Shown here in pieces: positions 1 through 61,508 of a DNA stretch of 61,508 bases (positions are counted from its first letter, which is position 1; every line of letters begins with the position of its first letter). A program made the position numbers and the translations under genes. Source of the DNA: Candidatus Saccharimonadota bacterium (GTDB lineage Bacteria; Patescibacteriota; Saccharimonadia; Saccharimonadales; Saccharimonadaceae). The stretch spans positions 1 through 61,508 of the forward strand of contig WRLC01000001.1 of assembly GCA_009777795.1 (NCBI GenBank). The letters run 5' to 3'. Below the pieces are notes generated by a model. That model saw only the letters and a program-made list of their open reading frames with translations, searched no databases and was not told the origin of the DNA.

Positions 1-2
1 GC

Positions 3-818
3 CCTACTAACCGAACCTTAGCTGCTGATGCTCGTGATGGCAGTACTTACTGGGTACGTCTCATACCGGGCACCAATGGCCTTGGCGACAACTCTTCTGG
101 CGACTTGTGCTGGATGGAGACTAATCTTGCTTATGCTGGGGGTGGCGATGATACCTACAACGATACCATCAGTGGCATGACACTAGGCTCAACAGCCAAT
201 GACAACATTGCTAGTGGGCAAGCTTGCTACGGCAGTAATGCAACTATGGCGGCTAACCCCACAACGCTCTGTTATTGGATTCCTTTGAACGCAAATCCAA
301 CCAGTGGCAGAACTAGCCCATCGACAGCTACAGATGGTGGAGCAGGCATCGACAACACCACCACTGACACGAGGCCCACTAGTACAAGAGCTCAGTTTGG
401 CTACCTTTATAATTGGTGCACCGCGATGGCTGGGCAATCCGTAGCTTGCCAAATTACCGCTGCCACCCAACCTAATCAGAGCGTCAACCCCGGCAATGGC
501 ACCACCTACAACATCTGCCCAGCTGGTTGGAGACTCCCCACAGGTGAGGCGACAACCGGCGAGTTCGCCCTGCTAATCTCGGCTCTAGACTGGACTTCTG
601 GAGCACCGACACCGCTCTTTACCAACGGTCTTTACATGTTTGCCGGCACCTTCGGCAATGGCTCGTTTAGTGGCCAAGGCTCGCTAGGTGGCTACTGGTC
701 TTCCACTATTAGCATCCCCGTCAATGGGTTTAGACTGGCCTTAACTAGCACACTTGTCGGTTCCTCGACCATGGCCAATAAGGGCTACGGCTACTCTGTT
801 CGTTGTGTGGCGCCTTAG
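3..818 (+). CDS. FISUMP-domain surface protein, C-terminal part (5' end outside window)
   Basis: The reading frame is open from the left edge and ends at TAG 816-818, so only the C-terminal ~271 residues are visible. The sequence has the hallmarks of the Fibrobacter succinogenes major paralogous (FISUMP) domain: DARDGSTYWVR, GDLCWMETNLAYAGGG, GYLYNWC, NICPAGWRLPTG, GGYWSST and a terminal SVRCVAP. The same order occurs twice in the protein at 27773-29965, so the two genes are paralogues. FISUMP proteins are secreted surface proteins of unknown function; the signal peptide would lie upstream. Codon use here is less G-biased than in the neighbouring GH97 gene, which may reflect separate ancestry. 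Confidence 0.85.
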   Translation, partial: PTNRTLAADARDGSTYWVRLIPGTNGLGDNSSGDLCWMETNLAYAGGGDDTYNDTISGMTLGSTANDNIASGQACYGSNATMAANPTTLCYWIPLNANPTSGRTSPSTATDGGAGIDNTTTDTRPTSTRAQFGYLYNWCTAMAGQSVACQITAATQPNQSVNPGNGTTYNICPAGWRLPTGEATTGEFALLISALDWTSGAPTPLFTNGLYMFAGTFGNGSFSGQGSLGGYWSSTISIPVNGFRLALTSTLVGSSTMANKGYGYSVRCVAP

Positions 819-850
819 TTGCGCCGGGCATTATGTGATATAATGAGCTT

Positions 851-2812
851 ATGCTTAACATCTTGAAGAAGTTGTTTTTTAAGACCAAAGGTGTTCCACA
901 GAAAGCTACGGTGCCGAGCCCAGATAGGCGGCTGGTGGCCGAGTTTGAGGTGGTGGGCGGGGTTTTACAGTACCGGATAAATCGCGATGGGCGGCCGGTG
1001 GTGAATGCGAGTCGGATTGGGATTGAGCTGAAGAACGACCGGCCGTTGGCAAAAAATTTGCGGATGGTGCGGACGGCGAAAAAGTCGGTCAATGAGACTT
1101 GGGAGACAGTTTGGGGCGAGGAAAAGGCGATTATAAATAATTATAATGAAATTGCGATATTTCTGGCGGAGACGGACGGTGCGGAGCGACTTTGGACGGT
1201 GCGGGTGCGGGCGTTTAACGAGGGTGTGGCGTGGCGCTATGAGTTCCCGGTGCAGCCGAACTGGCAGGCAATGGAGATTGTCAACGAATACACCGAGTTT
1301 GCGTTTGATAGGAACAGCACGGCGTGGTGGATACCGGCTTACCAGCCCGATCGCTATGAATATAATTACACCAAGAGCAATATGAGCGATTTGGAGGTGC
1401 CGGTGCATACGCCGCTAACTATGCGACTGCCGGGCGGATTTTATGCGGCGGTGCATGAGGCGGCGCTCTATGATTATGCGGCGATGACGCTTCGACCGCA
1501 GGGCGGCAAGTTGGTGTCGGACTTGACGCCGCTGTCGAACGGAACGCGGGCGGCGTTGGTTTTGCCGGCGCAAACGCCATGGCGGATGGTGGAAATCGGG
1601 CAGGCGGCGACGGATTTGATGGCGAACCGGATGATGTTGAACCTGAACGAACCATGTAAATTGCCGGACACGACGTGGATTCAACCGGGGAAGTTTATGG
1701 GGATTTGGTGGGCGCTGCATTTGGGTGAGTTGACTTGGGGAACGGGTGAGCGGCAAGGGATCACGACGGCGCGGGTGCGGGAACATATTGATGCGTGTGC
1801 GGCTTATGGCATCCCGGTTTTGTTGCTAGAGGGCTGGAATACGGGTTGGGATGGCGACTGGATGAACCATGGTGAGCGGTTTAATTTTACCGAGCCGGTG
1901 GCGGGGTTTGATTTGGATGCGAGTGTGGAATATGCGCGGGCGAAGAATGTGAAGTTGATGTTGCACCATGAGACTTCGGCGGATGTGGCGAACTACGAAA
2001 AGCAGTTGGACGCGGCGTATGCGTTTTTGAAAGCGAAGAATGTCCATTATTTGAAGACGGGCTATGTGGGGTCGCGGATTAATCATTTGGAGTTTCACCA
2101 TTCGCAGATTGGGGTGCGGCATTATCAGCGGACGGTGGAGATTGCGGCGGCGAATCAGGTGATGTTAAATATCCATGAGCCGATTAAGGGGACGGGGATT
2201 GAGCGGACGTGGCCAAATTTGATGACGCGCGAGGGCGCGCGTGGTCAGGAATATGAGGGTGGGGCGCTGGCGCCGAACCATGCGACGATTATCCCGTTTA
2301 CGCGTGGGTTGGCGGGGAGTTTTGACTATACGCCGGGGATTTTTGATGTGGCGAATTTCACGAAAAGAGTGGCGACGACGGTGGCGCGGCAGTTGGCGTA
2401 TTATGTGGTGATTTTTTCGAGTTTGCAGATGGTGTCAGACCGGCCGCATGTTTATAAAGACCACCCGTTGTTTCGTTTTATCCAGTTGGTGCCGACTTCG
2501 TGGGGCAAATCAATTTATTTGCTGGGTGATATTGGCGAATATTTGGTGGTGGCGCGGCAGGTGCGGGATGGGGCGGATTGGTTTATTGGCGGGATTACAA
2601 ATGAGAATCCGCGGCGGGTGAATTTATTTTTTGATTTCTTGGAGAAAGATGCGAAATACACGGCGGAAATTTATCGGGATGATGAGCAGGCGCATTACCG
2701 GGATAACCAGCTGGGATATAAGATTGAAACGCGGGAGATTAAGCATGGCGATCATTTGGCGATGTACATGGCGGGCGGCGGCGGGTTTGCAATCTATCTG
2801 AAAAAAGGGTAG
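851..2812 (+). CDS. Glycoside hydrolase family 97 (alpha-glucosidase/alpha-galactosidase type)
   Basis: The 653-aa product matches GH97 in length and layout: an N-terminal beta-sandwich, a TIM barrel and a C-terminal beta domain. Visible motifs are LLLEGWNTGWDGDW (~residue 320), LMLHHETSADVANYE (~370, with the acidic residue expected at the active site), YLKTGYVG, and NIHEPIKGTGIERTWPN followed by TREGARGQEYEGG (~440-470, the second acidic cluster). The family hydrolyses alpha-glucosides or alpha-galactosides; inverting and retaining members differ in acidic positions and I cannot assign which applies. No signal peptide is evident, so it may be cytoplasmic. A -10 TATAAT at 839-844 (TGA just before it) ends 6 nt before the ATG, implying a leaderless mRNA. 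Confidence 0.88.
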   Translation: MLNILKKLFFKTKGVPQKATVPSPDRRLVAEFEVVGGVLQYRINRDGRPVVNASRIGIELKNDRPLAKNLRMVRTAKKSVNETWETVWGEEKAIINNYNEIAIFLAETDGAERLWTVRVRAFNEGVAWRYEFPVQPNWQAMEIVNEYTEFAFDRNSTAWWIPAYQPDRYEYNYTKSNMSDLEVPVHTPLTMRLPGGFYAAVHEAALYDYAAMTLRPQGGKLVSDLTPLSNGTRAALVLPAQTPWRMVEIGQAATDLMANRMMLNLNEPCKLPDTTWIQPGKFMGIWWALHLGELTWGTGERQGITTARVREHIDACAAYGIPVLLLEGWNTGWDGDWMNHGERFNFTEPVAGFDLDASVEYARAKNVKLMLHHETSADVANYEKQLDAAYAFLKAKNVHYLKTGYVGSRINHLEFHHSQIGVRHYQRTVEIAAANQVMLNIHEPIKGTGIERTWPNLMTREGARGQEYEGGALAPNHATIIPFTRGLAGSFDYTPGIFDVANFTKRVATTVARQLAYYVVIFSSLQMVSDRPHVYKDHPLFRFIQLVPTSWGKSIYLLGDIGEYLVVARQVRDGADWFIGGITNENPRRVNLFFDFLEKDAKYTAEIYRDDEQAHYRDNQLGYKIETREIKHGDHLAMYMAGGGGFAIYLKKG

Positions 2813-2820
2813 AATAAGGT

Positions 2821-3921
2821 ATGAGCGAGAACTCTGGAAGTGGTAAGCATTGGTTAGTGTACATCCCGCTATTTGCGTTGATTTTGACGGGGTCGGCGTT
2901 TGGCACGTATCGGATAATTGATAATAGCCGGGGCGGGTCGGAGGGCGAGGTAGTCGAGGGCGGTCAGGATGGTGGTGATGGCGGATCGGGCGGCGAGGAG
3001 GATGATTCGGAAATAATTTTAGGAACGGACGGGCGCGAGTGCGCGGGCATTGGTGTGAATGGCGAATGTATTGACGAAAGCGGTGAGGTGGCGCGCAAAG
3101 ACGGCGAGATAATTTATGTTGAGCGCGCGGCGGGCGAGCAGGACAATAGGGCGCCGGTGGTTTATGCGACTTACTCGACGACTGAGCCGACTAATGGTGA
3201 TGTGGTGGTGGTGATTCGGGCGAATGAGGCGATTGGGGTACCGGTTGGCTGGGAGTATGCTAGCGGGGTGTTGGTGAACGAGATAAAGAAAGTTTATAAA
3301 GAGAACCGGAGCGAGGTGGTAGAGGTTGCGGATTTGGCGGGGAATATTACGGAAGTGCGGATTGTGGTGAATAATATTGATCGGGCGGCGCCGGTGGTGA
3401 GTAATTTGCGTTATAGCACGACCGCACCGACTAAGCAGGATGTGGTGGTGAGTTTTGAGACGAATAAGGATGTGCAGACGCCGGATGGCTGGGAGCAGGA
3501 TGGTAGCGCGCGGAAGTTTAAGCGGACGTTTGCAGCGAATTGGTCGGGCAGGGTGACGGTGCGGGATATGGCGGGGAACACGGCATCGGTAAACGTGGCG
3601 GTCGGGAACATTGACAAGGCGCCGCTGACGGCTAGGATGCTGGACGAGACGGCTTCGTTTAATCCGTCGAATGGCAATTTGTCGAGTGTCACGATTAGGA
3701 TAGAGGTTAGCAAGCCGGCGGATAGCTTGACGAGTGGGCTGAGTGGCTGGACGAGGTTGAGCGAGACGACTTGGAGCAAGGTCTTTACGGCTAATGTTAA
3801 CGAGACGATAGTGCTAACGGACAAGGTGGGCAATACCGCGTCGTATACTTTGCGTGTGATGGGGATTGGTGAGCATGCTGGGATTTATAACGCGAACAAG
3901 CCGACTTTGACGCAGCAGTAG
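2821..3921 (+). CDS. Membrane-anchored protein with tandem Ig-like repeats
   Basis: 366 aa. One membrane segment lies near the N-terminus (about residues 12-30, YIPLFALILTGSAFGTYRII), followed by a Gly/Asp/Glu-rich linker and three related beta-rich repeats of about 80 residues. Repeat landmarks are APVV..YSTTEPTNGDVVV, APVV..YSTTAPTKQDVVV, and the DLAGN / DMAGN / DKVGN turn ending each repeat. These resemble bacterial Ig-like modules of extracellular adhesins. Only 8 nt separate it from the GH97 stop, so it is probably co-transcribed, although TAGAAT at 2810-2815 could also serve as a -10. No function is assigned beyond a surface anchor or adhesin. Confidence 0.7.
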   Translation: MSENSGSGKHWLVYIPLFALILTGSAFGTYRIIDNSRGGSEGEVVEGGQDGGDGGSGGEEDDSEIILGTDGRECAGIGVNGECIDESGEVARKDGEIIYVERAAGEQDNRAPVVYATYSTTEPTNGDVVVVIRANEAIGVPVGWEYASGVLVNEIKKVYKENRSEVVEVADLAGNITEVRIVVNNIDRAAPVVSNLRYSTTAPTKQDVVVSFETNKDVQTPDGWEQDGSARKFKRTFAANWSGRVTVRDMAGNTASVNVAVGNIDKAPLTARMLDETASFNPSNGNLSSVTIRIEVSKPADSLTSGLSGWTRLSETTWSKVFTANVNETIVLTDKVGNTASYTLRVMGIGEHAGIYNANKPTLTQQ

Positions 3922-4935
3922 TTAAAGCAGGAGAAAGTCGTCTTTGCGGATGAGGATAAATCGGTTGTTTGTGAGTTGGAACTTTTTTTGCGGCTTGAAT
4001 GTGCGGATGGCATGGAGGAGGCGCTTTCGTTCGGGCATGGTTGACTTGACGCCTTGCGATTTTAACCAAAAATACAATAATTCTAGTAAAATGTCAGAAT
4101 CTAAAACTTTGTAGAGCGACTTTTGCATAGCTAGCCCCTCAGGTACAGCGTCGTCCGACCCCGTCGCCACGGGACGGACGCGCTTCACTCTCGGGCTGCC
4201 GCCCTCCGAGACGCCCTTCGAGGCTAGCTCTGCAAAAGTCGCTTCGATTTCGCGGGTGATTTCGAGTTGGCGGTTGCGGAGTTGCAAAAGTTTCCATTTG
4301 GTGTCGAAAGGTAGGGCAGAAGTTTTGGGGCGGAGGCGGTTGCGTAGGTATTTGGGTGATTGGTTGGTGGAGTCTTCGCGCCATTTGATGCCGAGTTCGC
4401 GGGCGAGGGCGAGAATTTCGGACTTTTCGAGCTCGAGAAGCGGGCGAACGTAGTTTTCGCGGTTCAAGACGGCAAGGCCGCGCCAACCAGTGCCGCGGAT
4501 TAAGTTAATCGCCACGCTTTCAACCAAGTCGTCGAGGTGATGGCCGGTTGCGACTTTCCCGCAAACTAGTTCTTCGGACACGACGTCGCCTCCGCCCGTC
4601 GTCACGGGGGAGTCGCGTCTCGTTCTCGGCCGTGGCCTCCGAAAGTTCTTCAGAACCAGATTTGCGAGAAAGTCGTGGCGGGCCTTACGGGCTGTTTCTT
4701 CGCTGTCGTTTGGTAGGTTGGCGGATTGGGAGATGAACTTTACTCTATGAGTAAGGGCGAAGTCTTGGACGAGTTTTTGGTCGAGGTGGCTATCGGGGCG
4801 GAGGTTGTGGTTGAAGTGGGCGATGGTGATGGGGGCGCGGCTTTTGGCGAAGATGTGGGCGAGGAGCATGCTGTCGACACCACCGCTTGTGGCCAGAAGA
4901 TAGTGGGTGCTGGCTGGAGGATTATTTCTTGACAT
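3922..4935 (-). CDS. tilS: tRNA(Ile)-lysidine synthase, carrying two in-frame palindromic insertions
   Basis: TilS converts the wobble C34 of tRNA-Ile(CAU) to lysidine. The PP-loop SGGVDS is at residues 17-22, and HFNHNLR, ARHDFL and ATGHHLDDLVES follow as expected for the N-terminal ATPase domain. Two stretches do not fit the family: an Arg/Pro-rich insert between LVLKNF and GKVATG, and GVSEGGSPRVKRVRPVATG... after ELASK. Both coincide with palindromic repeats at 4550-4675 and 4116-4242, and both keep the frame. The start overlaps the end of the upstream sugar transferase by 14 nt, so the two are translationally coupled. It meets the 3' end of the preceding + strand gene with no spacer. Confidence 0.92.
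   Translation of the reverse strand: MSRNNPPASTHYLLATSGGVDSMLLAHIFAKSRAPITIAHFNHNLRPDSHLDQKLVQDFALTHRVKFISQSANLPNDSEETARKARHDFLANLVLKNFRRPRPRTRRDSPVTTGGGDVVSEELVCGKVATGHHLDDLVESVAINLIRGTGWRGLAVLNRENYVRPLLELEKSEILALARELGIKWREDSTNQSPKYLRNRLRPKTSALPFDTKWKLLQLRNRQLEITREIEATFAELASKGVSEGGSPRVKRVRPVATGSDDAVPEGLAMQKSLYKVLDSDILLELLYFWLKSQGVKSTMPERKRLLHAIRTFKPQKKFQLTNNRFILIRKDDFLLL
4116..4242. repeat. Palindromic element copy A, inside tilS
   Basis: 28-nt arms at 4116-4143 and 4215-4242 are inverted copies of each other (24 of 28 positions by hand). They enclose a 71-nt core at 4144-4214. The core matches the core in obgE (25846-25915) at about 57 of 70 positions, but the two copies lie in opposite orientation relative to their genes. 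On the tilS strand it encodes SEGGSPRVKRVRPVATG followed by SDDAVPEG and keeps the frame open. Core plus one arm is 99 nt, a multiple of three. Confidence 0.85.
4550..4675. repeat. Palindromic element copy B, inside tilS near the active site
   Basis: The left arm (about 4550-4577) and right arm (about 4638-4675) are imperfect inverted copies: CGACTTTCCCGCAAA is matched by the reverse complement of the right arm with a one-base bulge, and the right arm carries extra bases. The core shares CACGACGTCG, CGCGTCTCGTTCTCGG and CTCCGA with the obgE copy. It interrupts TilS between RHDFLANLVLKN and ATGHHLDD, which are normally only a few residues apart, so the insert lies beside the ATP/tRNA site yet leaves the frame open. 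Confidence 0.75.
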
Positions 4936-5539
4936 GTATTTTGACGGTTTCGGTGGTGTTCTCCACGATACCGTCGCCGATGAGGACCACTCCTAGAGTG
5001 CGGAGTAGACAAACACAGTCCATTTTGAGGCAGAGGTGGTCGCGGTAGTGGCGGTCGAGTCCCACCTTCTCAATCTCGCCGACGTTGTCGCGGCCGTTGA
5101 CTTGGGCCCAGCCGGTAATACCGGGGCGGAGCTCAAAAACGCCATGTTGGCGGCGGAGGGAGTTGGTGGTCTTTTCAAGCGTGAGGACGGGGCGGGGGCC
5201 GATGAGGGACATCTCGCCGCGGAGGACGTTGACTAGCTGGGGAAGTTCGTCGAAAGAGGATTTGCGGAGGATAGCGCCGAAGCGAGTGACGTACTTAGAG
5301 TGGTTAATCTCGGCAGAGGCTTTGACGGGGGCGTTCATGGTCATAGTGCGGAACTTGTACATGACGAAGTGCTTGCCGTCTTTGCCGACGCGTTTGTCGC
5401 GGCGGATAGCGGGGCCGTCGCTTTCGAGCTTGATGACAAGGGCGACTAAGAAAAACGGTGCAGCGAGCACCGTTAGGCCGAATAGTGCGAACAGGAAATC
5501 CCCTGCTCGCTTAACTTTGGGATAGGTAATCTTTGTCAT
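4922..5539 (-). CDS. Undecaprenyl-phosphate sugar transferase (bacterial sugar transferase family)
   Basis: About 205 aa. It has the layout of the WcaJ/PglC-type catalytic domain: an N-terminal hydrophobic segment (FLFALFGLTVLAAPFFLVALVIKL), then the positively charged substrate loop with GPAIRRDKRVG and YKFRTM, then DELPQLVNVLRGEMSLIGPRPVL and RPGITGWAQVNGR. The enzyme loads the first sugar phosphate onto the lipid carrier for surface polysaccharide or glycoprotein synthesis. The ATG at 5539 is preferred over a TTG at 5548 because the -10 TATAAT lies at 5551-5556 and GGTAGAG precedes the ATG. tilS follows with a 14-nt overlap. Confidence 0.88.
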   Translation of the reverse strand: MTKITYPKVKRAGDFLFALFGLTVLAAPFFLVALVIKLESDGPAIRRDKRVGKDGKHFVMYKFRTMTMNAPVKASAEINHSKYVTRFGAILRKSSFDELPQLVNVLRGEMSLIGPRPVLTLEKTTNSLRRQHGVFELRPGITGWAQVNGRDNVGEIEKVGLDRHYRDHLCLKMDCVCLLRTLGVVLIGDGIVENTTETVKIHVKK

Positions 5540-5581
5540 CTCTACCAATCATTATACAAAAAAGCTGGTTAAAATGCAAGA

Positions 5582-7255
5582 CTAAATAACGCGGGCGATT
5601 TCAGATAGGGTGGTGTGGCCGGCGAGGGCGGCGATGACGCCCTTTTGCTCGAGGGTGAGCATTTGGTCTTGGCGGGCGGCTTTTTCGATGGCCTCGGCAT
5701 TGACGTCGGCGACATCGCCGCGGAGGAACTTTTGGATTTCTTCGTCGACGATGAGCTGCTCCATGATGCAGAGGCGGCCAGAGTAGCCGAAGGGCGCGTC
5801 TTCGCTAATGACGGGGTCGTAGAGAGTGAGGTTGTTGGCGTCGACGCCGAGCTCGGCGAGTCGTTCAGGTGAAATGCCAGCGAGGACGTTGGCGAGATAT
5901 TTCTTTTCGGCTTCGGTAGTTTCGCGTTGTTTTTTGTGGCTAGTGAGTTTACGGACGAGGCGCTGGGCAATGACCATGCGGACGGAGCTGGCGAAGATTG
6001 GGTTTTGGCCGATGAGGTCGATCATGCGGGCGAAGGCGGCGCTGGCAGAGTTGGCGTGGAAGGAGCTAAGCACCAAGTGGCCGGTAATTGAGGCTTGGAT
6101 GGCGGTGCGGGCGGTGTCGGAGTCGCGGATCTCGCCGACCATGACGACGTCGGGGTCGAGACGGAGGACAGAGCGGAGGGCGTCGGCAAATTGGGCGCCG
6201 TCGGTGGTTTTAATCGGGACTTGGGAGATGCCGGCGATACTGTACTCGATAGGGTCTTCGAGGGTGATAATTTTGCGGTCGCTGGTGTTGAGAGCGTTTA
6301 AAATTGAATAGAGGGTGGTTGACTTACCAGAGCCAGTAGGGCCGACCATGAGGACGAGGCCGCGAGGATGACGGATGACTTCCTCGAGGGTTTGGCGTTC
6401 TTTGGGGGTGATGCCTAGCAGCTCGAGGTTCAAGAGGCTTTCGTTGAAGTTGAAGAGACGGAGAACGGCGTCTTGGCCGAAGAGGGTGGGGACGGTTTCG
6501 ATGCGGATATTAAGCGTGTGGGTGTGGCCGTCGCGAGTGATGTCTTTGTGGATGTGGCCGGATTGAGGTTTGTTGCTGGCGAGGCTGAGGTTGGCGCGGC
6601 TGGAAAGTTCGCCAAGGAGGATGCGATAGCGTTCGCGGTGAAGTTCGGCGATGATGTGGAGCATGCCGTCGACGCGGAGGCGGACGCGGATGGCGTCGCG
6701 GAGGTTTTCAATGTGGATGTCGGAAGCGCCGAGCATGTCGGCTTGCTCGATTAAAAAGTCGAAGACTTGGCCGACGGCGACGGTGTTGAGAGTTTGGCTG
6801 ACTTGGCTCAAAGTCTCGCTGTCGCCTTGGTTGGCAATCTTGATGTCGTCGTAAATGACTTCTTCGGGTGGGTCGTAGCGGAGGAGCCAAGCGCGGTAGG
6901 CGGTTTCGGAAATGAGGGCGAATTCGACATGCTCGCCAAGGTCTTTGTACTTTTGGGCGAGATTTAGGATGACGCTGCGAGGGGTGGCCGAAGTGACGAA
7001 AAAGCGGAAAGGTTGTTCGCCGCCGCCGCGTTTGAATGGTACGGCGAAGTTTTTATGCATCTCGGGGATGGTCATCATGTCGTCGAAGTTTTCGACGAGG
7101 GGGGCTTCGTCCTCAAAGGCGCGGGTATCGACATAAGGCAGGCCAAGGATAGTAGCGCGCCGGGCGGTAGACTGCTCTTCGTTTTCGCGGCGGCTATCCT
7201 GCTTACGCTGTTCGTCGATTTCTTGCCTTTTTGCTGTTCCGTCGTCTATTGCCAC
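5582..7255 (-). CDS. GspE/PilB-type secretion/pilus assembly ATPase
   Basis: 557 aa, the usual size for this family. Walker A GPTGSGKST is at about residue 308, the Asp box follows in TLEDPIEY, then Walker B LDPDVVMVGEIRDSDTA and the His box ITGHLVLSSFHAN. The N-terminal part contains the domain ahead of the hexameric motor. It powers type IV pilus or type II-like assembly at the inner face of the membrane. The GTG start at 7255 follows AGGAG and lies 9 nt after the stop of the VirB4-like gene, so it is the last gene of that operon. No PilC- or PilM-like genes are in view, so whether it drives pili or cooperates with VirB4 is open. Confidence 0.9.
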   Translation of the reverse strand: MAIDDGTAKRQEIDEQRKQDSRRENEEQSTARRATILGLPYVDTRAFEDEAPLVENFDDMMTIPEMHKNFAVPFKRGGGEQPFRFFVTSATPRSVILNLAQKYKDLGEHVEFALISETAYRAWLLRYDPPEEVIYDDIKIANQGDSETLSQVSQTLNTVAVGQVFDFLIEQADMLGASDIHIENLRDAIRVRLRVDGMLHIIAELHRERYRILLGELSSRANLSLASNKPQSGHIHKDITRDGHTHTLNIRIETVPTLFGQDAVLRLFNFNESLLNLELLGITPKERQTLEEVIRHPRGLVLMVGPTGSGKSTTLYSILNALNTSDRKIITLEDPIEYSIAGISQVPIKTTDGAQFADALRSVLRLDPDVVMVGEIRDSDTARTAIQASITGHLVLSSFHANSASAAFARMIDLIGQNPIFASSVRMVIAQRLVRKLTSHKKQRETTEAEKKYLANVLAGISPERLAELGVDANNLTLYDPVISEDAPFGYSGRLCIMEQLIVDEEIQKFLRGDVADVNAEAIEKAARQDQMLTLEQKGVIAALAGHTTLSEIARVI

Positions 7256-7264
7256 CCTAATCTC

Positions 7265-9067
7265 CTAGCGGCTGGTGGTGACCAGCGCTTCCTCCGTGTG
7301 TGATGCGATAATTTGAATGTGAGCGTGCGAGGGGCCGGCGAAGAAGAGGCCTTGGCCGACAGGGAAGTTGCCGAGACGTTTGCGTTCCTCTTCGGTCAGT
7401 TTGAAGACGTCGGCGAGGACGTCGACGGCGCTAGGGGATTGCTTCAAGAGTAATTGCATGCTGGCGTTGGCAACAATGGCGCGGCCCATGCGGCTGGACA
7501 TAAAGTCTTCGACGTCTTGAGTGATGGTGGTGAGGCCGAGGAGGTATTTGCGGGCGCGCTTGGCGAGGCTGAAGAGGAAGTTGGCGGAATCTTCGTATTT
7601 CATAAGTTGCCAAGCCTCGTCGACAATTAACATGCGGCGGCGGCGGTCGGCGCGGACGACGTTCCAGATGTGGGAGAGGACGATGTACATGGCGATAGGG
7701 CGGAGCTCGTCTTCGAGGTCGCGGATGTTAAAGACGACCATTTGGTTATTGATGTCGATGTTGCTCTGCTGGCTGAAAATACCGGCGAAAGTGCCCGAGG
7801 TATACTTGCGGAGGCGTTGGGCGAGCTCGGGGCCGGTTGAGCCCATGTGGAGGAGGGTGTCATAGAGGTTGGCGATGGTTGGTGGTTGGTTGTTGTGGGT
7901 CAAAGGATCGGCCGTGATGCCGGCGCGGGCGTAGGTGTCGATGAGGGCTTGGTCAAGGTCGGCTTCTTCGACGGGGGTTAGGAAAGTGGTTTCGGCGCCA
8001 TTTTGCTGGACAGTCCTCTGCCCGAGCATGAGGCGGAAAAGGCCGTGCAGGGTGACGAGGTTGGAGCGGAGGCTGTCGCCAGCGTCTTCGGAGCCGACGA
8101 TTTTTGGTAAGTCGAAAGGATTGACGCGGACGTCGGAGTTAAGCGAGAGGCGGATATAGGAGCCGCCGACGGCGTCGCACATTTTTTGATATTCGTTTTC
8201 GGGGTCGACAATGAGGATCTCGGTGCCAATCATCATGGAGCGAAGGGCCTCAAGCTTGACAGCAAAGGATTTGCCGGCGCCGGACTTGGCGAAGACGGTC
8301 ATGTTGGCGTTTTCAAGGGTGAAGCGGTCGAAGATGACGAGGCCGTTGTTATGCATGTTGACGCCGTAGAGAACGCCGGAATCTTGGGTGAGGTCGGCGG
8401 AAGTGAAGGGGAAAGAGGTGGAAATGGCGCCGGTGTCCATGTTGCGGCGAATTTGCAGTTGGTCGGTAGCTTGGGGCATAATTGAGTTGAGGGCTGGCTC
8501 TTGCTGGCTGGTCGCGACTTTGGTCATGACCATTTGCTGGCCGAGGATGGTTTCGACGCGATTTTGGCTTTCGCCGAGTTCTTCGAGGGTGTTGGCCCAG
8601 ATGGTGATATAGAGGCCGAAGCGGAAGAACTTTTCGGCGCCGACTTGGAGTTTGTCGCGGAGTTCTTCGGCGTCGGCAGTGGCAGCTTCGAGCTCGGGGT
8701 CGCGGACGCGGTTGCGCTCGGCATTGACGGTCATCGAGGCTTCGAGCTGGGTGACTTTTTTACGCAAATTTTTCATGATGATGGCGGTGTCGATAGGGTA
8801 AATGAACATCGAGACGTCGAGGACTTCATCGAGGTTGATGATGGGGGAGAGCCAGCCGGTGTAGAGCATGCGAGGGTAGGCGTAGATGAAGATGGTGCGG
8901 CCAAATTTGGTGCCAAGTTGGAAGTAGCTGCTCTTGATTTCGTAGCTGGAGGGCGAGAGGAGGTCGCGCAGGGTAGTGATACCGGTGCTAAAAGCGTGTT
9001 CGGTCTCGGCGTCTTCGAGGAAACGTTGCTGGGCGGCGATTTGGGCCGCGGTTAGTTTTTTCGCCAT
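7265..9067 (-). CDS. VirB4/TraC-like type IV secretion ATPase
   Basis: 600 aa. An N-terminal CagE/TrbE/VirB4-like region is followed by a C-terminal AAA motor: Walker A AKSGAGKSFAVK at about residue 264, LIVDPENEYQKM, and Walker B-like RMLIVDEAWQLMKYED with LTTITQDVEDF downstream. VirB4 proteins energise type IV secretion and conjugation machines from the cytoplasmic side of the membrane. Its ATG overlaps the stop of the upstream gene by one base (TAATG), and a GspE-like ATPase follows. The PrgI - TraC-N-like - VirB4 order is typical of type IV secretion loci in CPR genomes and Gram-positives. VirB6, VirB8 and VirD4 homologues are not in the window. Confidence 0.88.
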   Translation of the reverse strand: MAKKLTAAQIAAQQRFLEDAETEHAFSTGITTLRDLLSPSSYEIKSSYFQLGTKFGRTIFIYAYPRMLYTGWLSPIINLDEVLDVSMFIYPIDTAIIMKNLRKKVTQLEASMTVNAERNRVRDPELEAATADAEELRDKLQVGAEKFFRFGLYITIWANTLEELGESQNRVETILGQQMVMTKVATSQQEPALNSIMPQATDQLQIRRNMDTGAISTSFPFTSADLTQDSGVLYGVNMHNNGLVIFDRFTLENANMTVFAKSGAGKSFAVKLEALRSMMIGTEILIVDPENEYQKMCDAVGGSYIRLSLNSDVRVNPFDLPKIVGSEDAGDSLRSNLVTLHGLFRLMLGQRTVQQNGAETTFLTPVEEADLDQALIDTYARAGITADPLTHNNQPPTIANLYDTLLHMGSTGPELAQRLRKYTSGTFAGIFSQQSNIDINNQMVVFNIRDLEDELRPIAMYIVLSHIWNVVRADRRRRMLIVDEAWQLMKYEDSANFLFSLAKRARKYLLGLTTITQDVEDFMSSRMGRAIVANASMQLLLKQSPSAVDVLADVFKLTEEERKRLGNFPVGQGLFFAGPSHAHIQIIASHTEEALVTTSR

Positions 9068-10065
9068 TACTGTTCCCCCCCTTCTGATGGTTTTTTGGTG
9101 CCTTTGGTAGTGTAGAGATGGGTGTAGCGTTGCCAGTCGACGAGGGGTTGGTTGACGGCGGTGTCGGGGTTATTGAAGTTGTAGTAGAGCATGGCAAGGG
9201 CGCGGGTGTCGAGGCGGACGGCAGGCACACCAACGGCGCGGAGGCCGTCGATAATGGCGGCGCTGCGGCGGGCCATTTCGGTTTTGGCGCTTTCGAACTC
9301 GGGGCGGCCAATTTTGACGGCTTGCGGGGTTGGTGTCAAGAGGGCGCTGAAGCCTTTTTTGGTGGCTTGGGCAGTTTGTTTCATCTTGTCCTCGGCGCCG
9401 TAAGAGAAGCAGACGAAAAAGCTTTTGTCCATGATGTTGGCTTCTTTGGCGAGGGCGTCGATGAAAATCATATAATCGTCCATCAGGACATTCAAAAGCA
9501 TATTGTCTTGATTGCGGCGGATGGCGGTGAGTTTTTCGAGATAGGGGCCGATGTCGATTTTTTGGCTGCGGATGGCGATTTGGATATTGAAGGTGAGGGA
9601 GTTCAAGAAGCTTTGGTAGGCATATTCGACGCTATCTTGCTCGTTGGGGCTCATGAGGTCAAAGTTGATGCTTTGAGCGGCGACGACGGCACGGAAAGAG
9701 CCGTCTTTCATGATGACGAGGCCATCGCGGATTTCGGAAATCAAGAGGGATTTCTGGGCGGTGTTGCTGGTCTGGGTTTTGGTAGGGGTATTAGCGGTGG
9801 TGACGCCGGTAGGTTGGCCGACTGGAGTGGCGCCGGGCGTGGTTGCAGGAGCGGGCGCTGGTGCGGCTTGAGATATGGATTGAGGAGGAGGAACAGATGA
9901 TGGTTGAGGAATAGATTGAGGTGTGTGAGCAGCGATTTGCGAGGTGCTGGGCGCGGCGGCGCGAGCGGCAGTGTAGGAGACAGGAGCGTTCGGTGGAATC
10001 GGGGTTGGCCCGGCAGGAGCGGGCGCGGCGTTTGGTGTTGGTGGCCTATTGGCTTGGGGTTGCAT
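9067..10065 (-). CDS. TraC-like N-terminal domain protein of the type IV secretion cluster
   Basis: 332 aa. The first ~110 residues are a Pro/Ala/Thr-rich low-complexity tail. The rest (LLISEIRDGLVIMKDGSFRAVV, MSPNEQDSVEYAYQSFLNSL, IQIAIRSQKIDIGPYLEKL) resembles the non-catalytic N-terminal domain of VirB4/TraC proteins and has no Walker motifs. It lies between PrgI and the VirB4 ATPase with one-base and 20-base overlaps, so it is almost certainly a subunit of the same complex. It may represent a VirB4 whose N-terminal module is encoded separately. The exact role is inferred from position. Confidence 0.7.
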   Translation of the reverse strand: MQPQANRPPTPNAAPAPAGPTPIPPNAPVSYTAARAAAPSTSQIAAHTPQSIPQPSSVPPPQSISQAAPAPAPATTPGATPVGQPTGVTTANTPTKTQTSNTAQKSLLISEIRDGLVIMKDGSFRAVVAAQSINFDLMSPNEQDSVEYAYQSFLNSLTFNIQIAIRSQKIDIGPYLEKLTAIRRNQDNMLLNVLMDDYMIFIDALAKEANIMDKSFFVCFSYGAEDKMKQTAQATKKGFSALLTPTPQAVKIGRPEFESAKTEMARRSAAIIDGLRAVGVPAVRLDTRALAMLYYNFNNPDTAVNQPLVDWQRYTHLYTTKGTKKPSEGGEQ

Positions 10066-10678
10066 TGCTGCCTCCTATCATGGTGTTATTTACTGGTGTC
10101 ATAATCCCCCCTCCATCATCTTGTGCATTTAGATTTATATTACCACGTTCGACGGTTTTATCAAAATCGAGGGCGAAACTGTAGTTGTCGAACATGTCGG
10201 GGGCGGTTTCGCTTTCCATCAAGATATTGTCGCTAAGGTTGCTTTCTTTGACGGCGCGGCCTTCGGTGTCGACGATGTTAGCGAGGAAGCTAAGGCGTTT
10301 GTTGGCCTCGCCGGCGCCGATGTTTCTGATGCGGCTGTTGGCGTCGACGGTTTTGGGGGCCTCAATGGCGATGTCGTGTTGGACGCCGTCGGCTTGCCAG
10401 ACGCGGGTTTTGGGGTTTAAGTGGAAGCGAAGGACGGAACTTAGGTATTTGGTCATGGTTTGTTCTTTGCGTAGGGGTAGGGCGAGGACGATGAGGAGAA
10501 GAGCGGGGGGGATAGGGATGATGGCGAAGAGTGCGACGAGACCGCCGACGCTATAAAGGCCATAAGCGGCGAAAAGTAGACCGCCGGCGATGAGGAGGAA
10601 GAGGAATTGGCGGAAAGAAAATGGCCCTAAAAGCTTGTCCTCCGCTTCGACATCTTGCGGTACTTTATAGCTGCCCAT
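10046..10678 (-). CDS. PrgI family (VirB3-like) membrane protein
   Basis: 210 aa. The N-terminus reads YKVPQDVEAEDKLLGPFSFRQFLFLL, the usual PrgI signature, followed by two adjacent membrane helices (about residues 25-70) and a soluble C-terminal part. PrgI is the VirB3-like membrane component that docks VirB4. It is the first gene of the four-gene - strand operon ending with the GspE-like ATPase. A TGCTATAAT at 10685-10693 on the - strand ends 6 nt before the ATG, so the operon mRNA is probably leaderless. Confidence 0.85.
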   Translation of the reverse strand: MGSYKVPQDVEAEDKLLGPFSFRQFLFLLIAGGLLFAAYGLYSVGGLVALFAIIPIPPALLLIVLALPLRKEQTMTKYLSSVLRFHLNPKTRVWQADGVQHDIAIEAPKTVDANSRIRNIGAGEANKRLSFLANIVDTEGRAVKESNLSDNILMESETAPDMFDNYSFALDFDKTVERGNINLNAQDDGGGIMTPVNNTMIGGSNATPSQ

Positions 10679-10684
10679 ATATAT

Positions 10685-10842
10685 ATTATAGCATACTATT
10701 TGGCAGACCTAAGACAAAAACCCACACCTCGAACGAAACAGCAGGGGCGTTGCACCTCCCTCTTGGCCTACGGCCAATTCACCCCCGCATCGTTCTCGGA
10801 ATGGGTTTTTGCCTTAGGTCTAGAAAGCGGTTGTGGTATAAT
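10685..10842. promoter_or_regulatory. Divergent leaderless promoters of prgI and the 10849 gene
   Basis: Two -10 boxes face away from each other: TATAAT (- strand) at 10685-10690 and TATAAT (+ strand) at 10837-10842. Each ends 6 nt before its start codon. The 117-nt hairpin element at 10705-10821 fills the space between them and occupies both -35 positions. Confidence 0.7.
10705..10821. repeat. Palindromic element (type D) between divergent promoters
   Basis: 31-nt arms at 10705-10735 and 10791-10821 are inverted copies (26 of 31). The 55-nt core contains a further stem, TTGGCC-TAC-GGCCAA, at its centre, so the whole can fold as one long hairpin. The architecture matches the elements in tilS and obgE. 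Apart from TCGTTCTCGG the core is not clearly homologous to them. Confidence 0.7.
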
Positions 10843-10848
10843 GTTGGT

Positions 10849-11949
10849 ATGATAGAGATGGAGGGGAAAATGGCATCAGGAGAAGGGGGAAATTCGGCGG
10901 AGCAAGAGGCGGTAGCAAACGAGTGGGAAGCGGCGATGAATCCGAATATTGGGAAGAAGTTTATCACATTGGAAGATGGGTCGAGTGTGGAGGCGCCGGA
11001 AGGTGTGCGAGACGCGCAAGAGTATAAAGAGTGGCGAGCGGAACAGCAGGCGCGAGAGGCTGAACAACAATCGGCGGTCGCGGGTGAGGCACCGGTGGCG
11101 GAAGTGTCAGAGACAAAAGCGCCAGAGGTGCAGGAGGAGCGGTCGCAGGCTTATTATGATAATTTTGCGGATGGGATGAATGTTTTTGACGCGCAGGATG
11201 CTAGGCACGCAGATGCGGCCGAGAAATATTATGAGCGGTTGGTGAGGCAGCAGGAGTCATTTAAGGGAACGCAGCATGAGGCGGAGTATTCGGACAAGGC
11301 AATTGCGGATAAATTGCGGGCGTTTCAGGATAGGTACCAGGCGGGGCAGAACGTGAATGTGGAGGCGAATGAGAATCCGGCATCGGCGGAAGCGGCAGAG
11401 GTGAAGGGCTCGGGTAAGGAGGTGCAGGAGCAGCTGAAGGAAATTGATACGAGGATTCGGCAGGACGAGATCTTGATGCAGGTGTTGTCGGATGACACAC
11501 AGTTTGCGGCGCTTTCCGAGAGGGAAGGTGGTATTTCGGCGGAGGAGCGTAAGGAAATGACAGAGCAGTGTCAAGAGCGGTTGGACGCGTTGAGGCTGGA
11601 GAAGCAGGCCTTGGAGGCCGGAGGGGCGGCGGCTGGTGCGGCGGAGCCGGGCGCGGCGACGGGCGAGACTGGAGCAGGAGCTGGTGAAGCAGCAGCAGGG
11701 GCGGCGAGCGAGACGCTTTCGGAGGAGGAACAGCGGCAGGCGAACGAGGACGGCGATTGGCTTATGGCGATGGCTGAGTCGATGGAACGGAAGCAAACTG
11801 AGGAGATGAAGCGACGGGAAGAGCTGGCGGTGAAGAACTTCCAAGGTAAGTGGGCAGCGAAATATCCGGGCCGTGCGGCGCCGGATATGGGCGATTTGAC
11901 AGAGATGTTTAAGCGGATGGTGGCGATGCTTTCGCAGCCGCGAAAATAA
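10849..11949 (+). CDS. Charged, helical soluble protein of unknown function
   Basis: 366 aa. It is very rich in Glu, Gln, Ala and Arg, with no signal peptide and no membrane helix. Several stretches (QEYKEWRAEQQAREAEQQ; EVQEQLKEIDTRIRQDEILM; QERLDALRLEKQALE) should form coiled coils. A Gly/Ala linker follows, then a C-terminal conserved-looking tail (FQGKWAAKYPGRAAPDMGDL). I do not recognise a family. The start at 10849 is chosen because TATAAT at 10837-10842 ends exactly 6 nt upstream; a longer frame into the hairpin element would begin before the promoter. It is followed by the dnaK promoter. Confidence 0.65.
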   Translation: MIEMEGKMASGEGGNSAEQEAVANEWEAAMNPNIGKKFITLEDGSSVEAPEGVRDAQEYKEWRAEQQAREAEQQSAVAGEAPVAEVSETKAPEVQEERSQAYYDNFADGMNVFDAQDARHADAAEKYYERLVRQQESFKGTQHEAEYSDKAIADKLRAFQDRYQAGQNVNVEANENPASAEAAEVKGSGKEVQEQLKEIDTRIRQDEILMQVLSDDTQFAALSEREGGISAEERKEMTEQCQERLDALRLEKQALEAGGAAAGAAEPGAATGETGAGAGEAAAGAASETLSEEEQRQANEDGDWLMAMAESMERKQTEEMKRREELAVKNFQGKWAAKYPGRAAPDMGDLTEMFKRMVAMLSQPRK

Positions 11950-11973
11950 TTGGAAAAAAGTGCTGGCAGAGTA

Positions 11974-12002
11974 TTGACATGAGTGCTAGCGGGTGATATA
12001 CT
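11974..12002 (+). promoter_or_regulatory. dnaK promoter with overlapping inverted repeat
   Basis: TTGACA (11974-11979) and TATACT (11997-12002) are separated by 17 nt, with TG in the extended -10 position. TGCTAG (11984-11989) and CTAGCA (12001-12006) form an inverted repeat across the -10, and GAGTGCTAGC resembles one half of a CIRCE operator. This suggests heat-shock repression, but a full CIRCE (TTAGCACTC-N9-GAGTGCTAA) is not present. A good SD, AAGGAG at 12047-12052, precedes the start. Confidence 0.65.
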
Positions 12003-12059
12003 AGCAGAGTAGTGTGTGGACTGCTAAAAGTCAAGTTTTAGGAAAAAAGGAGATAAGAA

Positions 12060-13967
12060 ATGGGTAAAATTATTGGAATTGACCTCGGTACGACAAATTC
12101 GGCGGTGGCTTATATGGTGGCGGGAAAGCCGGAGATTATTACGAATGCGGAGGGCGACCGCACTACGCCGAGCGTGGTGGCGCAGACGAAAAAAGGCGAG
12201 CGACTGGTGGGGAAGGTGGCGCAGCGGCAGCGAGTGACGAACCCGAAAAACACTATATATAGTGTGAAGCGGTTGATTGGGCGGAAGTTTACGGATGAGG
12301 AGGTGCAGCGCGATTTGAAGATTATGCCGTATGAGATTGTGAAAAAGGGCAATGGCGTGGCGGTGGTGATGGATGGTAAGGAATATACGCCGGAAGAGAT
12401 TAGCGCGATGATTTTGGGTAAAATTAAGGCGGACGCGGAGGCGTTTTTGGGTGAGAAGATAACAGAGGCGATTATTACGGTGCCGGCGTACTTTAACGAT
12501 CAGCAGCGGCAGGCGACGAAGGACGCGGGGAAAATCGCTGGGCTAGAGGTAAAGCGGATTATTAACGAGCCGACGGCGGCGGCGCTGGCCTATGGCTTGG
12601 ACAACAAAAAAGATGAGCAGATTGCGGTGTTTGACCTCGGTGGAGGGACGTTTGATGTGTCGATTTTGGAGCTGGGTGATGGGGTGTTTGAGGTGAAATC
12701 GACGAATGGCGATACGCATTTGGGGGGCGAGGACTTTGATAATGTGATTGTGAATTATCTGGTGGATACGTTTAAGAGTGAGAGCGGGATTGACATTCGG
12801 AAGGACGCGGCGGCGATGCAGCGGGTGAAGGACGAGGCGGAAAAGGCGAAAAAGGAGCTGTCGACGGCGCTGACGGTGGACATTAATTTGCCGTTTATTA
12901 CGGCGGATGCCGAGGGGCCGAAGCATTTTGAGCATACTTTGACGCGGGCGAAATTGGAGGAATTGACGGCGCCGCTTTTGGATCGGCTGGCGATTCCGGT
13001 GGAAAAGGCTTTGAAAGACGCGAAATTGGCGGCTAAGGACATTGAGCAGGTGGTTTTGGTCGGTGGGATGACGCGAATGCCGGCGGTGGTTGAGCGGGTG
13101 AAGAAGATTTTTGGTAAGGACCCGATGCAGGGCGTGAACCCGGACGAGGTGGTGGCGATTGGGGCGGCGATTCAAGGTGGGGTGTTGCAGGGGGACGTGA
13201 AGGATATTTTGCTCTTGGATGTGACGCCGCTGACGCTGGGAATTGAGACGGCGGGCGGGGTGCGAACACCGATGATTGAGCGAAATAGCACGATTCCGAC
13301 GTCGAAATCGCAGACTTTTTCGACCTTTAGCGATAATCAGCCGCAGGTGGAGATTCATGTTTTGCAGGGCGAGCGGGAATTTGCGCGGGATAATAAGTCG
13401 CTCGGGATGTTTGTTTTGGACGGGATTGCGCCGGCGCCGCGTGGGGTGCCGCAGATTGAGGTGACGTTTAATTTGGACGCGAATGGGATTTTGAATGTTT
13501 CGGCGAAGGATAAGGGGACGGGCAAGGAGCAGTCGATTACGATTCAGGGGTCGGGGAATATGAGTAAGGAAGACATTGAGAAGGCGCGGACAGAGGCGGA
13601 GGCGCATGCCGAGGACGATAAGCGGAAGCGTGAAGTGGTGGATGCGCGGAATCGGTTGGAGAATACGATTTATCAGGCGGAGAAGATGCCTTCGGAGTTT
13701 AGTGAGAAGATTAGCGACGAGGATAAGGAGAATATTAAGAAGGCGGTGGAGGACGCGCGGGGCAAGCTGGAGTCGGAGGATCAGGAGGAGCTGGAGCAGG
13801 CGGCGAAGGATTTGAACGAGCGGATTATGCCGATTGGGGCGAAGTTGTATCAAGAGGCGGGGGGTGCGGGTGCTTCTGGTTCGGGTGGTTCGGATGGTGG
13901 CAGCTCGGAAGGCGGCTCGGGCGGCGATGACGACGGCGCGGTTGAGGGCGAAGTTGTCAAAGAATAG
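12060..13967 (+). CDS. dnaK: Chaperone protein DnaK (Hsp70)
   Basis: 635 aa, full length. The N-terminal ATPase begins [17 protein letters not shown] and contains [14 protein letters not shown] and [18 protein letters not shown]. The substrate-binding domain has [18 protein letters not shown], and a helical lid is followed by a Gly/Ser/Asp-rich tail. DnaK folds and protects cytoplasmic proteins with DnaJ and GrpE, neither of which is adjacent here, so it is transcribed alone. Start ATG 12060 has an AAGGAG 7 nt upstream, unlike the leaderless neighbours, which fits strong expression. A bidirectional terminator follows at 13984-14016. Confidence 0.97.
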
Positions 13968-13983
13968 ATAGCCGCGAAGTGAG

Positions 13984-14016
13984 AAAACCGCCAGACCCAT
14001 GAGGTTTGGCGGTTTT
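13984..14016. terminator. Bidirectional terminator between dnaK and the 14031 gene
   Basis: AAAACCGCCAGACC and GGTTTGGCGGTTTT form a stem flanked by A and T runs on both sides, so it can end the convergent transcripts of dnaK and the - strand gene. Confidence 0.85.
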
Positions 14017-14030
14017 GAGGAGGTTATTGC

Positions 14031-14633
14031 TTAGAGTTTAGGTTTTTTGGTCTGCAGGTTGAAAGTTAAGATTATGTCGGGGTCGAGCAGGAGTTTTTCG
14101 GTCGGGCTTAAGCGGTCAACAAGTTTTTGGATTTCGTCGTCGATTTGGCCAGTGGCAAATGAGCCGGGCTGGTTCTTCAGACTTAGGTGATAGTCGTTGA
14201 GTTTGGCCAGCAGGTCGCTGCGGTTTAGGAATTTGATGCGTTCGGTGTTTTTCGCGTTTCTGAAGTAAAGGGAGAGCATGTTCGGGGGAAGCTCCTCAAG
14301 ATAGTCTTGCTCCAAATCTTCGTAGCCAACTGGGTGGCCGCCGCGGTGGATTAAGGTGCCGGTTTGGTTTCGTGCGTCATAGAGAGCGACGAAAGAAGCC
14401 GGGACTCCGCCCATCAAACCGATTTTGCCGGTTATCCTGAACACGCTGTCATTGTCTTTGGCCGCGTACTCGAGACCGAGGATGGTCGCCGAGTGCGTGA
14501 AGGTAAGCGCGTTGCCGGGGCAGGTGAACCTTACCGGGATGCTCGTTTCTGAGATTAACGCGTATTTGAACGCATCAATCAGGGTGGAACGCGAGGGGCC
14601 TTTGGAAATAATACAGATAACTTTCGTAGACAT
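14031..14633 (-). CDS. Orphan protein of unknown function (200 aa)
   Basis: No family recognised. There is no signal peptide or membrane segment; the protein looks like a soluble alpha/beta fold, with ICIISKGPSRSTLIDAFKYAL at the start and KLVDRLSPTEKLLLDPDI near the end. It is a single-gene unit with its own consensus promoter, a ~65-nt leader with hairpins and an AAAAGGAGGT SD 7 nt before the ATG. Codon use is more balanced than in the G-rich neighbours. It shares size and genetic layout with the genes at 15392, 18705, 19291 and 19798; whether it is homologous to the 15392 protein is uncertain. Confidence 0.7.
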   Translation of the reverse strand: MSTKVICIISKGPSRSTLIDAFKYALISETSIPVRFTCPGNALTFTHSATILGLEYAAKDNDSVFRITGKIGLMGGVPASFVALYDARNQTGTLIHRGGHPVGYEDLEQDYLEELPPNMLSLYFRNAKNTERIKFLNRSDLLAKLNDYHLSLKNQPGSFATGQIDDEIQKLVDRLSPTEKLLLDPDIILTFNLQTKKPKL

Positions 14634-14703
14634 AAAATCTACCTCCTTTTAAAAGCTCAGCCGAAGCTGGCACCATAGCTAGATAAACTAGCCATCTCTA
14701 TCT

Positions 14704-14732
14704 ATTATATCATACTAGTGGTTAAAAGTCAA
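14704..14732 (-). promoter_or_regulatory. Consensus promoter of the 14031 gene
   Basis: On the - strand TTGACT (14727-14732) and TATAAT (14704-14709) are 17 nt apart with TGATATAAT. The spacer begins TTTAACCAC and ends AGTATGA, close to the promoters of the 18705 and 19798 genes. The leader contains GGCTAG-TTTAT-CTAGCT and GCCAGCTTCGGCTG hairpins before the SD. Confidence 0.8.
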
Positions 14733-14785
14733 GAGGAGGGGGCGGTTGGGTTGATTTTGGGGGGATTTGAGGTAGAATAATAGAT

Positions 14786-15325
14786 ATGAGTGGAAAGAGG
14801 CGGACTGTGGGTTTTTCAGGGGCGCGGGTGCGGATAATTGCAGGGGAGTTTAAGGGGCGGAAACTGGAGACGCCGCCGCGGGCGGCGGCGCATGTGATGG
14901 GCGAAAGGGAGCGGGCGGCGGTTTTTAATGTGTTGTTTTCGTTGGGGGTGCTTGCGGAGGCACGGGTGTTGGATGTTTTTGCGGGGTCGGGGGCGCTGGG
15001 GTTGGAGGCGATTTCGCGAGGGGCGGTTTCGGTTGATTTTGTGGAAAACAACCCGAAGACGCGAGAGGTGATAAAGAGGAATGCGGCTGCGCTGGGGGTG
15101 GAGCCAGTAAAGAGCGAAAGTTATGAGTTGATATTTTCCGATGCGCCTTATGATGAACCGCAGTGGGAGCTGGTGGCGAAATTGCCGGGGTTGTTGGCGG
15201 AGGGCGGGTGTTTGGTGATTTCGCACTCTAAGAGTGAGCAAATTCCGGAATTTGTGGTGGCGGGGTTGAAAAACGTCTACTCAAAGACGTTTGCGGCGGC
15301 GCAGATTGATATTTTTATGAAATAA
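14786..15325 (+). CDS. rsmD: 16S rRNA (guanine966-N2)-methyltransferase
   Basis: 179 aa, the usual size. It has the RsmD signature RIIAGEFKGRKLETPP, then RERAAVFNVL, the SAM-binding motif VLDVFAGSGALGLEAISRGA, the acidic VDFVENNP, and the catalytic motif IV as SDAPYDEP, which replaces the common DPPY. It methylates G966 of 16S rRNA during 30S assembly. TAGAAT at 14773-14778 ends 7 nt before the ATG, consistent with a leaderless transcript. The gene stands alone between two orphan genes on the other strand and shares a bidirectional terminator with the 15392 gene. Confidence 0.92.
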   Translation: MSGKRRTVGFSGARVRIIAGEFKGRKLETPPRAAAHVMGERERAAVFNVLFSLGVLAEARVLDVFAGSGALGLEAISRGAVSVDFVENNPKTREVIKRNAAALGVEPVKSESYELIFSDAPYDEPQWELVAKLPGLLAEGGCLVISHSKSEQIPEFVVAGLKNVYSKTFAAAQIDIFMK

Positions 15326-15345
15326 CAGGGGGGGGAGAGAATCAA

Positions 15346-15376
15346 AGACCGCCGGGCGAAATTGCCGGGCGGTTTT
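15346..15376. terminator. Bidirectional terminator between rsmD and the 15392 gene
   Basis: GACCGCCGGGC-GAAATT-GCCGGGCGGT followed by TTTT on the + strand and by CTTT on the - strand. It lies between convergent stop codons. Confidence 0.8.
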
Positions 15377-15391
15377 GATAATGACGTTGAT

Positions 15392-15979
15392 TTAGGCGAT
15401 AGACTGGCTGGGGGCTCCACCGGCCAAGAAACCGGTTGACCTAAAGAGGTGGTCCAAAAAGTTGAATAGTAAGTCGATGCGAACCCGGTGAGCACGCTGC
15501 CTGATTTTGGTGAAGTTGTCGTGGTGGAGGAAGTCCTGTTTGAGGGCGTAGGGCGATTCGTAGACGGGCAGGGTGTTCTTGGAGTCGTAGCAGGTGATTA
15601 TTTCGAGGAGCTCAGAGGCGGCCAGAGTGAACTTGGCCATGGCGGGCGGGGCCATAAAGGGCAGGTTGGCTGATAAATAAGAGAACATTTTGTGGTAGGC
15701 CCGGTCGTCGGTGCGGAGTTGAATGAGGCCACAAAAAGAGGCGTCAATTTCGCCTGCAACTTCGAGCTCAACCGTACCGTCGATATGAGAATCGGGGTTT
15801 GGGTGCTGGTCGTAGCTGCAGGTGAAGCCGCTACCGGTGGCGGTGCCCTCGAAGCTTCCCAGTAAAAAGCCATGGAAACTGGGGTGGCGGAGCCGGCCGC
15901 AGAAGACGAAGGTGGTGATTCCCGCGTTGTCGCGGATGAGGTTGCAGAAGTTCTTGTTAGGGTTGGCGATCTTGTCCAT
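15392..15979 (-). CDS. Orphan protein of unknown function (195 aa)
   Basis: No family recognised. It appears soluble, with no signal peptide. Central region: SYDQHPNPDSHIDGTVELEV and EIDASFCGLIQLRTDDRAYH. C-terminus: basic HRVRIDLLFNFLDHLFRSTGF. The gene is monocistronic with a TTGACT-17-TATAAA promoter (16078-16106), a ~90-nt leader, and CGAAAGGAGG before the ATG. Like the 14031 gene it has unusual codon balance for this strand, strong expression signals and a private terminator. Possibly lineage-specific. Confidence 0.7.
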   Translation of the reverse strand: MDKIANPNKNFCNLIRDNAGITTFVFCGRLRHPSFHGFLLGSFEGTATGSGFTCSYDQHPNPDSHIDGTVELEVAGEIDASFCGLIQLRTDDRAYHKMFSYLSANLPFMAPPAMAKFTLAASELLEIITCYDSKNTLPVYESPYALKQDFLHHDNFTKIRQRAHRVRIDLLFNFLDHLFRSTGFLAGGAPSQSIA

Positions 15980-16077
15980 TTTGCCTCCTTTCGAGGTGCT
16001 GGGTGGGCGTGTCGTGGTGTCATTATTTCAAAGTCCAGAAAATGAGCACGGACAGGCCATACTCTCTTACTAAGTTA

Positions 16078-16106
16078 TTTATAGCATGAATAGGGCTAGA
16101 AGTCAA
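16078..16106 (-). promoter_or_regulatory. Promoter of the 15392 gene
   Basis: On the - strand TTGACT (16101-16106) and TATAAA (16078-16083) are 17 nt apart, with TGC just before the -10. Confidence 0.7.
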
Positions 16107-16159
16107 GTGAGAGGGGGTTTGCGATGGAGTTTCGGGGCGAATGATGGTATAATAATGAT

Positions 16160-17329
16160 ATGGAGAGACCATTAGCGGAAAGGATGCGGCCGAAGACGTT
16201 GGCAGAGGTGGTGGGGCAGGACGAGTTGATTGGTGAGGGGAAGATCTTGACGCAGATTGTGGCCGAGAAGGTGCCGGCGAATTTGATTTTTTGGGGGCCG
16301 CCGGGGACGGGGAAGACGACTTTGGCGCGGATTCTGGCGCGGGAATTAGGGGTGGAATTTGTGGAACTCTCGGCGGTGACGGCGGGGAAAAAGGATGTGC
16401 TGGCGGTGGTCGAGGGGGCGCGGCGGGATTGGAATTTGGGGCGGCGGACGCTGTTGTTTGTGGATGAGATTCACCGGTTTAATAAGGCGCAGCAGGATGC
16501 GTTTTTGCCGCATGTGGAGAGTGGGTTGATTATTTTGGTCGGGGCGACGACGGAAAATCCGAGTTTTGAGGTGATTGCGCCGCTGTTATCGAGGTCGCGG
16601 GTGGTGGTTTTGAAGCATTTGGACAAGGCGGCGATTTTGACGATTTTGAAGCGGGCGGTGAAGGAGTTGAAGATGGGGCGCCGAGTGGGGGCGGAGGCGA
16701 TGGATTATTTGGCGGAATTGTCGGCGGGGGATGCGCGGGCGGCGTTGTCGAATTTGGAGTTGGCGTTGTCGCTGGGGACGGAGAAAATAGGGGTGGAGGA
16801 GATTAAGCGGGCGGCGCAAAAGATTGTGGCGGGCTATGACAAGGCGGGCGATATGCATTATGACATAATTTCGGCGTTTATCAAGTCGATGCGGGGCGGG
16901 GACGTGGATGCGACGCTCTATTATTTGGCGCGAATGGTGCAGGCGGGGGAGGACCCGAAATTTATCGCGCGGCGGATGGTGATTTTCGCCTCTGAAGATG
17001 TGGGGCTGGCGAATAATTCGGCGCTAAATTTTGCGACGTCGTGTTTTATGGCGGTGGAGCGGGTGGGGATGCCGGAGGGCGGGATTATCCTGTCGCATTG
17101 TGCTTATGCTTTGGCGAAAGCGGCGAAATCGCGGGAAAGTTATGATGCTTGGGGGGTTGCGAATGCGGTGGCGGAGCGGACGCCGAATGCGGCGGTGCCG
17201 ATTTGGTTGAAGAATGCGCCGACGAAATTGATGAAGGATTTGGGGTTTGGTAAGGGGCAGAAGTGGGAGGCGGGGTTTCATATGGATAAGTCGTATTTGC
17301 CGGATGGGGTGGAGCCTTTTGTCAAATAA
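16160..17329 (+). CDS. rarA: Replication-associated recombination protein A (RarA/MgsA-type AAA ATPase)
   Basis: 389 aa. The N-terminus PLAERMRPKTLAEVVGQDEL is typical of the clamp-loader-like AAA family. Walker A is GPPGTGKTTLARILA, Walker B LLFVDEIHRFNKAQQDAFLP, sensor 1 GATTENPSFEV, and the C-terminal MgsA domain has HYDIISAFIKSMRGGD and KFIARRMVIFASEDVGLAN. It acts at stalled replication forks. TATAAT at 16148-16153 lies 6 nt before the ATG, so the mRNA is leaderless. It is slightly shorter than the E. coli protein, but all domains are present. Confidence 0.95.
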   Translation: MERPLAERMRPKTLAEVVGQDELIGEGKILTQIVAEKVPANLIFWGPPGTGKTTLARILARELGVEFVELSAVTAGKKDVLAVVEGARRDWNLGRRTLLFVDEIHRFNKAQQDAFLPHVESGLIILVGATTENPSFEVIAPLLSRSRVVVLKHLDKAAILTILKRAVKELKMGRRVGAEAMDYLAELSAGDARAALSNLELALSLGTEKIGVEEIKRAAQKIVAGYDKAGDMHYDIISAFIKSMRGGDVDATLYYLARMVQAGEDPKFIARRMVIFASEDVGLANNSALNFATSCFMAVERVGMPEGGIILSHCAYALAKAAKSRESYDAWGVANAVAERTPNAAVPIWLKNAPTKLMKDLGFGKGQKWEAGFHMDKSYLPDGVEPFVK

Positions 17330-17442
17330 AGGGCGATTTTTTCAACAAGTTTTTGGCCTCTGGGGATGACGGGGGTCGGATTTTAGCATAAGCGTTTGTC
17401 CTTATGCTTGTGGGCGATTTTAGGGTGTGGTAGGCTAGGGGC

Positions 17443-18561
17443 ATGAAAAGTTTTAGGCAAAGACGAGGCGCAGGGGTAGTGGGGGTTTTGATTGGGGTGG
17501 CGTTGGGTTTGGTGGGCTGGTTGGGGTTAGGAGTGGGGCAGGTGGCGGCGGAAGGTGGGGTAGGCGATTGTGGGGAAATTGAAATAACGGAGGTGCTGAC
17601 GAATTTTCGCAATGACCAGTCGGAGCAGTTTGTGGAGTTTTTTAACCCGACGGCGGGGATGTTGAGTTTGGAGGGGTGTGTGGTGCGGACGCGGTACGGG
17701 GGGAAGGATTTGACGGCGGAGTTTGGCGAGGTTTGGATGCGGTCGGGGGAGTATCAGGCGTATAGTTTGGAGAGTTTGGGGCTGCAGATTGCGAAATCGC
17801 CGACGATTGAGCGGGTGATTGAGATTGTGGGCGGGGATTTTGTGGCGCTGGCGGAGCTGCCGCGGGCGTCGATTGGCAAGTCGTTTGCACTGGTGGAGGG
17901 GGCGTGGGTGAACGCGACGCCGACGCCGAGCGCGGATAATTTGACGGCGCCGGAGTTTTTGGGTGGAGAGGATGGGGGTGCGGTTGGTTCGGAAGAGGGG
18001 AGTGGTGTGGCCGGCGCGGCTGGCGGCGGCTTGGCGCCAGAGGTGATGGCGCCGGTGGTGCATGATAGTTTGGGAGCGGCTGGTGGTGCGGGGGCGGCGG
18101 AGTATGCGGATTGTGGGGAAGGGCGATACCGGAATCCGGAGACGAATCGGTGTAAAAAGATAGAGACGGAGCCGGAGCTGAAGCCGTGTGCAGAGGGGTA
18201 CGAGCGGAACCCGGAGACGAATCGGTGCCGGAAAATTCGGGAAAATGTGGGGGCGGCGGCGAGTTTTGGCGTGCCGGACAGTGGCGGGGCGAGTGGCGGA
18301 ACAGGGGTGAGCGCGGTGGGCGAGGCGATGGCGAATGTGTCGGCGACGATGGGGGATGCGTTTGATAGGGTATTTCGTGATGCGGATGGGTATTTGCAGG
18401 GGTGGAAGGTGGTTTTGGCGGTGGTGTTAGTGGTTTTGGCGGCGGGAATTGGGGTGTGTTATGTGTTTCGGGAGAGGTTGATGGGGGTGCCGTTTTTTGC
18501 CGAGGTAATGGGGAGGACAAGGGATTTGGTAAAATGCTTGCGTTTTTGGGAAAAACGGTGA
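17443..18561 (+). CDS. Secreted, membrane-anchored lamin-tail-domain protein
   Basis: 372 aa. A signal peptide (VVGVLIGVALGLVGWLGLGVGQVAA) is followed by a lamin-tail domain (IEITEVLTNFRNDQSEQFVEFFNP, LEGCVVRTRYGG, YSLESLGLQI), a Gly/Ala-rich linker, and two tandem Cys motifs, CGEGRYRNPETNRCKKI and CAEGYERNPETNRCRKI. A C-terminal membrane helix (VVLAVVLVVLAAGIGVCYVF) and basic tail complete it. Such proteins sit on the outer face of the membrane and may bind DNA or cell-wall material; the function is unproven. A weak -10 (TAGGCT, 17431-17436) lies 6 nt before the start. Confidence 0.75.
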   Translation: MKSFRQRRGAGVVGVLIGVALGLVGWLGLGVGQVAAEGGVGDCGEIEITEVLTNFRNDQSEQFVEFFNPTAGMLSLEGCVVRTRYGGKDLTAEFGEVWMRSGEYQAYSLESLGLQIAKSPTIERVIEIVGGDFVALAELPRASIGKSFALVEGAWVNATPTPSADNLTAPEFLGGEDGGAVGSEEGSGVAGAAGGGLAPEVMAPVVHDSLGAAGGAGAAEYADCGEGRYRNPETNRCKKIETEPELKPCAEGYERNPETNRCRKIRENVGAAASFGVPDSGGASGGTGVSAVGEAMANVSATMGDAFDRVFRDADGYLQGWKVVLAVVLVVLAAGIGVCYVFRERLMGVPFFAEVMGRTRDLVKCLRFWEKR

Positions 18562-18567
18562 AAAGTA

Positions 18568-18704
18568 TTGACTTTTTAACATTAGTGTGATATAATGGGA
18601 GTGTGAAGAGGTTTCGCAACTACCCAGTGAGGTTAGTAATCGCGGAATCCCTCCGCGAACCTTAACTTGTGAGTTAGCGACCTCAATAAAAGGAGGTAAA
18701 TACC
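18568..18704 (+). promoter_or_regulatory. Strong promoter and structured leader of the 18705 gene
   Basis: TTGACT (18568-18573) and TATAAT (18591-18596), spacer 17 nt, with TGATATAATGGGAGTGTGA continuing into the leader. The same bases recur almost exactly in front of the 19798 gene. The ~100-nt leader contains a CGCGGA...TCCGCG hairpin enclosed by GAGGTTAG...GACCTC pairing, then AGGAGGT at 18691-18697. Confidence 0.8.
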
Positions 18705-19160
18705 ATGAGAGACTTTTTTGCAGAATGCCCGGCATCGGCAATGACCGAAGACCAAGCGAAAGCGCTGTTTAACGAGGTAATCGGCCAGTACATGGCTGCT
18801 GCCAAGGCGAACGGCACCGATGTTGCTTCTTTCGTTTACCCGAAAGGCAGCAAAATCAAATTCTTCGCAATCGACGCGGAAGGCAAGTTGAAAAACGCAT
18901 CGCGCGAAAAGCGTGAGGAAATCACCAACGATCTGTTGGCCAGCATCGACGAAGATGATTGGCTGGAAGCGTCCAGCATCCCGGCGGGCGTCAATGCGAC
19001 GGCGGCATACCATCAGGTGGTGAAGTTGGCGAAAGAGGCGGCAGAAGCGCGGAAAGGCGAGTTCGGTACGGCAGACTGTCAGCTGAACAAGCGTGATGTA
19101 TTCTGCTTCACCAATGTCGCCAAAGGCAAAGCAGGCAAAGCGAAAGCGGCCGCATGCTAA
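18705..19160 (+). CDS. Small highly expressed orphan protein (151 aa)
   Basis: No family recognised. A soluble Ala/Lys-rich protein: MTEDQAKALFNEVIGQYMAA near the N-terminus, EKREEITNDLLASIDEDDWLEA in the middle, and a Lys/Ala/Gly-rich C-terminus ending KAKAAAC with a terminal Cys. The helical, basic tail could bind nucleic acid; that is a guess. Strong promoter, structured leader, ideal SD and a hairpin terminator mark it as an abundant product. Codon choice is unlike the neighbouring lamin-tail gene and closer to that of a highly expressed or imported gene. Confidence 0.7.
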   Translation: MRDFFAECPASAMTEDQAKALFNEVIGQYMAAAKANGTDVASFVYPKGSKIKFFAIDAEGKLKNASREKREEITNDLLASIDEDDWLEASSIPAGVNATAAYHQVVKLAKEAAEARKGEFGTADCQLNKRDVFCFTNVAKGKAGKAKAAAC

Positions 19161-19225
19161 ATTCGCCGAGGTTGGCGCCAGCCCCGTCGGATTTCAACGG
19201 CAACAACGCTAATTCACGAGTGAGA

Positions 19226-19251
19226 CCCCCGAACCATAATAGGTACGGGGG
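19226..19251. terminator. Terminator between convergent genes 18705 and 19291
   Basis: CCCCCGAACC-ATAATA-GGTACGGGGG followed by TTTACTC; flanking bases extend the stem. It can act on both strands. Confidence 0.75.
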
Positions 19252-19290
19252 TTTACTCATGCGAATACTGTGGGGCAGAGGTGGGGGCGG

Positions 19291-19614
19291 TCATTTGACG
19301 ATACGGACTGTGATGCCGTTGGAGCTGCTCTCGACGACTTGGGAGCGGGATGTGGAAGAGGCTTGGGGTTTTTCTCGCTCGGGCCGCCGCTGGAGGGTGC
19401 GGGTGGCGGTATCGACGCTGTAGCCGAACAGGTGTAGGACGACAACGATGAGACAGAGAAAAACGAAGATAGCGATTGCAGCGATGATGATAGGGGTGAT
19501 GACGCTGAGGCCGACGGCGACGAAGCCACCGAAGTAGGTGAAAATGGCGCCGATAATTGCCAAAATCACGAGTCCGCCCAGACAGTACTTCAGGAAACTA
19601 AAAGCTGTAGACAT
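19291..19614 (-). CDS. Small two-helix membrane protein
   Basis: 107 aa. Two long hydrophobic segments (about residues 9-40 and 38-65: YCLGGLVILAIIGAIFTYFG; VITPIIIAAIAIFVFLCLIVVVL) are followed by a short basic cytoplasmic-type tail (TRTLQRRPEREKP). No family recognised. Expressed from its own promoter (19690-19718) with a hairpin leader and AAAGGAGGATCC ahead of the ATG. It belongs to the cluster of SD-led orphan genes between dnaK and 20.3 kb. Confidence 0.7.
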   Translation of the reverse strand: MSTAFSFLKYCLGGLVILAIIGAIFTYFGGFVAVGLSVITPIIIAAIAIFVFLCLIVVVLHLFGYSVDTATRTLQRRPEREKPQASSTSRSQVVESSSNGITVRIVK

Positions 19615-19689
19615 ATGGATCCTCCTTTCAGATGTGTTCGCAAGTAAAAATTCACGGTCGCAACCGTGAGGTGCGAACCTTATACTTTC

Positions 19690-19718
19690 ATTATATCATA
19701 CTTTTGGTTATTTTGCAA
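19690..19718 (-). promoter_or_regulatory. Promoter of the 19291 gene
   Basis: On the - strand TTGCAA (19713-19718) and TATAAT (19690-19695), spacer 17 nt, with TGATATAAT. The leader carries GGTTCGCACCTCACGG... pairing with GTTGCGACCGTG / TTGCGAAC. Confidence 0.75.
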
Positions 19719-19749
19719 GGGGGTTGGGGGCAGGGGTGGGACGTGCTAG

Positions 19750-19780
19750 AGCCCCCGCGACATAATGTCTTGGGGGCTTT
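19750..19780. terminator. Hairpin terminator after the 19798 gene
   Basis: AGCCCCCGCGACAT-AAT-GTCTTGGGGGCT, an almost continuous stem. The better T run (CTTTT) is on the + strand, so its efficiency for the - strand gene is uncertain. Confidence 0.6.
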
Positions 19781-19797
19781 TGCGTGTGTTGTGAAGC

Positions 19798-20286
19798 TTA
19801 CTCGTGGTAGGTTGTGGTTACGGTTTTGCGTCCGCTGCTGCTTGAGCTGGATGAGGAGGACGAAGAGGCGTCATCGTCGTCGCCGAAGCTCAGATTGATG
19901 CCGTTTTTGGTCCTTTTGGGTTCCAGCTTGCGCTTGTCGAAGAATTCGCCAGTCTTGGCATTGTACTCCAAGACGGCCTTCTCGCTACTGCCGACAGGGG
20001 CTCCGCCGCGTTTGCGGAACAGATGGTAAACGAACGCGATTAAGGCAATTGCGGCGAGGAGCATGAGCATGACACCAAAGACATTGAAGGCGGCGTCCCA
20101 GTTAAAGCCAGAGACGACAGAGGTGCCAGTGCTGGTTTCTTGCTGCCCGATGCTTTCGCGCGAGCCCGTGGGGGCGGCGGCGAAGGCGGTCAGGGGAGCA
20201 GCTGCGAAAATGAAAACGAGCGCCATCAGCGCGATTGTCGCTTTTCTTCCGAGTGCGACCCAACTCGTTATCTTGGTCTTTTTCAT
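19798..20286 (-). CDS. Secreted/membrane orphan protein with Ser-rich tail
   Basis: 162 aa. A signal peptide (ATIALMALVFIFAAAPLTAFAAAP) is followed by a short exposed region, a membrane helix (NVFGVMLMLLAAIALIAFVYHLF) and a cytoplasmic tail containing a run of Ser residues before the C-terminal TTTYHE. No family recognised. Its promoter is almost identical to that of the 18705 gene, so the two may be co-expressed. The ~130-nt leader is structured and ends in AAAGGAGGT. Confidence 0.7.
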   Translation of the reverse strand: MKKTKITSWVALGRKATIALMALVFIFAAAPLTAFAAAPTGSRESIGQQETSTGTSVVSGFNWDAAFNVFGVMLMLLAAIALIAFVYHLFRKRGGAPVGSSEKAVLEYNAKTGEFFDKRKLEPKRTKNGINLSFGDDDDASSSSSSSSSSSGRKTVTTTYHE

Positions 20287-20446
20287 ATTAAAGACCTCCT
20301 TTCTGATGTCGGGTCAAGCACCCGCGAGCTGTGGTCGCGCGATTGCTTCACAATACTAATGTCCGGAGTGAACCGGATTAGCTTGGAAGCTTTCGATCCG
20401 GATCGACTCACACTCCCATTATAGCACACTTATGTTTAAAAGTCAA
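20287..20446 (-). promoter_or_regulatory. Promoter and structured leader of the 19798 gene
   Basis: On the - strand TTGACT (20441-20446) and TATAAT (20418-20423), spacer 17 nt. From the -35 through GGGAGTGTGA it differs from the 18705 promoter at only a few bases. Leader hairpins include CTAATCCGG-TTCACT-CCGGACATTAG and the GATCCGGATCG palindrome. Confidence 0.75.
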
Positions 20447-20519
20447 TAGTTTTGAAAGTTTTTATGCTAAAAAGTCAATAAACTTTGTGTGGCTGGAAAC
20501 TATGGTATAATGGGTATAA

Positions 20520-22301
20520 ATGGGCAAAGAAGTTATTCATGTAGAGGTGGACGAAGATATCGCGGGGGTAATCGGGCGAGTGAAGCGCGCGGATGAGAAG
20601 GTGGTGGCAGTGGTAGCGCCGAAGAATTTGGGGGCTTTGCGTTCGGCGATGAACCTGAAATTGCTACGAAAAGCGGCGAAAAGCGCGGATAAGGTGATAG
20701 CGGTGATTTCGGATAACCCGGCGATGGTCAATTTGGCAGGGGTGGCAGGGGTGGCTTTGGCGCCGAATCTAGAGACGAAGCCGGAGGTGCCGGAGGTTGG
20801 GCAGATGGAAGAGGGTCATTTGGTGGCTGAGGAGTTGATGGCGGGTGAGCCGCTAACGATAAATGGAGAACTAGAGACCGGCTCTTCGCTCGGGGTCCTG
20901 TCGCCCGGGTCCTCCCCATCCCCCTCTTTTTCTGACGAAAAGCCCGGGGGCGGGGTCCCCACCGGGCACTACCCCTCGCTTGATGGAGACGCCGTGTCCG
21001 AGGAGCCGGGCAAAGGAGAGCCTATGAATGGACCGACGGAGAAGAAGCGGAAATTTACGGCATTAACAGCAAAGGTGGATAAAGTGTGGCAGAAGGCATT
21101 GATTATTGGTGGGATAGTGGTGGGAGCGGTGGCGATTGGGGTTTTGGTGTTGTTTTTGGCGATTAAGCCAGTGGCGACGGTGAATATTGCGACGCATATG
21201 GATACGATTGATGTGCGGCGAGAGGTGAGGTTCAAGACAAATGATAATAATGTAGAGGGCGGGATTTTCCAGCTTTCGGAGAAGTCGCTAGGGGTGGAAC
21301 AGACGGAGGAATTCGAGGCGACAGGCGAGAAGGTCGAGGGCGATCGGGCGACAGGCGAGGTGGTATTTAAGAATTGTACGGGGTTGACTTACAGGATAGA
21401 GCCGAGTGATACTTTTACGGTGGATGGCAAGAGGTATAGCATACCGGCGGGGACTTCGGTGGAGATTCCGGGGGTGAGTTCGCCGTGTGGGGCGGATTTG
21501 GCGGGGGCGAGTGAGCGGCGATTTACAGTGGTGGCGATGGATATTGGCGAGGAATTTAATCTGGCGAGTGGCGTGGTGATGGCTTTTCGGGGGGATTCGG
21601 TGAATACGCGGGCGGTGAGTCAGGGGTTGACGGGCGGTTCGCGGCGGACGGTGCGAGTGGTCTCGGAGGGAGATGTGCAAAATGCGCTGGGGCGGATGGA
21701 CGCGGCGTCGATTGAAGAGGGGCGGTCGAGGTTGAAGGCGTCGTTGGATGCGGGGTTGTATGCGTTTGATTTGACATTTGTGGCGGAAAGTGGTGTAGTA
21801 GAAGTGACACCGAAGGTGGGCGAGGTAATCGGCAATGGGGCGCGGGCGACGGTGAAGCGGACGCAGAATTACCGGATTATGACGGCGGTGAAAGAGGATA
21901 TGGAGCGGTTTGCGCGGGAGTTGGCGGAAACGCAGGCGGCGGGGAAGAAAATCTATGAGATTGGCAGCTTTGACGGGGGTGATTTGTTCCTAGAGCGGGT
22001 GGAGATTGTGCGGCAAACTGGGGGGACGACTTGCGAGCCGGAGGCGGCGGGTTGTGTGCCGAGTGCGGGGACGGTGCAGGAGATGACGGCGCTGCTCAAG
22101 ACGGTGGCGCGGGCGGGGGATGATATTTCGGAGGAGGCGATTAGTGAAGCGGTGGCGGGCGAGCGGGTGAACGATGCGAATCGGTTGGTGATGGAATTTA
22201 GCGGGGTGCAGAGAGTGGATATTAAGTTGGGGCCGTTTTGGGCGAATCGGATACCAAACGACCTATCGCGGATTAAAATTAACATTCAGGCGGACAACTA
22301 A
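20520..22301 (+). CDS. Large bitopic membrane protein of the ruvX-mltG operon
   Basis: 593 aa. A cytoplasmic N-terminal domain (IHVEVDEDIAGVIGRVKRAD... LLRKAAKSADKVIAVISDNP) leads to a disordered linker and one membrane helix (ALIIGGIVVGAVAIGVLVLFLAI, about residues 195-220). A large exterior beta-rich region contains Cys residues and SIPAGTSVEIPGVSSPCGADL. The linker includes a 132-nt palindromic insertion (20878-21009). No family name is certain. It is first in an operon with ruvX and mltG with one- and four-base overlaps, so a cell-envelope role is plausible. TATAAT at 20506-20511 is 8 nt before the ATG. Confidence 0.7.
   Translation: MGKEVIHVEVDEDIAGVIGRVKRADEKVVAVVAPKNLGALRSAMNLKLLRKAAKSADKVIAVISDNPAMVNLAGVAGVALAPNLETKPEVPEVGQMEEGHLVAEELMAGEPLTINGELETGSSLGVLSPGSSPSPSFSDEKPGGGVPTGHYPSLDGDAVSEEPGKGEPMNGPTEKKRKFTALTAKVDKVWQKALIIGGIVVGAVAIGVLVLFLAIKPVATVNIATHMDTIDVRREVRFKTNDNNVEGGIFQLSEKSLGVEQTEEFEATGEKVEGDRATGEVVFKNCTGLTYRIEPSDTFTVDGKRYSIPAGTSVEIPGVSSPCGADLAGASERRFTVVAMDIGEEFNLASGVVMAFRGDSVNTRAVSQGLTGGSRRTVRVVSEGDVQNALGRMDAASIEEGRSRLKASLDAGLYAFDLTFVAESGVVEVTPKVGEVIGNGARATVKRTQNYRIMTAVKEDMERFARELAETQAAGKKIYEIGSFDGGDLFLERVEIVRQTGGTTCEPEAAGCVPSAGTVQEMTALLKTVARAGDDISEEAISEAVAGERVNDANRLVMEFSGVQRVDIKLGPFWANRIPNDLSRIKINIQADN
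20878..21009. repeat. Divergent palindromic element (type E) inside the 20520 gene
   Basis: CCGGCTCTTCG (20878-20888) and CGAGGAGCCGG (20999-21009) are inverted ends (10 of 11). The right end in reverse reads TCGGACACGGCGTC, matching TCGGACACGACGTC at the left boundary of the tilS copy B. The interval is 132 nt (44 codons) and encodes a Pro/Ser/Gly-rich linker, so the frame is kept. The middle does not align well with the other copies. Confidence 0.5.
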
Positions 22302-22732
22302 TGGCGATTTTTGGGGTAGATGTCGGGGAGAAGCGGGTTGGGGTGGCCAAGGTTGACCCCGAGACGAAGGTGGTGGTACCTGTTGGGGTGTTTTTAGTAA
22401 ACGACATTTCGGACACGACGTCGGTTGTTGACCTATTGAAGACACCCGACGAGGATACGTTGGTGGTGGTGGGGATGCCGATGAATCAGCGGGGGGAGTT
22501 GACGGAACAGAGCCGGCGGGTGCAGGAGTTTGTGCAGAAGTTGCGGGGGATGCTGCCCGAGACGGTGAAAATAGTCTTTTTTGGTGAGAGTGGGACGACG
22601 AAGCTGGCGATTGAGCGACTGAGAGAGCGAGGTTTTGACGACGTGAAGATACGGGAGGCGCGCGCTTCAGGGGCGGTGGACGTTGAGGCGGCGTGTATAA
22701 TATTGGAAGGATGGGTGGAGGAGAACTTATGA
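22301..22732 (+). CDS. ruvX: YqgF/RuvX family protein (putative Holliday junction resolvase/pre-16S nuclease)
   Basis: 143 aa, family length. The N-terminal strand FGVDVGEKRVGVAKVD with its first acidic residue and VVVGMPMNQRGELTEQSRRVQEF are clear. The usual DER(L/F)T motif reads FGESGTTKLAIERL, so the family Asp/Arg pair is lost, and the C-terminal Asp motif is SGAVDVEAACIIL, which retains an Asp. Enzymatic activity may therefore be reduced or altered. The start overlaps the preceding stop by one base and the end overlaps mltG by four (ATGA), so translation is coupled. Confidence 0.82.
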   Translation: MAIFGVDVGEKRVGVAKVDPETKVVVPVGVFLVNDISDTTSVVDLLKTPDEDTLVVVGMPMNQRGELTEQSRRVQEFVQKLRGMLPETVKIVFFGESGTTKLAIERLRERGFDDVKIREARASGAVDVEAACIILEGWVEENL

Positions 22733-23691
22733 AAGCGTTGAAAACGATGCAAAAGTCGCTGAAGTGGATGTTGTTTTTGTTGGTTTGCGTGGTGATTGCG
22801 GCGGCGGTTTTGGGCGGGTTGTTTATAAAAAATAAATTGGATGAGCGAGCGGCGCGGCAGGCGGAGTACGAACAGGCGTTAGAGGAGAAGGCGGATGAGA
22901 TAACATTGACGTTTTTGCCGGGCAATTCGATTTTTACGGCGCGGCGGATGCTTTTGAATCGAGGGTTCTCGGAGGAAGAGGTGGAGGCGGCGTTTAGTAA
23001 GCAGTATGGTGCGATGACGCGGCTGGGGCGGCCGACTAGCTTGACAGGGGTGACGGCGAGTCAGGTGGAGGGCGCGGCGGCGATGTTAGGGGCTGGAAAT
23101 GTGAGTATTGAGGGATTTTTGTTCCCGGAGACGATTAACTTTTTTGCGACGGCGTCGGTGGAGACGATTGTGGGGCGGATGGCGAGCGAGCTGGAGCGGG
23201 CGGTGGAGCGCGAGGGGTTGGTGGCGAAGTTTGGGGCGCAGAGATTGACGTTTTATGAGGGGTTGATTTTGGCGAGTATTGTGGAGGCGGAGATTGGCGG
23301 GACGCATGAGGACGCGCGGGCGATTGCGGCGATTTTTTATAATCGGCTGCGGGCGGGGTGGACGTTGGGGGCGGATGCGACGACTTTGTACGCGGCAAAT
23401 ATGGCGGGATTGCCAATAAATAATGCGGATGGGACGCCGAATCGGGCGATTTTGGGGTTGGATTCGCCGTGGAATACGCGGCATGCGGCGCGGACGGGAT
23501 TGCCGCCGACGCCGATTGGTAGCCCGAGTTTGCCAGCGCTGATAGCGACAGCGGACCCGGATTTGGCGAATTATCAGGGGTATTTTTACTTTTTGACGGG
23601 CGATAGTGGGGCGACGTATTTTGGGCGGACGGAAGCGGAACATCAGAATAATATAAGGGAGTATTGTCAAACGCGATGCGCGAGATGGTAG
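22729..23691 (+). CDS. mltG: Endolytic murein transglycosylase MltG
   Basis: 320 aa. N-terminal membrane anchor (WMLFLLVCVVIAAAVLGGLFI), a LysM-like region (ITLTFLPGNSIFTARRMLLNRG) and the YceG catalytic core: FYEGLILASIVEAEIGG with the predicted catalytic Glu, AAIFYNRLRAGWTLGADATTLYA, and SPWNTRHAARTGLPPTPIGSPSLPAL near the C-terminus. It cleaves nascent glycan strands at the membrane. The ATG at 22729 overlaps the ruvX stop; a frame start at 22693 is inside ruvX and unlikely. The next gene begins before its stop. Confidence 0.93.
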   Translation: MKALKTMQKSLKWMLFLLVCVVIAAAVLGGLFIKNKLDERAARQAEYEQALEEKADEITLTFLPGNSIFTARRMLLNRGFSEEEVEAAFSKQYGAMTRLGRPTSLTGVTASQVEGAAAMLGAGNVSIEGFLFPETINFFATASVETIVGRMASELERAVEREGLVAKFGAQRLTFYEGLILASIVEAEIGGTHEDARAIAAIFYNRLRAGWTLGADATTLYAANMAGLPINNADGTPNRAILGLDSPWNTRHAARTGLPPTPIGSPSLPALIATADPDLANYQGYFYFLTGDSGATYFGRTEAEHQNNIREYCQTRCARW

Positions 23692-24764
23692 GAAAGGTGA
23701 TGCGAGCGCCGCGGACGAAACGGGGGCGGATGCTTCGGTTGCTGGCGGGTTATGGCTTGGCGGCGGCGGCGTTGGTGGTGGTGTTTGTGATTGGTTCGCG
23801 GGGCCGGCAGCTGGGAGAAAATCATTTTACGTATTTGTCAAGTAGTGAGTCGAGTTTTAGCGTTAGTTTTGTCGATGTGATGGAGACGTCGGTGGTGGCG
23901 CAGTCGGCGCAGGTGGCGAATTTGGCGCCGCAAGGAAACGCGACGGACATGGCGGTGAGCTTGGCGACGATTTTTGCGGCGGGTGGCGGGATGATGGACC
24001 AGCCGATTACGATTATTGTGGCGTCGCGAGGGGTGGAGGTGTATCGGGTGCGCGAGGGGGATACGGTGGCGAGCATCGCGCGGGCGCGGGGGATTAGTGA
24101 GCAGACGTTGCGTTGGGCAAATAATATGCGGCGGACGGCGCAGGTTTCGGCAGGGCAGGATTTGCTTTTGCCGGCAATTAATGGTGTAATATATACTTGG
24201 CAGACGGGGGACACGATTGAGAGCGTGGCGGCGCGGTATCAGGGTGAGGTGCAGGAGATTATTGCCTATAATGAGCTGGATAACCGGGAGGTGCAGCCGG
24301 GGGAGAAGATTTTTATCCCGAGGGGGATTTTGCCGGAGCGGGAGCGGCCGGATTATGTGGCGCCGTTGCAGACGTTAATTGCGGGCGGGCGGGGGAATTT
24401 GTATGGTTTTGGCGAGTGTACGTATTATGCTTATGCTAGGCGCCGGGCGCTGGGGTTGCCGGTGGAGAATAACTGGGGGCATGCGCGGACGTGGGCGATT
24501 CGGGCGCGGGCGATGGGTTATGCGGTGGGGACGACGCCAGCGGTGGGGGCGATTATTCATGATACGGGCGGGGCGTTTGGCCACGTGGGGGTTGTGGAGA
24601 GTATTAGTTCGGATGGGATGTTTATAACGATTAGCGAGATGAATTATCGGGGTGGTGGCGGTGGTTGGAATCGGATTTCGCGGCGGAATATTGCGATGGA
24701 TGTGGCGGATGGGTCGTGGTATCGGGCGCAGGGTAGGTCTCCATTCTTCCAATATATCTATTGA
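23664..24764 (+). CDS. LysM-CHAP peptidoglycan hydrolase
   Basis: Up to 366 aa. N-terminal membrane segment (LAGYGLAAAALVVVFVIGS), then two LysM repeats (VYRVREGDTVASIARARGIS; YTWQTGDTIESVAARYQGE) and a C-terminal CHAP amidase/endopeptidase domain with catalytic Cys in YGFGECTYYAYARR and His in FGHVGVVESIS. It should cut peptidoglycan in the envelope, together with mltG encoded just upstream (28-nt overlap). The start is uncertain: TTG 23664 follows GGGAG closely, but ATG 23676 or 23685 are alternatives. For an epibiont, such a hydrolase could act on its own or on a host cell wall. Confidence 0.88.
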   Translation: MSNAMREMVGKVMRAPRTKRGRMLRLLAGYGLAAAALVVVFVIGSRGRQLGENHFTYLSSSESSFSVSFVDVMETSVVAQSAQVANLAPQGNATDMAVSLATIFAAGGGMMDQPITIIVASRGVEVYRVREGDTVASIARARGISEQTLRWANNMRRTAQVSAGQDLLLPAINGVIYTWQTGDTIESVAARYQGEVQEIIAYNELDNREVQPGEKIFIPRGILPERERPDYVAPLQTLIAGGRGNLYGFGECTYYAYARRRALGLPVENNWGHARTWAIRARAMGYAVGTTPAVGAIIHDTGGAFGHVGVVESISSDGMFITISEMNYRGGGGGWNRISRRNIAMDVADGSWYRAQGRSPFFQYIY

Positions 24765-24853
24765 CGGCTGACGCCGAGTTTCCCTTGTGCCGATGATAAA
24801 CAAAGAGCATTATATTGTTTGCGGTTTTTTTAGATTTATGGTATTATAGGAAT

Positions 24854-26233
24854 ATGTTCATTGACACAGCAAAAGTAAGTATAGCAGCGGGAAAGGGCGG
24901 CGATGGGGCGGTGAGTTTTCGCAAGGAGATTTATGTGGACAAGGGCGGGCCGGACGGAGGGAATGGTGGGCGGGGCGGTGATGTGATTTTTGAGGCGTCG
25001 AAGGATGAAAATACGTTGCTTGGGTTTCGTTATAATCCAGAATTGAAGGCGGGCGATGGGGCGAACGGGGCGAAGCGGCAGCGAGCGGGGAAAAGTGGTG
25101 AGGATTTGGTGGTGAAAGTGCCGGTGGGGACGATAGTGCGGCGAGGGGAGGAAATCTTGGCGGACTTGACAAAAGACGGAGAGTGTGCTATAATTGGGGA
25201 GGGAGGCGTTGGCGGTTTCGGCAACGCTCACTTTAAATCGAGTACTAGGCAGACGCCGCGGACGGCGGAGCTGGGGCTGGCGGGAGATGCGTTTGAGGCG
25301 CAGTTGGAATTAAGATTATTGGCGGATGTGGGGCTGGTGGGCTTCCCGAACGCGGGAAAATCGTCGTTTTTGGCGGTAGTTTCGAATGCGCGGCCAGAGG
25401 TGGCGGATTATGAGTTTACGACCTTGGTGCCGAATTTGGGGGTGGCGACGGTGGATGGGCGGGATATTTTGATTGCGGATATTCCGGGGTTGATTGAGGG
25501 GGCGAGCGAGGGTAAGGGGCTGGGGACGGCGTTTTTGCGGCATGTGAAGCGGACGAAGGTGATTTTGCATTTGATTGATGCGTATAGTGAGGATGTGGTG
25601 GGGCGGTATAAGGCGATTCGGGCGGAGTTGGGTAAGTTTGATGCGGATTTGTTGGCGCGGCCAGAGGTGGTGGCGTTGACGAAAACCGAGGGGTTTGATA
25701 AGGAGTTGCTCGAGATGCAGGTGGAGGCGTTGAGGTCGACAACTGAGGCGCCGATTTTTGCGATTTCGGCGCAGGCACATTTGGGCTTGACCGAGGTTTT
25801 GCGGGAGCTCTTGGCGGTCGCACCCTCACTAACCGACCCCTCAGGCACGACGTCGTCCGACCCTGTCGCCACAGGACGGACGCGTCTCGTTCTCGGGCTG
25901 CCGCCCTCCGAATGTCCTTCAGGGTCGGTTAGTGAGGGAGCGACCTGCGAGGGGGCGGGCGCGATCAAGACTATTAGATTGCCGGAAAGCCAGAAATCGA
26001 AGGGGTTTACGGTGGAGAAGAAGGGCGGGGTGTTTGTGGTGAGGGGGGTGGAGATTGAGAAGTTTGCGATGAAGACGGATTTGGCGAATTATGATAGCGT
26101 GAATCGGTTGCGTGATATTATGAAGAAATTGGGGGTGATGGCGGCGCTTCGGCGGGCGGGGGCGGAGCCGGAGAGTGTGGTGCGGATTGCGGAAAGGGAG
26201 TTTACGCTGCAAGAGCCGCCGAGGGAGTATTGA
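24854..26233 (+). CDS. obgE: GTPase Obg/CgtA, with palindromic insertion between G and C-terminal domains
   Basis: 459 aa. The Gly-rich OBG domain (FIDTAKVSIAAGKGGDGAVS; GGPDGGNGGRGGDV) precedes the G domain with G1 GFPNAGKSSFL, G3 DIPGLIEGASEGKGLG and the switch FLRHVKRTK. After the G domain, about 40 residues from the palindromic element are inserted before the C-terminal OCT domain (FTVEKKGGVFVVRGVEIEKF; LGVMAALRRAGAEPESVV). Obg acts in 50S assembly and stress control. TATTAT at 24842-24847 is 6 nt before ATG 24854, so it is leaderless; a start at 24815 would lie upstream of the promoter. folC overlaps the stop (TGATG). Confidence 0.95.
   Translation: MFIDTAKVSIAAGKGGDGAVSFRKEIYVDKGGPDGGNGGRGGDVIFEASKDENTLLGFRYNPELKAGDGANGAKRQRAGKSGEDLVVKVPVGTIVRRGEEILADLTKDGECAIIGEGGVGGFGNAHFKSSTRQTPRTAELGLAGDAFEAQLELRLLADVGLVGFPNAGKSSFLAVVSNARPEVADYEFTTLVPNLGVATVDGRDILIADIPGLIEGASEGKGLGTAFLRHVKRTKVILHLIDAYSEDVVGRYKAIRAELGKFDADLLARPEVVALTKTEGFDKELLEMQVEALRSTTEAPIFAISAQAHLGLTEVLRELLAVAPSLTDPSGTTSSDPVATGRTRLVLGLPPSECPSGSVSEGATCEGAGAIKTIRLPESQKSKGFTVEKKGGVFVVRGVEIEKFAMKTDLANYDSVNRLRDIMKKLGVMAALRRAGAEPESVVRIAEREFTLQEPPREY
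25816..25945. repeat. Palindromic element copy C, inside obgE
   Basis: 30-nt arms at 25816-25845 and 25916-25945 match in inverted orientation at 26 of 30 positions. The 70-nt core is about 81 percent identical to the core in tilS. Here the gene reads the opposite strand of the element (SDPVATGRTRLVLGLPPSE), and the frame still stays open. The insert falls in the flexible junction before the Obg C-terminal domain. Confidence 0.85.
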
Positions 26234-27477
26234 TGGATTTCGATAGTTTGGTGGGAGAGGTGAACGAGTTTTTGGGGGCGACGGATATTTTTGTGCGGGG
26301 CGATCAAAAATTGCAGCGGATGCGGGATTTGATGGCGGCGCTGGGCAATCCGCAAAACGAGGTGCGGGCGGTGCATGTGGCGGGGACGTCGGGGAAGACG
26401 TCGACGGCGTATTTTGCGGCGGAGTTTTTGCGCCGGGCGGGATATGAGGTGGGGTTGACGGTGTCGCCGCATATTGAAGATGTGCGGGAGCGGGCGATAA
26501 TTGGGGGTGAGGTTCTGTCGAAGGGTGAATATGCCGGGCGGTTGGCGGAGTTTTTGGAGCTGGTGCGGGAGATTGGGCTGCAGCCGAGTTATTTTGAGTT
26601 TTATATGGCGTTTTTTTACTGGCTGGCAGTGTGGGAGAAGCTGGATTTTGTGGTGGTGGAGACGGGGCTGGGTGGATTGCACGATGGGTCGAACGTGATT
26701 AGTCGGCCGGATAAGATTTGCATAATTACGGATATTGGGTTTGACCATATGGAGATTTTGGGCGAGAGTTTGGCGGAGATTGCGGAACAGAAGGCGGGGA
26801 TTATCCAGTCGGGGAACGCGGTGTTTATGTATGAGCAGGGGCTGGAGGTGATGGATGTGGTGCGGGCGAGGTGCGAGGAGGTGGGGGCGAAGTTGACAGT
26901 GGTGCGGGATGATGAAAGTCCGGACTTTCAGGTGCGGAATGCGGGGTTGGCGGCGCAGGCTTTGGAGGAGCAGGTCGGCTTAACGCCGGGCGACTTGGCC
27001 GATATGCAGGTGCCGGCGCGGGCGGAGGAGTTTAGTTGGCGGGGGAAGAAAGTGATTTTGGATGGGGCGCATAATCCGCAGAAGCTAAGGGCGTTTGCGG
27101 ATTTTGTGAAGTCGAGGGGTGATGAGGCGGCGATTTTGGTGGTTAGTTTTGGGGCGAACAAGGCGGCGTCGTTGGCGGAAAACCTTGCGATTTTGCGGGA
27201 GTTGGGCGAGAGGGTGGTTTTGGCGAGTTTTCAGGATATGAGTTTGGAGACGAATTTTCGCGAGAGTTTGGATTTTGCGGTGATGGAGGAGGCGGCGAAA
27301 GAGGCGGGGTTTGGAGATGTGGAGGTGGGTGGCGCGGCGGAATCGGCTTTGGAGCGGGCGGCGAAAAAGGCGGATGAGTTAGGAGTGAAGAAAATAATTG
27401 TGGTGGGGTCGTTTTTCTTGGCGAGTGATGCGCGGCGGGTGATGATGGATAAGATTAAGCTCTTGACAACACAATAA
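26233..27477 (+). CDS. folC: Folylpolyglutamate synthase/dihydrofolate synthase family (Mur-ligase-like)
   Basis: 414 aa. N-terminal P-loop HVAGTSGKTSTAYFAAEFLRR, then VGLTVSPHIEDVRERAIIGG, DFVVVETGLGGLHDGSN, TDIGFDHMEILG with AEIAEQKAGII, and a C-terminal ligase domain with ILDGAHNPQKLRAF. This is the FolC pattern: ATP-dependent addition of glutamate to folates. It overlaps the obgE stop by one base. With folD at 51.6 kb, some folate one-carbon metabolism is retained. The start is ATG 26233; TTG 26230 is less likely. An outward promoter overlaps its 3' end. Confidence 0.9.
   Translation: MDFDSLVGEVNEFLGATDIFVRGDQKLQRMRDLMAALGNPQNEVRAVHVAGTSGKTSTAYFAAEFLRRAGYEVGLTVSPHIEDVRERAIIGGEVLSKGEYAGRLAEFLELVREIGLQPSYFEFYMAFFYWLAVWEKLDFVVVETGLGGLHDGSNVISRPDKICIITDIGFDHMEILGESLAEIAEQKAGIIQSGNAVFMYEQGLEVMDVVRARCEEVGAKLTVVRDDESPDFQVRNAGLAAQALEEQVGLTPGDLADMQVPARAEEFSWRGKKVILDGAHNPQKLRAFADFVKSRGDEAAILVVSFGANKAASLAENLAILRELGERVVLASFQDMSLETNFRESLDFAVMEEAAKEAGFGDVEVGGAAESALERAAKKADELGVKKIIVVGSFFLASDARRVMMDKIKLLTTQ
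26914..26929. repeat. GTCCGGAC-centred 16-bp perfect palindrome in folC
   Basis: GAAAGTCCGGACTTTC, one of seven GTCCGGAC octamers in the window and one of five extended to 14 bp or more of palindrome. Confidence 0.7.
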
Positions 27478-27491
27478 ACATAAGCTAAAAT
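27463..27491 (+). promoter_or_regulatory. Promoter at the folC 3' end
   Basis: TTGACA (27463-27468), 17-nt spacer, TAAAAT (27486-27491). It overlaps the folC stop codon and points into the 27.5-27.7 kb region ahead of the FISUMP gene. Confidence 0.75.
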
Positions 27492-27497
27492 AAAGCT

Positions 27498-27720
27498 ACA
27501 AGAATGTATCAGAAAGAGGTAAGGAATGAGTCAAGCTATTATAATACATGCGACAATGCCCAGAGCAATGTCGCACAATAAAATATCGGGGGGGGGGGTT
27601 CTTAGATGACAGGCCCTGCTCCTATCTTTTGCGCCTTCAGTTAACTCTTTCTGGAGGCGGTAGCTTTAAGCTAAAAATGCTCCGATGGCGTCCCTTTACT
27701 ACGTCTGTCGGGGCATTTTT
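27498..27720 (+). ncRNA. Candidate small RNA or attenuated leader with an 11-G tract
   Basis: A transcript from the 27463 promoter would end at the hairpin 27673-27720. It can fold hairpins GCGACA...TGTCGC (~27549-27573) and CGCCTTCAG...CTGGAGGCG. It holds G x 11 at 27588-27598 and a short frame MSQAIIIHATMPRAM... starting at 27526 with GAGGTAAGGA before it; the frame stops just after the G tract but would continue about 45 codons if one G were lost. No known RNA family is recognised. It may be an sRNA or a leader controlling the FISUMP gene. Confidence 0.4.
27673..27720 (+). terminator. Terminator/attenuator ahead of the FISUMP gene
   Basis: AAAAATGCTCCGA and TCGGGGCATTTTT form a stem ending in five T. 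It lies 53 nt before the FISUMP start codon, so it either ends an upstream small transcript or attenuates the FISUMP gene. Confidence 0.8.
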
Positions 27721-27772
27721 GGTGGCAAAGAGTTAGAGTCAAAGTTAAATAAGTAAAAGATGAGGAGAAAAA

Positions 27773-29965
27773 GTGGTAAGGAAAAATAATGGTAGCCAAG
27801 GTGAGCGAGGTTGGGTTAGTTGGGCGAGGAGAGTGGCGGGAGCGGTGGGTGTGGTGGCGATGTTTGGGGTGTTAGTAGGGGTGGTGGCGGGTGGGATAGG
27901 GCGAGTCGAGGCGGAAGAAATCCAAATCAAGGCTGTCCATGGTACGGGCTCACTTTCGATTACGGATGGAGCGTGTGCTGCGGCGAGCGCTAGCCAGACG
28001 GCGTATGATGCGGCGAACAACACGTTAGACATTAGTGTTTTGGCGAGTAGCATTGCGAGCAACTGTCTGGGGATAGCGATTACGACCAATAACTCTCGTG
28101 GTTATAGTATGACTATTGCTGGCCCGAGTAGCGGCAACTTGGTGTTAGCTAATCAAGCTTTCGGTAGTATGGAGGGCAGCGTTGAGGCGCCAGTGGTTTT
28201 TGCCGGTCAGATGACAGGGGAGTGGGGTTTTGCTGTGCCGAGCGGACAGGTGCAGGGCGTTGAGAATGGTTTTGATGGAAGCTATACGGTGCTGGCACCG
28301 AGTAATACGACCAATACGGCTAAGTACGCGGCGGTGCCGAATAAGGCTACGCCAATCTCGCAGACGACCGCGGCTAATCTGTCAGTCGATGAGTATGACT
28401 TCTTTTTTGCGGTGGCGACGGGGGATTATGCTGCGACGGGGACTTATGCGGGGGTGATTACGATTTCGGCGTCGGGAAATGCCGCGGCGTTGCCGGGCAC
28501 GACGGGCTCTTATATGCAAAGTATTACGCTGGAAAATTGCCCGACCGAGCGGACGCGGGTGGTGGACGCGCGGGATGGGAACACCTATTGGGCGCGGAAG
28601 ATATCTGGGGTTGGAGTTGGTGGTGGCGATTTGTGCTGGATGGAGACGAATTTGGCTTATGCGGGGGGCGGGGATAACACGTATGAGGATACGATGGTGT
28701 TGACGCAGGGCCGGAGTAATAGCCCGACTATGCCGTTGTATGATATACCAACTGGTGCTAACCCGACTAGCGGCACGACCGACCCGTCGACTAGCACCAA
28801 CGGCACGGGGCAATATGGCTACTTATACAACTGGTGTGCGGCGATGGGTAATCAGCCTGCTGCTTGCCAAACCAGTGAGGCAACGCAACCGGATCAGAGT
28901 GTAAACATTTGCCCGGCGGGATGGAGGCTGCCGACGGGCGGGGTTGGTGGCGAATTCACCCTACTGAACAATGCGATTAATGGAGGGAGCACAACAAGTG
29001 CAAGTGGGCTATTAACGGGCAGTCTTTTTATGAATGCGGGCTTTTTCGATAATGGCGCGTTCTCTTTCCAAGGTGGGTATGGTGCTTATTGGTCTTCGAC
29101 AGTTATCAGTGCAAGTAATGCTTCTAGGTTGCTTTTCGGTGGTAGCAATAACCCAAATGGTACAGGTGGTAAAGGTAGTGGTAGTTCGGTGCGGTGTGTG
29201 AATGACTATGTGTCGCCGGTTGAGGCGTCGGCTGGGGTGGATATGCAGCGAATTACCCTGAATGGTACGTCTGGGAATTACTATTGTCCTGTGGCACGGA
29301 CCCGAGCGGTGGATGCGAGGGATGACAAGACCTACTGGGTCCGTCGTATCGACGGCACTAGGGCTGGCGGTGGCGATCTCTGCTGGATGGAGACGAATTT
29401 GGCGTATGTGGGTGGAGGTGATGACACGTATGGAGATGTGATCGATTCAATGACCCAAGGCCGAGCTAATACCCCAACTGTTATGCTATACGACATCCCG
29501 ACTGGTGCTAACCCTACTTTTAACCCCGACGACCCAAGTACCAGCACTACAGGGACAGGCCAGTATGGCTACCTCTACAACTGGTGTGCGGCGATGGGCG
29601 GGCAGCCTGATGCTTGCCAAATTAGTGAGGCAATCCAACCGGACCAAGGTGTGAGTATTTGTCCGGCGGGGTGGAGGTTGCCGACAGGAGAGGAAGATAC
29701 TGGGGAGTTTGCCCTGCTCAACGACGCGATTAATGGCGGCTCTGAAGATAGTCCTAGTGGTCTTCTCGCTAATAGTCTTTATATGTACGCTGGTTTCTTT
29801 GGGGGCGGTTCGTTCACTGCTCAGGGATCTTTTGGCTTCTATTGGTCTTCTACAGCCAGCTATGTTGGTAGTGCGCACAACTTCTATTTCCATGCCAGTG
29901 GTGTCGCCACTGCGGGTAATAGCACTAAGGGCGCCGGCAACTCGGTGCGGTGTGTGGCGCCGTAA
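27773..29965 (+). CDS. Secreted FISUMP surface protein with two FISUMP domains
   Basis: 730 aa. Signal peptide ARRVAGAVGVVAMFGVLVGVVA; an N-terminal domain (about residues 45-240; IAITTNNSRGYSMTIAGPSS, TGEWGFAVPSG, YAATGTYAGVITISASG) resembles the 37061 protein. Two FISUMP domains of about 220 residues follow, each with DARD(G/D)...YW, GDLCWMETNLAY, GQYGYLYNWCAAMG, ICPAGWRLPTG, YWSST and SVRCV. The domains are internal duplications and match the cut-off protein at 3-818. It is predicted to be exported and displayed; the ligand is unknown. GTG 27773 is preceded by GAGGAG. Confidence 0.85.
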   Translation: MVRKNNGSQGERGWVSWARRVAGAVGVVAMFGVLVGVVAGGIGRVEAEEIQIKAVHGTGSLSITDGACAAASASQTAYDAANNTLDISVLASSIASNCLGIAITTNNSRGYSMTIAGPSSGNLVLANQAFGSMEGSVEAPVVFAGQMTGEWGFAVPSGQVQGVENGFDGSYTVLAPSNTTNTAKYAAVPNKATPISQTTAANLSVDEYDFFFAVATGDYAATGTYAGVITISASGNAAALPGTTGSYMQSITLENCPTERTRVVDARDGNTYWARKISGVGVGGGDLCWMETNLAYAGGGDNTYEDTMVLTQGRSNSPTMPLYDIPTGANPTSGTTDPSTSTNGTGQYGYLYNWCAAMGNQPAACQTSEATQPDQSVNICPAGWRLPTGGVGGEFTLLNNAINGGSTTSASGLLTGSLFMNAGFFDNGAFSFQGGYGAYWSSTVISASNASRLLFGGSNNPNGTGGKGSGSSVRCVNDYVSPVEASAGVDMQRITLNGTSGNYYCPVARTRAVDARDDKTYWVRRIDGTRAGGGDLCWMETNLAYVGGGDDTYGDVIDSMTQGRANTPTVMLYDIPTGANPTFNPDDPSTSTTGTGQYGYLYNWCAAMGGQPDACQISEAIQPDQGVSICPAGWRLPTGEEDTGEFALLNDAINGGSEDSPSGLLANSLYMYAGFFGGGSFTAQGSFGFYWSSTASYVGSAHNFYFHASGVATAGNSTKGAGNSVRCVAP

Positions 29966-29991
29966 GGTGATGGGTGTGATATTATATATTC

Positions 29992-30810
29992 ATGAACACC
30001 CAAATTATCACCATCATCGGCCAAGGCGCTTATGGCTCCGCCCTCGGCCGTGTTATAACATCAAACGGCCACACTGTCAAGTTCTTCGACTCCAAGCATT
30101 CTGACCTCACCCTCGACCAAGCTCTCGCCGACAGCGACGCCATGATTATCGCCATCCCCAGCCCCGCCGTCCCTGATTTCCTCGCCCAGTGTCCGGACAC
30201 TGCCCTTTCTCACCCCTGTATCTCCGCCGTCAAGGGCATTCTCGACCCCTTAATTTTTGCCCAATGTCCGGACATTGGCGCCCTCTCCGGCCCTGCCCAC
30301 GCCGCCGAAATGAACCAAAACCAACCCGCCACCCTCACCGCCACCACCCCTCTCGCCCGGACTCTCCTCGAGACCGACTGGCTCCACATCGAGCTCACCG
30401 ACGACCTCATCGGCGTCATGGCTTGCGGCGCCCTCAAAAACTGTTATGCCATCGGCGCCGGCTTCCTCGGCCTCCAGCCCGACACTCCCGATTTCGACCA
30501 CTACATCCAAATCTCCCTCCAAGAGCTCAAATCCGCCATCCAAATCCTCGGCGGCCGGCCCGCCACCGCTGACCTCGCCTGCGGCATCGGCGACCTCCTC
30601 CTCACCTGCGGCTCCGACCGAAGCCGCAACTATCAATTCGGCCAATCGCTCCGACTAGCCCAAGCCCCAACTTCGCAAACCACCGAAGGCCTCAACGCCC
30701 TACTCTCGCTCCCCGAGAGCCTCGCCGCCCTACCGCTCCTGCACCAACTCGTACTGCTCGCCCGGCACGATAGTAATACTCTCGACATCCGGCACATACA
30801 GCCGGTTTAG
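29992..30810 (+). CDS. gpsA: Glycerol-3-phosphate dehydrogenase [NAD(P)+], short form
   Basis: 272 aa, shorter than the usual ~330. It has the Rossmann motif ITIIGQGAYGSALGRV, ALSGPAHAAEM, the catalytic region GVMACGALKNCYAIGAGFL, and the C-terminal GIGDLLLTCGSDRSRNYQFG. It makes glycerol-3-phosphate for phospholipids and pairs functionally with cdsA at 32.7 kb. TATTAT at 29980-29985 ends 6 nt before the ATG. The + strand here is C-rich, opposite to nearly all of the rest of the window. It overlaps the metallophosphoesterase tail to tail by 81 nt. Two perfect TGTCCGGACA-centred palindromes lie in it. Confidence 0.9.
   Translation: MNTQIITIIGQGAYGSALGRVITSNGHTVKFFDSKHSDLTLDQALADSDAMIIAIPSPAVPDFLAQCPDTALSHPCISAVKGILDPLIFAQCPDIGALSGPAHAAEMNQNQPATLTATTPLARTLLETDWLHIELTDDLIGVMACGALKNCYAIGAGFLGLQPDTPDFDHYIQISLQELKSAIQILGGRPATADLACGIGDLLLTCGSDRSRNYQFGQSLRLAQAPTSQTTEGLNALLSLPESLAALPLLHQLVLLARHDSNTLDIRHIQPV
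30187..30278. repeat. Two TGTCCGGACA palindromes in gpsA
   Basis: CAGTGTCCGGACACTG at 30187-30202 and CCAATGTCCGGACATTGG at 30261-30278, perfect palindromes of 16 and 18 bp, both encoding a CPD tripeptide. Confidence 0.75.
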
Positions 30811-31629
30811 CGCTCGCCCCACCTTCGCCAAGCCCGACGTCTCCGCAAACTTCGTCACCCCATCCGACAAAATCAACGACGTCTGCCCATCCGTCCAATA
30901 ACCATACGCATGCGGCTGAAAAATCTTCACATTCGGTCCCACAAAACCATGATTTTTCAAAAACGGCCGCATCGCCAGCGGCACCAATCCGCCATGGTTA
31001 TGTCCGCACAAAATCAAATCTACCTTATCTAAAATCCTAAACTCCTGCCGCTCCAGCAACTTGCCCCGGTGCAACCAACCGTTCGGCGAATGCGACAACA
31101 TCACCTGAAACCGCCCGGCGGAAATCCCCTTCATCGCCTCGTCCGCCGCTAGCCGCTTCACCGTCCGCCGAAACTCCGCCCTGTCCTCCCTCGCCTGATA
31201 CCAAGAATCCGGCATGTTCAGCGCACTAAACACCACTCCCTTATCCGCCTCCCAAACCGCAAACTCGTCCTTTAGCAACACGCAATTCTCGATTTTCTCC
31301 ACCGCCTCATAAAAATCCCTGTTTTCAAACGGCTCGCCCCGCGTAAACAACCCATCACAAGTAAATATCTCATGGTTGCCCAGCCCAATTACTACCGGCG
31401 CCAGCCGCGCCAATTTACCAATCCACTCGACCAAACTCGCCGTCTCGCAATCCGCCTCATCCAACGTATCGCCAACCAAGCAAATATAATCCGGCGCTTC
31501 ACGCCGCGCCGTCTCGAGCAGCCCGTCAAACACCGCCTCATTATCATGTACATCCGAAAACACCAGAAGCTTCACCGCCTCGGCAACCTTCGGGCTCCTC
31601 AACCGGAAGCTATTAACCCTTATCCTCAT
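30730..31629 (-). CDS. Metallophosphoesterase
   Basis: 299 aa. Calcineurin-like motifs in order: LLVFSDVHDN, LVGDTLDE, GLGNHEIF, VMLSHSPNGW and LCGHNHGGLVPL, together the two-metal phosphodiesterase site. The substrate is unknown; related membrane-proximal enzymes act on UDP-sugar lipids or cyclic nucleotides. It begins 12 nt after the encoded CCA of tRNA-Leu on the same strand with no room for its own promoter, so it is probably expressed from the tRNA promoter. The 3' end overlaps gpsA by 81 nt. Confidence 0.88.
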   Translation of the reverse strand: MRIRVNSFRLRSPKVAEAVKLLVFSDVHDNEAVFDGLLETARREAPDYICLVGDTLDEADCETASLVEWIGKLARLAPVVIGLGNHEIFTCDGLFTRGEPFENRDFYEAVEKIENCVLLKDEFAVWEADKGVVFSALNMPDSWYQAREDRAEFRRTVKRLAADEAMKGISAGRFQVMLSHSPNGWLHRGKLLERQEFRILDKVDLILCGHNHGGLVPLAMRPFLKNHGFVGPNVKIFQPHAYGYWTDGQTSLILSDGVTKFAETSGLAKVGRALNRLYVPDVESITIVPGEQYELVQER

Positions 31630-31641
31630 CGTCTATAATTT

Positions 31642-31726
31642 TGGTGCGCGAGACTGGACTTGAACCAGCACGCCCGAAGGCATATGCTCCTAAGGCATAC
31701 GTGTATACCAATTTCACCACTCGCGC
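31642..31726 (-). tRNA. tRNA-Leu(TAG)
   Basis: Class II tRNA. Acceptor GCGCGAG pairs with CTCGCGC, the anticodon loop CTTAGGA gives TAG (codon CUA), the variable arm is GCCTTCGGGC, the T arm CTGG-TTCAAGT-CCAG, and CCA is encoded. A -10 TATAAT lies at 31735-31740 on the - strand, 8 nt before the 5' end. Confidence 0.93.
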
Positions 31727-31749
31727 CTGCCCCTATTATAACACAAACC

Positions 31750-32055
31750 CTAGGATTCGCCTAGGTTTTGCTCCCTCCGTAATAGCTCCCGCTTTAGTTC
31801 CACGCCAAACGCATACCCGCCGCAACCATTCGCCCCCACCACCCGGTGGCAAGGTATAATTATCGGAAACTTATTTTTCCCACAAGCCGTCCCCACGGCC
31901 CGCACCGCCCCCGGCCGCCCAATCGCCGCCGCAATCTGCCCATAAGTCCGCGTTTCGCCCGGCGGAATTTCACTTATCGCCCGCCAGACCGCCCGCTCAA
32001 ACTCCGTCCCCTCCTGCCCCAGCGCCAACTCCAAAATCTCTTTCGGCACCTCCAT
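31750..32055 (-). CDS. ogt: Methylated-DNA--[protein]-cysteine S-methyltransferase (ATL/Ogt domain)
   Basis: About 101 aa from ATG 32055. It contains only the DNA-binding/active-site domain: FERAVWRAISEIPPGETRTYG, AIGRPGAVRAVG, and IIIPCHRVVG with the acceptor Cys. It removes O6-alkyl groups from guanine. The ATG at 32055 lies 2 nt after the stop of the upstream membrane protein, giving tight coupling; a start at 32100 inside that gene is possible but less likely. The N-terminal domain of full-size Ogt is absent, as in many short homologues. Confidence 0.9.
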   Translation of the reverse strand: MEVPKEILELALGQEGTEFERAVWRAISEIPPGETRTYGQIAAAIGRPGAVRAVGTACGKNKFPIIIPCHRVVGANGCGGYAFGVELKRELLRREQNLGES

Positions 32056-32057
32056 AA

Positions 32058-32600
32058 CTAGTGCCCAAACCAAATCTGACAGACCCAAAACACCAACCAT
32101 AACGCAGCCGCCACCCCAAACAACACCCGCCGCGGCAATTTATCCAATAACTTCTCCGTCCACGGAAAGACCAACAACATAAATGCCGTCGCCGCCACAC
32201 CAAACAACAACGCATTTTGCAAACAAATCAACCCATGCAAATTAAACGGCTTCCCCGCATAATTCCAAAACGGATTCTGCCCATACCGCCAAATCGACAG
32301 CCACCCCACCAAATATTCCGCCAGCGCGCACACACCCGTCAAAAGCACAAAGACCATCGGCACGTTCTTCTTCAAACGCCCCGGCACCGCCTGCCACATC
32401 ATCACCATCCCAAACACCGCCAACCCATAGACCGGGTACGGCTCAAACGGCTTCGCCCCAATCCCGAAACTCGCCCCCTCACCGCCAAACCAACGGATTA
32501 CCAGCTGCACCAAAATCTCCAGCCAATGTCCGGCAAAACTCGCCACCACAAAATATACCGACCACCGCGCGAAATTCGTCCAAAACCGCTCCCGCTTCAT
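32058..32600 (-). CDS. CmpB-like putative ABC-transporter membrane protein
   Basis: 180 aa with about five membrane segments. It fits the ABC_trans_CmpB-type family by YPVYGLAVFGMVM, ALAEYLVGWLSIWRYGQNPFW and NYAGKPFNLHGLICLQNALLFG. The function of this family is not established; no ABC ATPase is adjacent. TATAAT (- strand, 32607-32612, with TGA before it) ends 6 nt before the ATG, so it is leaderless. First gene of an operon with ogt; both lie in the block of reversed GC skew. Confidence 0.75.
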   Translation of the reverse strand: MKRERFWTNFARWSVYFVVASFAGHWLEILVQLVIRWFGGEGASFGIGAKPFEPYPVYGLAVFGMVMMWQAVPGRLKKNVPMVFVLLTGVCALAEYLVGWLSIWRYGQNPFWNYAGKPFNLHGLICLQNALLFGVAATAFMLLVFPWTEKLLDKLPRRVLFGVAAALWLVFWVCQIWFGH

Positions 32601-32642
32601 ACTCTGATTATATCATAAGTGGGGGCGGGCGAGACGGTTAAA

Positions 32643-32665
32643 GGGCGCTCTACGGGAGAGCGCCC
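32643..32665 (-). terminator. Terminator overlapping the cdsA stop codon
   Basis: GGGCGCTCT-ACGGG-AGAGCGCCC; on the - strand it is followed by TTTAA. The cdsA stop codon lies inside the loop/stem. Confidence 0.7.
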
Positions 32666-33405
32666 CATTTTGTAAAGAGGGAGATGAAGGCTGCCAAAAG
32701 CAGGACCGAGCCGAAACGGTCGAGGAAGCCGCCGTGAGGGAGCATGGCGCGCCAGAGGCGCGAGGAGAAGGATTCGCGGTCGCGGCTGGTCTCTCGGGGC
32801 TTGTAGGCGCGGCGGTACTCGGCGAGGATTTGACCACTGTCTTTGATGCCGTAGATGCGTTTGAAGCCGGAGCCGAGGATGTCGGCGAGGACGATTACGA
32901 CGGGCGAAAGGATGACGATGGGGTCGAGTGGCAGAAAGCCGAAGCCGCAGAGGCCGAATGTGGTGGTGAGCCCGATGAGTAGTGCACCGAGGAAGCCGGC
33001 AAGGGTTTTGCTGGGTGCGAACTTGAGGAGTGGGCGGTCGCGTTTGCCGAGAATTGGGCTATCGCTGAGGAGAACGCCAGCGAAGAGGGCGGCGGTATCG
33101 GTGATGAACGCGAGGGCGAAGATGCCGGTTGCTAGGCGGATGCTGCGCCAGCCGAGAAAGGCTAGGGCAATGCCGCCGCCGATAATAAGTAAGAGCATGA
33201 AAGCGCTGAAGATTAGGGCGAGGGCCGATGTGTGGGTGAGGGCTTCGTTGCGCCAGCTGCTCCAAGACATGATTTCAGCGTAGATGCAGATGAGAAGGGC
33301 GCTGAGACTGACGATTAGGACGAAGGAAGTCCAGAGGGCGCTGAGGGTGAGGATGGCTGCCGTGGTGAGGGCAATTAAGGCGCCTAAAACGGTGCGAGAT
33401 TTCAT
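32650..33405 (-). CDS. cdsA: Phosphatidate cytidylyltransferase, with insertion in the signature
   Basis: 251 aa with about seven membrane helices. The CdsA C-terminal signature is recognisable as SGFKRIYGIKDSGQIL ... LPHGGFLDRFGS. About 27 residues rich in Arg and Ser (AEYRRAYKPRETSRDRESFS...) are inserted between its two halves, and the usual PGHGG reads LPHGG. CdsA makes CDP-diacylglycerol from phosphatidate and CTP. The ATG follows AAAAGGAGGTGAT, a complete anti-SD complement, with a TGCTATAAT promoter upstream, so it is SD-led. Its retention implies lipid-head-group synthesis, together with gpsA. Confidence 0.85.
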   Translation of the reverse strand: MKSRTVLGALIALTTAAILTLSALWTSFVLIVSLSALLICIYAEIMSWSSWRNEALTHTSALALIFSAFMLLLIIGGGIALAFLGWRSIRLATGIFALAFITDTAALFAGVLLSDSPILGKRDRPLLKFAPSKTLAGFLGALLIGLTTTFGLCGFGFLPLDPIVILSPVVIVLADILGSGFKRIYGIKDSGQILAEYRRAYKPRETSRDRESFSSRLWRAMLPHGGFLDRFGSVLLLAAFISLFTKWGALP

Positions 33406-33481
33406 TCATATCACCTCCTTTTAAGGTATTCCACTTGGGTTGATTATAGCATAATTTTGCGGAAAATGCTACAATGTGGGT

Positions 33482-33907
33482 ATGTGGCAGAAAAAATGGG
33501 CTTATTTCTGGAAGCAGGTGGGGCAGAGCCGGGGGGCGTTTTATGCGTCAATGGTGGTGTTTACGGCGGTGTTTTTGGGGTTGACGGGGTCGGCTTTGGC
33601 GAATTTTACGAAGCAGCAGGATCTGGCGCGGCGGATGGAGGAGCTGGAGCGGGAGAAGTTGGCGTTAGAGGTTGAGCGGGCGCAGTTGGAGGCGGAGGGG
33701 TTGTTTTTTGCGACGGATGAGTATCGGGAGTTGGTGCTGAAGCGACAGGGGCGGAAGTTGCCAGAGGAGACGATGATGATTCTGCCAGAGCGGGTGGAGG
33801 CGGTGCTGGAGGCGCCGACCGATGAAGTGCGCGAGAGTGAGAACACGAGTGTCAGGGCAAATTGGCAGGCGTGGCTTGATTTTTTCTTGGTGCGTGGTAC
33901 ACTGTAG
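33482..33907 (+). CDS. Septum formation initiator (FtsB/DivIC)-like protein
   Basis: 141 aa. One membrane helix (YASMVVFTAVFLGLTGSALANF) is followed by a coiled coil (LARRMEELEREKLALEVERAQLEAEG) and a short conserved region (FFATDEYRELVLKRQGRKLPEE), the FtsB/DivIC arrangement. Such proteins bridge FtsL and FtsQ at the divisome. Start 33482 is chosen because TACAAT at 33470-33475 (with TGC before it) ends 6 nt upstream; a GTG at 33476 would be too close. A small acidic gene follows at 14 nt. Confidence 0.8.
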   Translation: MWQKKWAYFWKQVGQSRGAFYASMVVFTAVFLGLTGSALANFTKQQDLARRMEELEREKLALEVERAQLEAEGLFFATDEYRELVLKRQGRKLPEETMMILPERVEAVLEAPTDEVRESENTSVRANWQAWLDFFLVRGTL

Positions 33908-33920
33908 AAAAGGAGTTAAG

Positions 33921-34034
33921 ATGGATGTAGACGGGTACTACGGTGAGGATTTGGATGTTAGCGGCGATCTGGATTTGAGCTTTCTAGACGACGAAAAGGA
34001 TGAGCCGCGCGACCAAGACAGCTACGATGACTAG
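33921..34034 (+). CDS. 37-residue highly acidic peptide
   Basis: Starts with ATG 33921 after AAAAGGAG and ends at TAG 34032-34034: MDVDGYYGEDLDVSGDLDLS then FLDDEKDEPRDQDSYDD. Sixteen residues are Asp or Glu. It sits between the FtsB-like gene (14 nt upstream) and the glycosyltransferase, whose ATG overlaps its stop. The clear SD and the tight spacing support real translation. It may be a regulatory partner or simply a coupling cistron; no homologue is recognised. Confidence 0.55.
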   Translation: MDVDGYYGEDLDVSGDLDLSFLDDEKDEPRDQDSYDD

Positions 34035-35148
34035 AGTGGCGCTGGTCGTACCGCATGTTTTTGTGGGGGACGAGCTAAGGGAGAAGGTGATATTTTCGCC
34101 GGGCGAATTGGCGCGAGAGTTTGCGGACGCGGATTGGGCGGCGCTTACAGGGGTGGCGGGGCGCGAGTGTCCGGACATTCGGCTGACTTTGTTTACGCCT
34201 TTACCGGTAAAGTGCCGGGCGGAAAATGTGGTAGCGGACAGTTCGGGGTTCGAGCGGGAGCTAGCGGGGCGGGGGTATGGTTATTTGGAATTATTGAAAA
34301 AGCACCCAGCGTTGTTTGTGGCGATGAGCCGGCAGTTGCAGGGTGAGGTGATTGCGGAGGCGTTTGCTCGAGCGAATGCGGGGGAGTTTGATGTGGTGCA
34401 TATCTACACGAATGAGGAGGATCAGGCCTTGATTTTTGCTGATTTATGTTGTAAGCCAGTGGTTTTTACGCATCATGACCCCTATAACTTCTTGATTAAG
34501 TATAAGAGTGTTTTCCCTCGGTATCGACAGAGGAATTTTGTGTCGATGTCGATGGCGCAGCGGTGGACGGCGCCGAAAGGGACGAATTTTGTGGCGAATA
34601 TTTACCATGGTTCAAGACCAGACTTGCAACCGACACGCAAGAAAAACGATTTCCTTTACGTTGGCCGCATAATCAAGCCGAAGGGGGTGGATTTGGCGTG
34701 TGAGGCAGCGCGGCGGGCCGGGGTGCGGCTGAAGATTGTGGGGAAGCGGTATGAGGATGATTATTTTGAGCGGCAGGTTGAGCCGTATTTGGATGAGAAG
34801 ATTGAGTATGTGGGGTTTCGGCGGGGCGAGGCGTTGAAAAAGCTTATGGCGGAAGCTCAAGCGTTAATCATGCCGTCGCAATTCGAGGAGCCGTTTGGGA
34901 TGACGGCGATTGAGGCTTTGGCGGTGGGGACGCCGGTGATTGCGAGTCGGAACGGGGCGTTGCCGGAGATTGTTGAAGAGGGGAAGAGTGGTTATTTTGC
35001 CGATACGGTGGAGGAGATTGTCCGGGCGATGGGACGGGTGGAGAAGATTAGGGTGGAGGATTGCGTCAATCGGGTGGTGGAGCAGTTTTCGCTGGAGAAG
35101 ATGCTTCGAGAACATGCAAAATTATGGAGGAAGCTAAGTGATAAATAG
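34027..35148 (+). CDS. Glycosyltransferase family 4 (GT-B)
   Basis: About 373 aa. N-terminal half begins TRVALVVPHVFVGDELREKV and has DVVHIYTNEEDQ; the C-terminal half carries FLYVGRIIKPKGVDLACEAA, LKIVGKR, IEYVGFRRGEALKKLMAEAQ, and the nucleotide-sugar motif EEPFGMTAIEALAVGTPVIA. GT4 retaining enzymes transfer sugars to lipid or polysaccharide acceptors, here likely for surface glycans together with galU and the sugar transferase at 4.9 kb. ATG 34027 overlaps the stop of the acidic peptide; ATG 34000 is an in-frame alternative. The stop overlaps the next gene by 11 nt. Confidence 0.88.
   Translation: MTRVALVVPHVFVGDELREKVIFSPGELAREFADADWAALTGVAGRECPDIRLTLFTPLPVKCRAENVVADSSGFERELAGRGYGYLELLKKHPALFVAMSRQLQGEVIAEAFARANAGEFDVVHIYTNEEDQALIFADLCCKPVVFTHHDPYNFLIKYKSVFPRYRQRNFVSMSMAQRWTAPKGTNFVANIYHGSRPDLQPTRKKNDFLYVGRIIKPKGVDLACEAARRAGVRLKIVGKRYEDDYFERQVEPYLDEKIEYVGFRRGEALKKLMAEAQALIMPSQFEEPFGMTAIEALAVGTPVIASRNGALPEIVEEGKSGYFADTVEEIVRAMGRVEKIRVEDCVNRVVEQFSLEKMLREHAKLWRKLSDK
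34165..34180. repeat. TGTCCGGACA near-palindrome in the GT4 gene
   Basis: GAGTGTCCGGACATTC, same core as the gpsA copies. Confidence 0.65.
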
Positions 35149-35983
35149 TATAGTTTTGGTGAGTGATGCGGATAATTTTGCCCTAGAGGCGCATATTAAT
35201 CCGTATTATGGGGCGGGGGCGTTGGATAGGGGGAAGGCGCGGCGGGAGCACGCAGAGGTGGTGGCGGTGTTCCGGCGGGCTGGGATAGAGGTGATGCAGG
35301 TGGCAAGCCCGGTGGGGGCGCAGGACGGGGTGTATACGGCGAATTGGGGTCTAGTATACAATGGAAAGGCGGTTTTGTCAAGACTACCGAATGTCCGGAC
35401 ACTGGAGGAGGCGTATGCGGAGCAAGTCTTGACAAAGTTGGGGTACGATGTTGTGAAAGTGCCGGAGGATTGGTTGTTTAGCGGGCAGGGCGACGCGTTG
35501 ATTTGTGGGGATTTCTTGCTGGCGGGGTCGGGTTATCGGTCGGACGCCCGGGCGCAGGAGTTTGTGGCGGAGGTGTTGGGGTTGGAGCTAGTGCAGCTAC
35601 ACGCGGTGCCGGAGATGCGAGATGGCGAGCCGGTGATTAACAGGACAACGGGGTTGGCGGATAGTTTTTTCTATGATATTGATTTGGCGGTGGCGGTGAT
35701 TGATGAGGGGGCGATTGCGGTTTGTTTGGAAGCGTTGGACGAGGCGAGCCGGGCGAAAATAATGGCGTTGCCGGTGGAGAAGATTTTGGTGTCGATGGAA
35801 GAGGCGCGGCAGGGGTTCGGGTTGAATTTGGTTTCGACCGGGAAGACGGTGGTGATGTCGGCCGCGGCGCCGAGGTTGGCGGAGAGCTTGCGGGCGCGAG
35901 GGATGGAATTGGAGTTGCTGGAAATTACAGAGCTGGCGAAAGGCGGAGGATTTATCCGTTGTGTATCATTGACATTGGCGTAA
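35138..35983 (+). CDS. Dimethylargininase/amidinotransferase-like protein with altered catalytic His
   Basis: 281 aa. A pentein-fold protein: TANWGLVYNGKAVLSRL, FSGQGDALICGDFLLAGSGYRSD, and the C-terminal GGGFIRCVSL with the nucleophilic Cys. In DDAH and arginine deiminase a catalytic His lies in a (F/Y)HLD-type motif; here the matching segment reads SFFYDIDLAV, so His appears replaced by Asp. It may hydrolyse a different guanidino substrate or be inactive. Arginine-related enzymes matter in Saccharibacteria, some of which gain energy from arginine. Overlaps the GT4 stop. Confidence 0.75.
   Translation: MINSIVLVSDADNFALEAHINPYYGAGALDRGKARREHAEVVAVFRRAGIEVMQVASPVGAQDGVYTANWGLVYNGKAVLSRLPNVRTLEEAYAEQVLTKLGYDVVKVPEDWLFSGQGDALICGDFLLAGSGYRSDARAQEFVAEVLGLELVQLHAVPEMRDGEPVINRTTGLADSFFYDIDLAVAVIDEGAIAVCLEALDEASRAKIMALPVEKILVSMEEARQGFGLNLVSTGKTVVMSAAAPRLAESLRARGMELELLEITELAKGGGFIRCVSLTLA
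35389..35404. repeat. TGTCCGGACA near-palindrome in the DDAH-like gene
   Basis: GAATGTCCGGACACTG, with the same core as the gpsA and GT4 copies. Confidence 0.65.
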
Positions 35984-35996
35984 TTTTTGCTATAAT
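35969..35996 (+). promoter_or_regulatory. galU promoter
   Basis: TTGACA (35969-35974), 16-nt spacer, TGC then TATAAT (35991-35996). It overlaps the DDAH-like stop codon. The leader has GGGAG before the galU ATG. Confidence 0.75.
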
Positions 35997-36023
35997 TGCG
36001 ATAATAAAGGGAGAAATTATATT

Positions 36024-36908
36024 ATGGCGCGGATTACGAAGGTGATTATTCCTGTGGCTGGGTACGGAACGCGGCGATTGCCGATAACTAAGGCGATTGA
36101 GAAGTCGATGTTGCCGATTGGCGATCGACCACTGGTGGATTATGCGGTGAGCGAGAGTATTGCGGCGGGGATTCGGGACATCTATTTTGTGGTGAATAAG
36201 CCGAGTACGTGTGCGACGCAAATTGAGGCGTATTATGGGCGCAATGCCGTGCTGGAGGAGTTTTTGAGAGACCGGAAAGCGGACGAGAAGCTAGCGAAAT
36301 TGAAAACCGCACCCGAGGAGGTGCGATTTCATTATGTGGCGCAGGATCCGAACGCGCAATACGGAACAGCGGTGCCGGTGGCGTTGGTGATGGCGGCAGC
36401 GAAGGCTGGGAAGTGCCCGGCGATTGGGGCGGATGAATGTGTGGCGTTTGCGAATGGGGATGACTTCTTTTGGGATGGGGGCAAGACCTCGGAAATGGCG
36501 AGTTTTCTGGCGGAAGTGCCGGAGGGCGAGGCGGCGGTGATTGGGGTGGAATGTAAGCCAGAAGAGGCTACGCGGTATGCGGTGATTGGGCAGCAGGACG
36601 ATTATATGACGACATTGACGGAGAAGCCAGAGCTGGCGGAAATTGGTGCGGCGCAGATTAAGGATGGCAAGGTGCTGGTGAATATTAATCGGTTTGTGCT
36701 GTCGCCGGGGTTGCTGAAAGAGATTACGGAGTATGTGGAGGGGCATGATTTCTCGCCGTTGGAGCAGGAGTATATGATTACGGACCCGGTGCTGGATTTT
36801 GTGAAAAAGGGTGGTAAGATGCGGGTGGTGGCAGCGAAGTCGGAGTGGCTGGATGGGGGGTCGCTTGAGGGTTGGTTTAGGGCGAATCAGACAGTTTTGG
36901 GCAAGTAG
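36024..36908 (+). CDS. galU: UTP--glucose-1-phosphate uridylyltransferase
   Basis: 294 aa, full length. ITKVIIPVAGYGTRRLPITKAIEKSMLPIGDRPLVDYAV carries the nucleotidyltransferase signature; further motifs are FVVNKP, YVAQDPNAQYGTAVPVAL, FANGDDFFWDG and ITDPVLDFVKKG. It makes UDP-glucose for surface glycans. AAAGGGAG lies upstream and the gene has its own promoter at 35969. It stands downstream of the GT4 and DDAH-like genes on the same strand. Confidence 0.95.
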   Translation: MARITKVIIPVAGYGTRRLPITKAIEKSMLPIGDRPLVDYAVSESIAAGIRDIYFVVNKPSTCATQIEAYYGRNAVLEEFLRDRKADEKLAKLKTAPEEVRFHYVAQDPNAQYGTAVPVALVMAAAKAGKCPAIGADECVAFANGDDFFWDGGKTSEMASFLAEVPEGEAAVIGVECKPEEATRYAVIGQQDDYMTTLTEKPELAEIGAAQIKDGKVLVNINRFVLSPGLLKEITEYVEGHDFSPLEQEYMITDPVLDFVKKGGKMRVVAAKSEWLDGGSLEGWFRANQTVLGK

Positions 36909-36995
36909 GCCGGCGAGCTAAGAGGCGGTGTTTTGGGGGCTGTGGAAAAGTGGGGTGATTTGATGAGAAAGCCGCATAAAATTGTGGCCTTGGTA

Positions 36996-37024
36996 TTGAC
37001 AGAAGGTAGATGCTTATGTTAGAC
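36996..37024 (+). promoter_or_regulatory. Promoter of the 37061 surface protein
   Basis: TTGACA (36996-37001), 17-nt spacer, TTAGAC (37019-37024). An A-rich leader leads to AAAAAGGAG, 6 nt before the ATG. Confidence 0.65.
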
Positions 37025-37060
37025 TGGGGGTGTCATACAAAAAAATAAAAAGGAGAAATT

Positions 37061-37705
37061 ATGACAACGAAAACAAAAGCAATAATGGGTCTTGGCCTCG
37101 TGGCTGGGCTTGGTGTTGCAGTGCTACCTTTGGCTAGCTATGCGGACACCGACTCGGAGAGCGCAGATGTGCGAGTAACGGTTGAGGAAAGCATCACCAT
37201 CACTGGTATTAACAACCAAGCGTTGGCGCTTGACTTTGACGGTTCGATGATCTCGGCTGGTACCGTTGATACTGGGTACCACATTGTGACCGTTTCGACA
37301 AGCTCGGCTACAGGTTATAACCTGACGATGGCTGCTCCTGTCGGCACACTTAACCTGCAAACTGCTTCAGGTCCAAATGCTTACGGTGGTGCAGTTGGCT
37401 TTACCGGCATTGGTGCAGGTACGGTTGTAGGCGCGGATGATACTTCAGCTTACAACGAAGCTACTTTGACCACTGGTTTTACATTCGCAAGCACGGCTCC
37501 ATCTGCTGGTTTGTGGGGCTACCGTTTGAGCGGCTGGACAGCTGACAACTATGTAAGTGTTCCATCTGCTGCGGTGACGATTGCTGCAAGTGATTCGGCT
37601 GCTGCATCGCAGGCTACGACCATTACCTTCGCTGCACAAGCTGGTACTACTACCCCAGCTGGTAGCTACGGTACATGGATCAACTACGTTGCTTCGACCA
37701 ACTAA
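37061..37705 (+). CDS. Secreted WxL-like surface protein
   Basis: 214 aa. Signal peptide (AIMGLGLVAGLGVAVLPLASYA) then an all-beta, Thr/Ala/Ser/Gly-rich domain, with SSATGYNLTMAAP, SAGLWGYRLSGW and a C-terminal TPAGSYGTWINYVAS. The pattern resembles WxL cell-surface domains and the N-terminal domain of the FISUMP protein at 27773. Balanced codon use, a strong promoter and SD suggest high expression. The next gene encodes a DUF916-like protein, the usual partner of WxL proteins in Gram-positives. The identification is by pattern only. Confidence 0.65.
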   Translation: MTTKTKAIMGLGLVAGLGVAVLPLASYADTDSESADVRVTVEESITITGINNQALALDFDGSMISAGTVDTGYHIVTVSTSSATGYNLTMAAPVGTLNLQTASGPNAYGGAVGFTGIGAGTVVGADDTSAYNEATLTTGFTFASTAPSAGLWGYRLSGWTADNYVSVPSAAVTIAASDSAAASQATTITFAAQAGTTTPAGSYGTWINYVASTN

Positions 37706-37725
37706 GAAGACTTAGTTAAGGAAAT

Positions 37726-37753
37726 CTCCCGATGGTGGACATCGGGAGTTTTT
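37726..37753 (+). terminator. Terminator after the 37061 gene
   Basis: CTCCCGATG-GTGGA-CATCGGGAG followed by TTTTTC. Confidence 0.9.
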
Positions 37754-37823
37754 CATGTGCGGAAAAGGCTTGCGGTGGCGAAGACGGTAGTGTATAATTG
37801 TGATAAACGGAGGAAGGATAGCA

Positions 37824-38738
37824 ATGAAAAGACTTGGATTTCTTGGGGCACTGTTAGGTGTAGCAGGGGTGGTGGCGCTAGGCGGGTCGGCGGCTGCAGC
37901 TCCGCAGATGACGATGAGCCCGGGTAGCTCGGAAATAATAAACATTGAAGCGGGGATGACGCAGACAGGCAGCTTCAAGATTTACAACACAGGTGATGTG
38001 ATTCTGGATATAAAGGTTGCGCCTTCGGAATTGTGTGTGAACGACCGCTACCAGTATACGTTTGAAGGGTGTAGTGTGGCGAGTGGTACGACGATGAAGA
38101 ATTGGATTGTAGCGACGGCGGAGAAGGCGGTGCTGAACCCGGGTGATGAGACGCAAATCAACTACACAATAAACGTACCGCCAACTGGGTTGCCGGGCGG
38201 CTCGCAGCATGCGGGGATTACGGTGACGTTTTCAGATGGGGGACAGGGACTAGGCACAAATCATACCTTGGGCTATAGGTTGTCGGCGTTTAACCCAGTT
38301 GGGGCGACGACGAATGCAACTTTGTTGTCGGCAAAAGTGGACAGATTGCAATTTAAGCGGCCGATTTCGGCGCGGGCGACAGCGAAGAACGATGGGAATT
38401 CGGACTTCTTTATCAGAGGGACGATGAGAGTCTCGACATTAGGCGGCCGAGAGGTGCACAAAGAGGAGCGGAGCCATGTAGTTATGCCGGGCACGACGCG
38501 AGAAGCGACACTTGGATGGGAGGGTTCGCCACATCTGGGGATATTTAAGGTGAAGTATGATGTGGTATTGGAGAGCATCGACGGCAAGCTGCTGGAGACA
38601 AAGACAATTGAGCGTGTGGTGATGATTATGCCACTGTTTATGTTTGTGGTGATTATGGTGGTGATTGCGGCGTTGCTAGTGTTCCTAGTGATGAGAATCA
38701 AAAAGAACGCCGAGCTGAAGAACGCCCGACGCTATTAG
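37824..38738 (+). CDS. DUF916-like membrane-anchored surface protein
   Basis: 304 aa from ATG 37824, chosen for GGAGGAAGG upstream. Signal peptide (LGFLGALLGVAGVVALGGSAAAA), then a beta domain beginning MTMSPGSSEIINIEAGMTQT with GSFKIYNTGDVILDIKV and NPGDETQINYTINVP, then a C-terminal membrane helix (MIMPLFMFVVIMVVIAALLVFLV) and a basic tail. This is the layout of the DUF916/DUF3324 proteins that accompany WxL proteins. It could hold the 37061 protein at the surface. A - strand tRNA-Cys gene begins 3 nt after its stop. Confidence 0.7.
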   Translation: MKRLGFLGALLGVAGVVALGGSAAAAPQMTMSPGSSEIINIEAGMTQTGSFKIYNTGDVILDIKVAPSELCVNDRYQYTFEGCSVASGTTMKNWIVATAEKAVLNPGDETQINYTINVPPTGLPGGSQHAGITVTFSDGGQGLGTNHTLGYRLSAFNPVGATTNATLLSAKVDRLQFKRPISARATAKNDGNSDFFIRGTMRVSTLGGREVHKEERSHVVMPGTTREATLGWEGSPHLGIFKVKYDVVLESIDGKLLETKTIERVVMIMPLFMFVVIMVVIAALLVFLVMRIKKNAELKNARRY

Positions 38739-38740
38739 TT

Positions 38741-38814
38741 TGGAGGTGCGTATGGGAATTGCACCCATCTACACGGTTTTGCAGACCGCTCTGTAACTAC
38801 CCCAGCCACGCACC
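38741..38814 (-). tRNA. tRNA-Cys(GCA)
   Basis: Acceptor GGTGCGT/ACGCACC, anticodon loop CTGCAAA, T loop TGCAATT region, discriminator T, encoded CCA. A -10 TATAAT (- strand, 38823-38828) lies 8 nt upstream, divergent from the Clp gene promoter. Confidence 0.93.
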
Positions 38815-38845
38815 ACAGTAATATTATATGTGATATACTATATAT

Positions 38846-41284
38846 ATGCAAGTAGTGGGCTTTTGGTATGGACGAGGGGCAAAGAGGTTTCTAGGGGCGG
38901 TTGGCAATTTTGTGCGGGGGATTTGGGATTTCTTTAGTTTGGGGTCGCTGATTAAGACGTTCTTCAAGCCGTTTAAGCAGAGCGATTATAGGAGCAGCAA
39001 GACGGGGCTAGACAAGGTGATGGAGGACTTTGTAAGCGGGCTGACGGCGCGGCTGGCTGGGGTGATTCTGCGGAGCTTTTTGATTGCGATTGGGCTGATT
39101 TGCTTGGCGTTGGGGTTAATTGCTGTGGCACTAGTGGTAGTAGGGTATGTTTTGATGCCACTGCTGCTGGTGTTGGGGTGGTTAGTGATGTACCTATATT
39201 ATCGCAAAGTGCATAAAGAGGACGCGATATTTAACATATTCTTGGATTTGCCGGCGAGCCCGACGACGCAACAGATGCTAGTGGCGATTTCGGAGTCGGA
39301 GAGTGGGAAGTTTTTATTAAGGCGATTTATGTTGGACGCGACGTTTTTGCAGGTTCTGCAGACGGCGCCGGTGGAGGCGAGTGTGGTGACGGCGCGAGGG
39401 GAGGATTTTGCCGGGCGGGATGGTAAGCCGACGGTGAGCGGTGGCGAGTTGCTGCTGGCGATTATTAAGAATACGCCGAATTATGAGAGGCTGCTAGCGG
39501 AACGGAAGCTGGATTTCAAGGATTTGGAAAATTGTTTGGCTTGGAGCGACGCGCAGATTAAAAAGCGGCTTGAGGCAAAGCGGAGAATCCGGACGGGGGG
39601 GATTGCGCGAGATTGGTCGTTTGGCTGGACGCCGACATTGAACAAGTTTTCGCGGAATATATCGGCGGAGATTGCGATAAAGGGCGGGCGGACGATGAGT
39701 CTGATGTTGCCGAGCCGACAGGAGATTACGAACCAAATAATCAAGACGTTTAGCAGTGGCGGACGGCAAAATGTGGCGATTGTTGGGCCAGATGGGGCGG
39801 GGAAAACGAGCGTGGTGCATGATTTTGCCGAGCGGCTTTTGGACGCGGATAGTGATATTGCGAAGAGCCTGAAGTTTCGACAGGTGTTTTTGCTGGATTC
39901 AGCGGCCTTGATTGCGGGTGCGCCGGAGCGAGGAGCGATTGAGGGGTTGATGACGCGGGTGTTGAACGAGGCGGCGGCAGCGAAGAATATAATATTATGT
40001 CTGGATGAGGCGCAGCTGTTTTTCGAAGAAGGGACGGGGAGTGTGGATATTGCTAATTTGCTCTTGCCGGTGCTGGAGGGGGGCGGGCTGAGGCTGATTT
40101 TGACGATAAATGAGCAGAAGTTGTTAGCGATTGCGAAAGGCAATCCGCAGCTGGTGCAGGCGCTAAATCGACTGAACATTGCGCCGGCGAATGCGGCGGA
40201 AACGATGGCGGCGGTAGAGGATGCGGCGAGCCAGAGCGAGAGAGTGTTTGGAGTGTTTTATACCTATTTGGCGCTAAAAAAGGCGGTGGCTTTGGCGGAG
40301 CGTTATATTTATGACAGGGCAATGCCGGGTAAGGCGATAACGCTAATGGAGGCAAGTAGTAATTTCGGGGAAGAGGGCATTGTGCGGGAGGCGGATGTGG
40401 AGCGGGCGGTGGAGAAAATGCTAGGGGTGAACGTGGCGGTGGCGGCGGATAGCGAGGACCGGGAGAAGTTGCTGAACTTAGAGCAGCACTTGGCGGAGCG
40501 GATGGTGGGGCAAGAAAAGGCGGTGAAGGCGGTGAGCGATGCCTTGCGCCGGGCGCGGGCGGGGGTGCGGTCAACCTCGCGGCCGGTAGGGACATTCATG
40601 TTTATGGGGCCGACTGGTGTGGGGAAGACGGAGCTGGCGAAGAGTTTGGCGGCGACGTATTATGGCGATGAGCGGAACTTGGTGCGGGTGGACATGAACC
40701 AGTTTGTCAGTCCAGAATCGGTGGCGGATTTGACGGCCGACGGGGCGGACAACCCGGATTCGTTAACGGCAGGGGTGATGAAAAAGCCGTTTTCTGTGGT
40801 GTTGCTGGACGAAATTGAAAAGGCGCACCCGTTGGTTTTGACGGCGCTTTTGCAGGTTTTGGACGAGGGGATTTTGCGGGATACGCGGGGGCGCGAGGTG
40901 AATTTTCGCGATACAATTTTGATTGCGACGTCGAACGCGAAAGATTTAAGTGAATTTCGGCCGGAGTTTGTCAACCGGTGGGATGAAATAATTGATTTCG
41001 AGCCGCTAACAGAGGAGCAGCTATACAAAATTCTGGAGTTAATGGTGCAGGGGGTGAATAAGACGCTGGCGGTGCAGAAAATTGTGGTTGAGGTGGCTGA
41101 AGAGGCGAAGCCGCTACTGGTAGCGGCGGGTTATGACCCAAAGATGGGGGCGCGGCCGATGCGCCGGGTAATCCAGCGAGTAGTGGAGAATGCGGTGGCG
41201 AAAGCGGTTTTGGCTGGGGACGCCTCACATGGCCAGACGGTGGTGATTACACCGGAAATTGCGCGAGAATACTTAGGGCAATAG
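38846..41284 (+). CDS. Membrane-anchored double-AAA Clp ATPase (ClpB/ClpC-like)
   Basis: 812 aa. In place of a soluble Clp N-domain alone it starts with a membrane region (GVILRSFLIAIGLICLALGL and VVGYVLMPLLLVLGWLVMYL, about residues 70-115). AAA1 follows, with Walker A VGPDGAGKTSVV and Walker B IILCLDEAQLFFEE. AAA2 has MGPTGVGKTELAKS, SVVLLDEIEKAHPLVL and the C-terminal D2 domain GYDPKMGARPMRRVIQ. It probably unfolds or extracts envelope proteins; no ClpP gene is near. TATACT at 38834-38839 lies 6 nt before the ATG, so it is leaderless. Confidence 0.88.
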   Translation: MQVVGFWYGRGAKRFLGAVGNFVRGIWDFFSLGSLIKTFFKPFKQSDYRSSKTGLDKVMEDFVSGLTARLAGVILRSFLIAIGLICLALGLIAVALVVVGYVLMPLLLVLGWLVMYLYYRKVHKEDAIFNIFLDLPASPTTQQMLVAISESESGKFLLRRFMLDATFLQVLQTAPVEASVVTARGEDFAGRDGKPTVSGGELLLAIIKNTPNYERLLAERKLDFKDLENCLAWSDAQIKKRLEAKRRIRTGGIARDWSFGWTPTLNKFSRNISAEIAIKGGRTMSLMLPSRQEITNQIIKTFSSGGRQNVAIVGPDGAGKTSVVHDFAERLLDADSDIAKSLKFRQVFLLDSAALIAGAPERGAIEGLMTRVLNEAAAAKNIILCLDEAQLFFEEGTGSVDIANLLLPVLEGGGLRLILTINEQKLLAIAKGNPQLVQALNRLNIAPANAAETMAAVEDAASQSERVFGVFYTYLALKKAVALAERYIYDRAMPGKAITLMEASSNFGEEGIVREADVERAVEKMLGVNVAVAADSEDREKLLNLEQHLAERMVGQEKAVKAVSDALRRARAGVRSTSRPVGTFMFMGPTGVGKTELAKSLAATYYGDERNLVRVDMNQFVSPESVADLTADGADNPDSLTAGVMKKPFSVVLLDEIEKAHPLVLTALLQVLDEGILRDTRGREVNFRDTILIATSNAKDLSEFRPEFVNRWDEIIDFEPLTEEQLYKILELMVQGVNKTLAVQKIVVEVAEEAKPLLVAAGYDPKMGARPMRRVIQRVVENAVAKAVLAGDASHGQTVVITPEIAREYLGQ

Positions 41285-41291
41285 GTGGGGC

Positions 41292-42008
41292 TTACTGGGC
41301 GAGTACTTGGTTGATGGCGGCGCGGATTAGGGCTTCGTCGGCTGTGATTTCGCGGCCGAGGCGTTCACCGTTTAAGAAGAGGGTCGGTGTCTCTGGCACG
41401 CCCTGCAAGCGGCCTAGGGCTTGGTCGAAGCGGATTTTGACATCAAATTGGGTGCTGTTGCCGTAGTCGGCGCGCCAGCGTTCGATGTCTTCTACCCCGG
41501 CTATTTCGGCTAGGCGTTGGAACTCGTCCATGCGGCGGTCGGCACTGAGGCCGGACCAAGTTGCTTGGTTGGCGAACATGACGTCGAGCATTTCAAAAAA
41601 GCGGTCTTGTTTACCGGCGGCTTCGACTGCTACAGCGGCGGCGCGTGAATTAGGCATGCCAGCAAGTGGGAAATGCCGGAAGACGAGGCCGATTTCATCG
41701 CCGTAATCCTCGGCAATGGCGGAGAGCTTGGGGGCTAAGAGTGCACAGCCGCCACATTGTAGGTCGGCGTACTCGACAATCACGACTTTGGCATTGGGGT
41801 TGCCGCGGACTCGGTCGACTAGCCCGGGTTGGCCGACTTCGTTAGCGATGTTGTCGGTAATGACTCGCCCGACATTGGTGATGCCGTTTACCCGTTCGGC
41901 TAACTCATTGAAGTCAATCGTGTTTTGTGAGCGCCAGTTAATCGCCCAAATAATCCCGCCAATTACCACAACAATAATTACAATCGTACCAATCAATTTT
42001 CTAATCAT
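41292..42008 (-). CDS. DsbA-like thioredoxin-fold thiol oxidoreductase (membrane-anchored)
   Basis: About 238 aa from ATG 42008. N-terminal membrane anchor (IGTIVIIVVVIGGIIWAINW), then a Thioredoxin_4/DsbA fold: VVIVEYADLQCGGCALLAPK with a CGGC redox site, FRHFPLAGMPNSRAAAVAVE, and the cis-Pro loop VPETPTLFLNG. It likely forms disulfides in exported proteins such as the Cys-containing surface proteins here. The - strand TATAAT (42015-42020) ends 6 nt before the ATG. Divergent from the 42041 gene, whose -10 lies 8 nt further out. Confidence 0.85.
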   Translation of the reverse strand: MIRKLIGTIVIIVVVIGGIIWAINWRSQNTIDFNELAERVNGITNVGRVITDNIANEVGQPGLVDRVRGNPNAKVVIVEYADLQCGGCALLAPKLSAIAEDYGDEIGLVFRHFPLAGMPNSRAAAVAVEAAGKQDRFFEMLDVMFANQATWSGLSADRRMDEFQRLAEIAGVEDIERWRADYGNSTQFDVKIRFDQALGRLQGVPETPTLFLNGERLGREITADEALIRAAINQVLAQ

Positions 42009-42040
42009 AATAAGATTATACCATATGATATAATGAATAT

Positions 42041-43102
42041 ATGAAAAAAGGGCAGAAGAGTCAAAAGAAGCCGAGGTTTCTCTGTGCAAAGTGGCAGGCT
42101 TGGCGTAAAGAGCGGGCAAAGTCTCGACATATCGCGCAAAATCCTAGCCCGCATAAGACTTTTCGCAAGACTTCCCGCCATGCTACGCGAGCGGACAAAT
42201 TTGATAAGCCGGCCGAGTATTTCTCGATTATTCGGCAGACTTTCCGGTTGGTTTTTTCGCGTAAGAGGCTGTTTTTTGGGATTATCTTGGTGTTGATGGT
42301 GGCTAGTATCTTGGCGACCGGTTTTATCGGCGATGAGCGCTATAATACGATTACCGAAATCTTTGACCGCGAGAATGTGGCGGGCCTTGGTCGGTTTGGT
42401 ACGGCGCTTGGTACGATGCTGACTACCCTGACCCAAGGCGGTCTGAATCCTACGCCAACCATTGAGCAGCGTTTGATGACGGTTTTTTGCGGTACGCTGG
42501 CTTTTATGGCCACAATTTACGCGATGCGTCAACTACTGGCGAAGAATAAAATTACCCTCAAAGACACGCTTTATAACTGTTTCCAGCCGCTGGTTCCGTG
42601 TCTATTGGTTCTGATTATTACGCTTATCCAGCTGGTGCCGGTGTTGCTGATATATATTACCTACTCGGCGGCGGTGCAGACGGAGTTTCTGGCCAATCCG
42701 TTCTACGCGTTGATTTTCTTTGGTTTTGCGACGCTTTGCGCCCTGCTTTCTTACCACTTGGCTTTGCCGAGTATTATCGCGTTGGTCGGCGTCACCGCCC
42801 CCGGGATGTACCCGCTAAAGGCGATTGCCAACGCCACAGATTTGATTCGCGGTAAGCGGTTTAACTTCATATTGTATATACTTGTGGGGACAATCGTCGT
42901 TGCGGTTATCTGGGTCGCTACCTTCATCCCAATTGTGATGTTCGACCAGTGGTTGAAGGGCGTTTGGGCCTTTTGGCAGGGCATACCTTTCGCGCCGTTG
43001 GTCTGGCAGTTCTTGACATTCTTTGTAATTGTGTTGTTCTCTGCTTATGTTTACTTATATTATAGGAGGTTAATTGATGAGTTCCGTCCCCGACCGTATT
43101 AA
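42041..43102 (+). CDS. Polytopic membrane protein of unknown function
   Basis: 353 aa. A basic cytoplasmic N-terminus of about 80 residues precedes about six membrane helices (FGIILVLMVASILATGFIG; LVPCLLVLIITLIQLVPVLLIYI; ALIFFGFATLCALLSY; FILYILVGTIVVAVIWVATFI). The central region (HLALPSIIALVGVTAPGMYPLKAIANATDLIRGKR) resembles uncharacterised bacterial membrane proteins. No enzymatic motif is visible. TATAAT at 42029-42034 is 6 nt before the ATG. It overlaps ligA by 26 nt, so the two are probably co-transcribed. Confidence 0.7.
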   Translation: MKKGQKSQKKPRFLCAKWQAWRKERAKSRHIAQNPSPHKTFRKTSRHATRADKFDKPAEYFSIIRQTFRLVFSRKRLFFGIILVLMVASILATGFIGDERYNTITEIFDRENVAGLGRFGTALGTMLTTLTQGGLNPTPTIEQRLMTVFCGTLAFMATIYAMRQLLAKNKITLKDTLYNCFQPLVPCLLVLIITLIQLVPVLLIYITYSAAVQTEFLANPFYALIFFGFATLCALLSYHLALPSIIALVGVTAPGMYPLKAIANATDLIRGKRFNFILYILVGTIVVAVIWVATFIPIVMFDQWLKGVWAFWQGIPFAPLVWQFLTFFVIVLFSAYVYLYYRRLIDEFRPRPY

Positions 43103-45053
43103 GAAGCGCGCTAAAGAGCTGGCGCATGAGATTAATGATTATCGCTATAACTACCATGTGCTTGATCGTTCGACCATGAGTGAAGCGGCGGCCGACGCTC
43201 TGAAACACGAACTGGCTACACTAGAGGCTGAGTATCCGGAGCTCGCCACGAGAAACAGCCCCACTCAGACGGTGGCGGGCAGTCCGCTTGACCGTTTTCA
43301 AAAAGTCGCCCATTCCGTACCTATGCTTTCGCTTACGGATGTGTTTAACGAAGAGGAACTAAAAAGTTGGGTCGAGAAGGCCGCGGTGGCCGGCGCGACG
43401 GATTTTTTCACCGATATCAAAATGGACGGTTTGGCTTGTGCTCTAATCTATAAAAAAGGCAAGTTATCTCAAGCAATCACGCGTGGCAATGGCAAAATTG
43501 GCGAGAATGTGACTGCCAACGTCCGGACTTTGAAGAATGTGCCGCTTGAGCTGCCTGCGAGCGCACCTGACTTGCTGGAAGTGCGGGGCGAGATTGTCAT
43601 CTATAAACATGACTTTGACAAACTGAATCTGGAGCGGAAGAAAGAGGGTGAATCGCTTTATGCGAACCCTAGGAATTTGGCTGCTGGCACTATCCGCCAG
43701 CTTGACTCCTCGATTGTGGCGAGTCGGCCGCTTAGATTCATTGCTTATGACATTGTGGAGCCGATGCCGGAATCGTTTAGCGACGCCTATGGAGAGCTCG
43801 TGCGACTGGGCTTTCAAACTTCCGGGATTGAGCAGATTTGCCGAGACTTGGCAGCGCTGGAACAGCGAATAGCCTATCTTGAAAAGAATCGCGATCGGCT
43901 CGATTTCAATACGGACGGAGCGGTAATCAAGATTAACTCAAAAGACGTTTTTAATCGTATGGGCGTGGCTGGCAAAGCTCCGCGCGGCGCCACTGCCTAT
44001 AAATTCGCCGCCGAAGAGAACGTGAGCGTTATCAAGGATATTGTGCTTTCGATTGGTCGGACTGGTGTGATTACACCGGTGGCCTTTTTCGACCCGGTGA
44101 ATATAGCGGGGAGTGTGGTGCAGTATGCCAGCCTCTACAATGCCGACGAGATAGAGAAGAAAGATATCCGCATTGGTGATACGATTGTTGTTTATAAGGC
44201 TGGTGATATAATCCCGAAGGTTAAGAATGTAATTTTGCGTCTGCGCCCGGCTGGTACGAAGCCTTTTGACTTTGAGGCTGAGTTAAAGCGGGCTTTCCCG
44301 AATGATAAGTTCAAACGGACTGGGGTGGCTTGGCGTTTGGAGGGCGATACGAAGACTACCTTGATTCGCGCTATCTCATATTTTGCTAGTCGTGAGGCTA
44401 TGAATATCCTTGAGCTCGGCAATCGGGCGGCGGCCGAGCTGGTCGAAAAAGGTCTCGTGAAGAGTCTGCCGGATTTATATAGCTTGAGCGTCCAGCCGGT
44501 TGCGAGGCTGGTGGGTTATGGGCAGGTTTCGGCCGAGAAGTTAATCGCTAGTATCCAGCGTAGTCGCCATAACCCGCTTGATAAATTTGTTGCGGCGCTA
44601 GGCATACCGCAAGTGGGCGTGCGGACAGCACATGATCTGGTCGCTCATTTTGAGACTCTAGATGCTATCAAAAACGCTTCGCTAACCCAACTGGTTGCGG
44701 TGGACGGCATTGGTATTACAGTGGCCGAGAACATCATGCTTTGGTTCGGCGACCCGGACAACCTCGCCATGCTTGACCAATTTGCCGAGTTTGGTTTGGA
44801 TCCGGCGCCGTTGAAGGTCGGGACTAAACTCAAGGGCCTGACATTTGTGTTTACGGGTACTTTCAATCAGGCGCGGGAGAGTTTGGTTGAGCAGGTGATT
44901 CAGGCGGGTGGCAAAGTGACTGGTAGCGTGTCGGTCAATACGTCATTTTTGGTGGCTGGCGAAGGTGGTGGTAGTAAGCGTAGTAAAGCGCAAAAGTTGG
45001 GTATACCGATTATTAGCGAAGACCAACTGCTCGCTGAGCATCTAGAAGCTTAG
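43077..45053 (+). CDS. ligA: NAD-dependent DNA ligase lacking the zinc-finger cysteines
   Basis: 658 aa. The Ia domain is present (INDYRYNYHVLD), the adenylation motif DIKMDGLACALIY holds the nucleophilic Lys, and DGAVIKIN, KFAAEE, an OB fold, HhH motifs and a C-terminal BRCT (LKGLTFVFTGTF) follow. Between the OB fold (GDIIPKVKNVILRL) and SYFASREAMNILELG, where LigA normally has a tetracysteine zinc finger, there is not a single Cys. It seals nicks in replication and repair. Start ATG 43077 follows AGGAGGTTAATTG. It overlaps trpS tail to tail by 41 nt. Confidence 0.95.
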   Translation: MSSVPDRIKKRAKELAHEINDYRYNYHVLDRSTMSEAAADALKHELATLEAEYPELATRNSPTQTVAGSPLDRFQKVAHSVPMLSLTDVFNEEELKSWVEKAAVAGATDFFTDIKMDGLACALIYKKGKLSQAITRGNGKIGENVTANVRTLKNVPLELPASAPDLLEVRGEIVIYKHDFDKLNLERKKEGESLYANPRNLAAGTIRQLDSSIVASRPLRFIAYDIVEPMPESFSDAYGELVRLGFQTSGIEQICRDLAALEQRIAYLEKNRDRLDFNTDGAVIKINSKDVFNRMGVAGKAPRGATAYKFAAEENVSVIKDIVLSIGRTGVITPVAFFDPVNIAGSVVQYASLYNADEIEKKDIRIGDTIVVYKAGDIIPKVKNVILRLRPAGTKPFDFEAELKRAFPNDKFKRTGVAWRLEGDTKTTLIRAISYFASREAMNILELGNRAAAELVEKGLVKSLPDLYSLSVQPVARLVGYGQVSAEKLIASIQRSRHNPLDKFVAALGIPQVGVRTAHDLVAHFETLDAIKNASLTQLVAVDGIGITVAENIMLWFGDPDNLAMLDQFAEFGLDPAPLKVGTKLKGLTFVFTGTFNQARESLVEQVIQAGGKVTGSVSVNTSFLVAGEGGGSKRSKAQKLGIPIISEDQLLAEHLEA

Positions 45054-46047
45054 TTTTAGCAATCTCATTGGCGTAGCTTTCGCCACGCGTGAAGGCGGCG
45101 AGGATTTCTTGGTCCGGCGTTTGGGCTACTTTGACTTGGAAGTCGGCTAGGAATAGCTCGACTGCTTCGGCGACTTTGCGCTTAAAGTCGCCGTAATTGG
45201 TCTCGCCGGCATAGCGGGCAGAGACGCTTTCGAGGGTGTCGCCAGTTGTGAGGGCTAGAATTGAGAGTAAGTTTGAAATCCCGGGTTGGTTGAACATGTC
45301 AAACTGCACCTTGCCCACAGAGTCGGTTGTGGCGCCCATAATTTTTGCCGCCGCCGACGCTGGCGTGTCGCTTAGCATAATCTTGCTGTTTTCGGCTTGG
45401 GATGATTTGCTCATCTTCTTTTCGGGGTTTTGGAGGTCGCGGATGCGGATGCCGGCCGCCTTTTTGCCCTCAACCGCTAGGCCTTGCATAAAGGCTGCCT
45501 GCTCGGCCGTGGTGGCTGGCAATTCGAAGGTTGGGCCGTATTTGTGGTTGAAGCGTTCGGCTAGGTTGCGTGCTAACTCGATATGCTGGAATTGGTCCTC
45601 GCCGACAGGGACGTATTTGGCGGAATAGAGCAGAATGTCCGCTGCCATTAAGACGGGGTAGTTAAAAATGCCGACGTTGGCGCTGTCGCGGCCCTCTGAC
45701 TTTTCTTTGAACTGGGTCATGCGGCCCATTTCGCCCATTGTCGCTACGGTGTCCAAGATCCAGCAGAGCTCGGAGTGGGCTGGAACATAGCTTTGGCGGT
45801 AGATGTGGATGTTTTCGTGCGCGAGGTCAAGGCCGGCGGCTGCGTAGTAGCGAAGGCTCTTTAGGGTGTTGGCCTGTAAGTCGCCGTCGACATCGGCAAT
45901 AATGGTGTGTAAGTCCGGAACGAAGACGTTTACTCGATGAGTAGATTTGTATTTTTCCGCAAGGCGGACCATTGGCAGGAGCGCTCCTAACAGATTGCCA
46001 AGTGTCAGTTCGCCGTTGACTCGTATGCCAGTTAAAATTGTTTCCAT
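45013..46047 (-). CDS. trpS: Tryptophanyl-tRNA synthetase
   Basis: 344 aa. Class I synthetase: TGIRVNGELTLGNLLGAL carries the HIGH-equivalent TLGN, as also seen in bacillar TrpRS; PDLHTIIADV, LLYSAKYVPVGEDQFQHIELARNLAERFN and the signature MSKSSQAENSKIML follow. It charges tRNA-Trp. The - strand region upstream holds two candidate promoters and a 140-nt GC-rich leader. A -10 TATAAT 8 nt from the ATG could give a leaderless mRNA. It overlaps the ligA 3' end. Confidence 0.95.
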   Translation of the reverse strand: METILTGIRVNGELTLGNLLGALLPMVRLAEKYKSTHRVNVFVPDLHTIIADVDGDLQANTLKSLRYYAAAGLDLAHENIHIYRQSYVPAHSELCWILDTVATMGEMGRMTQFKEKSEGRDSANVGIFNYPVLMAADILLYSAKYVPVGEDQFQHIELARNLAERFNHKYGPTFELPATTAEQAAFMQGLAVEGKKAAGIRIRDLQNPEKKMSKSSQAENSKIMLSDTPASAAAKIMGATTDSVGKVQFDMFNQPGISNLLSILALTTGDTLESVSARYAGETNYGDFKRKVAEAVELFLADFQVKVAQTPDQEILAAFTRGESYANEIAKTKLLDAQRAVGLR

Positions 46048-46219
46048 ATATAAATATTATATCACAACGTTCCCGTAGGGGAGCCCACCGCTGACTGCTG
46101 CGCGCCCACCCAGGTGCGTTTTGTTTTGCTGTTTGTTTTTGCACTAGGCACTTTGTCTCCAAAGCGCACCAGTGCGCATCAGCTATTTATAGTTTAACAT
46201 AAGCAATACGTCGAGTCAA
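46048..46219 (-). promoter_or_regulatory. trpS upstream region with two promoters and a structured leader
   Basis: P1: TTGACT (46214-46219) and TAAACT (46191-46196), 17-nt spacer, - strand. P2: TGATATAAT close to the ATG. Between them lie GGTGCG...CGCACC and GCGCACTGGTGCGC hairpins. GGGTGGGCGCGC is only loosely like a T-box motif and the rest of a T-box is not seen. Confidence 0.55.
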
Positions 46220-46247
46220 GCCTAAAGTAATATGCCTATGCTTTTCG

Positions 46248-46757
46248 TCAAGCTCTCCACCCTTTTTCTCCGTAGCTGGCACCTTGCATAAACAAATCAA
46301 GTGCTTGGCCACGGTCAAAGCAAAGGCTATCGGGTAGTTTATCTAGGTCAAACCACTTTAGCTCGTCATTTTTGTCCTTCTCGCAGATAGTAGGCTCGCC
46401 TTTCCAGCTACTTATGAAAAAGTGGGCATTAAGCCTATAGCCCTCGCTTTTGCAATATACAACTACTGTTTTCACGACATCTTTTTCATTAAAATCTATG
46501 CCAATTTCTTCTTTTGTTTCTCGAATTGCGGTCATAAGCAAAGACTCACCTGCGTCGGTATGGCCAGAAGCGGAAGCATCCCATTGGCCAACTCCAGTTC
46601 TTGAACCTTTGCCACGTTTTTGGAGCAGGACTTGCTTATTGCCATCTTTTTCCCTAGTTAAGTAAACCATAGAGGCTAAAATCGTAAAAAGTTCCCTGCC
46701 GTCGGCATCGCCAAACAGCCAGCCTGTTTCCTTGTCTCGCTTCTCTATACTAGTCAT
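46248..46757 (-). CDS. NUDIX hydrolase
   Basis: 169 aa. Complete Nudix box GHTDAGESLLMTAIRETKEEIGI (pattern Gx5Ex7REx2EExG) in an IDI-like context (DADGRELFTILASMVYLTREKDG; WDASASGHTDAG). It hydrolyses nucleoside diphosphates linked to another moiety; the substrate is unknown. The gene is clearly more AT-rich and lacks the G-skew of its neighbours, a sign of recent acquisition. It starts 27 nt after the CCA end of tRNA-Ser on the same strand, so it may share the tRNA promoter, and a tRNA edge is a common integration site. Confidence 0.9.
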   Translation of the reverse strand: MTSIEKRDKETGWLFGDADGRELFTILASMVYLTREKDGNKQVLLQKRGKGSRTGVGQWDASASGHTDAGESLLMTAIRETKEEIGIDFNEKDVVKTVVVYCKSEGYRLNAHFFISSWKGEPTICEKDKNDELKWFDLDKLPDSLCFDRGQALDLFMQGASYGEKGWRA

Positions 46758-46784
46758 TTTCTATATTTGATTGCGTTTATGCTT

Positions 46785-46870
46785 TGGCGGAAGGGGAGGG
46801 ATTCGAACCCTCGAAGCTTTCGCTTGCCGGTTTTCAAGACCGGTGTACTAAACCACTATACGACCCTTCC
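46785..46870 (-). tRNA. tRNA-Ser(TGA)
   Basis: Class II. Acceptor GGAAGGG/CCCTTCC, anticodon stem ACCGGT-CTTGAAA-ACCGGC (anticodon TGA), variable arm AAGCGAAAGCTT, T arm GAGGGTTCGAATCCCTC, discriminator G, encoded CCA. -10 TATAAT (- strand, 46878-46883) is 7 nt upstream. Confidence 0.95.
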
Positions 46871-46930
46871 ATAGGGTATTATACCACAAAACTACTTGTA
46901 ATATGTGGAAAAGTGTGGTAAAATGGGTCT

Positions 46931-47197
46931 ATGATTACGAAAGAAAAGAAGGCGGGAGCGATTAAGCAGTTGGCGCGGAGCAAGGATGACGTTGGCTCGC
47001 CAGAGGTGCAGGTGTCGATTCTGACGGCGCGAATTAAGGAATTGACCGAGCACACGAAGCAGAACAAACATGATTTCATGGCGAAGCGTGGTTTGATGCA
47101 GATGGTCGGCCAGCGGAAGAAATTGCTGAAGTATCTTGAGAAAACTAATTTCGAGGCTTATAAAACGACGATTTCGGCTCTGGGCTTGCGTAAATAA
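46931..47197 (+). CDS. rpsO: 30S ribosomal protein S15
   Basis: 88 aa, exactly family length. DVGSPEVQVSILTARIKELTEHTKQNKHDFMAKRGLMQMVGQR is the S15 signature, followed by RKKLLKYLEKTNFEAYKTTISALGLR. It binds 16S rRNA early in 30S assembly. TAAAAT at 46919-46924 ends 6 nt before the ATG, so even this ribosomal protein gene appears leaderless and lacks the S15 autoregulatory leader of E. coli. Divergent from tRNA-Ser and convergent with rpsG. Confidence 0.97.
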   Translation: MITKEKKAGAIKQLARSKDDVGSPEVQVSILTARIKELTEHTKQNKHDFMAKRGLMQMVGQRKKLLKYLEKTNFEAYKTTISALGLRK

Positions 47198-47204
47198 CTA
47201 GGTA

Positions 47205-47247
47205 GAAAAAACAATTCCGCCGGATGGAAGCTGCCCGGCGTAATTGT
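47205..47247 (-). terminator. Terminator of the rpsL-rpsG operon
   Basis: On the - strand ACAATTACGCCGG...CCGGCGGAATTGT followed by TTTTTT. It lies between convergent rpsO and rpsG stops. Confidence 0.75.
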
Positions 47248-47260
47248 CGGTAAAGAGGAG

Positions 47261-47737
47261 TTAGCGGGCAAAGTGGGCGAAGGCACGGTTGGCCTCGGCC
47301 ATGCGGTGAGTATCCTCTTTCTTCTTATAGGCGGCGCCGGTTTGGTTGTAGGCGTCGACCATCTCGGCGCTAAGGCGCTTGGCATAAGGCATGCCACTCC
47401 TAGCGCGAGCTGATTGAACGAGCCAAACAAAAGCGAAGTGGAGTTGGCGATGGCCTTGGATTGGGAATGGAATCTGGAAGTTAGCGCCACCGACACGGCG
47501 GGACTTGACCTCGAAATTAGGTGAGATATTGGCAATCACCTGTTCGAAGACTTCAATTGGGTTGTCGCTTTTGAGTTTTTTGGCGGCGTCCTCGAGGGCG
47601 AAATAGACTGCGCGCTCAGCGACGAGTTTTTTGCCGTCAAGCATGGATTTGTTAATCAATCGCTGGACAAGGATGTTGTTGTACTTGCGGTCTGGATTGA
47701 CTTTTCGTTGCAATGATGCTGTAATTTTACGTGGCAT
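47261..47737 (-). CDS. rpsG: 30S ribosomal protein S7
   Basis: 158 aa. PRKITASLQRKVNPDRKYNN, RLINKSMLDGKKLVAERAVY, EVFEQVIANISPNFEVKSRRVGGANFQIPF and MPYAKRLSAEMVDAYNQTG match S7. It organises the 30S head. The ATG overlaps the rpsL stop by one base. Unlike the classical str operon, fusA and tufA do not follow; the operon ends here. Confidence 0.97.
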   Translation of the reverse strand: MPRKITASLQRKVNPDRKYNNILVQRLINKSMLDGKKLVAERAVYFALEDAAKKLKSDNPIEVFEQVIANISPNFEVKSRRVGGANFQIPFPIQGHRQLHFAFVWLVQSARARSGMPYAKRLSAEMVDAYNQTGAAYKKKEDTHRMAEANRAFAHFAR

Positions 47738-48150
47738 TATTTACTCGCTTTCTTGGCGCCGTATTTACTACGGCCTTGTTTACGGTTAGCGACCCCTTGG
47801 AGGTCGAGGGCGCCGCGGACGATGTGGTAGCGGACGCCGGGGAGGTCAGGCACACGGCCGCCACGGACTAGGACAACGGCGTGCTCTTGGAGGTTGTGGC
47901 CCTCGCCGCCGATGTAGGCCCAGACTTCCTGACCGTTGGTGAGGCGGACGCGGGCGACTTTGCGGAGGGCGGAGTTAGGCTTTTTCGGGGTTTTGGTGGT
48001 GACTTTGATGCAGACGCCGCGCTTAAGTGGGGCGTTTTTGGTGTAATACTTGGTTTTAAGTGAGTTGTAAACCGTGAGCAAAGCCGGCGACTTCGACTTG
48101 ATGGCCGCTTTCTTGCGTGGTTTACGCACTAATTGATTGATGGTTGGCAT
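47737..48150 (-). CDS. rpsL: 30S ribosomal protein S12
   Basis: 137 aa. [82 protein letters not shown] all match S12. It is the decoding-site protein and streptomycin target; the conserved [10 protein letters not shown] and GRVPDLPG loops are intact. It is transcribed from a TTGCAA-17-TATAAT promoter with a ~80-nt leader. Confidence 0.97.
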
Positions 48151-48264
48151 TAATTAATGGCCTTTCTACCCAATAATTTGGGTGTTATGCTCTCGGGTAG
48201 CAAGTCCGAGGGCGTTGATATTGAAACTCTCTCTTATTATATCATACTGGAGGTGGATTTGCAA
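48151..48264 (-). promoter_or_regulatory. rpsL-rpsG promoter and leader
   Basis: On the - strand TTGCAA (48259-48264) and TATAAT (48236-48241), spacer 17 nt, with TGATATAAT. The leader holds CCCAAATTATTGGG just before GAAAGGCC and the ATG, a possible autoregulatory hairpin. Confidence 0.7.
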
Positions 48265-48293
48265 GGGGGTGGGGTGTGTGATATGATAAAGGC

Positions 48294-49307
48294 ATGAGAA
48301 AGTGGTTATGGTATTTGGTGAGCGTGGTGGTGGTGAGTTGTCTGTTCGCGGCGAGGGCTGAGGCGGCTACGGTGGATTATGTGGATGCGGATGGGGCGCC
48401 GGCGAGTTGCGCCGATGCGACAGTGCTACCGACGGGGTTAAACACAACGACAACAGTGCTAACTACTGGTTGCTATGCGACGAACGGTTGGTCTCAGTTG
48501 GCGGGCGGTAGGACGACAATTAGCGGGGATGTGGTTCTGATATTGACGGATGGGAGTTTTTTGGTAAATAATTCGGGGTTCGGTGTGGCGGCGGGTAATA
48601 GTTTGACGATTTATTCGCAATCTTTTGGCACGGAGATGGGAACTTTGTATGCTAATTTGTCGGGGGGGAATGCGGCGATTGGGCAGAGTCTGGTTGGTGG
48701 TTCGTTTAATATTGGGGGCGACATCACGATAAATGGCGGGAATATTACGGTGACTGGTGGGGCGGTTGGGATGCTGGCTGGGCCGAATAGCGCGATTCAT
48801 GGTAAAGTGGTGATAAATAACGGGGTGGTGAAGGCGACCGGCGATCCCGACCATTATAGTGGTGGCGATGGTGTTGGCGGGACGGTGGTGATTAATGGCG
48901 GGACGGTGATTGCGATTGGTGGTGATTCGGAATATGAGCCGGGGTCGGCGCTTAATGGGCTGATTGGCCTGCCAGAATCGTATATTTATTGGGTGAATAC
49001 GGATCCGGTGGATCCGGGCGGTGAGGGGACAGTTTATAGCGGTGGCGTGGGGGTACCGTTTGTGAATAGTGCGAGTTATAGGTTTGTGAAGATTGAGTGG
49101 TATGAGGCGGGCGGCGAGGAGGAAGAAGAGGGCGAGGATGGCGAAGATGGCGACGACGAGGAAGGTGAGGGTGGCGAGAAAGCGCCGGGCGCTCCGGGCG
49201 CAGGGGTGAATTCGGGCGGGTTAACATATGCTAGGCAGGGAGCTATGGTGTTGGCGGTCGCCTTCGTGATTGTAGGTTGTGGAAAACTTTTGTTGAAAAA
49301 GTGTTGA
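48294..49307 (+). CDS. Secreted carbohydrate-binding/beta-helix surface protein with C-terminal anchor
   Basis: 337 aa. Signal peptide (LVSVVVVSCLFAARAEAATV), a right-handed beta-helix-like region (GDVVLILTDGSFLVNNSGFG; GGDITINGGNITVTGG; GTVVINGGTVIAIGG) similar to carbohydrate-binding domains found in clostridial surface proteins, a strongly acidic Glu/Asp/Gly linker, then a C-terminal hydrophobic segment and LLLKKC. It may be retained at the membrane. TATGAT at 48282-48287 is 6 nt before the ATG. Its 3' end contains the promoter of the next small gene. Confidence 0.7.
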   Translation: MRKWLWYLVSVVVVSCLFAARAEAATVDYVDADGAPASCADATVLPTGLNTTTTVLTTGCYATNGWSQLAGGRTTISGDVVLILTDGSFLVNNSGFGVAAGNSLTIYSQSFGTEMGTLYANLSGGNAAIGQSLVGGSFNIGGDITINGGNITVTGGAVGMLAGPNSAIHGKVVINNGVVKATGDPDHYSGGDGVGGTVVINGGTVIAIGGDSEYEPGSALNGLIGLPESYIYWVNTDPVDPGGEGTVYSGGVGVPFVNSASYRFVKIEWYEAGGEEEEEGEDGEDGDDEEGEGGEKAPGAPGAGVNSGGLTYARQGAMVLAVAFVIVGCGKLLLKKC

Positions 49308-49332
49308 CATTGGCTTTGCGACGTGGCATAAT
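49304..49332 (+). promoter_or_regulatory. Promoter of the 49407 small gene
   Basis: TTGACA (49304-49309), 17-nt spacer, CATAAT (49327-49332); it overlaps the preceding stop codon. Confidence 0.75.
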
Positions 49333-49406
49333 GGTTATGTTAAGAGCATAAACACGATTAACACAGATAAAAAAATCTAAAACTTAAAAGAAAGAAGGAA
49401 ACAAAC

Positions 49407-49583
49407 ATGTACCAAAAAATTTATTATGCGCGGCCGGTGGCGAAGGCGAAGAAGCGCGCCCAGAAGATTCTGGCGGTTCTGCTAGTACCGGCGGTGATTA
49501 TGGGGGCGTATTTTACGGCGATTGCTTACGATATTTTGATGAACGGCCCGGTGGCACAGACGACTATCTCGACCTCTAAGTAG
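49407..49583 (+). CDS. 58-residue single-helix membrane peptide
   Basis: Encodes MYQKIYYARPVAKAKKRAQK, then a membrane helix (ILAVLLVPAVIMGAYFTAIAY) and a short exterior tail ending TTISTSK. A basic N-terminus followed by one helix suggests insertion with the N-terminus inside. It has its own consensus promoter, a ~65-nt A-rich leader and GAAGGAA before the ATG. No homologue is recognised. The strength of the signals for such a short product argues that it is a real gene. Confidence 0.65.
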   Translation: MYQKIYYARPVAKAKKRAQKILAVLLVPAVIMGAYFTAIAYDILMNGPVAQTTISTSK

Positions 49584-49619
49584 TTTTGAGTTTTTACGTG
49601 TTTATGGTATAGTATCTTG

Positions 49620-50381
49620 GTGAAGAATAAGAAATCTTTAGGGCAACATTGGTTGAAGGATAGGGAGATTCTGGCGGAGATTGCGGACTATGGTGCGGCG
49701 GTTGCGGACGAAAAGACGGCGGCGCTCGAGATTGGCCCGGGGCTAGGAACTTTGACTTCGGTGTTGGTTGGGAGGTTTCCGCGGGTGGTGGCGGTGGAGT
49801 TTGACGAAGAGCTAGCGGCCAAATTGCCAAAACAGTTCGTGGGGGCGAATTTGGAAGTGGTGCGGGCGGATTTTTTGACCTTTGATTTGACTAAAATGCA
49901 AGATTATGTGGTGGTAGCGAACATACCATATTATATTACGGCGAAAATCATCCAGAAGTTAGTTGAGGCCGACAAGCCGCCGAAGCGGGCGGTTTTGTTG
50001 GTGCAGAAAGAAGTGGCGGAGAGGATAGCGGATGGCAAAAAGTCGAGCTTGTTATCGCTGATGGTGGCGGAGCGGGCAAAAGCTACTCTTGGAGTAATTG
50101 TGGGGCGAGAGCATTTTACGCCGCCGCCAAAAGTCGATTCGCAGGTGTTGATTCTGGATTTTGGCCAATGGAGGCTAGCGGAGTCGGAGCGTAAGCAATT
50201 TTGGCGGGCAGTAAAGGCGGGATTCAGTAGCCCGCGGAAAAAATTACAAAAGAACTTGGGTGCAATTGCGGCGCCAGAGAAAATAGCACAAGCGTTTCTG
50301 GAATTGGGAATATCAGATAACGCGCGGGCAGAGGACTTGACTTTTTCCGCATGGCAAAAATTGGCTAAACGTTTGGTTTAA
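49620..50381 (+). CDS. rsmA: 16S rRNA (adenine1518/1519-N6)-dimethyltransferase
   Basis: 253 aa. KKSLGQHWLKDREIL, the SAM motif ALEIGPGLGTLTSVL, ADFLTFDL, the catalytic VVANIPYYITAKII, LLVQKEVAERI and PPPKVDSQVL match KsgA/RsmA. It dimethylates two adenines at the 3' end of 16S rRNA. GTG 49620 is chosen because TATAGT at 49608-49613 ends 6 nt before it; TTG 49617 would be too close. A hairpin terminator follows. Confidence 0.94.
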   Translation: MKNKKSLGQHWLKDREILAEIADYGAAVADEKTAALEIGPGLGTLTSVLVGRFPRVVAVEFDEELAAKLPKQFVGANLEVVRADFLTFDLTKMQDYVVVANIPYYITAKIIQKLVEADKPPKRAVLLVQKEVAERIADGKKSSLLSLMVAERAKATLGVIVGREHFTPPPKVDSQVLILDFGQWRLAESERKQFWRAVKAGFSSPRKKLQKNLGAIAAPEKIAQAFLELGISDNARAEDLTFSAWQKLAKRLV

Positions 50382-50403
50382 TCAAAAAGTTTTAAAGGGA
50401 TAG

Positions 50404-50430
50404 AAGCCTCTTTCTAATGAGAGGCTTTTA
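50404..50430 (+). terminator. rsmA terminator
   Basis: AAGCCTCT-TTCTAATG-AGAGGCTT followed by TTA. Confidence 0.8.
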
Positions 50431-50448
50431 TGCTATAATGTGGCGTAT

Positions 50449-50525
50449 GGTACCATAGCTCAGATGGTTAGAGCGCAGGACTCATAAGCCTGAGGTCGGT
50501 AGTTCGATTCTACCTGGTACTACCA
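50449..50525 (+). tRNA. tRNA with CAT anticodon (Met, or Ile2 if lysidine-modified)
   Basis: Acceptor GGTACCA/TGGTACT, D arm GCTCAGATGGTTAGAGC, anticodon loop CTCATAA, T arm GTAG-TTCGATT-CTAC, discriminator A, encoded CCA. The loop suits either elongator Met or the TilS substrate tRNA-Ile(CAU); the identity cannot be settled by eye. TGCTATAAT at 50431-50439 is the promoter. murB begins 8 nt after the CCA. Confidence 0.9.
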
Positions 50526-50533
50526 AGATAATT

Positions 50534-51571
50534 ATGCTAGAAGAAAATGTAAAAATCAGCAGCTTGACGACGATGAAGATTGGTGGTCCGGCGCGTTATG
50601 TGGCGGAGGTGGAAGAGGTCGGCGAGATTGCGAAGTGGCTGGATTTTGCGGAAGACAAGGGCCTGCCGGTCTTTTTGATGGGGGCAGGAGCGAATATAAT
50701 TGGCCGAGATGAAGGGTTTGACGGTGTGGTGTTGATGTGTAAGATTCGGGGGTTTGAGGTCCTAGAGCAGACGGCGCGAGAGATTACGGTGCGGGTGGGA
50801 GCGGGCGAGATTTTGGACGACATTGTGAAGATTCTGTCGGAGCGCGGCTACACTGGGGTGGAGGGCTTGGCGAGCATCCCGGGGACGGTGGGGGCGGCGC
50901 CGGTGCAAAATGTCGGGGCGTACGGGCAGGAAATCGAGCAAGTGTTGGAGCGGGTGGAAAGCTATGACATGCAGGAGCGGCAGATGCGGGAGTTTGGGCA
51001 TGATGAGTGTGGGTTTGCCTATCGGCAGAGTATCTTTAACCACGGGCCGAACGCCGGGCGGTATTTTATCACGCATGTGGTGCTAAAATTGAAAAAAGGC
51101 GAGCTGAAACCACCGTTTTATACCAGTTTGCAGCGATATTTGGAAGAGCATAACATTAAGGATTACTCGCCGGAGAGTATCCGCCGGGCGGTGGCGGCGG
51201 TGCGGGAGGTCAAATTGCCGGACCCGCGGTTTGAGGCGAGTGCGGGATCGTTCTTCAAAAATATCTATTTGAGCGATGAGGAGGCGGAGGCGGCGCGGGA
51301 GCGAGGAATTGAAGTCTGGCGCGAGCGGGGGCAGAATATTGTCAATTCGGGGTGGTTAATCCAGCAGGCGGGCCTGAGTGGCCGGACATTTTATGGGGTG
51401 CGGGTGAGCGAGAAAGCGGCTTTGATTTTGATTAACGACCATGCGCGAGGCTATTCAGACTTGGCGCGGGCGCGTGAGCGGATTGTCTGGGCGGTGGAGA
51501 AGCAGTTTGGCTACCGCTTGGAGCAGGAGCCGGTGGAGATGGTGGCGGGAGGTGAGCGTGAAGTGGCTTGA
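50534..51571 (+). CDS. murB: UDP-N-acetylenolpyruvoylglucosamine reductase
   Basis: 345 aa, type I length. FAD site MGAGANIIGRDEGFDGVV, SIPGTVGAAPVQNVGAYGQEI, the YRQSIF segment and the catalytic Ser in ASAGSFFKNIYL, with WLIQQAGLSGRTFYGVRVSEKAALILIN near the end. It makes UDP-MurNAc, so peptidoglycan precursor synthesis is retained. No promoter fits in the 8 nt between tRNA and ATG, so murB is expected on the tRNA transcript; processing at CCA would leave an 8-nt leader. Confidence 0.94.
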   Translation: MLEENVKISSLTTMKIGGPARYVAEVEEVGEIAKWLDFAEDKGLPVFLMGAGANIIGRDEGFDGVVLMCKIRGFEVLEQTAREITVRVGAGEILDDIVKILSERGYTGVEGLASIPGTVGAAPVQNVGAYGQEIEQVLERVESYDMQERQMREFGHDECGFAYRQSIFNHGPNAGRYFITHVVLKLKKGELKPPFYTSLQRYLEEHNIKDYSPESIRRAVAAVREVKLPDPRFEASAGSFFKNIYLSDEEAEAARERGIEVWRERGQNIVNSGWLIQQAGLSGRTFYGVRVSEKAALILINDHARGYSDLARARERIVWAVEKQFGYRLEQEPVEMVAGGEREVA

Positions 51572-52376
51572 TGGGGCGGAGTTGGCGGGTTATATGCAGG
51601 AAGAACAGGCGGTGGAGGTGCGACGGCTGAAGGGTGCTTGGGCGGAGCGGGGCGAGAAAGGCAAGGTGCCGAAACTTCTGATTTTGCAGGACCATGCGAA
51701 TGCGATTAGTGAGATCTACGTGAAGAAGAAGCAGACTTATGCGGCGGAAATCGGTGTAGAAGCGGAATATAAAGTGGTGGCGCCGGAAGAGTTGGCGGCA
51801 GAGATTAAGCGGGCGAATGAGGACGACGCGATTCACGGGATGATTGTGCAGCTACCGATTTTGACGGATTATGCGGTGTTGGATACAATCGAGCCAGAGA
51901 AGGATGTGGATGGGCTGAATGAAAGTGGGGAGATTTTTCAGAGCGCGACGGCGGAGGCGATTAATTTTTTGCTAGCGGGATATGATGTGGAGCTGGCGGG
52001 CAAGAAAATTGCGATTATTGGTTATGGTCGGCTGGTGGGGAAGCCGTTATCGGAAATGTGGCGGAAAATGGGCTATGATATTACGGTGTTTCGGAGCAAG
52101 GACGCGGAGAGACTGCCGGAAGTCTTGCCGGAGTTTGACGTGGTGGTGAGCGGTACGGGTGTGGCGGGGTTGGTTAAGTCGGAGATGTTGAAAAAGGGTG
52201 CGGTGGTGGTTGACGCGGGAACGGCGACTGACAAAAATGGCGTGAGCGGCGACTTTGCGGATGATGTCTTGGAGCGTGATGACTTGACTTTGACGAAGAA
52301 ATCTGGTGGAGTAGGGCCTGTGACGGTGGCGACGTTGTTCGCGCATTTGCTACAGGCAGCAAGGAGGCAGGGGTGA
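51558..52376 (+). CDS. folD: Bifunctional methylenetetrahydrofolate dehydrogenase/cyclohydrolase
   Basis: 272 aa from GTG 51558, which has GGAGG upstream and overlaps the murB stop by 14 nt. Motifs: ISEIYVKKKQTYAAEIGV with the catalytic Lys, GMIVQLPI, PEKDVDGLNE, the Rossmann segment IIGYGRLVGKPLSEMW, and DAGTA followed by GGVGPVTVATLFAHLLQAA. It interconverts methylene-, methenyl- and formyl-tetrahydrofolate. GTG 51552 is an alternative start. The next gene begins within its stop codon (GTGA). Confidence 0.94.
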   Translation: MKWLDGAELAGYMQEEQAVEVRRLKGAWAERGEKGKVPKLLILQDHANAISEIYVKKKQTYAAEIGVEAEYKVVAPEELAAEIKRANEDDAIHGMIVQLPILTDYAVLDTIEPEKDVDGLNESGEIFQSATAEAINFLLAGYDVELAGKKIAIIGYGRLVGKPLSEMWRKMGYDITVFRSKDAERLPEVLPEFDVVVSGTGVAGLVKSEMLKKGAVVVDAGTATDKNGVSGDFADDVLERDDLTLTKKSGGVGPVTVATLFAHLLQAARRQG

Positions 52377-54361
52377 AAGAGTTGGTGGAAACAGAAGCGA
52401 GCGAGCGGAAAATCTCGCGAAAGTTGCTGATAGCAATCATTGCAACTGGCGTGTTGGTGCTTTTGGCGCTGGGGGCATTGATTTGGGTGGTGGCGAGCCG
52501 GCGCCCGGCGGATGGCGGTGGTGATGCGATTGCGATAGTGGAACCGGAGCCGTCGATATTTGCGACAAAAGTACCGACGGTGAGCTTGTACGACGAGCGG
52601 CAGGCGATTACGGTTGAGCAGGCGGAGGACGAAGAGTGGTTGCTGGCAAATAGCGTGGAGCTAATACCGATTGACAGTCTGGACACGACGCGGAAGGTGC
52701 TGATGGTGGGCGATGAGCACCCGCTAGACCAACTGCTCGGGCATGAGGAGGTGCTGAGCTTCACGCAGACGGGGGTGACGGCGCTGGCGCGAGGGATGAT
52801 TCGGCGGCTAAATGAAGTGGGAGGGGATGCGACTTATTTTAGCGAGAAAATTGGCCCGGTTTTGCGCGGGGCAGATGTGGTGCATACGAGTAATGAGGTG
52901 AGTTTTACGGATAATTGCCAGTTTACGAATTCGTCGACGATGATATTTTGTAGCCCGTGGGCAATGATGGATGCAATTACGGACGCGGGGATTAATTTGG
53001 TGGAGCTGACTGGGAACCACAATAATGATTATGGGGCGGCGGCGAGTACGGCGTCGATAAATAAATATCATGAGTTGGGGATTGCGACAGTGGGGGGAGG
53101 ATTGAACTTAGAAGAAGCGCGGCGGCCGTACGAGGCGAAAAAGAAAGGCAGCCACGTGGTGATGTTGGCCTATAACCAAGCGGATGGCGTGGGGAGCCCG
53201 GCGTTGGCGACGGCGAGCCGGGCGGGGGCGAACCCGTTTAGCTATGCACAGGCGCGGGCGGACATTGAGGCGGCCAAGTTGAGCGGGGCGTTTGTGATAG
53301 TGAATATCCAGTATTGGGAGTGTTGGAGCTACCCGGAACGAGGGACGGAAATGACGGCCTGCGATTATCCGATTGGCGGGCAGCAGAAATTATTTCGCGA
53401 TTTAGCGGAGATGGGGGCGGACATGGTGGTGGGGAGTAGCGCGCACCAGCCGCAGACGTTCGAAGTTTATAAAGGGGTGCCGATTTACTATGGGCTGGGC
53501 AATCTTTGGTTCGACCAGAGCATGTGGCCGGGAACGGCGCGGAGCTTGGTTTTGACGCATTATTTTTATCAGGGGCGGCTTTTGAGTACGCGAATCCAGC
53601 CGACGGTGTTTGGCACGGAGTTGCAAGTGCGATTGATGGAGACAGATGCGGCGGAGAATTTTTTGGCGCGCTTGGGCCGGGCGCGGCCGAGTGATGCTGA
53701 CAAACTAACGTCGCGGGCTGCGCAAGACGCGGTGAGTGATTGGGTGCGGAATCGGGATGCGGGAGTGGTGGTATATGATTTGGACAATGGGCGGACAGTG
53801 GCGGAGGTGAATCGGGACAAAAAATATTTTGCGGCGAGTTTATACAAGATTGCGGTGGTGAGAGCGGGATATCAGGCGGTGCAGGAGGGGCAGGATGCGA
53901 AGGCGATTTTGGTGAATGGGCGGACTTGGGGCGAGTGTTTGGATGCGGCAATCCGGACTTCGGATAGCCCGTGTGCGGAGGCTTTGTGGGCGAGAGTGGG
54001 GCAAGACAAGGCGACGACAAATATGAGCGCGGCCGATGTGTTGGCAGAGTTGTTGCGGATTTGGCGGTCGGACGAGGGGGCGGATTTAGAATGTGAGAAT
54101 CGGACGAAGTTTTTTGACTCGATGTTGGACCAGCCGGAGTTATATCGGCGGGGTTTGCCGAGCGGGTTTGGAGACGGGGTGATGGTTTGGAACAAGGTGG
54201 GTTGGAATGGCAATCAGGAATGGCATGACGCGGCGATAGTGGGGATTGACGGCCGGCATTATGCGGTGGTGGTGATGTCGAGGGGGCTGGTGGCGAACGG
54301 CATGGGTTGGTCGGCGATGCGGGAACTGGGCGAGCTGCTTGATGCGGCGCTAAGAAACTGA
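52373..54361 (+). CDS. CapA-domain protein fused to a serine beta-lactamase/transpeptidase-like domain
   Basis: 662 aa. A short cytoplasmic tail and membrane helix (LLIAIIATGVLVLLALGALIWVV) precede a CapA (PGA_cap) metallophosphatase-like domain: LMVGDEHPLD, TSNEVSFT, VELTGNHNNDYG, GSSAHQPQTFEVY and YYGLGNLWFD. The last ~200 residues look like a class A beta-lactamase/PBP fold with FAASLYKIAVV (SxxK), TSDSPCAE (SxN-like) and WNKVGW (KTG-like). An enzyme acting on cell-wall or capsule peptide bonds outside the cell is likely; the substrate is unknown. The start GTG overlaps the folD stop. Confidence 0.82.
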   Translation: MKELVETEASERKISRKLLIAIIATGVLVLLALGALIWVVASRRPADGGGDAIAIVEPEPSIFATKVPTVSLYDERQAITVEQAEDEEWLLANSVELIPIDSLDTTRKVLMVGDEHPLDQLLGHEEVLSFTQTGVTALARGMIRRLNEVGGDATYFSEKIGPVLRGADVVHTSNEVSFTDNCQFTNSSTMIFCSPWAMMDAITDAGINLVELTGNHNNDYGAAASTASINKYHELGIATVGGGLNLEEARRPYEAKKKGSHVVMLAYNQADGVGSPALATASRAGANPFSYAQARADIEAAKLSGAFVIVNIQYWECWSYPERGTEMTACDYPIGGQQKLFRDLAEMGADMVVGSSAHQPQTFEVYKGVPIYYGLGNLWFDQSMWPGTARSLVLTHYFYQGRLLSTRIQPTVFGTELQVRLMETDAAENFLARLGRARPSDADKLTSRAAQDAVSDWVRNRDAGVVVYDLDNGRTVAEVNRDKKYFAASLYKIAVVRAGYQAVQEGQDAKAILVNGRTWGECLDAAIRTSDSPCAEALWARVGQDKATTNMSAADVLAELLRIWRSDEGADLECENRTKFFDSMLDQPELYRRGLPSGFGDGVMVWNKVGWNGNQEWHDAAIVGIDGRHYAVVVMSRGLVANGMGWSAMRELGELLDAALRN

Positions 54362-54373
54362 TATAATTCTCTT

Positions 54374-55699
54374 ATGGAAGAGATTGTGAGTTTGTGTAAG
54401 CGGCGGGGTTTTATATTCCCGGGGAGTGAGGTTTATGGGGGGCTGGCTGGAACTTGGGATTATGGGCCGCTAGGCTTGATGTTGAAACGGAAGGTTGAGG
54501 AGAGTTTTTGGCGGACGTTTGTCGAGAGCCGGACGGATATGTATGGGGTGGACGCGGCGATTTTGATGAATCCGAAAGTTTGGGTGGCGAGCGGCCACGT
54601 GGCGACTTTTGCCGACCCGTTGATTGAGGATAAGGAAAATCAAAAGCGGTATCGTTTGGATCATTTGCTGGAGGATGCGGGCGTTGATGTGAAAGGCATG
54701 ACACTGGAGCAGATGCGGGCGCTGATAACAGAGAAGAAAATCAAGAGTCCGGACGGTAATGAGTTGGGCGAGGCGCGGTTGTTTAACATGATGTTCACGA
54801 CGCATGTGGGGCCGGTGGCGGACGATTCGAGCATTGCGTATTTGCGGCCGGAGACGGCGCAGGGGATTTTCACGAACTATAAGAATATTGTCGACACGCT
54901 CTATCCGGATTTGCCGTTTGGGATTGCGCAGGTGGGTAAGGCGTTTCGGAATGAAATTAGTCCGCGGGATTTTGTGTTTCGTAGCCGTGAGTTTAACCAA
55001 ATGGAAATTGAATATTTTTGCGACCCGAAAGATTGGGAGAAACTGTTTGAGGAATGGGTGGCGGGCTTTCATAGTTGGCTTGAGAGTTTGGGCTTGCCGA
55101 AGGACAAGACGCATGATTTGGAAGTGCCGGACGAAGATAGAGCGCACTATTCGAAGCGGACGATTGATATTGAGTTCGACTATCCAGTGGGGCGTAAGGA
55201 GCTGATGGGGATTGCCTACCGGACGGATTTTGATTTGATGAATATCCAGAAAGCGAGTGGCAAAAACATGGAATATACGATGAAGGGGACGAACGAGAAA
55301 TTGATTCCGCATGTGATTGAGCCGTCGATTGGAACGGAGCGGCTGATAATGGCGATTATGTGCAGTGCGTATGTGGAAGAGGGCGAGGGCGAAAAGCGCC
55401 GGGCGGTTTTGAAGTTGCCGGAAGAGTTGGCGCCTTACCGATTTTGCGTGTCGCCGCTACTGAAAAACAAGCCGGAATTGGTGAGCCGAGCGCGGGAAGT
55501 TTTTGCCGAATTGAAGGCTAAGTATGGCAACGTGGTTTGGGATGATAATGGTAATATCGGCAAGCGCTATGCGAAGCAGGACGAAATCGGGACGCCAAAG
55601 TGTGTGGTGATTGATTTTGAGACTTTGGAAGACGGCACAATAACGGTGCGCAACCGGGATGATGCGTCGCAGGTGCGGGTGAAAGTCGCGGAATTATAA
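54374..55699 (+). CDS. glyS: Glycyl-tRNA synthetase (alpha2 type)
   Basis: 441 aa. Class II motifs: VSLCKRRGFIFPGSEVYGG, GTWDYGPLGLMLKRKV, SGHVATFADPLIEDK, RPETAQGIFTNYKN (motif 2 region), GKAFRNEISPRDFVFRSREFNQMEIEYF, and motif 3 IEPSIGTERLIMAIM with a C-terminal anticodon-binding domain. This is the homodimeric archaeal/eukaryal-like GlyRS found in many Gram-positives. TATAAT at 54362-54367 ends 6 nt before the ATG, so it is leaderless despite the 12-nt gap to the previous gene. Confidence 0.96.
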   Translation: MEEIVSLCKRRGFIFPGSEVYGGLAGTWDYGPLGLMLKRKVEESFWRTFVESRTDMYGVDAAILMNPKVWVASGHVATFADPLIEDKENQKRYRLDHLLEDAGVDVKGMTLEQMRALITEKKIKSPDGNELGEARLFNMMFTTHVGPVADDSSIAYLRPETAQGIFTNYKNIVDTLYPDLPFGIAQVGKAFRNEISPRDFVFRSREFNQMEIEYFCDPKDWEKLFEEWVAGFHSWLESLGLPKDKTHDLEVPDEDRAHYSKRTIDIEFDYPVGRKELMGIAYRTDFDLMNIQKASGKNMEYTMKGTNEKLIPHVIEPSIGTERLIMAIMCSAYVEEGEGEKRRAVLKLPEELAPYRFCVSPLLKNKPELVSRAREVFAELKAKYGNVVWDDNGNIGKRYAKQDEIGTPKCVVIDFETLEDGTITVRNRDDASQVRVKVAEL

Positions 55700-55752
55700 A
55701 TAAAATATCTCTGGCGGGTTGACAGGCTAAAGATATGCGTTATAATGTATAT

Positions 55753-57087
55753 GTGATAGCAAAAACAAAAATCAGATTTAGTAAAGTTTCTCGTAGCTGG
55801 CGAGCACTGTTTGCGGTGGTTTTGCTGGTGGTAGCGGGCTTGGCGGGAGCGTTCTTGGTGGCGGGAGCGAGGAGCGAGGCGACAACTTTGACGGGCTCAA
55901 TGTTCCGGGCGGGGAATATTATTTCGGACGATATGTTTTATGCGTCAAGCACGATGACGGCGGCGGATATCCAGAAGTTTTTGGAGGCGCGGGCGCCAAA
56001 TTGTGTGCAGCAGCCGGGCGGACCGCCATGCATTAAAGATTTCCGTAGCGATATCCCGGCGCGTCAACCCGATGTTTACTGCAATGGTATGGCGGCGGCG
56101 ACAAACCAAAGTGCGGCTGAGATGATTTATCGTGTGTCGCAAAGTTGTGGGGTTAACCCACAGGTGATTTTGGTGACTTTGCAGAAAGAGCAGGGACTAA
56201 TCACGACCAATAGCCCGACAAACTGGATGTATCGGGCGGCGATGGGCTATTCCTGCCCGGATGATGCGCCGTGTAATGATGCGTTTAGCGGATTCATTAT
56301 GCAGATTTGGTCAGGCACGCGGCAGTTTAAGGTTTATCGGCAGCGGCCGGACTTTTTCCAGAATCGTTATAGTTATGGAAACCATCACAACATTCTCTAC
56401 AATCCGACTACGAGTTGTGGCACACAGCGAGTGTTTGTCGAGAACCAAGCGACACAAGGGCTGTATATATATACGCCGTATGTGCCAAACGCGGCAGCGT
56501 TGAATAACTTGCATGGGACGGGAGATAGCTGTTCGGCTTATGGCAACCGTAATTTTTGGCGGACTTTCTGGCTTTGGTTTGGCGACCCGCACGGGCCGGT
56601 GCAGAGCGCGGTGAGGCCGGTGCCGAACTTGCCGGAGGGGATAGAGATTGGCTTGTCGGTCGCGTCGCTTTTTGACTTGGACTTGTCGTCGCAGATGATT
56701 TCTCGGGTGGGGGCTGGCTCGGACCTGACGAAACTGATGGAAGATATTGCCTTGAGTGATAATGTGGAGATGCGAATTACGAAAAATGGGCAGGTAGCGA
56801 CGACGGTTTCGACCGGCGCGTTGTTGGAATTTCGCACGACTATGGAGGATGGGAGCGTGGTGGAAATTGCGACTTGGACGATGTCGGTTCTGGGTGATGT
56901 GAACGGTGATGGGGCGGTGGATATTACGGACTTGATTGCGATGCGGATGCATTTGGCAGGGAACCGAGTTCTGATTGGTGAGTTTGTGATGGCGGCGGAC
57001 ATCTTGCCGGAAAATAGAGAAGTAGATATTGCTGATATAATAAGAATGCGACAATTTTTAGCGAGGACAATCCAGAGTTTAAGATGA
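55753..57087 (+). CDS. Secreted protein with lysozyme-like/cell-wall domain and C-terminal dockerin
   Basis: 444 aa from GTG 55753. Signal peptide (LFAVVLLVVAGLAGAFLVAG), then a domain known from actinobacterial secreted proteins (MFRAGNIISDDMFY; MTAADIQKFLEARAPNC; GVNPQVILVTLQKEQGLITT; YSYGNHHNILYNPTTSCG; NFWRTFWLWFGDP), which looks like a lytic transglycosylase fold with KEQG. The C-terminus has two dockerin-type calcium loops: GDVNGDGAVDITDLIAMRMHL and ADILPENREVDIADIIRMRQFL. TTGACA (55719)/TATAAT (55741) puts the -10 exactly 6 nt before GTG; an ATG at 55735 would lie upstream of that -10. Confidence 0.82.
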   Translation: MIAKTKIRFSKVSRSWRALFAVVLLVVAGLAGAFLVAGARSEATTLTGSMFRAGNIISDDMFYASSTMTAADIQKFLEARAPNCVQQPGGPPCIKDFRSDIPARQPDVYCNGMAAATNQSAAEMIYRVSQSCGVNPQVILVTLQKEQGLITTNSPTNWMYRAAMGYSCPDDAPCNDAFSGFIMQIWSGTRQFKVYRQRPDFFQNRYSYGNHHNILYNPTTSCGTQRVFVENQATQGLYIYTPYVPNAAALNNLHGTGDSCSAYGNRNFWRTFWLWFGDPHGPVQSAVRPVPNLPEGIEIGLSVASLFDLDLSSQMISRVGAGSDLTKLMEDIALSDNVEMRITKNGQVATTVSTGALLEFRTTMEDGSVVEIATWTMSVLGDVNGDGAVDITDLIAMRMHLAGNRVLIGEFVMAADILPENREVDIADIIRMRQFLARTIQSLR

Positions 57088-57100
57088 AAGGAGTAAAATA

Positions 57101-57877
57101 ATGTTTACAGCTTCGATGACGGGCGCGGCGACGGTGACGTTTGTGAGTAATTTCACGACTAATGTGGTGGTGAGTTGTTCGACTGGTCGGCCGGCGGGGT
57201 TTCAGGCGGACTTGGCGTTTGACGATACGCTGAATGTGTCGGCGACGGCGCTGAATGGGGCGACGGTGACAGGTTCCTCAAGGTTGATTGTGGAGACCAT
57301 GGGGAGCGGCAATGGTGTGAATAATGGGACGAGTGTGCTGAGATTGACGGTGCGGAATCGCAGTTTGCGCGATGGGCAGACGGGGAATATCCGGTTGAAT
57401 AATGTGCGGGGAGTTTGTATTGATGCTCAAGGCACGCCACTGACGTATAATGCGGCATCGATTACGAAGGCGGCGAGGTACCAGCGCCCGGCGCCGCAGC
57501 CGGAGCGACCGCCAGAAGAGCCGGAGCCCGAGCCAGATTATAGCGTGATGTCAGCGCGGGAGTTGCTGGGGTTATTGACGGCGGATTTGCCGGCGGCGCA
57601 GTATAGTTTGATAAAAGAGGCCCTAGCGAGAGTGATAAACGCGAATGAGGAAAGAATCAATGTCTTGGAAAGCCAGTTGGCGGCTTATGAAGAGGCGCCA
57701 GTGCTGGGCGAGCGCGAGGAAAAGACAGGGTTGGCGCGGGTGCTGGATGACAAATGGACATTTTTCGCCGTGGGAGCGTTTATGGCGGCGTTGATTGCGG
57801 CGGCGATTGCGATTATCCAGAGTTTGGTCAAGTCGGCAGAGCCTAAGACACCGAAGAAACCACGCAAGGCGAAATAG
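57101..57877 (+). CDS. Cohesin-like domain protein with C-terminal membrane helix
   Basis: 258 aa. N-terminal ~120 residues are beta-rich and fit a cohesin-like fold (PAGFQADLAFDDTLNVSATA; TSVLRLTVRNRSLRDGQTGN; IRLNNVRGVCID). A Pro/Glu linker, a helical segment (YSLIKEALARVINANEERINVLESQLAAYE) and a C-terminal membrane helix (FFAVGAFMAALIAAAIAIIQSLV) with a basic tail follow. No signal peptide is visible after ATG 57101 (GAAAGGAG upstream), and a stop at 57080-57082 prevents extension. It lies 13 nt after the dockerin gene, so it may be its membrane receptor. The cohesin assignment is by pattern. Confidence 0.6.
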   Translation: MFTASMTGAATVTFVSNFTTNVVVSCSTGRPAGFQADLAFDDTLNVSATALNGATVTGSSRLIVETMGSGNGVNNGTSVLRLTVRNRSLRDGQTGNIRLNNVRGVCIDAQGTPLTYNAASITKAARYQRPAPQPERPPEEPEPEPDYSVMSARELLGLLTADLPAAQYSLIKEALARVINANEERINVLESQLAAYEEAPVLGEREEKTGLARVLDDKWTFFAVGAFMAALIAAAIAIIQSLVKSAEPKTPKKPRKAK

Positions 57878-57880
57878 GTA

Positions 57881-57964
57881 TTGACTTTTGGTGAAAAGTT
57901 TGATATAATGGGGGCATAAACACCTCGCCCTCGCAGCAATGCTCGGCGAGGATTGTGATATAAT
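57881..57964 (+). promoter_or_regulatory. Tandem promoters ahead of the NYN gene
   Basis: P1: TTGACT (57881-57886), 17-nt spacer, TATAAT (57904-57909). P2: TATAAT at 57959-57964, 6 nt before the ATG. Between them CCTCGCC...GGCGAGG forms a 7-bp hairpin, which could separate the two transcripts. Confidence 0.7.
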
Positions 57965-57970
57965 GCATCT

Positions 57971-58433
57971 ATGAATAAACTGTATATAGATGGAGAAAAC
58001 TTTCTTTTTAAAGCAAAAGATGTCCTAAAAGAGGCGAAACTAATAAAGAGCAAGCCGGACATAACGCATTTGAAAATTAGTTATTTGAGCAAAATATTAA
58101 GCAAAGAGGGCAAGATTGGAAAGGTCCAATTTTATGCGGCCAAGCTGCACAGACACAATAACTCGCGTTCTCTATTAAAAAAGTCGGAAATATTAATTGA
58201 GTCGCAACGGCGCCTGAAGCGTTATTTGACAAACGATGGTGTTGATTTTATAGTGAGCGGTCATGTCCGCTTGCAGAGCTTTATACCTGCGGGTCGTAAT
58301 CGCCCTGAAGAGGCGATTTTCAAGGAAAAAAGGTGTGGATGTGCGCTTGGCTGTTGATATGATGGCGGATGTGTGCGATAAAAAAGTCAAAACCGCATTT
58401 TTGGCGAGCTCTGGTTCTGATATATTGCCGTAA
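57971..58433 (+). pseudogene. Frameshifted and truncated NYN-domain (PIN-like) nuclease
   Basis: The frame from ATG 57971 (MNKLYIDGENFLF..., an NYN/LabA-like start) runs to 58357, ending EEAIFKEKRCGCALGC. If one A of the A6 run at 58326-58331 is dropped, it continues KGVDVRLAVDMMADVCDKK then VKTAFLASSGSDILP, restoring the conserved KGVDV.LAVDM motif and the Asp-rich loop, and stops at 58431-58433. The last motif is cut short, so the protein is probably inactive either way. AT-rich and unskewed, unlike its neighbours. A sequencing error or programmed shift cannot be excluded. Confidence 0.75.
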
Positions 58434-58485
58434 TGTCTTGGTGTGTTTGGCTTGTGGTTGGGGATATTTGTGATATAATTAGAGC

Positions 58486-59169
58486 ATGAGCATTTTCGAG
58501 AGCAGATCACAGGTGTTTTGGCGGAAGGTGCGTGAAGGTTTGGGAAGGTTTTTTGGCAAGATTGGCGCGTGGTTTGGCAGGATGCGGGGCGAATTTCGAG
58601 AATTGCCAAAAAATGTGCGGACAGTGATTTATATGGGTGGTTCGGTGTTGGCGGTGTTGCTGTTGTTCTCGATTGTGATTTGGCCGAGGTTGCAGCGGCC
58701 GGAGCCAGAGCCCGAGGGCCCGCAACGGGAGACCGTGGCAGAGGCGATTGAGCGCCTGACGGCCGAGACGCGGCGGCCGCTTTTGGCGGACGAAGTGCCG
58801 GAGATTATTGAGGACATCGACGAGCAGGTCAATATGAGCGAGGACAAGAGCGAGCTATTAGAGCTCTACTCGCTAAGGGGGCGGGTGTTCTTTAACGCGA
58901 TGATGTACCATAGGTCGGCGGAATCGTATTTGTTGATTTTGGAGCGAGAATTGATTGAAGATGGGCGATATTTCGATGTTTACTCGGCGCTCTTTTATGC
59001 TTATACTCATGCCGACGACCCGGCAGCGGCAAGCCAGTGGGCGGCGCGGACGGTTGAGGAGTATTTGAAGGGTTATATAGAGGATGACGGTGGCTGCGTG
59101 ACCTACGCGCAGGCGGCAGGGATTGAGATTTCGACTTGTCCGAGTATTTTCGATGCTCGCAATATGTAG
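58486..59169 (+). CDS. Membrane protein with TPR-like exterior domain
   Basis: 227 aa. A basic N-terminal region of about 45 residues, a single membrane helix (VIYMGGSVLAVLLLFSIVIW), a Pro/Glu linker and a helical C-terminal domain with TPR-like pairs (LLELYSLRGRVFFNAMMYHRSAESYLLILERELI; YFDVYSALFYAYTHADDPAAASQWAARTVEEYL). Two Cys lie near the C-terminus. No family is assigned. TATAAT at 58474-58479 lies 6 nt before the ATG; leaderless. Confidence 0.7.
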   Translation: MSIFESRSQVFWRKVREGLGRFFGKIGAWFGRMRGEFRELPKNVRTVIYMGGSVLAVLLLFSIVIWPRLQRPEPEPEGPQRETVAEAIERLTAETRRPLLADEVPEIIEDIDEQVNMSEDKSELLELYSLRGRVFFNAMMYHRSAESYLLILERELIEDGRYFDVYSALFYAYTHADDPAAASQWAARTVEEYLKGYIEDDGGCVTYAQAAGIEISTCPSIFDARNM

Positions 59170-59306
59170 TTAGCCCGGCCCTGCTTATGCTTGCGTTTTG
59201 GGCGATTTTATGATACAGTAAAGGCAAATCGAACCTTAAAAAGCAGTTGTTAAGCAAATTTGCGTTGCTTACCTTTTTCGGGTTCAGAAAACAGGAGGAG
59301 AGAACT

Positions 59307-60620
59307 ATGAAAAAAATGCTGATACCATGGCTGCTGGTGCTGGTGTTGGGTCTGTCGGCGTGTGTGAACACGACGCATGGCGGATCACCAAAACCGGACG
59401 GCGGCGGGTTGGTTGTGCATGCCGATGACGACCTACCGAGCCCGAGCGAAACGCCGGGCGCATCAAGCCCTACCAGCGCACCGAGTACAGCGCCAAGCCC
59501 GACAGCAGAGCCAGAGGAAGACGAAATAACCGTGTTGGTTGATGGGCAGAAAGTCGAGTTTCCGGATGGCAAGCCATTCATGGACGAAAACGCGCGGATT
59601 TTGGTGCCGGCCCGATTTATCGGCGAAGCGCTAGGCGCGGAGGTAATCTGGGACGAAGAAACACAGACCGCCAGCTTTGAGCGAACTTGGCTACTGGAAA
59701 GTGGGCAGTATGACGTGAGGGTGAGCTTCCAAGTTGGGCAAGCAGAGTACACGATGCAGGTCAAAGGCCCAACCGGCGGTGGCAGCGAGACATTTACGAT
59801 GGATACCAAGGCAACTAATGGCCAGAGCCGGATTTTTGTGCCGGTGCGGTATTTGGCCGAGGCACTTTCGGCAGAGGTAGAGTACGACGCAGAGACACGG
59901 ACGGTGAGCATTACTTCAGTAGTGCCGGACGCCGGTGGAGAGCCGGGCCGCCAGTGGGAGAGTACGCCGACGACACCGCCAGAGACGACAACCCCAACAC
60001 CGACACCCCCGCCGGCTACACCGGAGCCAACGCCGACACCGGCAGCGCCCGGCAGAACCTACAACATGGACGACCCGAACGTGCAGAAGCACCCAATCTA
60101 CGCAACGGCCGGAAGCGCGGCAGAATTACAGGCCGGCAGCTCAGGCTGGCGTTCGGCAGCGGAAATCATCGCCGAGCAAAAGCGAGACCACGAAGACTAC
60201 CTGATTGATGGCATGACTTTCTACGAGTGGCGGATGGCGCCAATCCAAGCGTGGGTTGATAGCTATGTCTCGGCCAACGGACTGTCCTACAAGGGCAAAA
60301 CCGACTTCGAGAAGACGGCGATTATCCGGCATATTGTGGAAAGCGGCAGGTTGGAAGAGCTGATTGGACTTTGGCGGCCTAACTTTCAGTTCACGACTGA
60401 TGACTGCGTGCCATTGGCGGAAGCAGTAGAGTTCATGATGATAGCTATGGATTTCGGGATGTTCAAGTCCGTCCCCTGTACGGTCAACTTACCGCATGCC
60501 ACTAATGGCTATTGGGACTCTACGGTGGGGGCCATAAGGTTTATTGACGCAAACTTGAGTTTTGATGTCTGGAACATATTTGTGGATGGGTTGTATGAAA
60601 AAGGCTTCAAGCTTCATTAG
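59307..60620 (+). CDS. Lipoprotein with copper-amine-oxidase N-terminal-like repeat domain
   Basis: 437 aa from ATG 59307 (AGGAGGAG upstream). Lipobox LGLSAC at the end of a signal peptide (MLIPWLLVLVLGLSAC) predicts a lipid-anchored surface protein. A Ser/Thr/Pro linker leads to a Cu_amine_oxidN1-type domain with two repeats (ARILVPARFIGEALGAEVIW; SRIFVPVRYLAEALSAEVEY), a second Thr/Pro-rich linker and a C-terminal domain (DYLIDGMTFYEWRMAPIQAW; TDDCVPLAEAVEFMMIAMDF) of unknown family. The repeat domain is typical of Clostridia. Codon usage is richer in C than neighbouring genes. Horizontal transfer from Firmicutes is likely. Confidence 0.8.
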   Translation: MKKMLIPWLLVLVLGLSACVNTTHGGSPKPDGGGLVVHADDDLPSPSETPGASSPTSAPSTAPSPTAEPEEDEITVLVDGQKVEFPDGKPFMDENARILVPARFIGEALGAEVIWDEETQTASFERTWLLESGQYDVRVSFQVGQAEYTMQVKGPTGGGSETFTMDTKATNGQSRIFVPVRYLAEALSAEVEYDAETRTVSITSVVPDAGGEPGRQWESTPTTPPETTTPTPTPPPATPEPTPTPAAPGRTYNMDDPNVQKHPIYATAGSAAELQAGSSGWRSAAEIIAEQKRDHEDYLIDGMTFYEWRMAPIQAWVDSYVSANGLSYKGKTDFEKTAIIRHIVESGRLEELIGLWRPNFQFTTDDCVPLAEAVEFMMIAMDFGMFKSVPCTVNLPHATNGYWDSTVGAIRFIDANLSFDVWNIFVDGLYEKGFKLH

Positions 60621-60629
60621 CAACTGCTA

Positions 60630-60657
60630 TTAACCCCGCGCTAGATGTGCGGGGTTA
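60630..60657 (+). terminator. Terminator after the lipoprotein gene
   Basis: TTAACCCCGC-GCTAGATGT-GCGGGGTTAA. Confidence 0.8.
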
Positions 60658-60719
60658 AAGCTGGGGTGAGTGGGGAAAAAGCTTGCGCTTTAACAAATGT
60701 GCTATATAATATATATAAT

Positions 60720-61508
60720 ATGAAGTTGCGTTTAGGTATCTTGGGGGTAGCGGGAGCAATATTAGGTGTGTTATTGATGGCAGCACCAGCCGAGGCAAGG
60801 AGTTTCTCGATTGCTGGGCCGTTTGCTAATTATTCGGCGGTGCCATCGGAGTACAAATATAATGGCGGGCTCTTGACTTGGCAGAACTGCACCAACAACG
60901 GTTTTGATAATAACGAGGTTTTTGACTGGATTCATAGCACAATTGGCGCGAGGTCTTCGACGCCGATCCAAGTCGATATCACGCATAACAGCGCAATGAA
61001 TTGGAAGGCAGGCTTTACGGGAAGTTGCGAGATTGTGGTGATGTACGGCGAGTCATTGCCGAATTCGACGGTCTATCCGCTGTTAAAAAACGGCCAACCG
61101 ACCGGCTATGGCTACAAGCAGGACTGTGGCAATTTAGTGAGGTACGACTTGCCACCAGAAGGCTGGAAGAGTAATGGCGAGACAGAGATTTTCTCTACCC
61201 TGACTGGCTGGACAAAAGCGCATCCGCGCGGAGCTGAGATGCCAGTTAAGGTAGGTGATATGGTGCGCTGGCGACATCGAGTGAATATTACTGACCGGCA
61301 GGGTGGGGCGGAGGCGAAGTTCAAAGTGACCACTGTGTCAAAGAAAGGCACTAGTGTGGTGCAGTTGGCTGGCGGGAGCGCGAACTGGACTGACCATGAG
61401 TTGACGGTATCAGCGGCACAGCAAAATACTGGCTGGCAGGAGCGGACATGGACAGTGCCAACTGATGCAGAGGATGGAGATATTTATTGTCAATTCTGGG
61501 AGTGGACG
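60720..61508 (+). CDS. Secreted protein, N-terminal part (runs off the window)
   Basis: Open from ATG 60720 to the right edge (263 codons seen). Signal peptide: KLRLGILGVAGAILGVLLMAAPAEA. The exterior part has Cys pairs, and reads SIAGPFANYSAVPSEYKYNG, LTWQNCTNNGFDNNEVFDWI, and VGDMVRWRHRVNITDRQGG, which resembles repeated surface domains with Ig-like strands (GDMVRWRHRV...). No stop is reached, so the full size is unknown. A TATAAT at 60705-60710 is 9 nt before the ATG, with an AT run in between. Confidence 0.75.
   Translation, partial: MKLRLGILGVAGAILGVLLMAAPAEARSFSIAGPFANYSAVPSEYKYNGGLLTWQNCTNNGFDNNEVFDWIHSTIGARSSTPIQVDITHNSAMNWKAGFTGSCEIVVMYGESLPNSTVYPLLKNGQPTGYGYKQDCGNLVRYDLPPEGWKSNGETEIFSTLTGWTKAHPRGAEMPVKVGDMVRWRHRVNITDRQGGAEAKFKVTTVSKKGTSVVQLAGGSANWTDHELTVSAAQQNTGWQERTWTVPTDAEDGDIYCQFWEWT

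Follow-up and report, generated by a model that had tools for sequence, protein, structure and literature searches.

Known palindromic elements in coding sequences

Rickettsia palindromic elements (RPEs) are dispersed stem-loops of about 105-146 bp, which lie in frame in conserved protein genes with no obvious loss of function (PMC2229807, PMC6649704). Their repeats reportedly become less alike with time (Claverie and Ogata 2003, as cited in PMC6649704). Bacterial MITEs such as Correia, ERIC, and RUP include some with open frames that are fused to genes (PMC2229807). In nematomorph mitochondria, according to PMC6649704, perfect inverted repeats occur inside protein genes, their arms change in concert, and template switching is proposed for them. 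Template switching is also proposed to make and maintain perfect hairpins (PMC8794818).

The element described here resembles the RPEs as a palindrome of 100-150 bp that forms a long stem-loop and lies in frame in conserved protein-coding genes. It differs from them in its host phylum and in its arms, which are specific to each site and include one inverted copy of host DNA. The literature searched, with most subscription papers outside its coverage, holds no report of such elements in Saccharibacteria, Patescibacteria or CPR. This agrees with an earlier sequence-only reading of the same DNA, which knew of no such family described for CPR bacteria.

Copies in the window

The window is the whole stretch of DNA that was analysed, 61,508 nucleotides of a 559-kb draft genome of a Candidatus Saccharimonadota bacterium. 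The covariance model finds exactly three copies of the element in it, with E values of 1e-28 to 1e-32, and all three are given here on the plus strand. Copies A and B are located in tilS (3922-4935, minus strand, 337 aa, TIGR02432), and copy C in obg (24854-26233, plus strand, 459 aa). Each folds more strongly than all of its shuffled versions (z scores of -5.8, -3.9, and -6.3 for A, B, and C).

Copy A is a 127-nt palindrome (4116-4242) with a left arm at 4116-4136, a core at 4137-4221, and a right arm at 4222-4242. The core forms two inner hairpins and carries the tip motif CCCGTCGCCACGGG at 4160-4173 (R1 match of the covariance model at 4123-4236, 109.9 bits). The inverted repeat was placed correctly by the sequence-only reading, but its arms of 28 nt are too long, as the clean arms comprise 21 nt, of which 20 pair. 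The core is common to all three copies. The recurrences had been given as 4550-4675 and 25816-25945; the first is now extended to 4547-4675 and the second is unchanged.

Copy B consists of a left arm (4547-4572), a core (4573-4652; R1 match at 4558-4668, 112.4 bits), and a right arm (4653-4675). The minus strand of this right arm encodes the conserved TilS residues HDFLANL, and it is taken as the host-derived arm. The tilS frame is open across both inserts, so the essential gene is unbroken, as had been proposed. Copy C has a left arm at 25816-25839, a core at 25840-25921 (R1 match at 25825-25936, 124.1 bits), and a right arm at 25922-25945. It lies in the linker that leads from the GTPase to the C-terminal domain of Obg. 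The structure prediction for this segment (residues 327-376) has very low confidence, with a pLDDT of about 30, which is consistent with a disordered linker.

Two other repeats are present in the window. A 56-nt inverted repeat (18551-18606 and 20408-20463, 88% complementary) brackets a 1.8-kb segment, and both of its units contain a promoter-like TTGACT...TATAAT. A gene stretch that encodes a repeated protein domain is present in three related copies at 92-818 and 28618-29693.

Distribution and host genes

In the own genome, Blast with copy C as query finds about 14 copies, and a covariance model built from these Blast copies raises the count to at least 18. Beyond the three in the window, the element thus occupies 15 further places in the genome. 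Among 61 genomes, comprising the own genome and relatives, 13 have copies by the covariance model, all within the own family. Wider sampling of the family detects the element in 105 of 295 genomes, and sampling of the phylum adds two other families; outside the own family, the distribution of the element is patchy. The relatives of the same genus match records with the isolate codes Emb289, Th196, and Hm464, from which we take them to be termite-gut bacteria.

The majority of copies are genic and in frame, and housekeeping genes, tgt among them, are frequent hosts. In the own genome, the host genes encode TilS (two copies), Obg, DnaX, RecJ, ValS, IleS, LeuS, Der, a thioredoxin-reductase-like protein, UvrD/PcrA-like helicase (two), a Mur-ligase-like protein, a FemAB-like protein, a sortase, and a VWA protein. 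The genic copies keep the frame open, and at least one copy is intergenic. In the VWA-domain protein (contig 5), one copy is apparently nested in an older member of the family.

The inserts add about 25-35 residues and are located in loops and linkers. Copies lie inside ORFs in both orientations, and 50 of 76 are in ORFs with a length of 200 aa or above, using five of the six frames relative to the core. That genic copies keep the frame is probably due to the loss of all other insertions, to a GC-rich core with about four open frames out of six, and to target sites in loops and linkers. Stop avoidance in six frames as an adaptation was considered and rejected; the cores have 4.23 open frames each against 3.97 in shuffles, which is mainly an effect of base composition.

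Occupied and empty sites in relatives

The TilS proteins of two relatives of the same genus, G001 and G003, have neither insert, and the residues are therefore not common to all close relatives. The TilS of a third, G002, has the site-A insert in common with the own genome, and its site B holds an insert of another sequence. Compared with G003, loop A has 25 additional codons and loop B has 30; compared with G020, loop B has 27. The exact number of codons added, earlier estimated at about 33, is blurred by the variable length of the host loops. Insert sizes at TilS, ValS, RecJ, and IleS are likewise approximate, since these loops vary in length within the genus. Copy C is absent from the Obg of G001, and the RecJ insert is missing from G003. 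The UvrD inserts are missing or replaced by different loops in both of these relatives. The LeuS proteins of the own genome and G003 have copies at a common position but in different frames, and some loops are therefore hit repeatedly. No close empty site is available for the tgt of G256, whose relatives do not exceed 79% identity and whose loop varies too much.

Copies elsewhere in the genome, empty sites, and open frames together support the reading of the locus as a dispersed, mobile palindromic element of RPE-like type, which is tolerated in frame within essential genes.

Arms of the element

The arms belong to the insertion site, and one of them is host DNA. Neither feature was recognised in the sequence-only reading, which also missed the near-absence of G-T pairs described below. 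Three pairs of copies within single genomes (the own genome, G001, and G004) have cores that are 99-100% identical, whereas their arms are only 36-64% identical, with 31% expected at random. Within each copy of these pairs, the arms are 73-86% self-complementary. For 89 of 97 copies, pairing between the own arms surpasses that in 95% of arm swaps between copies.

The single close empty site that was found is the Obg loop of G314, which is compared with the occupied loop of G004 (flanks 91% and 84% identical). The loop between VPIGT and IADLT has exactly 18 codons in 23 of the 30 named relatives matched by pattern. It has 47 codons in G004 against 18 in G314. The palindrome measures 107 nt, whereas the net growth of the loop is 87 nt, on the presumption that its ancestral length in G004 was the 18 codons of G314 and the 23 named relatives. 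The remaining 20 nt or so are therefore host DNA, and the earlier guess that the insert equals the core plus one arm was a good one. They correspond to the 3' arm in G004, which encodes the conserved L-I-A that precedes D-L-T, and an inverted copy of this arm forms the 5' arm. No direct target duplication is seen in this comparison.

Of 19 Obg loci with inserts in one genus, 17 have an inverted copy of the host stretch 5' of the core, although the loop is a hot spot for several element families and the 19 loci are not all independent insertions. The inverted-copy score in these 17 loci exceeds every control window of the same gene. The empty site has no such copy; the G314 loop scores 4.5, below the control maximum of 9.0. 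At ValS, TilS site B, and another Obg locus (L232), one arm overlaps residues that are conserved in species lacking that insert. In these three cases the host arm is the 5' one, so either side can be host.

Two contrary cases were found. Copies L001-L003, at three different sites, have an arm stretch of about 17 nt in common and diverge beyond it, and arms can therefore sometimes travel with the core. In L004, the arms match poorly, and the right half resembles another group of copies.

The inserts at the Obg loop include other core families, and the copying of arms therefore seems to be general. In a large relative genus, the Obg and Tgt loops (L331-L360 and L257-L286) hold other palindromic core families with the frame kept. 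One has the core GACGGGTGAC...GGCAGGACCCGTCG, and another, short core reads GGACC.TAAGC..GGGCGAGCGCCC..GAGCGTGTCC. In the Obg loop of G317 (L340), two direct copies of the host stretch KKNLIA flank a short additional segment, which may be the remnant of a second event.

Covariation of the stems

The stems covary by almost pure Watson-Crick exchange. In the consensus fold of 76 copies, 92.4% of the paired cells are complementary against 63.8% in shuffles, and there are 724 two-sided changes. Of 2402 cells, only 35 are G-T pairs. Among the 716 double changes, 348 belong to types for which a G-T intermediate is impossible. On the modelled strand of alignment A3, A-C mismatches number 82 against 35 G-T, which is a strand asymmetry. 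The TilS A copy shared by the own genome and G002 through vertical descent has most of its inner-stem pairs exchanged, with pairing retained. The most constant part of the element is the hairpin tip CCYGTCG..ACRGG, which is a candidate recognition site.

This pattern points to templated copying at the DNA level and not to RNA structure. Selection on RNA is expected to leave more G-U pairs, and their scarcity therefore favours DNA copying. Copying of one arm from the other as DNA, as proposed for template switching (PMC8794818), yields the pattern seen in these stems.

Comparison with known systems

The RPEs are the closest kind of described element, and the present one is a variant rather than an RPE, set apart by its features. 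In RPEs the arms belong to the repeat and degrade as it ages (PMC6649704), whereas here the arms are not part of the repeat and near-perfect Watson-Crick stems are kept. MITEs are similarly short, non-autonomous, dispersed, and palindromic. In contrast to them, the element lacks conserved terminal inverted repeats, and no partner transposase was recognised in the families searched (Y1 and RVT_1). A conserved short hairpin in many copies per genome is shared with the REP/RAYT system, but here the copies are mostly intragenic and have long, variable arms, and Y1_Tnp is absent from the own genome, G001-G004, and G027. The coding palindromes of nematomorph mitochondria, as far as PMC6649704 describes them, differ in not being dispersed copies of one conserved core.

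Probable mechanism of insertion and rival explanations

The element is probably a non-autonomous mobile DNA hairpin that acquires its second arm by fold-back copying of the target, with template switching keeping the arms matched. The part that reliably moves is the core of about 60-80 nt, with its two nested hairpins and near-invariant tip. The tip may be recognised by an enzyme, and the intermediate would be a single-stranded hairpin that enters at a break or fork. Its free end would then fold back and copy the flanking host strand in inverted orientation. The sealed product would comprise the core and one new arm as the insertion, and the other arm would be pre-existing host DNA. Offsets of one nucleotide between the arms in the Obg loop may restore the frame, and later template switching between the arms would keep the stem paired during sequence drift. 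The chances are about even that this represents a new mode of DNA mobility, in which the core primes back-copying of the adjacent target and leaves an inverted target duplication with no direct repeat; several cores of the same genus appear to share it.

Y1 transposases and the reverse transcriptase RVT_1 were considered as mobilisers and rejected. A Y1_Tnp gene is absent from six element-rich genomes, including G004, which is 100% complete, and both enzymes are absent from the element-bearing G001, G004, and G027. Since near-complete element-bearing genomes such as G004 and G001 lack them, they are unlikely as general mobilisers.

A plain RPE- or MITE-like unit, in which the core and both arms move together and the arms diverge later by mutation, selection or arm-to-arm correction, is a rather unlikely alternative, though the likeliest of the rivals. 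Size, palindromy, and in-frame insertion are as in RPEs (PMC2229807), L001-L003 have arms in common, and change of the arms once inserted is documented by the orthologous TilS A copies. Unrelated arms on cores of 99-100% identity would, however, require change too fast for drift unless the cores are homogenised. In Obg, the net gain is also smaller than the palindrome by roughly one arm, and the host-derived arm can be identified there. This last comparison also bears on a preference of the core for pre-existing host palindromes, with both arms ancestral. Such a preference would account for complementary, site-specific arms, but the empty G314 loop contains no palindrome by its score, and its 18 codons fit one arm only, making this explanation very improbable.

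A functional structured RNA under transcript selection, such as a cis-regulator, a ribozyme or an intron-like element, is equally improbable, even though the three-way fold has strong and highly significant covariation. G-U pairs are nearly absent and transversional exchanges many, and copies in ORFs stay open in both orientations and five frames. Occupancy of any single site is patchy, and there is no Rfam match apart from one chance hit (E 2.2) outside the element. Some amplification methods are known to produce inverted duplications as artefacts, and the genomes used are mostly metagenome assemblies, so that chimeric fold-back reads might mimic the pattern. The occurrence of the same core in more than a third of the family genomes, with frames kept and insertions common to different species, makes an artefact of assembly or amplification the least credible explanation of all.

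Significance

Coding palindromic insertions have so far been viewed mainly as a Rickettsia oddity, and here they are common in Saccharibacteria. Many copies are present in very small genomes, within genes of translation and replication. The site-specific arms are a concrete, testable signature of hairpin insertion. The stems are also a warning, as they contain hundreds of compensatory changes without an evident RNA function, and covariation alone is no proof of a structured RNA. For the organisms themselves, the inserts account for odd extra loops in CPR housekeeping proteins.
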